From contig JAGTRG010000008.1 in NCBI GenBank assembly GCA_018396435.1, positions 1 through 42,811 of the forward strand: a DNA stretch of 42,811 bases, in the 5' to 3' direction. The notes beneath the pieces are model-generated. The model did not search any database. It saw only the letters and a program-made list of their open reading frames with translations, and had not been told where the DNA came from. The position numbers were made by a program, and so were the translations under genes. Within the stretch, counting starts at the first letter, position 1; each line of letters opens with the position of its first letter. The stretch is from Candidatus Bathyarchaeota archaeon. GTDB lineage: Archaea > Thermoproteota > Bathyarchaeia > Bathyarchaeales > DTEX01. Positions 1 to 42,811 of this stretch are shown here, one piece after another.

Positions 1-219
1 AAACTCCCAAGGCCTCTCCTTAAGTATGCCCCTTAAACCCTCTATCGCTTTAAATGGATCTAGGTTCGTTTTTGCAACCACTAACCCCGAAACCTCCGTC
101 CTATCAACTATGGCTTCTCTATCGCCGAGTTCTCCTAGAAGAAACCATATTTCTGAACAAGCGTTGTTCTCGTTTCCCCTAAATGTTGAGATGAGTAAAT
201 TGAAGTCTTCCATAACCAT
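1..219 (-). CDS. THUMP-domain RNA-binding protein, N-terminal part (truncated by window edge)
   Basis: Minus-strand frame from ATG at 219 is open to base 1: MVMEDFNLLISTFRGNENNACSEIWFLLGELGDREAIVDRTEVSGLVVAKTNLDPFKAIEGLRGILKERPWEF. Resembles the start of archaeal THUMP proteins. Missing from the ORF track because no stop lies in the window. Confidence 0.7.
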   Translation of the reverse strand, partial: MVMEDFNLLISTFRGNENNACSEIWFLLGELGDREAIVDRTEVSGLVVAKTNLDPFKAIEGLRGILKERPWEF

Positions 220-289
220 TGTTTTTACCTCAAGAAAATTTAACTAAATCGAACTTTTCAACATTTTGTTCCTAAAAATGAAAATTAAA

Positions 290-1285
290 TTAATTACGGC
301 CCCTTTCAAATATTTTCCCCTTCTGCTCCGGCACTAAGTTTGGCGGAATCTCACCGCTCAGCGCCGACCGAACATTCTCTATGCACATTAATGCCATAGC
401 CTTTCGGGTCTCTCTGGTATACGTTCCCACATGAGGCGCTAACACAACATTCTCCATGCCAATAAGCGGACTGTTTAATGGAAGAGGCTCCCTGCTAAAT
501 ACATCTAAACCGGCCCCCGCTATCCAACCCTCTCTTAAGGCTCTGCATAACGCGTCCTCATCTATAACTGGCCCTCTCGAAGTGTTGATCACGTAGGCTG
601 TTCGCTTCATTAGCCTAAGTTCCCTTTCACCTATGAGCCCCCTCGTCTGAGAAGTTAAAGGAACATGTATCGATACGAAGTCTGAACCCCCTAGAAGGGT
701 CTCCAAATCCGCATACCGGGCTTCTAGAACCTTCTCTGCTTCATATTTACGTTCTATATCATTATACATTATTTTCATATTGAAAGCTTTGGCTCTAACG
801 GCAACTTCGTACCCTATCCGTCCAAGCCCAACTATTCCCAGCGTTTTACCATATAGGTCCATGCCCATAGGAAGCATCGGCTTTTTAGGCTTAGCCCATT
901 CCGTTCTCACGTAATTATCCGCCTGAATCAGCCTTCTGGAAAGACAGAGCATCAATCCTATAGTTAGCTCAGCCACTGCATGGGATAGAATTCCAGGCGT
1001 ATAGGTTACATATATTCCTCTTCTCGTACAAGCCTCAACATCAACCGTATCATAGCCAACACCATATCTCGCAATAATCCTCAGTTTCGGAAAATACTTG
1101 AGAACATGCTCATCAATCAGCTCTAAGGCCAGTATCATTGCGTCAGCATCCCTAATCTCTTCAGGAGGGGTCTCATCCCTCCTAAATGTGCTGAAGAAAA
1201 CATTTGCTATACCGCTCAGTTCCTCCTCAAAGAGCCCTGGATTATCAGTTCTTATGCCGGATGAAACAATAACTTTAGGCCTCAA
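290..1285 (-). CDS. D-isomer-specific 2-hydroxyacid dehydrogenase (phosphoglycerate/glyoxylate dehydrogenase family)
   Basis: GKTLGIVGLGRIGYEVAVRAKAF Rossmann motif, NTSRGPVIDEDAL, GAGLDVFSREPL, APHVGTYT. Confidence 0.92.
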   Translation of the reverse strand: MRPKVIVSSGIRTDNPGLFEEELSGIANVFFSTFRRDETPPEEIRDADAMILALELIDEHVLKYFPKLRIIARYGVGYDTVDVEACTRRGIYVTYTPGILSHAVAELTIGLMLCLSRRLIQADNYVRTEWAKPKKPMLPMGMDLYGKTLGIVGLGRIGYEVAVRAKAFNMKIMYNDIERKYEAEKVLEARYADLETLLGGSDFVSIHVPLTSQTRGLIGERELRLMKRTAYVINTSRGPVIDEDALCRALREGWIAGAGLDVFSREPLPLNSPLIGMENVVLAPHVGTYTRETRKAMALMCIENVRSALSGEIPPNLVPEQKGKIFERGRN

Positions 1286-1400
1286 CTTTAAACCTCCGAT
1301 TCACTTATCCATTTAATCATCTATAGATAAAATTAAGAGATGTAGTCACCCTAAAAAGATTTAGCATCCTCAAAAATAAATAAAGCCAAAATTTCTATTT

Positions 1401-1502
1401 CTGGTCAGCGGAGGTTAGTCATTTAATAGGCGTCACAGCCCACCTCATAAAGTGGGCTCCGCGCCGTCGCCTTGCATCATCCCAAACTATAAGCTGATCC
1501 AG
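1401..1502. ncRNA. candidate structured RNA or leader element (strand unresolved)
   Basis: GC-rich island in AT-rich spacer. Outer stem CTGGTCAGC (1401-1409) with GCTGA[T]CCAG (1493-1502); inner 7-bp hairpin AGCCCAC (1437-1443)/GTGGGCT (1452-1458); ggcg (1429-1432)/cgcc (1462-1465). Confidence 0.35.
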
Positions 1503-1714
1503 GAGCCATTTATCTGTTTCGAGTATTCTGCTGCTAAGATTATGAAAAATTGGCAAGATTTAGGAGAATGAGATGGAATAAATGTTCTCATAAACAAAAA
1601 TATTTAAAGAAACTACTATTAAAAACCTTCTAGGATCAAAGAAAATTATTATCAGCGCATCCACATTGATTTAATATTACAGTCTTCAAATAGCCCAGTC
1701 TTGAAATAAAGAGT

Positions 1715-2725
1715 TCAGATAGGCTTGGCAACAAAAATATTGTCTTTGTTAGATATTACGCGCGCTTTAAGTCTAGTTCCGATTGGAATTTTCTCAGCGT
1801 TCACAAGCATTACGCTTCTATCGCGCCTCTCAGTTATAGCCAGCGCCTCACCCCTAAGCCATCCTGGACCTACTACCTCAACCCGTATAATTTCAGAGCG
1901 CCTATATGGAGTTGGAATCGCTTTGCGCTTATGTATGCTGAAGTCGCTTGGGCTTAGAATAAGTTTGACGTTAAACTCACTTTCCCAACGCCGAAGCTGA
2001 TCGTAGAACTTCCTCCACGGCATCGGTTTAACGTTCCTTACTCTTCTTCCACGCTTGTGAACTAGATACTTTTGAATACCTATTGGTGGAAACTTTTTTC
2101 CAGCACCTAAATCTTTAGCAAGTTTAATTATCTTTGGTATTTCAGAATCGTTTAAGCTTTGAATCCAGACTGGCGCAATTAGCAAATCAATCTTTGTGTT
2201 AAAAACTATGTAATGCATTAAATCAACAATCCTAGAGGGGTTATACCATTCTGTTCCTGAAAGCCTCCTAGCTAAGTCTTGATCGATGGCATCAAGTGAG
2301 AGATTAATCCTCGTTAGTCCGGCCTCAGACAACTCATCAAGAAGCCTTTCAGTCAACGTTGGGCCATGAGTCTGCATTGAAACAATTTCAACACCTTTAA
2401 CTTGACTTAGGGAAGAAACCATGTCGGCTATTTTCGTATATGTTATCGGATCACCAACAGTATCAATATGTGCTTCTATGCCACGTTCGCCCTTAAAGGC
2501 GATAATGCTCTTAAACCAATCGATGAGATAATCTAAGGGAACAATATATTCAGTTCGTCTACACCTAGACTTTGGCCCAGCATCGGTAGAGCAGAATATA
2601 CATGAAAGTGTGCAAGTTGTGATTGGGCGAACTTGAATAATATTTGTACCTCTATCGATTAAACCGAAGGCAATACAGCCTAGAAGTGGAATAGGCTCAG
2701 AAACCTCAAAGATCTCCCTAACCAT
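1715..2725 (-). CDS. Radical SAM protein with C-terminal TRAM-like domain
   Basis: CTLSCIFCSTDAGP (CxxxCxxC cluster motif); C-terminal small beta-domain resembling TRAM. Confidence 0.8.
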   Translation of the reverse strand: MVREIFEVSEPIPLLGCIAFGLIDRGTNIIQVRPITTCTLSCIFCSTDAGPKSRCRRTEYIVPLDYLIDWFKSIIAFKGERGIEAHIDTVGDPITYTKIADMVSSLSQVKGVEIVSMQTHGPTLTERLLDELSEAGLTRINLSLDAIDQDLARRLSGTEWYNPSRIVDLMHYIVFNTKIDLLIAPVWIQSLNDSEIPKIIKLAKDLGAGKKFPPIGIQKYLVHKRGRRVRNVKPMPWRKFYDQLRRWESEFNVKLILSPSDFSIHKRKAIPTPYRRSEIIRVEVVGPGWLRGEALAITERRDRSVMLVNAEKIPIGTRLKARVISNKDNIFVAKPI

Positions 2726-2793
2726 AAATCATCAAATAAAAAATAATGTGGGTGGAAAAATTTGGATAAATAAATGGCCTGTTGAATGGATTT

Positions 2794-4449
2794 TTACTCG
2801 AACTCTCCACCGTAGCCTTCTGGACCTTTAGGCGTCTTAGGAGCCTTCATCTTGCCTGCCGCAATAACATCGTCTATTTTTAGTATCATCGTTGTGGCCT
2901 CTGTAGCTGACTTAATCATTTGCTTCTTAACAGCTAACGGTTCATAGATATCCAGTTCACGCATATCCCTAACCTTACCAGAGAAAACATCGATGCCTGC
3001 CCAAGTCTCACCCTTTTCATGCTTTGCCCTAAGCTCAGATAGTACATCAATCGGATCTAGACCAGCGTTCTCAGCTAAAGCCGTTGGAACGGACTCTATA
3101 GCCTCTGCGAAGCTTTGAACAGCCAGTTGCTCCTTGCCTGGTAATGATTGGGCATATTCCCTAAGAACATTGGCAACTTCTACTTCTGGCGCCCCTCCGC
3201 CAGCTAGAATCTTTGGCTCTTGAACAACATCTCTGACAACGCAAAGCGCATCGTGGACAGATCTTTCAGCTTCATCAACAATACGTTCAGCTCCTCCACG
3301 GATCAATATAGCTACTGCGTGTGGGTTCCTGCAGCCCTCAATAAATACCATTTTATCGTCGCCTATCTTACGCTCCTCAACAAGATCGGCATAGCCAAGA
3401 TCCCTCTCAGATAGGTCTTCAAGATTTGTTACAACTCTTCCGCCAGCGGCTTTAGCAAGCTTCTCCATATCGGACTTCTTAGCGCGCCTAACAGCCAGAA
3501 TTCCCCTTCTGGCCAAGAAATGCTGCGCCATGTCATCAATACCCTTCTGACAGATAACAACATTTGCGCCAGTTGCAGCAATTTTATCAACCATGCTCCG
3601 AAGCATGCTTTCTTCTTCACGTAGAAAAGCCTCCATCTGCTCTGGACTTTCAATATTTATCTTAGCGTCAAACTCTGTTTTTTCGATTTCTAGTGGGCAG
3701 TCTAAAAGCGCAATTTTAGCCTTTTCAACGCGTTTAGGCATTCCGGGATGAACGACTTCCTTGTCTATGAGTAAGCCGTTAATAAGCTTTGTATCGCTTA
3801 CAGATTCGCCGTGCTTCTTCTGCACTAGAATATCGTCTAAATCAGCCTTATATTGGTCGCCTACTTTCTGGGCAACTTGAAGTATGGCGTTAACGGATAT
3901 TTCAGCCAGCTGCTCACGATTTTCTGAAACGATTTTACTTGCCATGGATGTCATAGCAACCTTCTTAAGAAACTCCTTATCGGCTGGATCAACTTTTATT
4001 GCAATATTTTCCAAGGTTTCAAGAGCTTTCTCAGCGGCTCTTCTGTACCCCTCAATTATGACTGTTGGATGAACATTCTTGTTAAGTAGCTCCTCAGCCC
4101 TATTCAGCAGCTCACCGGCAACAACCACGACGCTTGTAGTTCCATCGCCAACCTCCTTATCTTGTGCTTTAGCAACCTCAACCATCATCTTAGCAGCCGG
4201 ATGCTCAACCTCCATCTCATCTAAGATTGTCTTCCCATCATTCGTAATCGTCACATCGCCAAGGCTATCAACAAGCATCTTATCCATACCTTTGGGACCA
4301 AGCGAGGATCTGACCGCCTCAGCGATAATTCTAGCAGCCATAATATTATTGTGCTGAGCATCCTTGCCTCTAGATCTTGTTGAGCCCTCCTTCAATATTA
4401 ATACAGGAATCCCCCCAGCAGATGCACCAGCAGATACACCAGCAGCCAT
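2794..4449 (-). CDS. Thermosome (group II chaperonin) subunit
   Basis: [65 protein letters not shown]. Start re-placed from 4560 to ATG 4449 ([13 protein letters not shown]...) preceded by SD ggtgat. Confidence 0.97.
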
Positions 4450-4503
4450 CAATATCACCTTTCCATAGTTAATATTAAATGCACCATAATACTCAAATAA
4501 AAA

Positions 4504-4521
4504 CCTTTTATATACTTTTCG
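4504..4521 (-). promoter_or_regulatory. Archaeal promoter (BRE + box A) of thermosome gene
   Basis: Minus-strand CGAAAAGTATATAAAAGG, about 60 bp upstream of the ATG at 4449. Confidence 0.7.
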
Positions 4522-4606
4522 TTTAATTATCGCCAATATACGGGCTTTTTCGGAATTCAAAAAATATTTTTATTTAAATAAGCTAATCATAGTTTGTAGT
4601 GGTAGT

Positions 4607-5239
4607 ATGTTAATGATCAAAGATTTAGAATCAAAAATAGTTCATCTTGAGGATCTAATTCAGAAGATTTCTAGCGAGATTTTGGCAAATGTTACATACG
4701 AGAAACTTCCACCTGCAGAATTATGGACAAGGTCTGAGGGACTCGTAAGCGCCTTAAGAAATTTGGCTGAGGAAATTAGAGATAGGATGTTGTTCCTTAG
4801 GCCGGAAAGAGCTCCGTCAATAAGGAGAAAATTTAGGGCTTTCCTTCAACCGTTAAATAGTTTCAAGGAAACCCTACAGAAGCCAGCTGACCCATATGGA
4901 GCTTCTAAACAAGCGTTAGAGCATCTTAGAGGGGCCGTCACTGAAAGTCAGGAGTTCATCGAGATGGCAAGAGATATCTCGGAAAAACCCTCCGAGGGGA
5001 TTCTTGAACTCTTAAAACTTAGAGAAGTATATGAGGCAAAAGAGTACATATCTAGGGTTTCAGTTCCTGAGACGGTTTATGTAAAACTTGAACACTTAAA
5101 AAGGAGCATGGAAACATTAAGGCTTCGCATATCGATTCTTGAGCAGGCAATTATGGATCTGCTGAAACAGATGGATAGATTTCAGGAGGAAGCCTCGGTT
5201 TTCCAGCAGGAGAGACAAGAAACTGACCTAGCTCAGTAA
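4607..5239 (+). CDS. Coiled-coil hypothetical protein
   Basis: 210-aa ORF with heptad-like Leu/Glu/Lys-rich composition; TTTATTTAAATAAG box A just upstream. Confidence 0.65.
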   Translation: MLMIKDLESKIVHLEDLIQKISSEILANVTYEKLPPAELWTRSEGLVSALRNLAEEIRDRMLFLRPERAPSIRRKFRAFLQPLNSFKETLQKPADPYGASKQALEHLRGAVTESQEFIEMARDISEKPSEGILELLKLREVYEAKEYISRVSVPETVYVKLEHLKRSMETLRLRISILEQAIMDLLKQMDRFQEEASVFQQERQETDLAQ

Positions 5240-5254
5240 GACGACTAATTTGCA

Positions 5255-5731
5255 GTGCTGAGCGTGCGCCATAAAATGTCCATGGTTGACGTAACGCCTA
5301 AGCCCGAAATTCACCGCGAGGCAACGGCAAAGGGGCAAATAAGGCTTACATCCGAAACAGTCAGATTAATTAGAGAAAGAAGGGTGGAAAAGGGGGATCC
5401 ATTCTACACAGCTAAGATAGCTGGGATTCTAGCTGCGAAAAATACCTCGATGCTTATACCATTATGTCATCCAATACCTCTAACTAATGTAAATATTGAA
5501 GTCAAGATTGTGGATGAGAACACCGTTGAAGTTGAATCAACTGTCAAGGCTAAAGCCAAAACTGGTGTTGAAATGGAGGCTCTGGTGGCTACAGCAACAG
5601 CTTTGCTCACAATTTGGGACATGGTTAAGAAATATGAGAAGGATGCTGAAGGACAATATCCCATCACGTTAATTCAAAATATAAGAGTTATCAAAAAGGT
5701 GAAGAATGAACTTGAGCGAAACGGCGGTTAA
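5255..5731 (+). CDS. moaC: Cyclic pyranopterin monophosphate synthase MoaC (start may be ATG 5276 or 5282)
   Basis: MVDVTPKPEIHREATAKGQIRL, IPLCHPIPLTNV, GVEMEALVATATALLTIWDMVKKYEKD. Confidence 0.95.
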   Translation: MLSVRHKMSMVDVTPKPEIHREATAKGQIRLTSETVRLIRERRVEKGDPFYTAKIAGILAAKNTSMLIPLCHPIPLTNVNIEVKIVDENTVEVESTVKAKAKTGVEMEALVATATALLTIWDMVKKYEKDAEGQYPITLIQNIRVIKKVKNELERNGG

Positions 5732-6242
5732 ACATAAGGCTGATGCACCAAAAAGCCTAAACTTCGCGATTATAACATGCAGTACATCTCGATATAAAGA
5801 GTACGTTGAAACAGGAAAACTAAATGATCCATCAGGCGATTTAATAATTAAAATGCTTAGGGAGAACGGGCATAGGGTGACTTTGCGAAAAATAGTTACT
5901 GATGATAAGGCGGAAATCCAGAAAGCGGTCATGAGAGCAATAAAGTCGCGCAAAGTAGACGTCATAATAACGTCGGGTGGAACAGGTATAAGCCCGAGGG
6001 ATGTAACAGTGGAGGCTGTTCAACCACTGCTTGAGAAAGAACTGCAGGGCTTCGGTGAAATATTCAGAGCATTAAGCTATCGGGAAATAGGTTCAGCAGC
6101 AGTTCTGACGCGTTCAATAGCTGGCGTAATTGGAGGAAAAGTAATATTCTGCCTACCCGGCTCACCGCACAGCATATCTATAGCGCTTAAAGAAATAATT
6201 TTTCCAGAAGCTGGACATATAATAAGACATGCACGCGAATAG
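5706..6242 (+). CDS. moaB: Molybdenum cofactor biosynthesis protein MoaB/Mog
   Basis: VIITSGGTGISPRDVTVEAV, FRALSYREIGSAAVLTRSIAGVIGGKVIFCLPGSP; overlaps moaC. Confidence 0.93.
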   Translation: MNLSETAVKHKADAPKSLNFAIITCSTSRYKEYVETGKLNDPSGDLIIKMLRENGHRVTLRKIVTDDKAEIQKAVMRAIKSRKVDVIITSGGTGISPRDVTVEAVQPLLEKELQGFGEIFRALSYREIGSAAVLTRSIAGVIGGKVIFCLPGSPHSISIALKEIIFPEAGHIIRHARE

Positions 6243-6243
6243 G

Positions 6244-7482
6244 CTATTGCTCCCGGGAGATATATGCAACCATTTCGTCAGTTAGGTCTAACCATCGTGC
6301 TATTTCTTTAGCCATTTCTGGGTTGCTCTGAAAGATTACACGTAAATATGGCAGAACTTCCCTTACTGCGCGTGAGGATGATAAATGACACTTCTTTCCA
6401 ATTCTTCTGCTTATTTCAGAGAGAAGCATTCTCTCTTCTTTTGAGATTGACGCTTTTTTTATGCGTTCCGGAAACTTAAATGGGGTCCACCCTGCGCTTT
6501 TTCTACTCCATGATGAAGCAACACCAGCCGTCATTAAATCTATGACGTATCTTAGAAAAGTCCAATCCTGAGTCTCCTTAACCCTTCTACGATAGACATC
6601 AGATTTAGCTAGCATATCCATTGCATTTGCCAGCTCATGCGGGTTCTTTATGTGATAGGGTATATTCTCATATATCCATTCGAAGAGCATATCTAAATCA
6701 ACATCCGCCATGTTGACAGCTGTTTTTGCGGAGGAGGCATCTTTCGCATAGAAGATCATTCTTAAAACGTTGAATATTTCCTCCTTCCGATCCCTCGGGG
6801 CAAGCCAGGCGACATCTTCATACGTCAATCTAGTCTTGCCTTGGGCTAAAGCTTGAAGATCCGTTACGGCTGATCTAACATCTCCACCACTTCTCTCCGC
6901 TATAAATTTTAATGCAGCCTCGTCAGCATTTATTCCTTCTTTAGCACATATTTTTGCCAAGTGCCTCATAACCTCACTCTTAGATGGCTTCTTAAACTCA
7001 ATTAAGAGACAATAGTTCCTTAAAACTGCGAATCTAGGGTCATATGCATCATTAGCTATGAGTATCACCGGAACTCTACTGCTTTTCACGATCTCAGTTA
7101 TTTCCCTAAGACCGCCATGATCCGCCGAACCGGTTATGCCGTCCAGCTCATCGAAAACTATGAGCCTCTTCATTCCAAAGAGCGAGCCGTACTGCGAGGC
7201 TCTGCCAGCGAAGCGCTTGACGGCTTCCTCAGTCCTATAGGTGCTAGCATCACTTTCAATTACCTCCATGTTTAAATCATTTGCTAAAGCTTCAACAGCG
7301 GCGGTTTTACCGACGCCCGGTGGACCATAAATAAATATAGCTCTTTTCCCGGGAGCGCCCTTTTCCCAAGAGCGTATCCACTCAATTATCTTTCTTTTAG
7401 CTTCCTCATTGCCTACGACTTCAGACAACGATTTAGGCTTATACTTCCGGATCCATGGAATAAAAGTGGTTCCTGATGACAT
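6244..7482 (-). CDS. rfcL: Replication factor C large subunit
   Basis: PWIRKYKPKSLSEVVGNEEAK, GPPGVGKTAAVEALA, FDELDGI; adjacent to rfcS. Confidence 0.95.
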   Translation of the reverse strand: MSSGTTFIPWIRKYKPKSLSEVVGNEEAKRKIIEWIRSWEKGAPGKRAIFIYGPPGVGKTAAVEALANDLNMEVIESDASTYRTEEAVKRFAGRASQYGSLFGMKRLIVFDELDGITGSADHGGLREITEIVKSSRVPVILIANDAYDPRFAVLRNYCLLIEFKKPSKSEVMRHLAKICAKEGINADEAALKFIAERSGGDVRSAVTDLQALAQGKTRLTYEDVAWLAPRDRKEEIFNVLRMIFYAKDASSAKTAVNMADVDLDMLFEWIYENIPYHIKNPHELANAMDMLAKSDVYRRRVKETQDWTFLRYVIDLMTAGVASSWSRKSAGWTPFKFPERIKKASISKEERMLLSEISRRIGKKCHLSSSRAVREVLPYLRVIFQSNPEMAKEIARWLDLTDEMVAYISREQ

Positions 7483-7507
7483 GAAAACACCTAGGTTCGC
7501 TTATCAC

Positions 7508-8488
7508 TTATAGACCTCTCTTTATTTCATAACCTGCCTCAACAAGCTTGGCTAACATGGCGCTCAGCTGAACCTCATCGGTAGCTCCCTGAATCAGCCT
7601 ATAATCTACTTCGCCAGCTATGTCAGCCAATTTAACCTTCCATTTATCAGGCACGTTAAGTCTGAAAATCTCGTTATGAATCTGCTTTATTATGTCTATT
7701 CCCGTAAGCCCATATTTTTGAGTTAGCTCCTTTAGCTTACTTCTCGCCGCTATAAAGTCACCATTCAGAGCTGTCAACATCATCTCTCTAACATCATACG
7801 GGTTAGCTCTGCCAACAACCGAGTAAACTACCTCAGCATTTATAGGCTTACCAAGCGAGGCGGCTGTCTGAAGAATATTCACGGTCTTCCTGAGGTCGCC
7901 TTCACTGAGTTCCAAAACGGCCTCTATACCATCATCTAAGATCTTAATGTTTTCCCCTTTACAGATATACCTAATTCTTTCTATAACTGCTTCACGGGAT
8001 AAGTAAGTGAACCTGAAGGGAGCACAGCGCGATTGTATAGGCTCAATTATTCTACCACTATAATTGGCTATCAATATGAAACGCGCAGTTTCACTATAGC
8101 GCTCCATCGTGCGCCTTAGAGCTTGCTGGGCATCCTCCGTCATGTTATCCGCCTCATCCAAAATAAGTATCTTAAACGTCACTTCACCCATAGGCTTTGT
8201 TCTAGCAAAGGTTTTAACAGTTTCCCTAACAACGTTTATGCCCCTCTCATCACTAGCATTAAGCTCCATTATGTATTCGCGGTAGTTTTCACCATAAAGA
8301 TCATGTGCTAAGCAGAGGGCGGCTGTAGTTTTTCCAGTTCCCGGCGGCCCGGCGAATATGCAGTGTGGGACATTTTTAGCCTTAACGAAGCTTTTAAGTC
8401 GGCTGACTATTTCTTCTTGATCAACTATTTCGTCTAACGTACGTGGTCTGTATTTCTCAGTCCACATTTCATAGCTCAAACCGAACAC
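7508..8488 (-). CDS. rfcS: Replication factor C small subunit
   Basis: WTEKYRPRTLDEIVDQEEIV, FAGPPGTGKTTAALCLA, ELNASDERGINVVR, LDEADNMTEDAQQALRRTME. Confidence 0.97.
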   Translation of the reverse strand: MFGLSYEMWTEKYRPRTLDEIVDQEEIVSRLKSFVKAKNVPHCIFAGPPGTGKTTAALCLAHDLYGENYREYIMELNASDERGINVVRETVKTFARTKPMGEVTFKILILDEADNMTEDAQQALRRTMERYSETARFILIANYSGRIIEPIQSRCAPFRFTYLSREAVIERIRYICKGENIKILDDGIEAVLELSEGDLRKTVNILQTAASLGKPINAEVVYSVVGRANPYDVREMMLTALNGDFIAARSKLKELTQKYGLTGIDIIKQIHNEIFRLNVPDKWKVKLADIAGEVDYRLIQGATDEVQLSAMLAKLVEAGYEIKRGL

Positions 8489-8613
8489 CTTAAAACTGCT
8501 TGTTCCGCTAAAATAATTACGTTTAAGAAATATAAAAGGAGTTTATATCTTATTATGCTAAAACTGAATGAATACGCTTTCAATTTTCATTGTGTTTCAG
8601 CAAAATTCTAAGG

Positions 8614-9261
8614 TTAGAAAGAAAGCGTCAGGGCGACTTCCACTAGGGCGGCTAGAAGGAGAATTACGTTACATAGGACGATGGTAACTGTCGCTACGAT
8701 TATTTCATTTCTAAAATTACGTTTTATTGCAGCATATATCATCCATAAACTTTCAGATATTGCTAAGGTATAGGATAAATATTCCATCCATGCAAACGGA
8801 AGAATAAAAACTGTTGAAAAAAGAGTTACTGGACCCGCATCAGAGATGATGCTGTATGCGGCGAAGACCTTTCCGGTATTATAAAGAACATAGGTGCCCC
8901 AGCATGGACCAGCTATGGGAATAAACATTATTAAAGTGTGAAGGAGATTATTGCCAAAGATTATTGCCAAGATTATTTGGGCATCGGATGACTTTATAAC
9001 ATCTTCCAATTTACTCATTTCCTGCATTATTTCGTTTGCCTCGGAGCGTTCAATTCTTGTTAATGCGCCAATAAGCGTTATACCTATGCAAAGGATAAAT
9101 ACAACCAGAAATACCAGGACTCTGCTTTTCAAACTACCGGTCCAATAGATCTCTGCCTCTCTAGACTTTATAATGCGAGATATAGGTGCACCGCAGTTTG
9201 GACAGAACCTGGCATCCTCATCCTCAGGCAGCCTTATGCCGCATTTTGGACAATGGGACAT
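8614..9261 (-). CDS. Zinc-ribbon plus SpoIIM (stage II sporulation protein M)-like membrane protein
   Basis: N-terminal CPKCGIRLPEDEDARFCPNCG; multi-TM region with FGNNLLHTLIMFIPIAGPCWGTYVLYNTG and LPFAWMEYLSYTLAISES. Confidence 0.72.
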   Translation of the reverse strand: MSHCPKCGIRLPEDEDARFCPNCGAPISRIIKSREAEIYWTGSLKSRVLVFLVVFILCIGITLIGALTRIERSEANEIMQEMSKLEDVIKSSDAQIILAIIFGNNLLHTLIMFIPIAGPCWGTYVLYNTGKVFAAYSIISDAGPVTLFSTVFILPFAWMEYLSYTLAISESLWMIYAAIKRNFRNEIIVATVTIVLCNVILLLAALVEVALTLSF

Positions 9262-9400
9262 TTACTCACCCATTTAAATATATGCCTAATGATTGATGTA
9301 ATCCTTAAAAATCTTTCTCATTAAAAATAAAAATAAATTTACTTGAACGCTTTTTGAGGACAGCTGCGCTTAAATATTCTTTCCTCTCAGAAATATTTTT

Positions 9401-9473
9401 GGTGGGCGATGACAGATCTGACCCTTCTGAAACTATCTTATCCGTGATGTGGATCTTGAGTTTGGAGCCCACT
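9401..9473 (+). ncRNA. Candidate C/D-box-like sRNA
   Basis: Terminal stem GTGGGC (9402-9407)/GCCCAC (9467-9472). Box-like elements: C (CGATGA 9407-9412), D' (CTGA 9427-9430), C' (TGATGT 9445-9450), degenerate D (TGGA 9463-9466). Box A TTAAATAT at 9370-9377, about 26 bp before the inferred 5' end. Confidence 0.38.
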
Positions 9474-9564
9474 AAAATCCATTAAACCTATATTCAATGG
9501 GTTCAATAAATAACATAGGAGCCCTTGCCGAGAAATTGCTGACTGCTTGCAACATGGTGTTTAG

Positions 9565-10551
9565 ATGAGTACGCTTAATAAAATAATGGTTCTGCCAATA
9601 GCCTCTGAAAGCTTAGGCGTCAGGTCTATGTGCACCTACGTTGAAACACCAAACATAAGAGTTCTCCTGGACGCTGGCGTCTCGCTGGGGCCAAACCGAT
9701 ATGGTTTTTCACCTCACCCCCGAGAATATATGGCGCTTAAGAATAGGAGAGAGATGATTCTCAAATTTGCTGAAAAAGCAGATGTTATAACCGTCAGCCA
9801 CTACCATTTTGATCATCATACGCCCTCATATACTGATTGGGCATATAATTGGTGCTCTGCTCAAATAGCTGAGAAAATTTATGGCGGAAAAATAGTTTTG
9901 GCCAAAAATTATAGGGCTAACGCCAACTTTAGTCAGAGGCGTCGCGGATGGCTATTCGCTAAGACTAGTGGAAAACATGCTAAGAGGCTTGAGGTAGCCG
10001 ATGGGAAAACCTTTGTATTCGGAGGAACATTGATCTCCTTTTCCAGACCGGTCTTCCATGGCCCGGAAGGTTCAGATCTAGGATGGGTTTTAATATCTAT
10101 AATTAGACATGAAGATGAATGTTTTCTCTTCGCGCCGGACGTTCAGGGACCGATATCGCGGGAAACCCTAAATATAATTCTTAATGAAAAACCTCAAATG
10201 GTCATTATAGGCGGTCCGCCAATATACCTCGCTGACTTCAGAATGGATCGGAAAAGCATAGATTTGGCGATGGATAATTTAACGGCTCTTGCAAAGCGGG
10301 TTCCAACCATCATTTTAGATCATCATGTGCTTCGAGATGAAAAATGGGAATCATTCTGTAAGCCGATAATCACCACCGCGTTAAGCGTAAACCATAAAAT
10401 TCTTACTGCGGCGGAGTTCTTAGGCAATGAAGACAGTCTTTTAGAGGCTATGAGAAGAAGCCTCTATATTAATGAGCCCCCCAGTATGGAATTTATCAAG
10501 TGGTCAAAGATCCCAGTAAACCAAAGAAAACTCATTCCTCCGCCAATCTAA
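9565..10551 (+). CDS. MBL-fold metallohydrolase, UPF0282 family
   Basis: TVSHYHFDHHTP metal motif, RPVFHGPEGSDLGWVL, LFAPDVQGP, LDHHVLRD. Confidence 0.88.
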   Translation: MSTLNKIMVLPIASESLGVRSMCTYVETPNIRVLLDAGVSLGPNRYGFSPHPREYMALKNRREMILKFAEKADVITVSHYHFDHHTPSYTDWAYNWCSAQIAEKIYGGKIVLAKNYRANANFSQRRRGWLFAKTSGKHAKRLEVADGKTFVFGGTLISFSRPVFHGPEGSDLGWVLISIIRHEDECFLFAPDVQGPISRETLNIILNEKPQMVIIGGPPIYLADFRMDRKSIDLAMDNLTALAKRVPTIILDHHVLRDEKWESFCKPIITTALSVNHKILTAAEFLGNEDSLLEAMRRSLYINEPPSMEFIKWSKIPVNQRKLIPPPI

Positions 10552-10622
10552 AAGTATACATTTTAATCATTTTTTTCTCTAAATACTTATATACCAACGT
10601 TATTCATTTAGTATCTCGGCAG

Positions 10623-12023
10623 GTGCCAATTTTGAAGGATCTTCTAGAATTAACTGTTCAAAAAGCGCTTAATGAGGGCGCAAGTTTCTGCGAGGCAAGG
10701 TTCTTTGAAGAAAGAGGTAATAGCGTAAGCATCGAAAATGGTATTGCAAGATCTCTCTCCTCGGGAATTTTAAGGGGTATTGGAATAAGGGTCATAGTTA
10801 ATGACCGATGGGGTTTTGCATCAACAAATATACCTACGAGGCAGAATGTTGAAAAAACCTTGCAAGACGCCATTGGCGGCGCAAAGTCGATAACCGCTCA
10901 GACAGGCGAAAAGGCGAAAATAGTTGAGGTTAAACCCTCAGTTGACACGATCATACATGATGTAAAGATTAAGCTTGAAGATGTGAGCCCGGAGGAGAAA
11001 GTTAAGAGAATGCTTGAAATAGAGGGAGCTGCCAGAAACTTCAGCGATAAAGTTAAGGATACCTTTGTTTATTATGGAGATGTTATAACAAGGGTCATCG
11101 TCTGCAATTCGTTTGGAACGCTGATTGAGGAGGTTGCGCCGAGAACACGTGTATTTTGTAGAGTCATAGCGAAAGAAGGCGATAACATGCAGGATGGTTT
11201 TGAGGGAGTTGGAAGCGTTGCTGGCTATGAGATTATTGAAAATATTGAGGTTGAAAAATTCTCTTTGAAAGCCGCAAAGAGGGCTGTTAGCCTCCTCAGC
11301 GCTCATCCGCCACCTAGAGGCGCTTTCCCCATAGTTGTTGATCCCAAGGTCGGCGGACTATTTATTCATGAGGCCTTTGGGCATAACAGTGAAGGTGACC
11401 TGGTCTTCAGTGGGCAATCAATAATAGCTAATAGGCTGGGGCAAAAGATAGCAAGTGATCTTGTTACAATAATTGATGATCCTACGAGGCGAGGCTTTGG
11501 GCACTTCATATATGACCATGAAGGAACAAAAGCGAACCCTCATGTACTTGTAAACAACGGTGTTCTTGTAGGATTTTTGCATTCACTAGAATCAGTCGCA
11601 AAGATTGGGGGAAAACCTGAGGGAAGCGCCAGAGCACAGTCGCATCATCATCCGCCTATCGTGCGTATGTCTAACACTTATCTCGCGCCTGGAGATTTGA
11701 CCCTTGAAGAAATACTTGAAGATATAGATTACGGCGTTTATTTGGCCGGTTCTCAGTATGGTTACGTTGAATCTCAAAAGGGACAGTTTACATGTAAGGT
11801 TGAGGAGGCATGGTTAATAGAAAAGGGCGAGTTGACTGAGCATTTAAGAGACGTGGCCATAAGCGGCTTAACTCTTGAGGCACTTAAAAACGTGAAAGCA
11901 GTTGGCAAGGATTTTAGGATGGATATGCCTGGAATGTGCGGTAAGTCTGGTCAAAGCATGTATGTGGATGCTGGGGCGCCGCATTTTAGAATTGACGGGA
12001 TAGTTGTTGGGGGGAGGAGGTGA
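10623..12023 (+). CDS. tldD: TldD family metalloprotease homolog
   Basis: HEAFGHNSEGD (HExxxH), KVEEAWLIEKGE, AISGLTLEALKNVKAVGKDF, MCGKSGQ. Start re-placed from 10500 to GTG 10623 (or TTG 10632); box A CTTATATACC near 10586. Confidence 0.92.
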   Translation: MPILKDLLELTVQKALNEGASFCEARFFEERGNSVSIENGIARSLSSGILRGIGIRVIVNDRWGFASTNIPTRQNVEKTLQDAIGGAKSITAQTGEKAKIVEVKPSVDTIIHDVKIKLEDVSPEEKVKRMLEIEGAARNFSDKVKDTFVYYGDVITRVIVCNSFGTLIEEVAPRTRVFCRVIAKEGDNMQDGFEGVGSVAGYEIIENIEVEKFSLKAAKRAVSLLSAHPPPRGAFPIVVDPKVGGLFIHEAFGHNSEGDLVFSGQSIIANRLGQKIASDLVTIIDDPTRRGFGHFIYDHEGTKANPHVLVNNGVLVGFLHSLESVAKIGGKPEGSARAQSHHHPPIVRMSNTYLAPGDLTLEEILEDIDYGVYLAGSQYGYVESQKGQFTCKVEEAWLIEKGELTEHLRDVAISGLTLEALKNVKAVGKDFRMDMPGMCGKSGQSMYVDAGAPHFRIDGIVVGGRR

Positions 12024-12031
12024 ATTGAAAG

Positions 12032-13378
12032 ATGGAGAGAGTAGACTTGGTTACACCGGTTGAGAAGGCAATACGAATCCTTTCTAGACTAGACATTGAC
12101 TTTTATGATGTAGTTGCCTCGTACTCTAGATCTTTAAGCGTGAATATTATGGGCAAAGGTGTAAAAGAAGCCTCAGCGCAAATAGATGTTGGAATAGGCG
12201 TTAGGGTTTTCAAAAATAAAGGCATGGGCGTAGCCTACTCTCAAAGTCTGGAAGATGCAGACGTGGAGGCGATAGTTAATCAAGCAGTAAGCTTCGCAAA
12301 GGTCTCGCAGCCAGATCCATACTTTAAGAGCATACCCGGTCCTTCAAAGGCTCCTGAGGTTCCTGACTTATGCGATGAGGAAATAGTTAACCTCACGCTG
12401 GAGGATGCTGGCAGAATGCCTAAGGGCATGATCGATGCTGCTGAAAGCGTTCGTAGCGGTGCAATGTATTGGGGAGGGTTTGGAGCAAACTACTCTAGGG
12501 GGTGCTTAATGACGTCTACAGGGGTTTCTGTTGAATCTGAGAAAACATCTACCTCAGCCTACTTACAGCCTGTGTACAGAGAAGGCGATGACGTTGGAAG
12601 TTCTTATGAATTTGACCTTGCCATATCATTATCGGAGATAGATTTCTATAAGGTCGGTAAAAAAGCGGCTGAAAAAGCCATAGAACAGTTTGGCTCAAGA
12701 AAGGAGGAGAGCGGCTCTCTGCCCCTGATTCTATCGCCTGAATCATCCAGCTCATTATTTTCAGCTTTATTATCCGCATTATCTGGCGAGTCGGCGGTTA
12801 AAGGAAGAACTTTTGCATCTGGACTCTTAGGTAAGCAAATATCTCCAGAAATTCTTGAAATAGGAGATAATGGAACTATTCCAGGAGCGATAGCAAGTAG
12901 TACATATGACGGCGAGGGAGTGCCTAGGAAGCCGTTAAATGTCATAAGTCGGGGCAGAGTTTCAACTTTCCTTCACAATTCCTATTCCGCAGGCATAATG
13001 AATATCGAATCAACCGGACATGCTATTAGAGGCGGCTATAGAGGACAAGTTGGGGCTGGTCCGAGCAATATTAAAGTTAAGCCAGGGGATAGTTCCTTGG
13101 AGGAAATGATTTCTGAAACTAAGAGGGGCATCCTAGTCATAAATGCATCATTTCCACCTAACATGGTCTCAGGGGAGTTTTCAACAACAATCGATGAAGG
13201 CTTCCTAATAGAAAATGGCGAAAAAAGACATCCTGTTAAAAATCTAATGGCTGGAGGACATATTATAATCGATCTTTACAGAAATATTGAATTGATCTCA
13301 AAGGAAGGGCGAACGATCGGCAAGGGATTCTTCTTCCCATGGGTAAAAATCAAGCAGGTTAAATTGTCGGGCAAATAG
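12032..13378 (+). CDS. PmbA/TldE family protein
   Basis: Follows tldD directly; GIGVRVFKNKGMGVAYSQ, STYDGEGVPRKPLNVISRGRVSTFLHNSYSAG, NFPPNMVSGEFSTTIDEGFLIENGE-type motifs. Confidence 0.9.
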   Translation: MERVDLVTPVEKAIRILSRLDIDFYDVVASYSRSLSVNIMGKGVKEASAQIDVGIGVRVFKNKGMGVAYSQSLEDADVEAIVNQAVSFAKVSQPDPYFKSIPGPSKAPEVPDLCDEEIVNLTLEDAGRMPKGMIDAAESVRSGAMYWGGFGANYSRGCLMTSTGVSVESEKTSTSAYLQPVYREGDDVGSSYEFDLAISLSEIDFYKVGKKAAEKAIEQFGSRKEESGSLPLILSPESSSSLFSALLSALSGESAVKGRTFASGLLGKQISPEILEIGDNGTIPGAIASSTYDGEGVPRKPLNVISRGRVSTFLHNSYSAGIMNIESTGHAIRGGYRGQVGAGPSNIKVKPGDSSLEEMISETKRGILVINASFPPNMVSGEFSTTIDEGFLIENGEKRHPVKNLMAGGHIIIDLYRNIELISKEGRTIGKGFFFPWVKIKQVKLSGK

Positions 13379-13579
13379 ATACGCGTCTAATCGTCCTAAT
13401 ATGACGGTGAGACGGATAACCCCAAATAAGGCATTTTTCTCATTTTTCGCCGTGAAAATCTATAAAATCCCAGTTATTTTATCATCCGTTAAGCTTAAAG
13501 TTTCTACTGAAATATGAGATGTAATGCTGTTCCAGGCTTCTGAAATAACCAAAAGTCTTAAGAATTATCTTCAACATAC

Positions 13580-14254
13580 ATGAAAAGACCGTTGGTGAAA
13601 TATATGCTCCTTGAAGAATGTATTAGGGAACTTAAAAAAATCCCTACTGCATCATTATCTGACGCTCTAAACCAGATTGGTTTAAATGGCACGTTAAACA
13701 TGCACTTTAACTACGTTTTAGAGGGCATTAGAATCGCTGGTCCGGCGGTTACAATTCAGGATTGCTATTCTAATAGAAGAGTCATTCCATTTGAGGCTAT
13801 GGAAGCGATAGATAATGCCGAAAAAGGCTCCGTTCTCGTGAGGGCTTTGGATGGTGGTGAAGCATGCGATATAGCTCTCTTCGGTGGATTAATGGCTCTT
13901 GCATCTAAGGTTAGAGGATTAGAGGGCGCCGTGATGTGTGGTGCAATTAGAGATTTTAGAGAGATTAAAGAGATGGGTTTTCAGGTCTTTTACCGATTTT
14001 TGTCACCTAACACGTCAGTTGGAAGAACTGAAGTTAAAGCCGTCAATGTTCCAATAAAGTATGGCGGCGTAATCATAAATCCCGGCGACATAATCGTTGG
14101 AGATGAGGATGGAATAGTTGTGATACCTAAGGATAAAGTTTCAGAGATTCTGGAAAGGGCTAAGAAAATTGATGATCTGGAAAAAAGAGAATCTGAAGAA
14201 ATAAGGAAAGGTAAGCCATTCTTGCAAGTTATAAAAGAATATCTTAGGGTTTAA
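13580..14254 (+). CDS. RraA-family protein, likely aldolase (HMG/CHA aldolase type)
   Basis: GAIRDFREIKEMGFQVFYR (R-D-x2-E motif), NPGDIIVGDEDGIVVIPKDK. Confidence 0.85.
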   Translation: MKRPLVKYMLLEECIRELKKIPTASLSDALNQIGLNGTLNMHFNYVLEGIRIAGPAVTIQDCYSNRRVIPFEAMEAIDNAEKGSVLVRALDGGEACDIALFGGLMALASKVRGLEGAVMCGAIRDFREIKEMGFQVFYRFLSPNTSVGRTEVKAVNVPIKYGGVIINPGDIIVGDEDGIVVIPKDKVSEILERAKKIDDLEKRESEEIRKGKPFLQVIKEYLRV

Positions 14255-15185
14255 AACTGCGTAGAAAATCTTCAACGTCCCTTCTTCTAGGTATAGGGGC
14301 AACAGCACCCAAAGCCGTAGTAGTCAAAGCCCCTACAGCATTTGCAAATATTCCAATCTCTTCTAAAGCCTTGCCTTCAAGCAGCCCCACGATAAAAGCC
14401 CCATCGAAAGCATCGCCTGCCCCTGTCGTGTCAACAACATTGACTTTAAAGCTCGGAACATCGATTTTTTCTTTGTCATTTAATATTAAGCAGCCCTCTC
14501 CACCCATCTTTATAACAAAAACCTTAGGTTTAGCGAATGAATATATCCTCTTAATAATCTTGTCTGTTTCTGTATCACCATAAAGTAAACTTGCATCCTC
14601 CTTACTCATGAAAATTAGATCGGCTTTAACCATAATCTTCTCGATGTAAGGCTTAGCTATTTGAGGGGGCCAAAGTTTCGGTCTGAAATTCACATCAAAA
14701 CTAAATATTCCACCATTAGCCTTAACGATCTCAACGGCTTTAAAAACAGTTTCTCTACAGCTCTCGCTGATGGCCATTGATATGCCGCTTGAGTGAAAAA
14801 CTTTTATTCCGCTTAAATAATCTGGGTTCAAGTCTGATGGGGAAAAATGGCTTGCAGCAGAATTTTTACGGTAATAAGTGAAATCGTGCCCGCCGCCCGG
14901 TAAGAGAGATATGAAGTACACAGCTGTGAACCCTCCCTCCTCAATAATTACTTGGGAGACATCTATGCCCTCGTTATGCCATAGTTCTAAGAATGATTTC
15001 CCGAACTCATCATTTCCAATCCGACAGATATAGCCAGCTTTCACACCCAGCCTTGCAACTGCAACTATGAAATTTGAGGTGTCGCCGCCCCAGCCCCTTC
15101 TGAAAATGTAGACATCCTTAATCCTGCCAACATCCGTAGCGCAGAATTCAACCATTGGCTCGCCGAAACTGGCTACATCAATCAT
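14244..15185 (-). CDS. PfkB-family carbohydrate kinase
   Basis: GWGGDTSNFIVAVARLG and DTTGAGDAFDGAFIVGLLEG. Confidence 0.93.
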   Translation of the reverse strand: MIDVASFGEPMVEFCATDVGRIKDVYIFRRGWGGDTSNFIVAVARLGVKAGYICRIGNDEFGKSFLELWHNEGIDVSQVIIEEGGFTAVYFISLLPGGGHDFTYYRKNSAASHFSPSDLNPDYLSGIKVFHSSGISMAISESCRETVFKAVEIVKANGGIFSFDVNFRPKLWPPQIAKPYIEKIMVKADLIFMSKEDASLLYGDTETDKIIKRIYSFAKPKVFVIKMGGEGCLILNDKEKIDVPSFKVNVVDTTGAGDAFDGAFIVGLLEGKALEEIGIFANAVGALTTTALGAVAPIPRRRDVEDFLRSFKP

Positions 15186-15264
15186 TTTCGAAACCTACCT
15201 AATATAATGAGATATGTGGAAAACTTAAAAATTTTTGACGCTCATGTTAAGGCATCCGCTCATG

Positions 15265-15900
15265 TTACTGACGTGAAGTAGATCCGATATGATCGCACAT
15301 GTCAGCAGATTTGTTTTCATGAATGTTTAGAATTTTTAACGTTGATTGAATAATGCATAGAGTAGCCGTTACCGTCGATATTATTTCAGGCACGGCAACG
15401 CCAGCTTTATACAAACCAGCCCAGTATAGCATCCAAGATAATAACCCTACTGTAAAGGCTAGAGCCCCCAGAATAGATTTCTTCTCTAAAGAGTATATGA
15501 AGCAGGAGAAACCCATAGAAACAAAAAATAGTATGGATACTAGAAAATGAAGATTGCCATATATCTCATCAAATGTTGCCACCGTCTGTAGCATTAGAGC
15601 TGAAAATGTTAGCGATATGCTTGTGTATTTAGCGTATTTACTTAGAGATTTAACTGAATATATAGCTATTATGAAGCCGGACGCTAACAAGCCGAAATTA
15701 AATATGGGCGCAACCCCACTCCTTTGTGCATGCCCAAGATCGCTCAGCGCATTACTTTCCCACTTAAACCAAGGTGACAGATAAATTGATAAACCTATGG
15801 CTATATAAGCGATTGAGGAACCTACAAGTCCAAGCAAATGAACAACTTTATCCTTTACAATCGACAAATATTCTTCCTCCTCATCGCATAATAAATACAA
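15265..15900 (-). CDS. DUF998-like membrane protein
   Basis: Six or so hydrophobic segments; WFKWESNALSDLGHAQRSGVAPIFNFGLLASG. Confidence 0.7.
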   Translation of the reverse strand: MYLLCDEEEEYLSIVKDKVVHLLGLVGSSIAYIAIGLSIYLSPWFKWESNALSDLGHAQRSGVAPIFNFGLLASGFIIAIYSVKSLSKYAKYTSISLTFSALMLQTVATFDEIYGNLHFLVSILFFVSMGFSCFIYSLEKKSILGALAFTVGLLSWMLYWAGLYKAGVAVPEIISTVTATLCIIQSTLKILNIHENKSADMCDHIGSTSRQ

Positions 15901-15978
15901 AAATTTATTTATAAAGCAGATTCTAATTTTAAAGTCATTAAAAATCCTTTATTGAGGGTACGCTAACAAGGGAGGCAT

Positions 15979-16032
15979 ATGGATAACGGGGATACCTCAG
16001 ATGGTGAAGAAGATGATTTTCCGAAAAATTAA
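15979..16032 (+). CDS. Candidate acidic leader peptide MDNGDTSDGEEDDFPKN upstream of MgtE-like gene
   Basis: ATG at 15979 preceded by aagggaggcat (SD GGGAGG); stop TAA 16030-16032, 7 nt before the first possible start (GTG 16040) of the transporter ORF. Confidence 0.45.
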   Translation: MDNGDTSDGEEDDFPKN

Positions 16033-16039
16033 GTGATGA

Positions 16040-17263
16040 GTGAGAGTAATGGAGACTGATAACGGCGCAATAAACAGAGAAACATCGAACGCGAGGGAAA
16101 AAGCTGGAAGAAGGTTTAAAATTTTTTGGGAATCAATATTCTCGCTCTCCAATACCCCTCTTGGTCTTGTCGCTGGAGTAATATTCGCCATGTTCTACAC
16201 TAACCTTGTAAGGTTCAGAAGCTGGTCCATAGCGATATATCCAACAATTCTAACAACAAAAGGGGTTATAAATGGAATTCTAGCTGGAAGACTCAGCACC
16301 GGGCTCCATGTAGGGCTAATAAATCCAAGTTTAACTAAAAATACAAGGTATTATTACATTATTTTAAATTCGCAATTAGCCCTATCTCTGCTCATAGGTC
16401 TGCTTACAAGTTTCATAGCCTTCCTGATCACTAGCACCCCGTTAGAGGAACTTAACATAATAATTTTTACAAGTTTGGCTGTTCAAGCAATTTCTCTAGG
16501 GTTAATTAATCCTGCAACAGCAATCGTAGCATTCATTGCTTATAAGAGAGGTTTAGACCCGGACATAGTCCTATATCCATTCAGTTCATCAATAGCAGAT
16601 ATACTGTCAACAATATCCTATGTGATTTCGTTAATGATTGCTTTTTGGCTTAATGCTGCAGGCAATATTATAATTCATATAATAGGTTTAATAGCAATTT
16701 TTTTGCTCTGCATTGTCACTTACAGATTTAGGAATGAAAGCGAGTATTGGAAGACTTTAAGGGAATCCTTCTTAGCCGTTGTGATAGCAACGTTAATAGC
16801 AATGATATCGGGGTTTTTCTTACTTCAAATTGAAAAACAACTTGAGGAGGCACAGGAGATACTCATAATTTATCCAGCTCTCATAGATTCACTCGGGGAT
16901 GTGGCAGCTTCCTTCGGCTCGATTACTACAACAAGGCTTCACTTAGGTTTAGTTAAAGCCAAAATAAGTGATATTGGAAAGCAATTTTACGACTTAACTC
17001 AAATATGGTGTTCAGGGCTTATCTATTATTCGATTTACGGGTCAATAGCGTATCTAATTGATAGAAGTGTGAAATCTTTTTTTATAGCAATAATATCCTT
17101 TATCTTAGTTTCTCCAATAATTATTTTATTAGCATACTCAGTAGCGATTCTAACCTTCAAGAACGGTTTAGATCCAGATAATTTTGTCATACCTATAGAA
17201 ACTTCCGTGACAGATGCAATGCTAACCACATGTATAGCAATATTGATCTTCTTATTGCATTAA
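16040..17263 (+). CDS. MgtE/SLC41-like divalent cation (Mg2+) transporter, duplicated membrane domain
   Basis: Two related membrane halves: IYPTILTTKGVINGILAGRLSTGLHVGLINPS and IYPALIDSLGDVAASFGSITTTRLHLGLV. In-frame TGA at 16037-16039 forces the start to GTG 16040 or ATG 16049. Confidence 0.87.
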   Translation: MRVMETDNGAINRETSNAREKAGRRFKIFWESIFSLSNTPLGLVAGVIFAMFYTNLVRFRSWSIAIYPTILTTKGVINGILAGRLSTGLHVGLINPSLTKNTRYYYIILNSQLALSLLIGLLTSFIAFLITSTPLEELNIIIFTSLAVQAISLGLINPATAIVAFIAYKRGLDPDIVLYPFSSSIADILSTISYVISLMIAFWLNAAGNIIIHIIGLIAIFLLCIVTYRFRNESEYWKTLRESFLAVVIATLIAMISGFFLLQIEKQLEEAQEILIIYPALIDSLGDVAASFGSITTTRLHLGLVKAKISDIGKQFYDLTQIWCSGLIYYSIYGSIAYLIDRSVKSFFIAIISFILVSPIIILLAYSVAILTFKNGLDPDNFVIPIETSVTDAMLTTCIAILIFLLH

Positions 17264-17401
17264 GTTGTTCGCCTCCTCTTTAGAGTATATATTAACTAAG
17301 AAAAATACTTATTCCGCGTTTCCGTATTATCACCATCGAAAAGAGTTAAGTTTTAAAATAACTTAAGCGAAAATATTCTTGGAGGGAGCGAACCGAATAA
17401 A

Positions 17402-18652
17402 ATGCGTAAAAAAGAAAAAGTAAAGTATAAGCCCATATCTGTCAGAGAATTGCTTCTAGAAATGAAGAACCTTTCTGAGTTAATGATCGACTTAGCCTAT
17501 TCAGCCGCATTATTTAATGATAGGGATCTCGCAGAGGATGTGATAGAGCTTGAGGATCGCGTGGACATGCTTGCCTATCTCTTAGATATAGAAATAATGA
17601 TAGCTGCAAGAGATGCTGATGAAGCTAAAGCTCTATCAGGCGTTGCAAAGGTTGCTTCAGCAGCTGATAAAATCTCAGATGCAGCTGGCGACATAGCCGC
17701 CATAGTTCTCCAAGACATCGGCGTGCATCCAATTGTAGCAGAAATATTTGAGAGAGTTGAGGAGCACTTAGCAAGAATTAAAGTCTCAGAAAACTCGCCT
17801 ATTGTCGGTAAACAGATAAATGATTTAAATTTAGCTAGTATGGGAATAGATGTTATAGCCATTCGTAGAAATAAGGACTGGATAATAAATCCGGAAAACG
17901 AAGAGCAGATTAAAAGTAATGATATTTTCATTGTGCGTGGCGTTCAAGAAGGCATTAAAGAGTTTAGAGAGAAAGCTGAAGTAGGACCTTTGAGGATAGA
18001 AGAACGTTTGAAAACACGAAAAAATGAGACGGAGCGTTTCAGAGATATAGCCAAGCAGTTCATCGAGCTTAAAGACACATCAGAGCTAATGATCAGCTTG
18101 GCCTACTCCGCGCTTCTGTTAAATAGCAAAGATCTAGCTGAGGAAGTAAACAGCCTCGAAGAGTATGTTGATAAGTTGCATACAAATTTTGAACTGCTTG
18201 TTTTATTAAGCGAATTTAGCGAGGAAGAGACTAAAGGGCTTCTTGGATTAATAAGGTTAGGGGTTGCAGCTGAAAAAATCTCAGATGCAGCCGCCGAAAT
18301 AGCGGAGGTGATCCTTAGGGGAATCGAGCCTCACTTAGTTTTAAAGATGACGATAATGGATGCGGAGGAGACTATAGCGTATGCTAGGGTAAGCGATAAA
18401 TCTCCGCTTGTGAATAAGACTCTGAGGGAGATTCGTCTGCCAGAAGAAACAGGAATGAGAATACTTGCCATCCGAAGAAAAGGCCGATGTATTAGGCCTA
18501 AACTAGATACGAGGATTGAGATTGGCGATATACTGATAGCGTCAGGCTATTCTGAGGGAAAGGATGATTTGATCAAATTAGCATCACCAGACTTACCTAG
18601 CCTAGCTGAGGGTTTATTTGAAGATTTAAGTGAATATGAAGGGGAATTCTAA
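17402..18652 (+). CDS. PhoU-like/TrkA-C (RCK_C) domain protein, duplicated
   Basis: Tandem PhoU-like helical and TrkA-C halves: ...ENSPIVGKQINDLNLASMGIDVIAIRRNKDWIINP... and ...SDKSPLVNKTLREIRLPEETGMRILAIRRKGR.... Confidence 0.85.
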   Translation: MRKKEKVKYKPISVRELLLEMKNLSELMIDLAYSAALFNDRDLAEDVIELEDRVDMLAYLLDIEIMIAARDADEAKALSGVAKVASAADKISDAAGDIAAIVLQDIGVHPIVAEIFERVEEHLARIKVSENSPIVGKQINDLNLASMGIDVIAIRRNKDWIINPENEEQIKSNDIFIVRGVQEGIKEFREKAEVGPLRIEERLKTRKNETERFRDIAKQFIELKDTSELMISLAYSALLLNSKDLAEEVNSLEEYVDKLHTNFELLVLLSEFSEEETKGLLGLIRLGVAAEKISDAAAEIAEVILRGIEPHLVLKMTIMDAEETIAYARVSDKSPLVNKTLREIRLPEETGMRILAIRRKGRCIRPKLDTRIEIGDILIASGYSEGKDDLIKLASPDLPSLAEGLFEDLSEYEGEF

Positions 18653-18755
18653 ATCCTTTTTCCAACATGAATTCACATGGTACTAATATTTGCAACATCT
18701 TCATCTTTACTGTTTTGCCTTTATTGATTGCTACACTAGTTTCTCTAAACTTTCA

Positions 18756-21700
18756 TCATGCGAATACAAGCATTTTGACATTTTTTGCGCCGAATTGTCT
18801 TAGCACATAATCATCAGTCCAATTTGTTGTCTCTCTAAAGGTTTCTGGACCTATGAAAGACGGATCACCGCCTTTGTAATGTAATGGTCCCAGAGCGTTC
18901 CTCAAAGTTCCAACCAACACTACTTTTATTTTGTTATATCCCCGCTTTAAGGCATCTGTTATCTCAATCTCATAAGGCGGCAATATGACTTTCCCAGCCT
19001 CTTTTTCATTGACATAAATTATGGCTAATGCCGCGTTAAATTCCTCAAAACTCAAGAAAACTCTAGCGTTTTCTGGAATTTTAGAACCCACATCTTTCTC
19101 AAGCTCAAATTCGCCTGCGTAAAATGGGTATCCCGCTTCGCATAGATCTCTAATTTCCGCCTCCTTTACTTCCTCTACCAGCCTTGAACCTCCCCTGGCT
19201 CCAATCTTAACCGCGAAGTCGCCCAAGAGGTAAATGTTTTCTAATTCCGGCTCTAAATCAACAATGCCCTCTATCTCTATGGTATTTAATCCTTTACCCA
19301 TAAGATTGGAAACATCTATCTTTGGGAAGTTCCAGTCTAGCCAGAAATCGTCCATTTCAGGATTAATGCTAACGCCATTAACATGTATCTTGAAACGCTC
19401 TGGTTTTTCTATCACTAGATATGCTTTTCTATTTTTGAATTCCACGTCAGATTCAAATTCGAATCTAAGCCTGAACTCGGTGCCCAGTCCCTTTCGAACT
19501 ATAGTCTCATGGGCTTTCCATACTGGCACAAGATCGCTCCATGCTCCCTTACTCCTGTACCTGCAATAGTCTAGGACCAGAATGTTTGGGTTAAGTCTCT
19601 TAATTCTCCATGGACCGTTGAGGGCTACTTCGCAGATCTTATTTCCTTTTTTATCAAATACTTGTGAATGCTCAATTTTGAAAGTTTCAGATAAATTTGG
19701 TCTTAAAACGAACATTTTAGATCCTATAGGTTCCAACCTTATGCTCCAGAAGGTTTTTCCATTTTTAATTTCGAATTTTTCAAAATTCTGTTCTCCGCTC
19801 ATTGGATCCCATATCTCAACACCAAATTCCCCATTTGCGGATAATCTTAAATCATGAGATCTTTCCCTGCTAGTGTTGACTATAAATAGGATGCGCCCAT
19901 CTTCATCTTCCCTCAAATGGTAGAGCACATCGCCATCTTCATCGCCTTCTATCGTTATTGATTTAGGAATATCTTCAAGTGCGGCGGCTAATGACTCCTT
20001 TCCGATAATTTTAAGGAGTTTAGCTTTGCTCAATAGATCCTTGATCTCTTCATTGGGTTCACCATCTACTAGATATGGCGTTGGATCTATAGCTATTAGT
20101 TTGCCACCTAAGGATGCAAATTCCTTCAAAATTTTTACAGTTTTGCTCGACAAAGTCACACTTGGAGGTATAATAATGGCATTATATAGAATATTGCCTA
20201 TACGTAATTTTTCACCATCGATTTTGCCGTATTTCTCCATTAGCATCTCATCCCCTAGGTCAAAATCTATATGGGCGGAAAGCAGCGATCGCAACAAACT
20301 CGAAAGATATTCATCTATTTCTGCAACCTTAGACATGTTTAATGGTGAATATAGAGCCCACGCGGTGCCTATGGGGTGAATAACAAGCACGTTAACTATT
20401 CGTTTACCCCTAGATAGCATGTAGCTCAGCCTTGCGAAGTATTCCTCCAGAATCCCGTTATATTTCCACCAGGGTTGGCTCCAATGGAAGTTTAGGCCAT
20501 AATCCCTCTTTCTTCTGCCACACATAGAGTACGGAACCAGATGATGATTTAGGAAGTTAACACCCATCACGTAAAGCCAATCGCCGATCCATTTTCTGTC
20601 GGCAAACGATGGATAGTTGCCAGTGCATCCATAGGTTTCACATAGAACTCTTTCTTTCCCAAGCTGATTGACAACGCTTGATACTTGCTTAGCCGTAAGC
20701 AGGCTGCCCCAAACATGCATGCCGAGATGATCTATTCCCGGAATATGTTGATACTCATAGTGGGGCATAACTGCTCCAGCGCATACTAATTGGCTTAGAA
20801 GGCTGTCTTCAGCTAAGTAATGTCCAGTGAATTTTAATCCACGCTTATCACACCATTCATATATCTGCTTAGAAAATGCCTCTAAAAACAGCATGGTTAT
20901 AGTTTTCCAGAAATCATAGCGCGTTTTAATATAATTCCCAACGTCAAAGAAAATCTCCGGAAGCCTCTCCATGATACTGTAACCATTTAATTCTTTGAAA
21001 CGCTCCACTAATCTATCAGTCCAGGGCACCGCGAAGGGCGCCATCCTTGGACCCCTGGGCGGAATAATTGATGAAGCCCTAGGTCTACTACTGGAAATGT
21101 TAGGTTCATCAGTAAATACCCCCGGTATCGTTTTGCCAATATTATTACTAAAGCGGTCTACATATGGTGCGTAAGCCACTTCTAAGAATTTTTTAACTAC
21201 ATTTTGATCTAGCAGATCAACATAGCTTAAGCCATAAAACCAGGTCTCTCCGGGAGGAGCTACAAAGACAATGAAGGATAGATATAGATAATCTTCCCCC
21301 TTCTCTTCAGGGTTAGCAGCTTCATAGTTTACCGGAAGCCGCCTATTATTTAACTTGCACTTAAAATTAGCTATGACTTCCTCACCGCCATAAGCTCTTT
21401 CGCCAGGCACCATAACTAAAGCTTTAGCCCTATATCTTGCACTGAGAGCTGGGACTATCCCCCCAGCGAAACCTGAAGGCCAGCAAAGTTCATCGTATAT
21501 CCATACATGCATGTCGAGTTTTTCCGCCTCATTCACAGCGGCCTCAAACGCCTTAAACCATTCCTCGCCAAGAAATGATGTAGCTAAGCCTTCTCTGGCA
21601 TGGAAGAAAGCTCCGCCATACCCGCCCTCATTCAGCAAGTCAATTTGCAGAGCAACCTCCTCTGGATTCAGCCTGTCATTTATCGACCAGAAGGGCGCGC

Positions 21701-21776
21701 CCTTAAACTCTGAAGGGGGACTCTTAAAAAGATCCTTTTTAATCAAACATTTACCCCAGAAAGCATGTAAAACCAA
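18756..21776 (-). CDS. Large glycoside hydrolase, GH106 (alpha-L-rhamnosidase)-like
   Basis: 1006 aa; N-terminal APFWSINDRLNPEEVALQIDLLNEGGYGGAFFHAREGL...WIYDELCWPSGFAGG; TDEPN; C-terminal beta-sandwich-like region; no obvious signal peptide. Confidence 0.75.
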   Translation of the reverse strand: MVLHAFWGKCLIKKDLFKSPPSEFKGAPFWSINDRLNPEEVALQIDLLNEGGYGGAFFHAREGLATSFLGEEWFKAFEAAVNEAEKLDMHVWIYDELCWPSGFAGGIVPALSARYRAKALVMVPGERAYGGEEVIANFKCKLNNRRLPVNYEAANPEEKGEDYLYLSFIVFVAPPGETWFYGLSYVDLLDQNVVKKFLEVAYAPYVDRFSNNIGKTIPGVFTDEPNISSSRPRASSIIPPRGPRMAPFAVPWTDRLVERFKELNGYSIMERLPEIFFDVGNYIKTRYDFWKTITMLFLEAFSKQIYEWCDKRGLKFTGHYLAEDSLLSQLVCAGAVMPHYEYQHIPGIDHLGMHVWGSLLTAKQVSSVVNQLGKERVLCETYGCTGNYPSFADRKWIGDWLYVMGVNFLNHHLVPYSMCGRRKRDYGLNFHWSQPWWKYNGILEEYFARLSYMLSRGKRIVNVLVIHPIGTAWALYSPLNMSKVAEIDEYLSSLLRSLLSAHIDFDLGDEMLMEKYGKIDGEKLRIGNILYNAIIIPPSVTLSSKTVKILKEFASLGGKLIAIDPTPYLVDGEPNEEIKDLLSKAKLLKIIGKESLAAALEDIPKSITIEGDEDGDVLYHLREDEDGRILFIVNTSRERSHDLRLSANGEFGVEIWDPMSGEQNFEKFEIKNGKTFWSIRLEPIGSKMFVLRPNLSETFKIEHSQVFDKKGNKICEVALNGPWRIKRLNPNILVLDYCRYRSKGAWSDLVPVWKAHETIVRKGLGTEFRLRFEFESDVEFKNRKAYLVIEKPERFKIHVNGVSINPEMDDFWLDWNFPKIDVSNLMGKGLNTIEIEGIVDLEPELENIYLLGDFAVKIGARGGSRLVEEVKEAEIRDLCEAGYPFYAGEFELEKDVGSKIPENARVFLSFEEFNAALAIIYVNEKEAGKVILPPYEIEITDALKRGYNKIKVVLVGTLRNALGPLHYKGGDPSFIGPETFRETTNWTDDYVLRQFGAKNVKMLVFA

Positions 21777-21916
21777 ACTCCATTTAAACTTAACTCCATT
21801 ATTTGTAAATTAAAAAATTCACAGAATTATTTATGACCCAATATCGCTCGTCATTTTTAGCCCCCTTCTTCAACTACTTCTTTTTCAGTTTCCTCGGGAT
21901 TAATGCGCGTTATCTG

Positions 21917-22822
21917 TCAAGTGCTGGCAGCAGTTAACTCAACAAAATCAAACTTTTCCAGGTTTAGTTCCCCTATTCTTTGAGGGACAATTTTTAGCAG
22001 AGGCTTTGATAAGAACAGGTAGAGCGATAGTCTAACGTTTTTACCATTTAACTTAAACATTGTATTTCGGAACGTAGCGAGACACATATTTCCGAAAACT
22101 GAAGTTACCAGTCCTATCCTCTCATTTAAAAATTTAACTTGTCCGCCGATTTTTGGTGTGAAATTTGTATGAACCCCAAAAAATCCGTAATGCGGTATGC
22201 CGCCATCTAGAAAGCCGATTTGTTCATCTAAATAGACCGGTATACCATGCTTGAACTCTCTTTCTGGAGCGATTAAAGAATACTCGCGCTTAGAATCCAC
22301 TACCGTTCCCTTTATACTCATTAGATCAATCAAGTCCATATTATCATCAATCTTTATTGTTCCGCCTATTCTGCATCCCCCTCTTGCACGTATTGGATCT
22401 TCCCGATTTCTCACATCGACATGAATATGGGGCTCAGTCCAAAAATCGAAGAAACCGGATCTTATGAGGACCCCAATTTTCTCGCCAACATGCATATTGT
22501 CGCCAACCTTAACTGTAGGCTTTAAATGAAGAATCTTCACTATTTTATTTTTGTTTTCTAGACTTCTTAGAAGAAGAACATAATCCTTATCTGAACATTT
22601 AAAATTTTTATGCCAGAATCGGTTAACCTCTCTTATTCCTATAACTTCCCCATTAACTGGAGATTGAGCTACGCTATTAAACCATGCATTAGGATAGATA
22701 TCTATGCTGGCGCAATTTCGATGCGCAAAATATGGGCTGTTAAAAAATGAAAATTTACCATTTTTAGGGCAGTATATGTTTACACCCTCAGAGTGAGCAA
22801 CTTTGATCATATCAGACCTCAT
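21917..22822 (-). CDS. M23/LytM-like metallopeptidase-fold protein
   Basis: HRNCASIDIYPN (H...D), SPVNGEVIGI, VKVGDNMHVGEKIGVL, PHIHVDVRN (HxH, compare HLHFEVR). Confidence 0.55.
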   Translation of the reverse strand: MRSDMIKVAHSEGVNIYCPKNGKFSFFNSPYFAHRNCASIDIYPNAWFNSVAQSPVNGEVIGIREVNRFWHKNFKCSDKDYVLLLRSLENKNKIVKILHLKPTVKVGDNMHVGEKIGVLIRSGFFDFWTEPHIHVDVRNREDPIRARGGCRIGGTIKIDDNMDLIDLMSIKGTVVDSKREYSLIAPEREFKHGIPVYLDEQIGFLDGGIPHYGFFGVHTNFTPKIGGQVKFLNERIGLVTSVFGNMCLATFRNTMFKLNGKNVRLSLYLFLSKPLLKIVPQRIGELNLEKFDFVELTAAST

Positions 22823-22914
22823 CGAGCAGCATTAGGAAAAGTAAATCCGACATCCTTAAAAATATATTTTCCTCGCTCAATACCTAAATTATTCTCAATC
22901 GGTGGTGAAAATGC

Positions 22915-23601
22915 ATGTTTGACCTAAATTTGGTGGAAAGATATAAACTCGTTAGAGTTGCAGACGTTGTAGACGCTTTGGATCGCTTCGGCATCCATGA
23001 AAACGCTTTAGTGTCGCATGAGATAGGGCCAATATATCCGGGGATAAAGATGGCTGGTTTCGCCATAACGGTTCAAGCCAGAAAAGTCCAAGAAGAAATG
23101 CCTTTAATCAGTCCAGAGGAATACGATAGATACGCTGAGGAATGGTATAGAATTAGGGCAAACTATGATAATTTTATGAGGCTTGCTGGTCCAGGAACAG
23201 TTATAGCAATAAACTCAGCGGGATGCATAAATGTAGGCTTCTGGGGGTCCATGATAGCTTTAGTAGCTAAGTCTAAGAGTGTTGAAGGCGTAGTTCTGGA
23301 TGGAGGCTGCAGAGACATATGGGAAATTCAGCGCATACGGTTTCCAGTTTTCTGTAGAAGCAGAGGTCGTACTGAAGTCGTAGGTCGGCTGGAAATTCCC
23401 TCTGAAAATGTAAATATCTCAATTTTGATAGGTGGTGTAACTGTTAACCCTGGTGATGTGATAGTTGGGGACGACGATGGCGTTGTGGTTGTTCCAAGAA
23501 AGATAGCTCATCGAGTGCTGGAGAGAGCTGAGAAACAGCTGATGCTGGATAGAAATTCTCAAAAACCTTATCTTGAAAAACTGGGGATAAATCTTCCATA
23601 A
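22915..23601 (+). CDS. RraA-family protein, likely aldolase
   Basis: LDGGCRDIWEIQRIRFPVFCR (R-D-x2-E motif), VNPGDVIVGDDDGVVVVP. Confidence 0.87.
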   Translation: MFDLNLVERYKLVRVADVVDALDRFGIHENALVSHEIGPIYPGIKMAGFAITVQARKVQEEMPLISPEEYDRYAEEWYRIRANYDNFMRLAGPGTVIAINSAGCINVGFWGSMIALVAKSKSVEGVVLDGGCRDIWEIQRIRFPVFCRSRGRTEVVGRLEIPSENVNISILIGGVTVNPGDVIVGDDDGVVVVPRKIAHRVLERAEKQLMLDRNSQKPYLEKLGINLP

Positions 23602-23625
23602 AGCGGTAGGGCTGTAGGTGAGTTT

Positions 23626-24066
23626 ATGGAATTTAAAAATATGGTTCAAGTTGGCCTGGTCGTAAGCGATATCGAAAGGGCGAGAGCATTATGGGCTAAA
23701 TTACTGGAGGTTGAAGAACCGCCTATAGTTGAAACTGAAGATTGGGATTTTACCCATATGAAGTTTAGGGGTGAAGCGTCGAAAGGAAGAGCTAAATTAA
23801 CATTTTTTAAGTTGGAGAATATGGTCCTAGAGATAATTGAGCCCATAGGTGGGCCGAGCACATGGCAGAATTTCCTTGAGAAGCACGGCGAGGGAATCCA
23901 TCATATAGCGTTTGTGGTGGAAAATGCTGATGAATCTATGCGAAAACTTTTAGAAAACGGGGCTTCAGAAGAACAAAAAGGACGATTTAAAGGTGGCGGC
24001 TACTTTTACTTAGATTCCAGAAAAAGTTTAGGGGCCATAATAGAACTTCTTTATTATGAAAAGTGA
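23626..24066 (+). CDS. VOC (glyoxalase/bleomycin resistance/dioxygenase) superfamily protein
   Basis: QVGLVVSDIERARALWAKLLEVEEPP, GEGIHHIAFVVENADESMRKLLENG. Confidence 0.87.
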   Translation: MEFKNMVQVGLVVSDIERARALWAKLLEVEEPPIVETEDWDFTHMKFRGEASKGRAKLTFFKLENMVLEIIEPIGGPSTWQNFLEKHGEGIHHIAFVVENADESMRKLLENGASEEQKGRFKGGGYFYLDSRKSLGAIIELLYYEK

Positions 24067-24509
24067 TCACTATGGAGTATTTTTCAATGGATAAAATAGG
24101 CAGAATATTTCTACTTCGACTTGATCCGGGCGATTACGTCTTAGAGAGCGTAAATGAGCTGGTACACAAAGAAAAAATAAAAGACGCTGTAATTATTTCA
24201 GCCATTGGAACATTAGATCATTGCGTTCTACACATGGTTACAACAACTGGTTATCCTCCAAAGGAATTCTTCAGACGCTGGGAGGATAAACCTTTAGAAT
24301 TGACATCCATCATGGGCATTATAGCCGATGGAAAACCGCACCTTCACGCAGTTGTGTCAGATCGAGAATGTGCGTATGCAGGACACTTAGAAGAAGGCTG
24401 TAGAACACTCTATCTGGCAGAAATAGCGATCATAGAACTAAAAGATGCGAATTTAACCAGAATCTTGGATGAAAATAAAATTCTGAGGCTAAAGAAAAAG
24501 AAAATCTAA
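24063..24509 (+). CDS. PPC/DUF296-domain protein (start may be ATG 24072)
   Basis: GRIFLLRLDPGDYVLESVNELVHKEKIKDAVIISAIGTLDHCVLHMV, KPHLHAVVSD, GHLEEGCRTLYLAEIAIIEL. Confidence 0.85.
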   Translation: MITMEYFSMDKIGRIFLLRLDPGDYVLESVNELVHKEKIKDAVIISAIGTLDHCVLHMVTTTGYPPKEFFRRWEDKPLELTSIMGIIADGKPHLHAVVSDRECAYAGHLEEGCRTLYLAEIAIIELKDANLTRILDENKILRLKKKKI

Positions 24510-24530
24510 TATTTATCCCTAAAAAATCTT

Positions 24531-25073
24531 TTATTTATTAAAAGCTGGAATCTTTTTTCTAACTGCCTCCTGAAGGAGCATTCCGCCGAAAATGCTTATG
24601 AAGCCTTGAATTGCATTAAACGCCGCATAAAGGTGGCTCTGCAGCAGAATCGCCATGAACGATGTCTGAGTGAAAAGTGGGAGGATAAGTAGGGTTGCGA
24701 AAAACATAATTGTACACCTGAACAAAACTCCAAATAAGATGGGCATATGCCGCTTAAACTTGGGGACAAGCTTCATTGAAAAGGCAACGCCCGCAACCGT
24801 GGAAAACTCAGCTAAAGCTTTCATGGAAGCCCCTATAACGTCGCCGCTTCGAGCAAGAATTGCGAAAAGGGCAACGGCTGAGGAGAAAAGGCTCGAATAG
24901 AAGCCTAAAATATAAAAGGATAATAGAATGGGCACTCCTGTGAAGTCAAACTTGAGGAATGGAAGCCAAGGAAAAATTATTTTTAGACCAGAATACTTCA
25001 TTGAATAATCAAAGACTACGACTAATGCCGCGAGGACAGCGGTGCCTGCAATGGTTACAGTTCTATTGATCAT
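24531..25073 (-). CDS. ECF transporter S component, RibU-like
   Basis: Six-TM protein with FLKFDFTGVPILLSFYILGFYSSLFSSAVA. Confidence 0.75.
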   Translation of the reverse strand: MINRTVTIAGTAVLAALVVVFDYSMKYSGLKIIFPWLPFLKFDFTGVPILLSFYILGFYSSLFSSAVALFAILARSGDVIGASMKALAEFSTVAGVAFSMKLVPKFKRHMPILFGVLFRCTIMFFATLLILPLFTQTSFMAILLQSHLYAAFNAIQGFISIFGGMLLQEAVRKKIPAFNK

Positions 25074-25156
25074 GAGAATTATAACATAATCCGCCTTGCT
25101 TATAAGACTATTGTGGGGAAAATAGGCGAGATGCTGGCAGAGTTTTTAAGACGACT

Positions 25157-26326
25157 TCATTGAGGCGGTCTCAGCATCCATCGGGATCCTGAAAGGAGTC
25201 CACGAATAGGCAGTTTTTGGGGGCATTTCTCCTCGCATGCACCGCATTTTACACATGCATCAGCTCTCTTCTCCGGTGGAATATCTGCATAATATTTTTC
25301 GATAACTTCGCGTCTCTGCATCTCATCAGTAGCTCTAAGAACCTCGTTATAAAAGGCTAGGATCTCAGGTATGCTTACACCTTGGGGGCAGGGCATGCAG
25401 TATCGGCATCCGGTGCATCCTACAAAGCCGCACTGGAGATATTTCTCTCTCGCCTTATAAATGACTTCTAATTCTTTAGGCGTAAGTATATTAGATCCTG
25501 AGCGGTCAGCTATTTGAATGTTTTCGATTACTTGCTCCATAGTGCTCATCCCGCTTAAGGCAACTGAAACTTCGGGGTGATTCCAAACCCAGAGAAGAGC
25601 CCACTCAACAGTGGATCTGTTGATTCCAAACTCATCCCATATTTTCTGAACTTCTTTTGGCGGTGTAACGGCGAGTAAACCGCCCTTTATTGGCTCCATA
25701 ATTATAACTGCGAGTCCTTTTGAGGCAGCATACTTAAGTCCCTTGATCCCAGGTGTTTGCCTACTGCTCTCGTTATCCACATAGTTATATTGGATTTGAC
25801 AGAGACCCCATTCATAACTGTCAACTATTTCCTTAAAAATCTCAAACTCATCGTGAAAGCTAAACCCTAGATGATTAATTCTGCCATCAGCCACTTGTCT
25901 CTCAGCCCAATCTAGAACATTTAATTCTAAAGTTTTCCGCCAACTGTCCCTATTGAGACCATGCAGAAGATAGAAGTCTACATGGTTAAATTGAAGTCTC
26001 TGAAGCTGTTCATTAAAAATTTTGTCAAGATCCTCTTTAGCGTTAACTCTGCCAATAGGCATCTTGGTTGCAACCCTAGCTTTCTCCCGGTATTCACCCT
26101 TTAATGCTTTACCAACAACAATTTCACTGTTTCCACCGTGATATGGATAAGCTGTATCAATGTAGTTTACGCCATTATCTACGGCATATCTAATCATTTT
26201 TATGGCTTCAGGCTCATCTATTCTACTTGAATCGCCCTCAATTATTGGCAATCTCATAGCGCCGAAGCCGAGCACAGAAACATCCCAATCTAGCCGGCCA
26301 AACCTTCTGTACTTCAACATTTTCAC
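25157..26326 (-). CDS. Aldo/keto reductase with C-terminal 4Fe-4S ferredoxin-like domain
   Basis: VSVLGFGAMRLP, YIDTAYPYHGGNSE, CxxCRYCMPCPQGVSIPE, CVKCGACEEKCPQKLPI. Confidence 0.95.
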   Translation of the reverse strand: MKMLKYRRFGRLDWDVSVLGFGAMRLPIIEGDSSRIDEPEAIKMIRYAVDNGVNYIDTAYPYHGGNSEIVVGKALKGEYREKARVATKMPIGRVNAKEDLDKIFNEQLQRLQFNHVDFYLLHGLNRDSWRKTLELNVLDWAERQVADGRINHLGFSFHDEFEIFKEIVDSYEWGLCQIQYNYVDNESSRQTPGIKGLKYAASKGLAVIIMEPIKGGLLAVTPPKEVQKIWDEFGINRSTVEWALLWVWNHPEVSVALSGMSTMEQVIENIQIADRSGSNILTPKELEVIYKAREKYLQCGFVGCTGCRYCMPCPQGVSIPEILAFYNEVLRATDEMQRREVIEKYYADIPPEKRADACVKCGACEEKCPQKLPIRGLLSGSRWMLRPPQ

Positions 26327-26415
26327 GCTCTAATTAATTAACCCCTATGCCGCACAGTATTTCCTTAGAATGTTCCCATAGTTACTCTTAAATTTTTTGA
26401 CGACCTTTAAATAAA

Positions 26416-26435
26416 CAAATTGTTTAAACAATTTG
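26416..26435. promoter_or_regulatory. 20-bp perfect palindrome, candidate operator of the aldo/keto reductase
   Basis: CAAATTGTTTAAACAATTTG, abutting a minus-strand box A (TTTATTTAAAGG, about 26404-26415) about 80 bp upstream of the start at 26326. Confidence 0.6.
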
Positions 26436-26548
26436 GAATATGTTGAATAAAATGCTTCCTATTAGCCGGCATGCAGAAAATTTTGTAGAAATATGCCTAA
26501 TATCCCTTTTCCTTGTGGATTTTAAAAAAAGAAAAGATGATGAAAAAT

Positions 26549-27769
26549 TTAACATATTGGAATTTTTCCTTGTATTATTTCCATTGTAAATTTGTCCATA
26601 TTCTCCAGTTCGTATTTAACTATTTCTTTAACTTTTCTTTTTACGCTATCGAACGATGTGTTTGCTTCTGCAATTAATTGAACAGCTGTTATGACGGGTT
26701 GATTCACTGGCTGCCCGATTTTGCTTAACATCCAAACGTATACTTCCCTAACGCCTTGGACATTAATGCAGACCTCATTGGCGATCCTGTGGGTTAGAAG
26801 ATTATATATCTTGCCCACATGGCTAACAGGATTCTTACCGGCAGCAGCCTCAGAGCACTGAGGCCTATTCAACGATATAAGTCCATTCACTCTATTTCCC
26901 CTACCAACCTGCCCGGAGTCAGCTCCATCAGCGCTTGTTCCAAGCACGGTCAGATATAGTCCGTCTACGCCCCTCCCTGGAGCGTCAAGTGTGTTTAATT
27001 CCACATGAACCTTGTCAAAGCCATCGTTGCTTTTTTCTTCAACAAATTTATTTATATTTTCAAGAACCGCCATTTTTCTGTCGAAATATTGTTCTTCATT
27101 GCTTATGAAGCGGTCAACGAACGCCATAGAAATAGTCAAATTTAGATTTTTACCCCTGCGGAAGCCCATAACTTTTATGTCCTCTCCAGTCTCAGGGAAA
27201 ATGCTTTTAAATTTCTTTGAATTAAGATATTTTTCCACGTTGAGAACCATCCTTTCAGTTTTGGTTAATGGAGCCCACCCAACTGCTGCAGACGTATCAT
27301 TTGCCTCCAGAATTTTGCCTCCCCGCCTGAATATGTCCGTGAGTGCTTGAGAACCAGGCTGTATTTCAACTTGATACCTCACATGTTCCTCTGGGTCTAT
27401 AAACCGTAGATTTCTCTTAAACCATTCCTTCGCTGTCTGCACTGCCATTTCAGCAACCGGAATCTTTGCTTTATCAACTTCGAAAGTTGCTCTATCGCCA
27501 AAGATAAGTTTCATGGGCTTCTTTACAATACCTCCGCCAAACTTTACCTCAACTTCTCCGGCTACAAGAAGAGACTTGTCAATGTTATGATGCATTATCG
27601 CTCCAACTCTGTTAAGGTATTCCTTACTTAGGTTCACCGAAACCTCATCCATTATCGCATCGCATATCGAGTCTGGGTGCCCAAGCCCTTTTCTCTCTAC
27701 GATCTCTATTTCTTGCTCTTCAAGGGGAATGCTTCTTAATGGAATAATTGCGATATTTTCCATATCCAC
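26549..27769 (-). CDS. Archaeal-type methionine adenosyltransferase
   Basis: EIVERKGLGHPDSICDAIMDEVS, TSADGADSGQVGRGNRVNGLI, NPVSHVGKIYN. Confidence 0.97.
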   Translation of the reverse strand: MDMENIAIIPLRSIPLEEQEIEIVERKGLGHPDSICDAIMDEVSVNLSKEYLNRVGAIMHHNIDKSLLVAGEVEVKFGGGIVKKPMKLIFGDRATFEVDKAKIPVAEMAVQTAKEWFKRNLRFIDPEEHVRYQVEIQPGSQALTDIFRRGGKILEANDTSAAVGWAPLTKTERMVLNVEKYLNSKKFKSIFPETGEDIKVMGFRRGKNLNLTISMAFVDRFISNEEQYFDRKMAVLENINKFVEEKSNDGFDKVHVELNTLDAPGRGVDGLYLTVLGTSADGADSGQVGRGNRVNGLISLNRPQCSEAAAGKNPVSHVGKIYNLLTHRIANEVCINVQGVREVYVWMLSKIGQPVNQPVITAVQLIAEANTSFDSVKRKVKEIVKYELENMDKFTMEIIQGKIPIC

Positions 27770-27871
27770 ACGACCATGGCTAACATTTTAAAAGAATTAT
27801 AGAGTAATGAATATATATTTTACGTTATAATATCCTTTAAAGAATATACATTATAATACATATACTTTTGT

Positions 27872-27891
27872 GTGACTTTTGGGAAAGTCAC
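27872..27891. repeat. Perfect 8-bp-stem hairpin in the spacer upstream of methionine adenosyltransferase
   Basis: GTGACTTT-TGGG-AAAGTCAC. Confidence 0.6.
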
Positions 27892-28037
27892 GGAATTATT
27901 AGCAACTCCGCCAAATATAAAAAGGAACAAATATGAATGAATGTAACGTATATATTCTTCGTAGCTCACGCTAAGAATAAATTTGAAGAAATCTTTTTCA
28001 AGCGCGTTACCCCTACATACCTATTCTTCTTCAGTGG

Positions 28038-29069
28038 TTAAGCTAGTTTTTCCCCGCAATTAGGACAGAACTTTGCTCCGGCCTGAACATCACTCCCGCA
28101 CTTTGGACATTTAATTGCAGCATATAGCTGGCTTCCACAGTTGTTGCAGAACTTCGCTCCAGCCGGATTTAAGGCTCCACATTTGGGGCAGTTAACTCCG
28201 CCAACCGCCTGTAGCGATGCACCACAGTTGTTGCAGAATTTTGCCGTCTGTGGGTTTTGAAAGCCACATCTAGGGCATAATATCATGGGTTGCGCTGGCA
28301 CCGCGGGCGGCTGGAAGAGGGGCGGAATTATTGCCACTCCAGCCCCAACTGCTGCTCCAGGGCTTTTTGAAAGACTTTCAGTTGACTTCTGAACGGTTTC
28401 CATTCTAAGAACTTCCGCTGCAGAGACCCCTGTTCTCAAATAAAAGATCCTATCCCTCCACTCAGGGGTTGTGTCTAGGCCCTCAAATTTCACATCCATC
28501 AATTCGAGGCCTATCCTTGAAAAGGTGTCGAAAAGAACGTTTTTCGCTAGAAGACTGGTTTCATCGAGTTTGCCATAAACATCCACTAGGGAGTGTTGGC
28601 TGAGCGTGTCAATAAGTCTCTCATTGAAATATCCCCTTAGAAAGCCTTGAAGAGCATCCGTATTGAAAAGCCCTTGTCCACCTACCACCTCATTAACAAA
28701 AAGGTTCGGATCCTCAACTCTAAACCAGAAGCTCCCATAAAATTTTAATGGAGCCAACTCTTTTGTCTGGGTTTGAGCCCCAAATCTTCCCTGAAACTGC
28801 TTTAATGAGACAAAGATTATTGATGATTTAAAGGGAATCTTCTCAAATCCCGCAATTGCGGAAAGAACTTTAGTTAGTAATGGAAGATTTGCGATTGTTA
28901 AAATGTGACGACCAGCCCTAAAAACATCGTAGGCTTTTCCATCCCTAAAGAAGACAGCAGCCTCATACTCATGGACTATAAGGTTGTCTCCCCAACTTAT
29001 TTCCTCCGTAGGATATCTCCAAATAACATCGCTTTCTTTCGCTCCAATCCACTCAATAACTTTTGGCAT
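28038..29069 (-). CDS. SPFH-domain protein with three C-terminal zinc ribbons (YdjI-like)
   Basis: VIEWIGAKESDVIWRYPTEEISWGDNLIVHEYEAAVFFRDGK, RVEDPNLFVNEVVGGQGLF; three CPxCG...FCxNCG ribbons. Confidence 0.88.
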   Translation of the reverse strand: MPKVIEWIGAKESDVIWRYPTEEISWGDNLIVHEYEAAVFFRDGKAYDVFRAGRHILTIANLPLLTKVLSAIAGFEKIPFKSSIIFVSLKQFQGRFGAQTQTKELAPLKFYGSFWFRVEDPNLFVNEVVGGQGLFNTDALQGFLRGYFNERLIDTLSQHSLVDVYGKLDETSLLAKNVLFDTFSRIGLELMDVKFEGLDTTPEWRDRIFYLRTGVSAAEVLRMETVQKSTESLSKSPGAAVGAGVAIIPPLFQPPAVPAQPMILCPRCGFQNPQTAKFCNNCGASLQAVGGVNCPKCGALNPAGAKFCNNCGSQLYAAIKCPKCGSDVQAGAKFCPNCGEKLA

Positions 29070-29116
29070 TCAGTTTTCACCCTCCTTTCTTTCCAACCTA
29101 TAATGGCATATTGAAA

Positions 29117-29668
29117 TCATCTACTTAATCCCCTAATAACTTCTGACCTTCGATCGATAAATCCATCAAGCTCTTCAACTTTAGATATTAATTCATCCAT
29201 TGCATTTTTCCATTCTTCTCTACCAACTTCCATTCCGGCAACCTTCTCAACATCAGTCTTTATGGATTCGACTCTTTCCATTAAACCTAAATCATGCTGG
29301 ATAACCATGTCAAGCTTATCTTCCCTGACTTTAACAGCATCAAATATTCCAGCATATCCAGCCACTGCTCTATCTACTCGTTGAGTAACCCTATCAAGAC
29401 GAGCTAAAAACGCCTCAAATCTGTAAGCATCTTCTTCAGAAAGCATCTGAGAGATCAATGGATTTGCAAATTTTTTCCTAAAAATTCTCTTCGCAGACTT
29501 AAGCTTATTCACGGCTTCCATCCTAACAAGCCGATCGCTTTCTCTCCTTAGCTCTTTCTCTTTATACCCTCTATACCCTGGGATATAACTCATGATTTTC
29601 TCCAGGAGACCCATTTCCCCTCGAACTTTCTCTAAGTAATTCTTCTCACTCAACTTTTCGCCTCCCAC
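29117..29668 (-). CDS. Coiled-coil protein associated with the SPFH gene
   Basis: MGLLEKIMSYIPGYRGYKEKELRRESDRLVR; helical; between a membrane ORF and the SPFH gene on the same strand. Confidence 0.7.
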   Translation of the reverse strand: MGGEKLSEKNYLEKVRGEMGLLEKIMSYIPGYRGYKEKELRRESDRLVRMEAVNKLKSAKRIFRKKFANPLISQMLSEEDAYRFEAFLARLDRVTQRVDRAVAGYAGIFDAVKVREDKLDMVIQHDLGLMERVESIKTDVEKVAGMEVGREEWKNAMDELISKVEELDGFIDRRSEVIRGLSR

Positions 29669-29987
29669 GTGAAATTATACCTATAACCGCGATCATAATT
29701 AAAAGAATCCCCAAAATAACGATCGGGTTTAGCACTTTATAGAACGCTGATATTACGCCAACAGCAAACGTTACGGAGCCCCAAACTAAATAATAAAAGT
29801 GATTTTTACGGGCAATTAATGCATAAATAAGGGTGTAAACACCTAAAGGACATAGGATCCATGCTGGAAAATTAAGAAAATCAAAGGGAAGAACGCCTAA
29901 GCCGTAAATTACGGCGGCAAGACCTATAAATATTACGACAACGATGAGAGCGCCGGAACTATAATCCCAAGTGCTAGTTTTCACCAT
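29646..29987 (-). CDS. Small four-TM membrane protein
   Basis: 113-aa hydrophobic ORF overlapping the coiled-coil gene on the same strand. Confidence 0.65.
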   Translation of the reverse strand: MVKTSTWDYSSGALIVVVIFIGLAAVIYGLGVLPFDFLNFPAWILCPLGVYTLIYALIARKNHFYYLVWGSVTFAVGVISAFYKVLNPIVILGILLIMIAVIGIISRGRRKVE

Positions 29988-30138
29988 TATTCCTCAAATT
30001 TATACACTACTATTCGTTATACGCGCAGTCTATTAACTTTTGTGGTGCTTCTGAATACCTGTGGATGTTACAATGGAAAAATAAATATTGATGTAAATGA
30101 ATTACATTCATAGGCATTATAACTGGAGGTTATTATTT

Positions 30139-30669
30139 TTGATAATAACAGGATTAATGCTTAAAAAAATGAGAATGGAAGCTGGATTAACTCAAAGTCA
30201 ATTAGCTAAACTGGTCGGGGTTTCGCAGGCTCATATAGCAAAGATAGAGAGCGGAAAGGTTGACCCTAGATTATCCACAGTTAACAAAATACTGCAAATA
30301 TTAACTAGTGGGCATGGGAAAAAATGCGGTGAAATAATGACCCGAGACGTGATCACAACAACGCCAAAGGAGAAAATACGGAATGTCAGCGAAATAATGG
30401 TGAAGTACGGGATTTCACAAATACCAGTTATTGACAGGGGTAAAGTTGTAGGCATGGTGACTGAAGAGGGAATTGTACGGAATCTAAGCCCGAACATAGC
30501 TGATGAGGTGGTTGAGAAAATCATGGAGCCCCCTCTTCCAACAGTATCGGAAGACACCGAAATCAACGTAGTAAGACCTCTCCTAGAGCTACATCCGGGC
30601 GTTCTAGTGGCAAGAAAAGGCGAATTGGTTGGGATAATAACTCGCTCAGATCTGCTTAAAGTTATATAA
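30139..30669 (+). CDS. HTH (Xre-type) plus tandem CBS-domain regulator
   Basis: MRMEAGLTQSQLAKLVGVSQAHIAKIESGKVDPRLSTVNKIL, then two CBS repeats. Start re-placed to TTG 30139, with SD ggaggt at 30125-30130. Confidence 0.87.
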   Translation: MIITGLMLKKMRMEAGLTQSQLAKLVGVSQAHIAKIESGKVDPRLSTVNKILQILTSGHGKKCGEIMTRDVITTTPKEKIRNVSEIMVKYGISQIPVIDRGKVVGMVTEEGIVRNLSPNIADEVVEKIMEPPLPTVSEDTEINVVRPLLELHPGVLVARKGELVGIITRSDLLKVI

Positions 30670-30737
30670 AATATCGAAGAATAGGCTGTTCAGCGCATTA
30701 AATTGAATTGTTAAATAATCTGGCGATTTTAAACCAA

Positions 30738-31208
30738 CTATGGAATTTTAACTCTAAAGTCTTCTTTAATTACATTTAACACAACATTTGTAACTGTTCG
30801 TTTCACGTATGGCATAGATAAAACTTTTTTAACAAAGGTATTCAGGCCGTATCTGTCTTTAAACCTGGCGATTACTGCTATGTCGAAATCACCGGTTATA
30901 TCGTAAACTGAAACAACATTATCCATCTTTGCAACATCATTTTCCACATCAACTAAGCGGGCTCCTTCAGCTTGGATAAGTATTATCGCCGTTATTCCAT
31001 ATCCAATTTTCGCCGGATCAACAAGCACTGAATAGCCTTTTAAAACACCCATCTTCTCGAGGTTCTTAATGCGATTATATGCTGTTCCAACAGAGATTCC
31101 AAGCGTCTGAGCAATCTTATTAAAACTCATACGTGAATCATCCTGTAATAGTTTAATTATTTCAAGATCGATATCATCAATTTTCTCTATTTGCATTACC
31201 GCTTCCAC
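30738..31208 (-). CDS. Lrp/AsnC-family transcriptional regulator
   Basis: IDDIDLEIIKLLQDDSRMSFNKIAQTLGISVGTAYNRIKNLEKMGVLKGYSVLVDPAKIGY and RAM domain. Confidence 0.95.
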   Translation of the reverse strand: MEAVMQIEKIDDIDLEIIKLLQDDSRMSFNKIAQTLGISVGTAYNRIKNLEKMGVLKGYSVLVDPAKIGYGITAIILIQAEGARLVDVENDVAKMDNVVSVYDITGDFDIAVIARFKDRYGLNTFVKKVLSMPYVKRTVTNVVLNVIKEDFRVKIP

Positions 31209-31221
31209 CTATCCTGAACAT

Positions 31222-31280
31222 TTATTCAAATATTTTTCTTTTATTTAAAAATTATTCAAGATGGACGAAACATTTATATG
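31222..31280 (+). promoter_or_regulatory. glnA promoter region with two TTATTCAA direct repeats
   Basis: TTATTCAA at 31222-31229 and 31252-31259 (30-bp spacing); CGAAA-C-ATTTATATG (BRE + box A) at 31266-31280; glnA TTG start at 31307. Confidence 0.55.
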
Positions 31281-31306
31281 CAGGCATGTAAATAGAAAGC
31301 AAATTA

Positions 31307-32809
31307 TTGAAAAGATGGGAGAAATATCATTTGACTTGCAACGAATCATTTGAAGAATCCGTTAAAAAAGCGATTGAAATTCTGAAAGATAACAAGGTTC
31401 GATGGGTACACTCCTCATTTGCCGATATAAGGGGCTTAATGCAGGACATAGTTATCCCAGCAAAGGAATTTATTGACGGAGACGCTTTCACATCCGGTTT
31501 GGGCTTTGACGGCTCATCTGTGAGGGGATTCAAATCCATTGAGGAATCGGACATGGTTTTAATGCCTGATCCGAAAACATTGGCTGTGCTACCTTGGACC
31601 AGTGGTGAAGAACAGAAGAGCGCTATTGTCCTAGGTGATGTTTGCGAAGCTTATGGAAGCAGAGAACCCTCTGAGGTTGACCCTAGAGGCTATGTCGCTA
31701 AAAAAGCTGCTAAATACGCAGCTGAGATGGGGTACATCACCTATATCGCCCCAGAGCTGGAGCACTTCATATTCTCTTCAATTGATCCAACAAAACTTGT
31801 TTGGGATCTTTGGGTTAGCCCAAATAGCGGTAAAGGAGATTCCTGGGGTGCCCCGAGGGTTATGCCTCAATCGCCTGAAATAGCAAGCGGCGGCTATGTT
31901 CTTAGACCCAGGGAAGCCTATGGAAAGCCTCCGCCTGAAGATACTACAGCTGAGTATAGAAATGAGGTTTCCACAGTTCTTGAGGACTACTTCGGATTTA
32001 AGATTGAGAAGCATCATCATGAGACCGCTACAGCCGGACAGGTTGAAATAGACTTTCAATATGGTCTGTTGATTGAAACCGCTGACAGAACAATATATTA
32101 CAAGTTTGTAGCTAAGAATGTCGCTAAAAAATATGGTTTAATAGCAACCTTCATGCCTAAACCCATTTATCTTGATAACGCCAGTGGAATGCACACTCAC
32201 ATATCACTATGGAGAGATAGCATGAACGTCATGTATGATGAAAGCGATGAATACGCTGAGATCAGTCAAACTGGAAGATATTTCATCGGAGGTCTACTCG
32301 AACATGCTAGGGCTTTAACCGCAATCTGCTGTCCAACAGTAAACTCATATAAAAGGCTTGTTCCCGGATTTGAAGCGCCGATACACATTGTTTGGTCCCG
32401 TCGAAACAGATCAGCGCTGATAAGAATCCCAGTCTATTACAGGGGACCGCATTATGCATCCTATAAACGTGTCGAGTATCGAGGCGCGGATCCCTCATGC
32501 AATCCTTACTTAGCATTCTCATGCCTCTTAATGGCTGGGCTTGATGGTATAAAAAAGAAGATTGACCCCGGAGACCCGGTTGATGAGGATATCTACAAGA
32601 TGCCTGAAGAAAGAAAGAGATATCTGGGCATAAAGGAACTGCCGACAACATTGAAAGAGGCAATTGATGAAATGAAAAGCGACGAAGTGATCCATCGAAC
32701 CCTTGGAAGCCACATATTTGATGCATTCATAGAGTACAAGATGGATGAGTGGCGCCAATATTGCCTATATGTAACCCCTTGGGAGATAATGAAGTATATA
32801 GATTATTGA
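31307..32809 (+). CDS. glnA: Glutamine synthetase
   Basis: VHSSFADIRGLMQDIVIP, GLGFDGSSVRGF, NASGMHTHISLW, NSYKRLVPGFEAPIHIVWSRRNRSALIRIP. Confidence 0.97.
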   Translation: MKRWEKYHLTCNESFEESVKKAIEILKDNKVRWVHSSFADIRGLMQDIVIPAKEFIDGDAFTSGLGFDGSSVRGFKSIEESDMVLMPDPKTLAVLPWTSGEEQKSAIVLGDVCEAYGSREPSEVDPRGYVAKKAAKYAAEMGYITYIAPELEHFIFSSIDPTKLVWDLWVSPNSGKGDSWGAPRVMPQSPEIASGGYVLRPREAYGKPPPEDTTAEYRNEVSTVLEDYFGFKIEKHHHETATAGQVEIDFQYGLLIETADRTIYYKFVAKNVAKKYGLIATFMPKPIYLDNASGMHTHISLWRDSMNVMYDESDEYAEISQTGRYFIGGLLEHARALTAICCPTVNSYKRLVPGFEAPIHIVWSRRNRSALIRIPVYYRGPHYASYKRVEYRGADPSCNPYLAFSCLLMAGLDGIKKKIDPGDPVDEDIYKMPEERKRYLGIKELPTTLKEAIDEMKSDEVIHRTLGSHIFDAFIEYKMDEWRQYCLYVTPWEIMKYIDY

Positions 32810-32863
32810 TTTAAAGCTGCATGGTTGGGTTATAATGGTTAGGAATAAAATGGAGGTGAGAGG

Positions 32864-33100
32864 ATGAGAGCATACATATTTATTGAAACTAAGCCTGGAA
32901 CATCAATAGAAGTTGCTAAAAGAATAAAAAATAGGGTTAAGGAAGTAGTTCAGGCTGACGCCATATATGGGAGGTTTGATGTAATAGCAATTATTGAGGC
33001 ACCTGATTTAGAGAGCGTAAAGGAGATACTGTATAACATTATTGAGAAGGACCCAGATATCATACACACTGAAACTTCTTTAGTCTTAAGCATAATCTGA
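32864..33100 (+). CDS. Stand-alone RAM (Lrp/AsnC ligand-binding) domain protein
   Basis: RAYIFIETKPGTSIEVAKRI...ADAIYGRFDVIAIIEAPDLESVKEIL...TETSLVLSII; no HTH; SD tggaggtgagg. Confidence 0.9.
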   Translation: MRAYIFIETKPGTSIEVAKRIKNRVKEVVQADAIYGRFDVIAIIEAPDLESVKEILYNIIEKDPDIIHTETSLVLSII

Positions 33101-33126
33101 AGGGTTAAAATGAAATTTGAGGTTTC

Positions 33127-33411
33127 GTGAAGATGAGTACAAGCAGAGATTTGCGGAGAAAAGTTTTAAGGGCCTTCGTTCTCATCAAAATGAAGCCTGG
33201 AACATCGGAAGAGATCGTTAGATCTAGGCGTATAAAGGGAGTTAAAATGGCCAACTCGGTTCTGGGAAGATATGATGCTGTTGTCGTTATAGAGGCAAGC
33301 AGCCTTGAAGAGCTGCAGAAGATAATTTATGAGATGGTTGAGCAGCATCCGAACGTTGTGCGCACCGAGACATTAATCTCAATATTTCATCCACCCTCAA
33401 CCTCACCGTAA
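33127..33411 (+). CDS. Second stand-alone RAM domain protein
   Basis: RAFVLIKMKPGTSEEIVRSRRIKGVKMANSVLGRYDAVVVIEASSLEELQKIIYEMVEQHPNVVRTETLISI. Confidence 0.88.
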   Translation: MKMSTSRDLRRKVLRAFVLIKMKPGTSEEIVRSRRIKGVKMANSVLGRYDAVVVIEASSLEELQKIIYEMVEQHPNVVRTETLISIFHPPSTSP

Positions 33412-33441
33412 TGAGTTTACATTATTAGGAGAAGTGTTTGT

Positions 33442-34683
33442 ATGAGTTGCCTATATTCAGGATCGGACGAGAAAAAAGATTTCGAAAATATTTATTTCAA
33501 ACTATCACTGAAGACGGATCCAATAATAGATGATACAACGCTTAGAGATGGTGTACAAATGCCGGGTTTGGCAGTATCGCCTGAGGATTCGGCTGAAATA
33601 GCCCGTCTCTTAGATGAGATCGGGGTTGAACGTATAGAGCTACATCATTATCAGAACACCGATAAAGAAGCAGTTAGGCTCATTAAAAAGATGGATTTAA
33701 ATGCTCGTATAGCAGGCTGGTGCAGGGCTGTTAAGGAAGATATCGACGATGCGATAGACTGCGGCTTTGAAGAAGTCGGCATTTCCCATCCGGTATCATA
33801 TATACATTTTAGGGCAAAATGGCCGGGAAAAAGTCCTAATGATCTTCTGAATAGAGTTATTGAAGTTGTTGAGTATGCCGCTAGAGACCATGGTTTAAGA
33901 GTCTTTGTTCACGGCGAGGACAGCACGAGGGCGGATTGGGAGTTTGAGAAGAAATTTATTAATGCCGTTGCGGAAGCTGGGGCTGAATGCTATAGGATAT
34001 GCGACACTGTCGGCATAGGACTGTCAGATGTTAACTCGCCCCTGCCAAACGGCATTCCAGCGAAGATTAAAGCTATAAAATATGAAACGAAAATAAGGGA
34101 TGTAGAAATCCATGCGCATGATGACTTTGGAAACGCTGTTGAAAACACTATTGCAGCCGCTAGGGCTGCCTCTGGGATATGGGATAGAATCTATCTTAGC
34201 ACGACCTTTCTCGGCATAGGTGAAAGGGCGGGAAATGCTGAAACGGAAAAAGTTTTGATGAACCTTTACATGCATTACGGCATCAGAAAATTTGAGGGAA
34301 AAACGAGCAAACTAACCTATCTAGCCGACTTCATAGGCCGGGCGACTGGTTACATTGTTCCACCCAACAAGGCCATAGTTGGCGCCTATGCTTTTGCCCA
34401 CGAATCCGGCATTCATACACACGGTGTCCTTAATGATCCGGCCACATATGAGCCCTATCCGCCTGAACTTGTAGGGAACATCAGAAGGCTAACAATAGGG
34501 AAGCACTCAGGTAAAGCAATAATAAGATATAAAATTATGGAGGTTACGGGTAAAGAGCCTAGCGCAGAAGCTCTCATGAAAATCATGGAAGAAATTAAGC
34601 GTCTCTACGAATCTGGAAGAAAAGCATCCTTAAGAGAGGAAGAATTCAGAAGAATACTTCAGAAAGCCGGTTTGATAGAGTGA
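33442..34683 (+). CDS. Homocitrate synthase / 2-isopropylmalate synthase family protein
   Basis: IIDDTTLRDGVQMPGLAVSPEDSAEIARLLDEIGVERIELHH, EIHAHDDFGNAVENTIAAARAA, GERAGNAETEKVLMNL, HESGIHTHGVL. Confidence 0.9.
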   Translation: MSCLYSGSDEKKDFENIYFKLSLKTDPIIDDTTLRDGVQMPGLAVSPEDSAEIARLLDEIGVERIELHHYQNTDKEAVRLIKKMDLNARIAGWCRAVKEDIDDAIDCGFEEVGISHPVSYIHFRAKWPGKSPNDLLNRVIEVVEYAARDHGLRVFVHGEDSTRADWEFEKKFINAVAEAGAECYRICDTVGIGLSDVNSPLPNGIPAKIKAIKYETKIRDVEIHAHDDFGNAVENTIAAARAASGIWDRIYLSTTFLGIGERAGNAETEKVLMNLYMHYGIRKFEGKTSKLTYLADFIGRATGYIVPPNKAIVGAYAFAHESGIHTHGVLNDPATYEPYPPELVGNIRRLTIGKHSGKAIIRYKIMEVTGKEPSAEALMKIMEEIKRLYESGRKASLREEEFRRILQKAGLIE

Positions 34684-34699
34684 TCAGCCTAAATCATTT

Positions 34700-35665
34700 T
34701 TAGGCGATCTCCTTAAATTTCATGGTCGCCTCCACCATGTTCCTAAGTTTTCTAATTGCAACTTCGTAACCTTTCTCTTTGGAACCTTTAATAATAAGGT
34801 TTCTGAAGCCGCAGTCCGGCGTAAAGATTAAACAATCGCCATAACTTCTAAATTTATTCATTAAATCTAGAATTTCTTGAGTGCTCTCGACATATGGATT
34901 TTTGCTTGATATGCAGCCGACTGAAAGGATTTTTTCACCCTCTTTTAAATATTTAGGACTGAAAACCTCTAGGTTTTCAGGAGTATCATGAAATTCATGG
35001 CTCAAAAAGTCCATGTTGGTCTTTAGTAGGATACCCGCCAATTTTGGTGATATTTTGCCGCAAACATGTATTCCAACAGGAATTTCTCCGCATTTCTCTC
35101 TTAAAGCATTAAATATTCTTATTATATCTTCTTCTCCGTACTTGAAAGGTATTTTTTTCCCAACGATCACACTTAAGATAGGTTCATCGATGGAAATCAT
35201 GCTTGCCTCTTTTGAGGCAACGCTGCAACTTTCAGATATTATATGCGCAAGATAATCTATCAGCTTAATATTCGATATGGCTGTGTTGAAGGGGGCCGTT
35301 CCCAATCCTATTTCTATATAGGATGCCAATGTGAATGGACCAGTTATAGCCGCTTTAACATTCACCTTCAAATCCTTTTCTTTTAGATATTTCATAGTCC
35401 ACTGAAACGGCTCCAGCCCAGGCGGCTGAACGCTTAATCCTATTTCTCTACCGCTAAGCGCATACCTTCCGCTCTTTACTGTTATTCCACAATTCTGCTT
35501 AACTAAATCATCCAAGAATTGCTTACCCATATCAGTTAACTGTGGATAAACAGGAAAGTCTATTCCTAATTTAATTAAATCCTTTAAGCATCGTTCCCTA
35601 TTTGATTCCGAATCATCAATAGGAAAACTTCCAATTGTAGATGTGTAAAAACCTCTTAACTTCAC
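34700..35665 (-). CDS. Core (C-terminal-only) MetE-like methionine synthase family protein
   Basis: TSTIGSFP, AAITGPFTLASYI, ISIDEPILS, VGIHVCGK, LIFTPDCGFRNL. Confidence 0.85.
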   Translation of the reverse strand: MKLRGFYTSTIGSFPIDDSESNRERCLKDLIKLGIDFPVYPQLTDMGKQFLDDLVKQNCGITVKSGRYALSGREIGLSVQPPGLEPFQWTMKYLKEKDLKVNVKAAITGPFTLASYIEIGLGTAPFNTAISNIKLIDYLAHIISESCSVASKEASMISIDEPILSVIVGKKIPFKYGEEDIIRIFNALREKCGEIPVGIHVCGKISPKLAGILLKTNMDFLSHEFHDTPENLEVFSPKYLKEGEKILSVGCISSKNPYVESTQEILDLMNKFRSYGDCLIFTPDCGFRNLIIKGSKEKGYEVAIRKLRNMVEATMKFKEIA

Positions 35666-35755
35666 TTTTCACTCCCAACGCTAGTCTTGCATTAAGGAAT
35701 CTGATTAAAAACGATCTTATATTCTTGATGATGGATATCTGGAACGCTGTGTTCT

Positions 35756-36682
35756 CTAAAACTTCCTGATATATTCTTCAAGGTCCTTTGCAGCATTGAA
35801 GTCTCTTGATAAATCAAGAATTAAATATGCGGCGCGGGAGTTAAAGTAAGGCGCTCCCTTCCTAGAAAACAGGGTTAAAATTTTGCCGCCATGGTTGAAT
35901 TTATACCCGTATTGTGCTGCCTCATGTCCTCTTATTAGGAACTTAACTTTTAAGATTTCTAGGAATCTCAACGTTAAATCTTCACCGAAAAGGTATCCGG
36001 CGCCACGTGGAGATGGATATTTACCGTTAATATCATCTAATGGATCGCTCCACAATATTTCTTCCAAATGTCTCTCAAATGGATGCTTTTCATACGCGAA
36101 AGCTAAATCATCTAGATTACTTGCATCGCTGGGCACGCCGCCATGGAGCATTATAAGTTTTCCCTCTACAATTACAGCGGTATAAAAGCGCCTGAACAAT
36201 TTACTTAGTTCCGTATAAACGAGCAGCCAGTCGGAACCAAACTTCCTCCTTAAGTGGTGAGGCAGATCATGCGGGTGGGCAAGTAAATCCTCGGGTCCCT
36301 CATGGTTACCCTGAAGGAGGATAATTTTTTCGGGAAATATGCTTTTAAGGGTTAAAATTACGTAGTAAACTTCTGGAGAATATGCTCCTCTATCGCCATA
36401 ATCTCCAAGGAAAATCAAGCGAATATTATTTCTTCCAGATGCCCTCTCTAAAAACTCCGTTTCGAAAAGTATATGCTTCAGGCTTAGAAGATCGCCATGT
36501 ATATCCCCTACAATAATTGCTTCCCCATTCGGGGGCATATGTATAAGTCTACCAGTAATTCTCAAATTACCTAAATTGTTTTCCTCCATTGACAATATAT
36601 TATTGACTTGGGCAATGAGATTCAGAAAATCATGGAATTTAACTTTTAATGACATATCGAATAAATCGTCTAAATTCATCAT
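35756..36682 (-). CDS. PPP-family serine/threonine protein phosphatase-like protein
   Basis: VGDIHGDLLSLKHIL, FLGDYGDRGAYSPEV, LLQGNHEGPE, MLHGGVPS, LIRGHEAAQYGYKF. Confidence 0.9.
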   Translation of the reverse strand: MMNLDDLFDMSLKVKFHDFLNLIAQVNNILSMEENNLGNLRITGRLIHMPPNGEAIIVGDIHGDLLSLKHILFETEFLERASGRNNIRLIFLGDYGDRGAYSPEVYYVILTLKSIFPEKIILLQGNHEGPEDLLAHPHDLPHHLRRKFGSDWLLVYTELSKLFRRFYTAVIVEGKLIMLHGGVPSDASNLDDLAFAYEKHPFERHLEEILWSDPLDDINGKYPSPRGAGYLFGEDLTLRFLEILKVKFLIRGHEAAQYGYKFNHGGKILTLFSRKGAPYFNSRAAYLILDLSRDFNAAKDLEEYIRKF

Positions 36683-36871
36683 TCATGGCTCCGGATGCAG
36701 TTGCAAACATAAACTTTTTTATCACTAAATTATTAATCCTTGCAAATAAGCACTTTCCCAATAGCTCCAGAATGCTTTGCAATTAAACCTTATAATCTGA
36801 GGATCCTAAAATTTTAATTAACTTAAACTATTAAGTAAATTGCTAAGGAAGGAAAAAATAGGGTGAAGTAG

Positions 36872-37936
36872 ATGCAATTTCAGAAGATTAGTTTTGAGGA
36901 AAGTTTAGGGAAATTTGTCATTAAACCGCGCATATGTGTTGGATGTGGATCTTGCGTCGCAGTATGTCCCTTCAATTGTCTTGAGTATGCTGCTAATGGA
37001 CCTAAGATTATAAACGAATGTAAATCATGCGGCATATGCGCCCAAATTTGCCCCAGATTCAATTTTTCAATGCAACTTTCAGAGCGTTTTGTTTTTGGCA
37101 GAGAGCGCGCTGCTAATGAGGAATTTGGCATATACAAAAGCATAGTTATAGCACAAACAACAAATGATGATGTGATGAAGGTCTGTCAAGATGGAGGTGT
37201 TGTAACTTCTCTCTTATTATTTGCGCTTGAAAATGGGCTTGTGAACGGTGCCGTAACATCTGGTGAAAGTTCTAATGAGCCATTAAAGGCTGTTCCCAAG
37301 CTCGCTCTCTACAGAGATGAGGCGCTTCATTACGCTGGAACAAGATATACTTATTCACCTAACATGCTTGCCTTAAGGGACGCTGTTCTAAAAAAGATTG
37401 GGAAAGTGATTTTTGTTGGAACTCCATGTCAGATTCACGCTGTCAGGAAGATTCAGATGTTGCCACTAAAGAAATATGCTGATGTATTAGGCGTTTCAAT
37501 AGGTTTATTCTGCAGCGAATCTTTCACCTATGAAGGGCTTGTTAATAAGTTTCTTCAAGAAAAGATGCATATTACACCTAGTGAAATCTCGAGGATGAAT
37601 ATAAAGGGTAAATTGATTTTAAAGATGAGAAATGGTGGAGTTAAGACGGCATCGCTTAAGGATATTAAGGAATATGCATGCGGATTCTGTGCTACATGCC
37701 CAGATTTTTCCGCAGAATTGGCGGACATTTCCGCTGGTGGGTTAGGGCTTGAAGGCTGGACCCTCACAATTATACGCACAGAGAGAGGCGAGGAGTTATT
37801 TAAGAAGGCCGAAGCGGCGGGCGCAATCAGAGTGAGAGCTGTTGAAAGTGAGAAAGACAAGGTTATTGAGTTACTTACAAGAATGTCAAAAAGAAAACGG
37901 GAAAATGCAATAAAAGCTTATCAAAGCCGTGTTTAG
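36872..37936 (+). CDS. F420 hydrogenase/dehydrogenase beta subunit (FrhB)-family iron-sulfur protein
   Basis: N-terminal 2x[4Fe-4S] CVGCGSCVAVCPFNC...CKSCGICAQICP; QDGGVVTSLLLFALENG, FVGTPCQIHAVRKI, CGFCATCPDFSAELADIS. Confidence 0.92.
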   Translation: MQFQKISFEESLGKFVIKPRICVGCGSCVAVCPFNCLEYAANGPKIINECKSCGICAQICPRFNFSMQLSERFVFGRERAANEEFGIYKSIVIAQTTNDDVMKVCQDGGVVTSLLLFALENGLVNGAVTSGESSNEPLKAVPKLALYRDEALHYAGTRYTYSPNMLALRDAVLKKIGKVIFVGTPCQIHAVRKIQMLPLKKYADVLGVSIGLFCSESFTYEGLVNKFLQEKMHITPSEISRMNIKGKLILKMRNGGVKTASLKDIKEYACGFCATCPDFSAELADISAGGLGLEGWTLTIIRTERGEELFKKAEAAGAIRVRAVESEKDKVIELLTRMSKRKRENAIKAYQSRV

Positions 37937-38051
37937 AGGCGCGCCTTCACCCATGGTCAGTTGAGCAAATGCAGTGAATAAAAGGTTCTTTTCTATCTAC
38001 AAGAGAAAAATTAGCGCAGCGTCCTTCAGAATCTTTGTTCAGCAAGCTGAA

Positions 38052-39023
38052 TTATGGCTCTATAATAATGCCCGCTGATTTGAACAGAATCTCTGCATTT
38101 ATTTTTCCAGCAGTAAATGTTTTCCCAGTTCTCATATTTGTTACAATAATTTTAGCCGGAGCGAATAATTGCGGGTCAATTTTATAGAAATCATGTCCCA
38201 CTTCTCTAAAGATTTCTACGAATGGTTTCCCATAATCTTTTGACGCTGAGGAGACAGTTCTCTTGACAAGGTTTCTTAAATACTCATCATTATCATAACT
38301 CACAATATAATATGCTACGCCACCATAAAGTATCATGTCGTTCGCTCTGCCCATAGCCTCAATGGCATCTGGATGAATCGGCGGTATTGGTGCTTGTCCC
38401 CAAGCATAGCGCACAGCGTTGGGGTTTAAACCCATCTCAAAGAGCTTATACATACCGACTTCAATAATTCTGCCAGAGACCTGCGTTAAACCAGCAACAG
38501 ATGAGGTTGGAACAAGAATCAGAAAGGTTTTTTCAGGGGATATATGGCAGACATCAGAGATCATTTTTATAGCTTCTTCAGGCGGTTCGCTTGATGCTTC
38601 AAGCACAAGCACAGCTTTGTCAGCGCTATCTTTATACTCTATCTTCTCGTAGATGCTTTTTGGTTTTAGAGCTAGCGCCCTAGCAGGTCCGGATCCTATG
38701 GCCGTATACCCACCGACTTTTATCCTCCATCCGGCTAGTTGCGACCCCAATGTTGAAATTGCCGGATAGTCTGTATAGACCGTTATTGATGGAAGTTCAA
38801 GATCGTTGATGCGTATTGACGATATGTAAGCCTCTCCAAGTCCACCTAAACAAATTTTTGTAATCGCTTCACCTGCAAGAAAACCTCCATTAGCATTTAT
38901 CCCCGCATCAATTATGTTGGCACCAGAGCTATCCTTCTTTACAATTACATTATATTTTTCTGGGTTTTCACAGATTTCCTTAATAACTTTCATAGCTTCC
39001 TTATTTACGCTTGGGACCAACAA
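38052..39023 (-). CDS. mch: Methenyltetrahydromethanopterin cyclohydrolase
   Basis: DAGINANGGFLAGEAITKICLGGLGE, STLGSQLAGWRI, AIGSGPARALALKPKSIYE, YGGVAYYIV. Confidence 0.96.
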   Translation of the reverse strand: MLVPSVNKEAMKVIKEICENPEKYNVIVKKDSSGANIIDAGINANGGFLAGEAITKICLGGLGEAYISSIRINDLELPSITVYTDYPAISTLGSQLAGWRIKVGGYTAIGSGPARALALKPKSIYEKIEYKDSADKAVLVLEASSEPPEEAIKMISDVCHISPEKTFLILVPTSSVAGLTQVSGRIIEVGMYKLFEMGLNPNAVRYAWGQAPIPPIHPDAIEAMGRANDMILYGGVAYYIVSYDNDEYLRNLVKRTVSSASKDYGKPFVEIFREVGHDFYKIDPQLFAPAKIIVTNMRTGKTFTAGKINAEILFKSAGIIIEP

Positions 39024-39055
39024 TTTTCATCCTCAACCGCTTATTACTTACTATC

Positions 39056-39880
39056 TTATAGCAAATATTTTTCGTAGGCAGTAAGGTGCGGGTTTTTATT
39101 TTTAGATACAAAGAGTTTTCCTTCACCGTTATCAGCCATATCACCTAAAAAGCGGTAAAAAGGCCCGGGAATTTTTTCGCCATTAACATCAACATTCGGT
39201 CTTATACTGTCTATTGTGAATGTTGGGAGAATTGAGGGAATGTATCCGCATATAATTATTCTTCCATTAAGCATTTCGGCTCCAGCTTTACCAGCGCAAT
39301 TTCCCCGAACAAGTATTGTTCCGTCTCTCATGCTTATGCCGACAAAATGCTTAACTGAGCCATAGATTTTTATAAGCCCGCCCCTCATTGAACATCCGAC
39401 TTCTCTGCCAGCGTCGCCATGCACAATTATCATTCCATTCTTCATTCCCTCAATGCTTCCACGGTAGGGCGCGCCGACAAAGTCACCCGCCGAACCCTTT
39501 ATCTCGATTCTTCCCCCCTCCATTCCCCCTCCGGGCCATGAATCCGCATTTCCATTCACAGTTATTTCGCCTCCTTTCATCCTTTCACCCAGATGCATGC
39601 CCACGTCACCTTTAACAATTATTTTCCCCTTGCTCATGCTGGCCCCAACTCTTCGAACCTTACTGAAGTTTCCCCTAAGAGTTATCGTTAAGCCGTCACT
39701 TTCAGCATTTTCCTCGCACTCAACACTAAATAGATCGCTTAAGAGGCGATTCTTATTCCCCTCCCAAACTCTAAGCTCCAATATTTCATTTAATTTTTTT
39801 CCATCAAAAACGTCCGGCGATATGCAGTCCGCGTATACTGGGACTCTAAATTGATATTTTGGAATAATATGGAAGATCAG
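39056..39880 (-). CDS. fwdC: Formylmethanofuran dehydrogenase subunit C (probable CTG start at 39880)
   Basis: Beta-helix repeats (GKIIVKGDVGMHLGERMKGGEITVNGNAD...). The frame upstream of the track start encodes conserved N-terminus IFHIIPKYQFRVPVYADCISPDVFDGKKLNEILELRVWEGN. Confidence 0.88.
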   Translation of the reverse strand: MIFHIIPKYQFRVPVYADCISPDVFDGKKLNEILELRVWEGNKNRLLSDLFSVECEENAESDGLTITLRGNFSKVRRVGASMSKGKIIVKGDVGMHLGERMKGGEITVNGNADSWPGGGMEGGRIEIKGSAGDFVGAPYRGSIEGMKNGMIIVHGDAGREVGCSMRGGLIKIYGSVKHFVGISMRDGTILVRGNCAGKAGAEMLNGRIIICGYIPSILPTFTIDSIRPNVDVNGEKIPGPFYRFLGDMADNGEGKLFVSKNKNPHLTAYEKYLL

Positions 39881-39883
39881 TTT

Positions 39884-41599
39884 CTACCACCTTACCTCAA
39901 TTCTTATCGGGGCTGAAATCCTAAGATACTTTTCAGGAATGAAGTAATTATCGAATTCCACAGTCCAATATTCACGGAACTTTCTCCTCAAGTCGGGTGG
40001 AATATTTGAATGTGAAGAGGATGAACCTTTTTGGAGCAACGGCAATTCAGGATTAACCCAATAAATTTTTCCATCAGGGACTTTAACTATCTCGCCATCT
40101 CTAGCAACTATTTCTCCACTTTTAATGGTATAAGTTGCCCTAGAGAATGCTCTGCGAACAGCCTTATAGCCCTTCGATGGGTCGATTTCTCTCGGATCTA
40201 TGTTATATATTGCTATGTCTGCGTCTGCACCAGCGCCTAAATGCCCCTTATTTTTTAGGCCTAAAGCTTTGGCTTGCCCGGCCCTAGTAACTATGGCGAT
40301 TTCGTAAAACGAGTATTCCCTGTCAATGCTGGGCAATAAAGATTTGGCTCTAGCTTTGCTGTTAATCTTCTTGAGGGTTTTTTCTCTGGCTTTTTCGCTC
40401 ATAAGCCAAGATATTATTTTAGGGTAGGTTGTGAAAGGCGCGCCATTTGGATGATCTGTTGTCAAATAAATTTTCCATGGATCATCCACTAGGAGAGCAA
40501 GTTCTAGCCCAATTGACCACATTGTTGCATGCACATAGCTCTTTCTTCTATACTTGAAAGGCACTATGCCGGAGCTAGTTTCAACTTCAACATCGTGATT
40601 GACCCATTTGTTACCGCTTAACTCGTAAAGCGTATACTGCCAAGGTCCATCAGCGGTCATTGTGGTTGTGTCGGTGAAGACGACCTGCCCCATGTCAAGT
40701 GTAACATGCTTATGATGATTAACATATTTAGCTATTTCTTCAGCTCCAGACCTCATGTTTTGCCAGCTGTCACCCTTAAAAGCGCTGAATTGGCAATGTG
40801 TAATATGGATTAACGGTCTTTCTGTTTTTGCTAAATCCTTCACGCAATCCATAGTTTCAATGGTTGTTATGTAGTTGCCCGGCTGCCCAAGCCTATTTGT
40901 GTGGACATGAATAGTATGGGGCAAATTGATGATTTGATTCACTAAGCAGAGCCCTCGAATGATCTCTCTAGGCGTTATGCCGAAGTTCGGTACAGGATCG
41001 TCCAGATCTTTAACATTTCTACCGAAACCCCAAGTTTCTAAGCCGCCTGGGTTAACAATTTTAATCGCGTAGCCTTTTGTGGCGTTAATCATCCACGCTA
41101 CATGCTCAGCGCATTCTTTAATTAACCCGTTCCTAAGATGCTCTAAAACAAACCACCAGTCTCCCAATAGCGGGAATGTTGCCTTGTCAACTATAGGGGT
41201 ATCCTCAAGCTCCTCGTGCGTATGCCTTGCCTCCAGAGGCGGCATAGAGGGATTACAAATCATCGTGTAACCCATTCGAGCATATCGATACCCTGTTATG
41301 AAGGTTGAGGGGACGGAGCGGCCAACGCCGGATCTGGTTATAGTTTTCCTAGGCTCAACATCGTATACATGATCCTCTGGCCTTAGTAATCTTCCTGAAT
41401 TGACTTCCGAGCCAGCTATGTGGGTATGGATATCAACTCCGCCTGGCATAACCGTCATTCCAGAAGCATCGATTACGCGCGTATCATGCTCATTAAAATC
41501 TTCAACTATTCTTCCATTCCTAACGCATATATCCATTATTTCTCCATCTATTCCGTTTAAGGGATCATATATGAACCCATTTTTTATAATCAAGTTCAT
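39884..41599 (-). CDS. fwdA: Formylmethanofuran dehydrogenase subunit A
   Basis: Amidohydrolase fold: GVDIHTHIAGSEVNSGRLLRPEDH, MGYTMICNPSMPPLEARHTHEELEDTPIVDKATFPLLGDWW, TTDHPNGAPFTTYP. Confidence 0.97.
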   Translation of the reverse strand: MNLIIKNGFIYDPLNGIDGEIMDICVRNGRIVEDFNEHDTRVIDASGMTVMPGGVDIHTHIAGSEVNSGRLLRPEDHVYDVEPRKTITRSGVGRSVPSTFITGYRYARMGYTMICNPSMPPLEARHTHEELEDTPIVDKATFPLLGDWWFVLEHLRNGLIKECAEHVAWMINATKGYAIKIVNPGGLETWGFGRNVKDLDDPVPNFGITPREIIRGLCLVNQIINLPHTIHVHTNRLGQPGNYITTIETMDCVKDLAKTERPLIHITHCQFSAFKGDSWQNMRSGAEEIAKYVNHHKHVTLDMGQVVFTDTTTMTADGPWQYTLYELSGNKWVNHDVEVETSSGIVPFKYRRKSYVHATMWSIGLELALLVDDPWKIYLTTDHPNGAPFTTYPKIISWLMSEKAREKTLKKINSKARAKSLLPSIDREYSFYEIAIVTRAGQAKALGLKNKGHLGAGADADIAIYNIDPREIDPSKGYKAVRRAFSRATYTIKSGEIVARDGEIVKVPDGKIYWVNPELPLLQKGSSSSHSNIPPDLRRKFREYWTVEFDNYFIPEKYLRISAPIRIEVRW

Positions 41600-41727
41600 A
41601 GCTAACTCTTCCAGGCGAATGTTGATTTCTAGAAAAATATTGTCAAGCTTTATTTAACTGTTTCAATACAAGCGGAGAAAGATTGCACGCCATTTGATTC
41701 TTTCATATTTTCAATTCATATACTGGT

Positions 41728-42306
41728 TTAGCGTGCATGCATGGCTATTCTTTCCATCTCATTCCTTTTCTGTATGGCGTAACTCTTAATATCCTTATTT
41801 GCCGCTAGAATTATCTCTTCAGCTAAGCATTCTTCAAAGGGTTTCGGATTGCTGAAGGCCGCTAGCCTTGCGCCCTCAGCTATAAAACGTAGGGCTAAAT
41901 CAACCCTCCTCTGAGGTGATATATCGACGGCTTGATGATAGACTATTCCGCCATACATGATTCTTGTTGTATCCTCGCATGGAGCAGCGTTTTCAACAGC
42001 CCTTACAAGAACTTCGATCGGGTTTCTACCTGTCTGAAGGTGAATTATTTCAAAAGCATTTTTCACAAATTTTATGGCTCTGGATTTCTTACCAGCGTTT
42101 TTCCCAGGCCGCATAATATTGTTAATTAATCTTTCGACAACATTAAGGTGCGATTTTTGGAATCTCCTATGTTCATGCCTACCCATCGAGTGAGGTATAA
42201 GGACTGGTTTAAGCGATATGTATCTTTGAAGGCCCGGATCTTTCACCTCTATGCCATCGAAGCTCCATTTCCCAAATAGTAGGAAGTCATTTTGCCTCTC
42301 GCTCAA
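41728..42306 (-). CDS. rps7: 30S ribosomal protein S7
   Basis: [87 protein letters not shown]. Confidence 0.96.
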
Positions 42307-42400
42307 GATTATTGCACCTTTAGGCTAAAGATATTTTTGGGCTAAGTCCATTATTTAAAGATTGTGGGCTTGAGAGGGCGATGTCAATATTTTCATTAAT

Positions 42401-42811
42401 TTAATATTTATCTAAGAGTTTAAGCAGTATTGCCTTGGCTGAATATAATCTATTCTCGCTTTGCTCATATATTACTGAGTTTGAGCTTTCAATGAGATCG
42501 GAGCTTATTTCATATCCCCTGTGAATTGGCATGTCATGCATTATCCACACGTTACTTCCCGCTAAATTTTTCTCGTTTATTTGATAGGGAATCATTATTC
42601 TCATACGTTTCTCTTTTTCTTCAGCATATTTCGGGTCCTGAAAAAATTCCATGTCAATCCATGTATCCGTATAGACGAAGTCAGCGTCTTTAAGAGCCTC
42701 TTTAAGATCAAGCGTAGTTCTATATAGGCCTGTTTTCTTAGCACTATCCAATAGTTCATCATCTCTTGAAGGCTCATTAAAAATGGGTGTAACTGCCACT
42801 ATTTCAACGCC
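42401..42811 (-). CDS. Ornithine carbamoyltransferase-like protein, C-terminal part (truncated by window edge)
   Basis: Frame is open to base 42811 (GVEIVAVTPIFNEPS...), so the track start at 42799 is internal. FVYTDTWIDM, YQINEKNLAGSNVWIMHDMPIHRGYEISSDLI, YEQSENRLYSAKAILLKLL. Confidence 0.85.
   Translation of the reverse strand, partial: GVEIVAVTPIFNEPSRDDELLDSAKKTGLYRTTLDLKEALKDADFVYTDTWIDMEFFQDPKYAEEKEKRMRIMIPYQINEKNLAGSNVWIMHDMPIHRGYEISSDLIESSNSVIYEQSENRLYSAKAILLKLLDKY

Follow-up and report, generated by a model that had tools for sequence, protein, structure and literature searches.

Within the window, the whole 42,811-nt stretch of Candidatus Bathyarchaeota DNA analysed here, the forward strand carries mgtE (16040–17263), which encodes a tandem-domain SLC41/MgtE Mg2+ transporter and starts at GTG 16040 or ATG 16049. 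A first-pass annotation made from the letters alone had proposed an MgtE-like transporter with these two starts, and the match to PF01769 bears this out (two domains, E=1.9e-27, 96.5 bits against a curated cut-off of 27.6). It was also right in assigning the gene a weaker Shine-Dalgarno (SD)-like tract: GTGAT (16033–16037, forward strand) is a weak extended SD when judged by the anti-SD of the genome, and it fits GTG 16040 better than ATG 16049. mgtE is the one PF01769 gene found in the window genome and no CorA was found in this genome or in 18 other members of the family searched, so that control of mgtE would matter.

Across the order, CorA was matched in only 24 of 81 genomes; none of these is among the 19 genomes listed for the family of the window, and because of this absence MgtE may be the main Mg2+ importer in that family. 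Adjoining mgtE, outside the leader, is a gene for a PhoU-TrkA_C protein (17402–18652, forward strand), whose two halves form separate adjacent ORFs in many relatives, a stop codon often marking the point where they meet; this pair is followed by a 1006-aa ORF on the reverse strand (18756–21776). The window MgtE groups with proteins of f4-family Bathyarchaeia and of a Helarchaeota MAG (45–53% identity) and not with those of its own genus (37–40%), which suggests that mgtE was horizontally transferred together with its leader ORF.

This leader ORF, ORF A (15979–16032, forward strand), runs from ATG 15979 to TAA 16030–16032 and encodes MDNGDTSDGEEDDFPKN, 17 codons with seven Asp/Glu and one Lys. 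Its SD, GGGAGG (15970–15975, forward strand), is identical in the sister species G010; start, stop, peptide and SD are all as first annotated. The 16S rRNA of the window genome ends in GGATCACCTCCT at its 3' side and the anti-SD is GGATCACCTCC, which makes the GGAGG of ORF A a good SD; the 3-nt spacing to the ATG is short. The acidic segment DNGDTSDGEEDD (15982–16017, forward strand) is the portion of ORF A common to the sister and to more remote relatives. A TATA-box-like element, TTTTAAA (15927–15933, forward strand), lies 52 nt upstream of ORF A, and similar boxes precede the start of ORF A by ~42–52 nt in the f8 clade (GGAAACTTATTTAAG; distance counted from the GTG start of the long form described below) and in Brockarchaeota (GGAAAAGTATTTAAACAG), with none in the scan for some other families. 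Given this spacing where a box is found, the mRNA probably has ORF A as its first ORF. The position of the promoter makes it unlikely that transcription starts downstream of 15979, a start that would have contradicted the first-pass annotation by its own account.

The C-terminal end of ORF A has a history of its own. The sister species G010, whose MgtE is 89% identical to that of the window, shares promoter, SD, ATG and MDNGDxSDGEED, and then continues with ESDQQSVSGKRKSSRRFIA. In the alignment of the two, the junction of a 100-nt deletion in the window copy falls at 16016–16017, and the FPKN-stop of the window equals the FPEN-stop of another frame in G010. This deletion, read from the assembled sequence of a MAG (G000), produced both the 'FPKN' end and the placement of the stop 7 nt before mgtE, two features peculiar to the window genome. 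By this comparison, the deletion joins the acidic N-terminus of ORF A to the tail of a second, overlapping frame, ORF B. Since G010 keeps the N-terminus and the FPKN-stop comes from the other frame, the acidic N-terminus of ORF A is, on the same alignment, ancestral and the C-terminal end a local accident. The remnant of ORF B in the window (MIFRKIK-stop, 16013–16036, forward strand) starts inside the acidic codons (GAAG-ATG-AT; alternative start ATG 16001) and ends 3 nt before GTG 16040; in G010, ORF B comprises 39–43 codons and ends 7 nt before the mgtE GTG. Both short frames of the window now end 3–7 nt before GTG 16040, and the window copy may have drifted towards simple reinitiation. A programmed frameshift from ORF A into MgtE was also considered for the window and is impossible, as the mgtE frame, closed by TGA 16034–16036, opens only after the stop of ORF A.

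Recurrence and coding-type evolution of the acidic frame

For the comparison, mgtE loci were gathered from the order, the class and the phylum, and they represent the loci most like the query rather than a random sample. In a seed-free count, an SD-preceded acidic ORF was found just upstream of mgtE in 69 of 150 distinct loci, comprising Bathyarchaeia and Brockarchaeota, when an ATG or GTG ORF preceded by an SD and with at least four D/E in 10 residues near the N-terminus was required. Shuffled sequences lead to an expectation of 2.0 (first-order Markov) or 3.4 (second-order Markov) such loci, and the same criterion gave 0/30 upstream of each of three other genes, PhoU-TrkA_C, PmbA and CorA. 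None was present at 20 more distant MgtE loci of the phylum. Of 113 loci, a profile made from 16 seeds matched 41 on the forward and 2 on the reverse strand. As the sense strand is rich in purines, reverse-strand counts make a poor control, and shuffles and other genes were used instead.

Reading the upstream regions in all frames revealed a similar ORF in many families, for example MEGGNDESSQQ (f4), MDGSDADDDDQHSGN (f6), MKGSDDDDQRLQRS (f1) and MGEKEETEGATDETHQHS (Brockarchaeota), together with a long form in f8, V-E-[FL]-E-G-x-L-x-K-A-L-L-K-x-C-L-W-M...EGGQDEASQQ. In an MgtE tree (FastTree, long branches flagged), the trait appears in both major clades of the order and in Brockarchaeota, with at least 21 changes. 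ORF A is missing in the f8 genera g21 and g17 as well as in several cases from the window's own genus and, since some families are without it, it is dispensable. No Pfam or NCBIfam model matches it. Thus, the persistence of an acidic uORF upstream of orthologues, on which the first-pass annotation had made its proposal depend, holds for a sequence-diverged ORF across Bathyarchaeia and in Brockarchaeota. Because versions of it recur before mgtE in dozens of related archaea, the short acidic frame is probably a real translation-control element.

Besides its recurrence, the frame evolves as a coding sequence. From the GTG start, which is invariant in the 26 loci of f8, the best-sampled clade, to the acidic motif, frame 0 is uninterrupted in 26/26, while stops occur in 24/26 loci in frame 1 and in 26/26 in frame 2. 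Since these loci were picked partly by their open frame 0, the indels are the fairer coding test: all 6/6 indel types inside f8 ORF A are multiples of 3, compared with 1, 2, 3 and 4 nt upstream of the GTG. Across 22 pairs of relatives, a few of which have a member in common, pN/pS of the portion of ORF A ahead of ORF B came to 0.50 (0.38–0.62) when read in frame 0; the two other frames gave 0.68 and 0.72, and the sequence upstream 0.91. The tail of ORF A past the acidic motif and the ORF B start is without constraint by pN/pS, and neither tail nor stop position is conserved. Measured from stop to stop, pN/pS was diluted by the non-coding parts of the frames, and no signal came from the f6 clade. 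Ser in the shared motif is encoded by both AGY and TCN, and in L003, L004 and L101 the changes in the motif are synonymous in ORF A, yet alter MgtE residues. Coding-type evolution in orthologues, as anticipated in the first-pass annotation, is seen in the lower frame-0 pN/pS before ORF B and in the 3n indels, and judged from these patterns ORF A is very probably translated and selected.

The overlapping frame and its probable coupling to mgtE

With ORF B positions assigned by hand, the acidic motif of ORF A falls on the SD and ATG of ORF B in 55 of 55 loci examined. In 32 of these, ORF B forms the N-terminus of MgtE itself, and in 23 it is a separate frame. Twenty-one of the separate frames belong to f8, span 50–64 codons and end no more than 10 nt from a possible mgtE start, often as ATGA; the remaining two are those of the window and G010, which end 3 and 7 nt before the GTG, respectively. 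The resulting offsets of −8 to +10 nt over the 23 loci are those of a translationally coupled pair. The separate ORF B is under no amino-acid constraint, its chance of staying open for so long is ~0.1 per locus, and it looks like a translational coupler. Coupling by termination-reinitiation is proven and common in archaea, and the stop of ORF B overlaps or abuts the mgtE start (ATGA) in the manner of Haloferax gene pairs (PMC6728339), with the difference that the upstream gene is here a coupler free of sequence constraint, which itself starts inside the acidic leader ORF.

A further short frame, ORF C (11–15 aa in L026, L031 and L043), lies downstream of a conserved SD (AAGGAG/GGGGTG), before the start of ORF B, and ends at ATGA. 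This third f8 frame with a basic, MDGRKRGKPGRWTR-like peptide, read by hand from a codon print-out, is not the conserved one, as it has 3 codons in L064 and L077 and no start in L092.

Proposed control of mgtE translation and competing explanations

The best explanation for this arrangement, to which we assign a probability of about 0.5, is a translated leader ORF: ORF A, situated at the 5' end of the mgtE mRNA, would control the translation of mgtE in cis. The anatomy lends good support to regulation in cis, and we regard an action of ORF A on mgtE translation as likely. That Mg2+ is the signal, sensed through destabilisation of the ribosome by the acidic chain, is plausible, and we would give it somewhat less than even odds. 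After initiation at ORF A, close to the 5' end, ribosomes would sweep over the start of ORF B or mgtE and hold this start down. The short acidic nascent chain would render the 70S ribosome unstable, most of all at low Mg2+, and drop-off would fall exactly where mgtE, or the coupler ORF B, must initiate. As the acidic codons lie on that start, drop-off would clear or feed it, and more transporter would be made when Mg2+ is scarce. The overlap of ORF A with a second frame points to control at the level of translation rather than to the Rho-dependent route of MgtL.

Acidic N-terminal nascent chains are known to abort translation in a Mg2+-dependent manner in bacteria and eukaryotes (PMC11282234, PMC9718836), and this destabilisation governs enteric mgtA via MgtL (PMC11282234) and mgtB via mgtQ (PMC8092293). 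Several points count against the explanation preferred here: the acidity of the f8 peptides is only moderate (EGGQDEASQQ), charge does not account for their conserved SQQ, no selection on ORF A is seen beyond the ORF B start, and some families do without it. To our knowledge, the bacterial protein L31, a modulator of drop-off, is absent from archaea. In addition, the stop located 7 nt before mgtE in the window would suit reinitiation, so that completing rather than aborting ORF A would help mgtE, which counts against drop-off.

ORF A could also be a leader without any sensing function, which takes up ribosomes close to the 5' end and hands them to ORF B or mgtE by overlap or termination-reinitiation, its acidity being tolerated or derived from purine-rich ribosome binding sites. 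This picture fits the 23 loci in which a stop overlaps the mgtE start or precedes it by 3–10 nt, as well as the frequency of coupling in archaea (PMC6728339) and the lack of conservation of the ORF A tail and stop position. In most fused loci, however, ORF A cannot feed mgtE by termination since its stop lies downstream of the mgtE start. Moreover, the acidic content is far above that upstream of the three other genes, and it is the acidic motif that is kept across families, even with different codons for the same residues; we consider a non-sensing leader unlikely, while giving it real weight. That ORF A encodes a small protein with a function of its own, such as an acidic regulatory partner of MgtE, seems improbable to us. 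The appeal of this idea lies in the long forms, with their conserved and selected N-terminal stretch before the acidic motif, and in MgtR and MgtU, regulatory small proteins encoded with Mg2+ transporters (PMC8092293). Nevertheless, many families possess the short acidic N-terminus only, with unrelated C-terminal tails and lengths, the protein family databases hold no match, and ORF A is always found immediately upstream of, and overlapping, the mgtE start.

Two further explanations would deprive the peptide of any role. If the acidic motif were a by-product, that is the SD and start codon of mgtE or ORF B (GGAAGGTGG...GATGA) seen in the wrong frame, its coincidence with these signals at every locus and a pN/pS of the overlapping tail that is not lower in frame 0 would follow. 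Two lines of evidence disfavour such an origin and make it, in our view, very improbable. No such ORF accompanies the SD and ATG of the other genes used as controls, and the evolution is specific to the frame, ORF A having an SD of its own, an invariant start, 3n indels and frame-specific selection before ORF B. Acidic residues also occur upstream of the ORF B signals (D2, D5 and D8 in the window; E3, E5 and E6 in Brockarchaeota), and the motif changes of L003, L004 and L101 described above spare the peptide at the expense of MgtE. Likewise disfavoured, and hardly probable, is a structured RNA element or riboswitch in the conserved 5' block with an incidental ORF, because the block evolves by codon-type indels and substitutions and is without meaningful Rfam matches. 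No Rfam model, whether of a Mg2+ riboswitch or of another known leader RNA, matched in 18 relatives at E≤1, and a further Rfam search returned only two chance-level matches, both inside mgtE and none in the leader. The nucleotide conservation of the f8 leader is high, and in L003, L004 and L101 ORF A lies together with the mgtE start between the arms of an inverted repeat of 13–14 bp (CTCCTCTCCGGAG / CTCCGGAGAGGAG), as an RNA element would lead one to expect. This strong repeat is, however, confined to the f4-type clade and there is no consistent fold of the leader, with folding z-scores of −2.4 (L003), −3.1 (L004), +1.7 (window), +1.5 (L026) and −0.6 (L037).

Relation to bacterial leader peptides

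The first-pass annotation had likened ORF A to MgtL, and the part of this comparison that stands is the conserved acidic leader ORF of mgtE. ORF A shares with MgtL of enterobacterial mgtA its small size, its place in the 5' leader of a gene for a Mg2+ transporter and the acidic residues that enter the nascent chain very early, within its first ~30 residues. The resemblance in proline and in peptide length turned out to be coincidental, the FP of the window marking the deletion junction; Pro is missing from the acidic run in most orthologues, and nothing like the EPDP motif of MgtL is present in ORF A. The two systems also belong to different domains of life and differ in their transporters, the P-type ATPase MgtA in one case and MgtE/SLC41 in the other. 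While MgtL acts on a Rho-dependent terminator (PMC11282234), the acidic codons of ORF A overlap the start of the coupler or transporter. With a different transporter family, no RNA family match and a peptide that is unrelated by inspection, descent from the enterobacterial mgtL/mgtA leader finds no support. In mgtQ, an 8-aa ORF upstream of Salmonella mgtB, acidic codons (Asp2, Glu5) likewise affect the initiation of Mg2+ transporter translation (PMC8092293). Unlike ORF A, mgtQ is intergenic in a long operon and works through alternative stem-loops, mgtB encodes a P-type ATPase, and there is no conservation between mgtQ and the ORF A family.

In the papers searched, we found no precedent for peptide-mediated attenuation of a metal transporter in archaea. 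We tentatively propose that ORF A may represent the first archaeal case of Mg2+ control by an acidic leader peptide, independent of MgtL, conserved in Bathyarchaeia and Brockarchaeota and with its drop-off site on the start of the transporter or coupler, while being aware that this full description could well prove wrong. The conserved family of small ORFs to which ORF A belongs is represented in neither Pfam nor NCBIfam. If confirmed, destabilisation of the ribosome by an acidic chain would serve as a Mg2+ gauge in an archaeal lineage with a transporter family of its own, and this would imply the convergent use of one physical property of the ribosome across domains of life.
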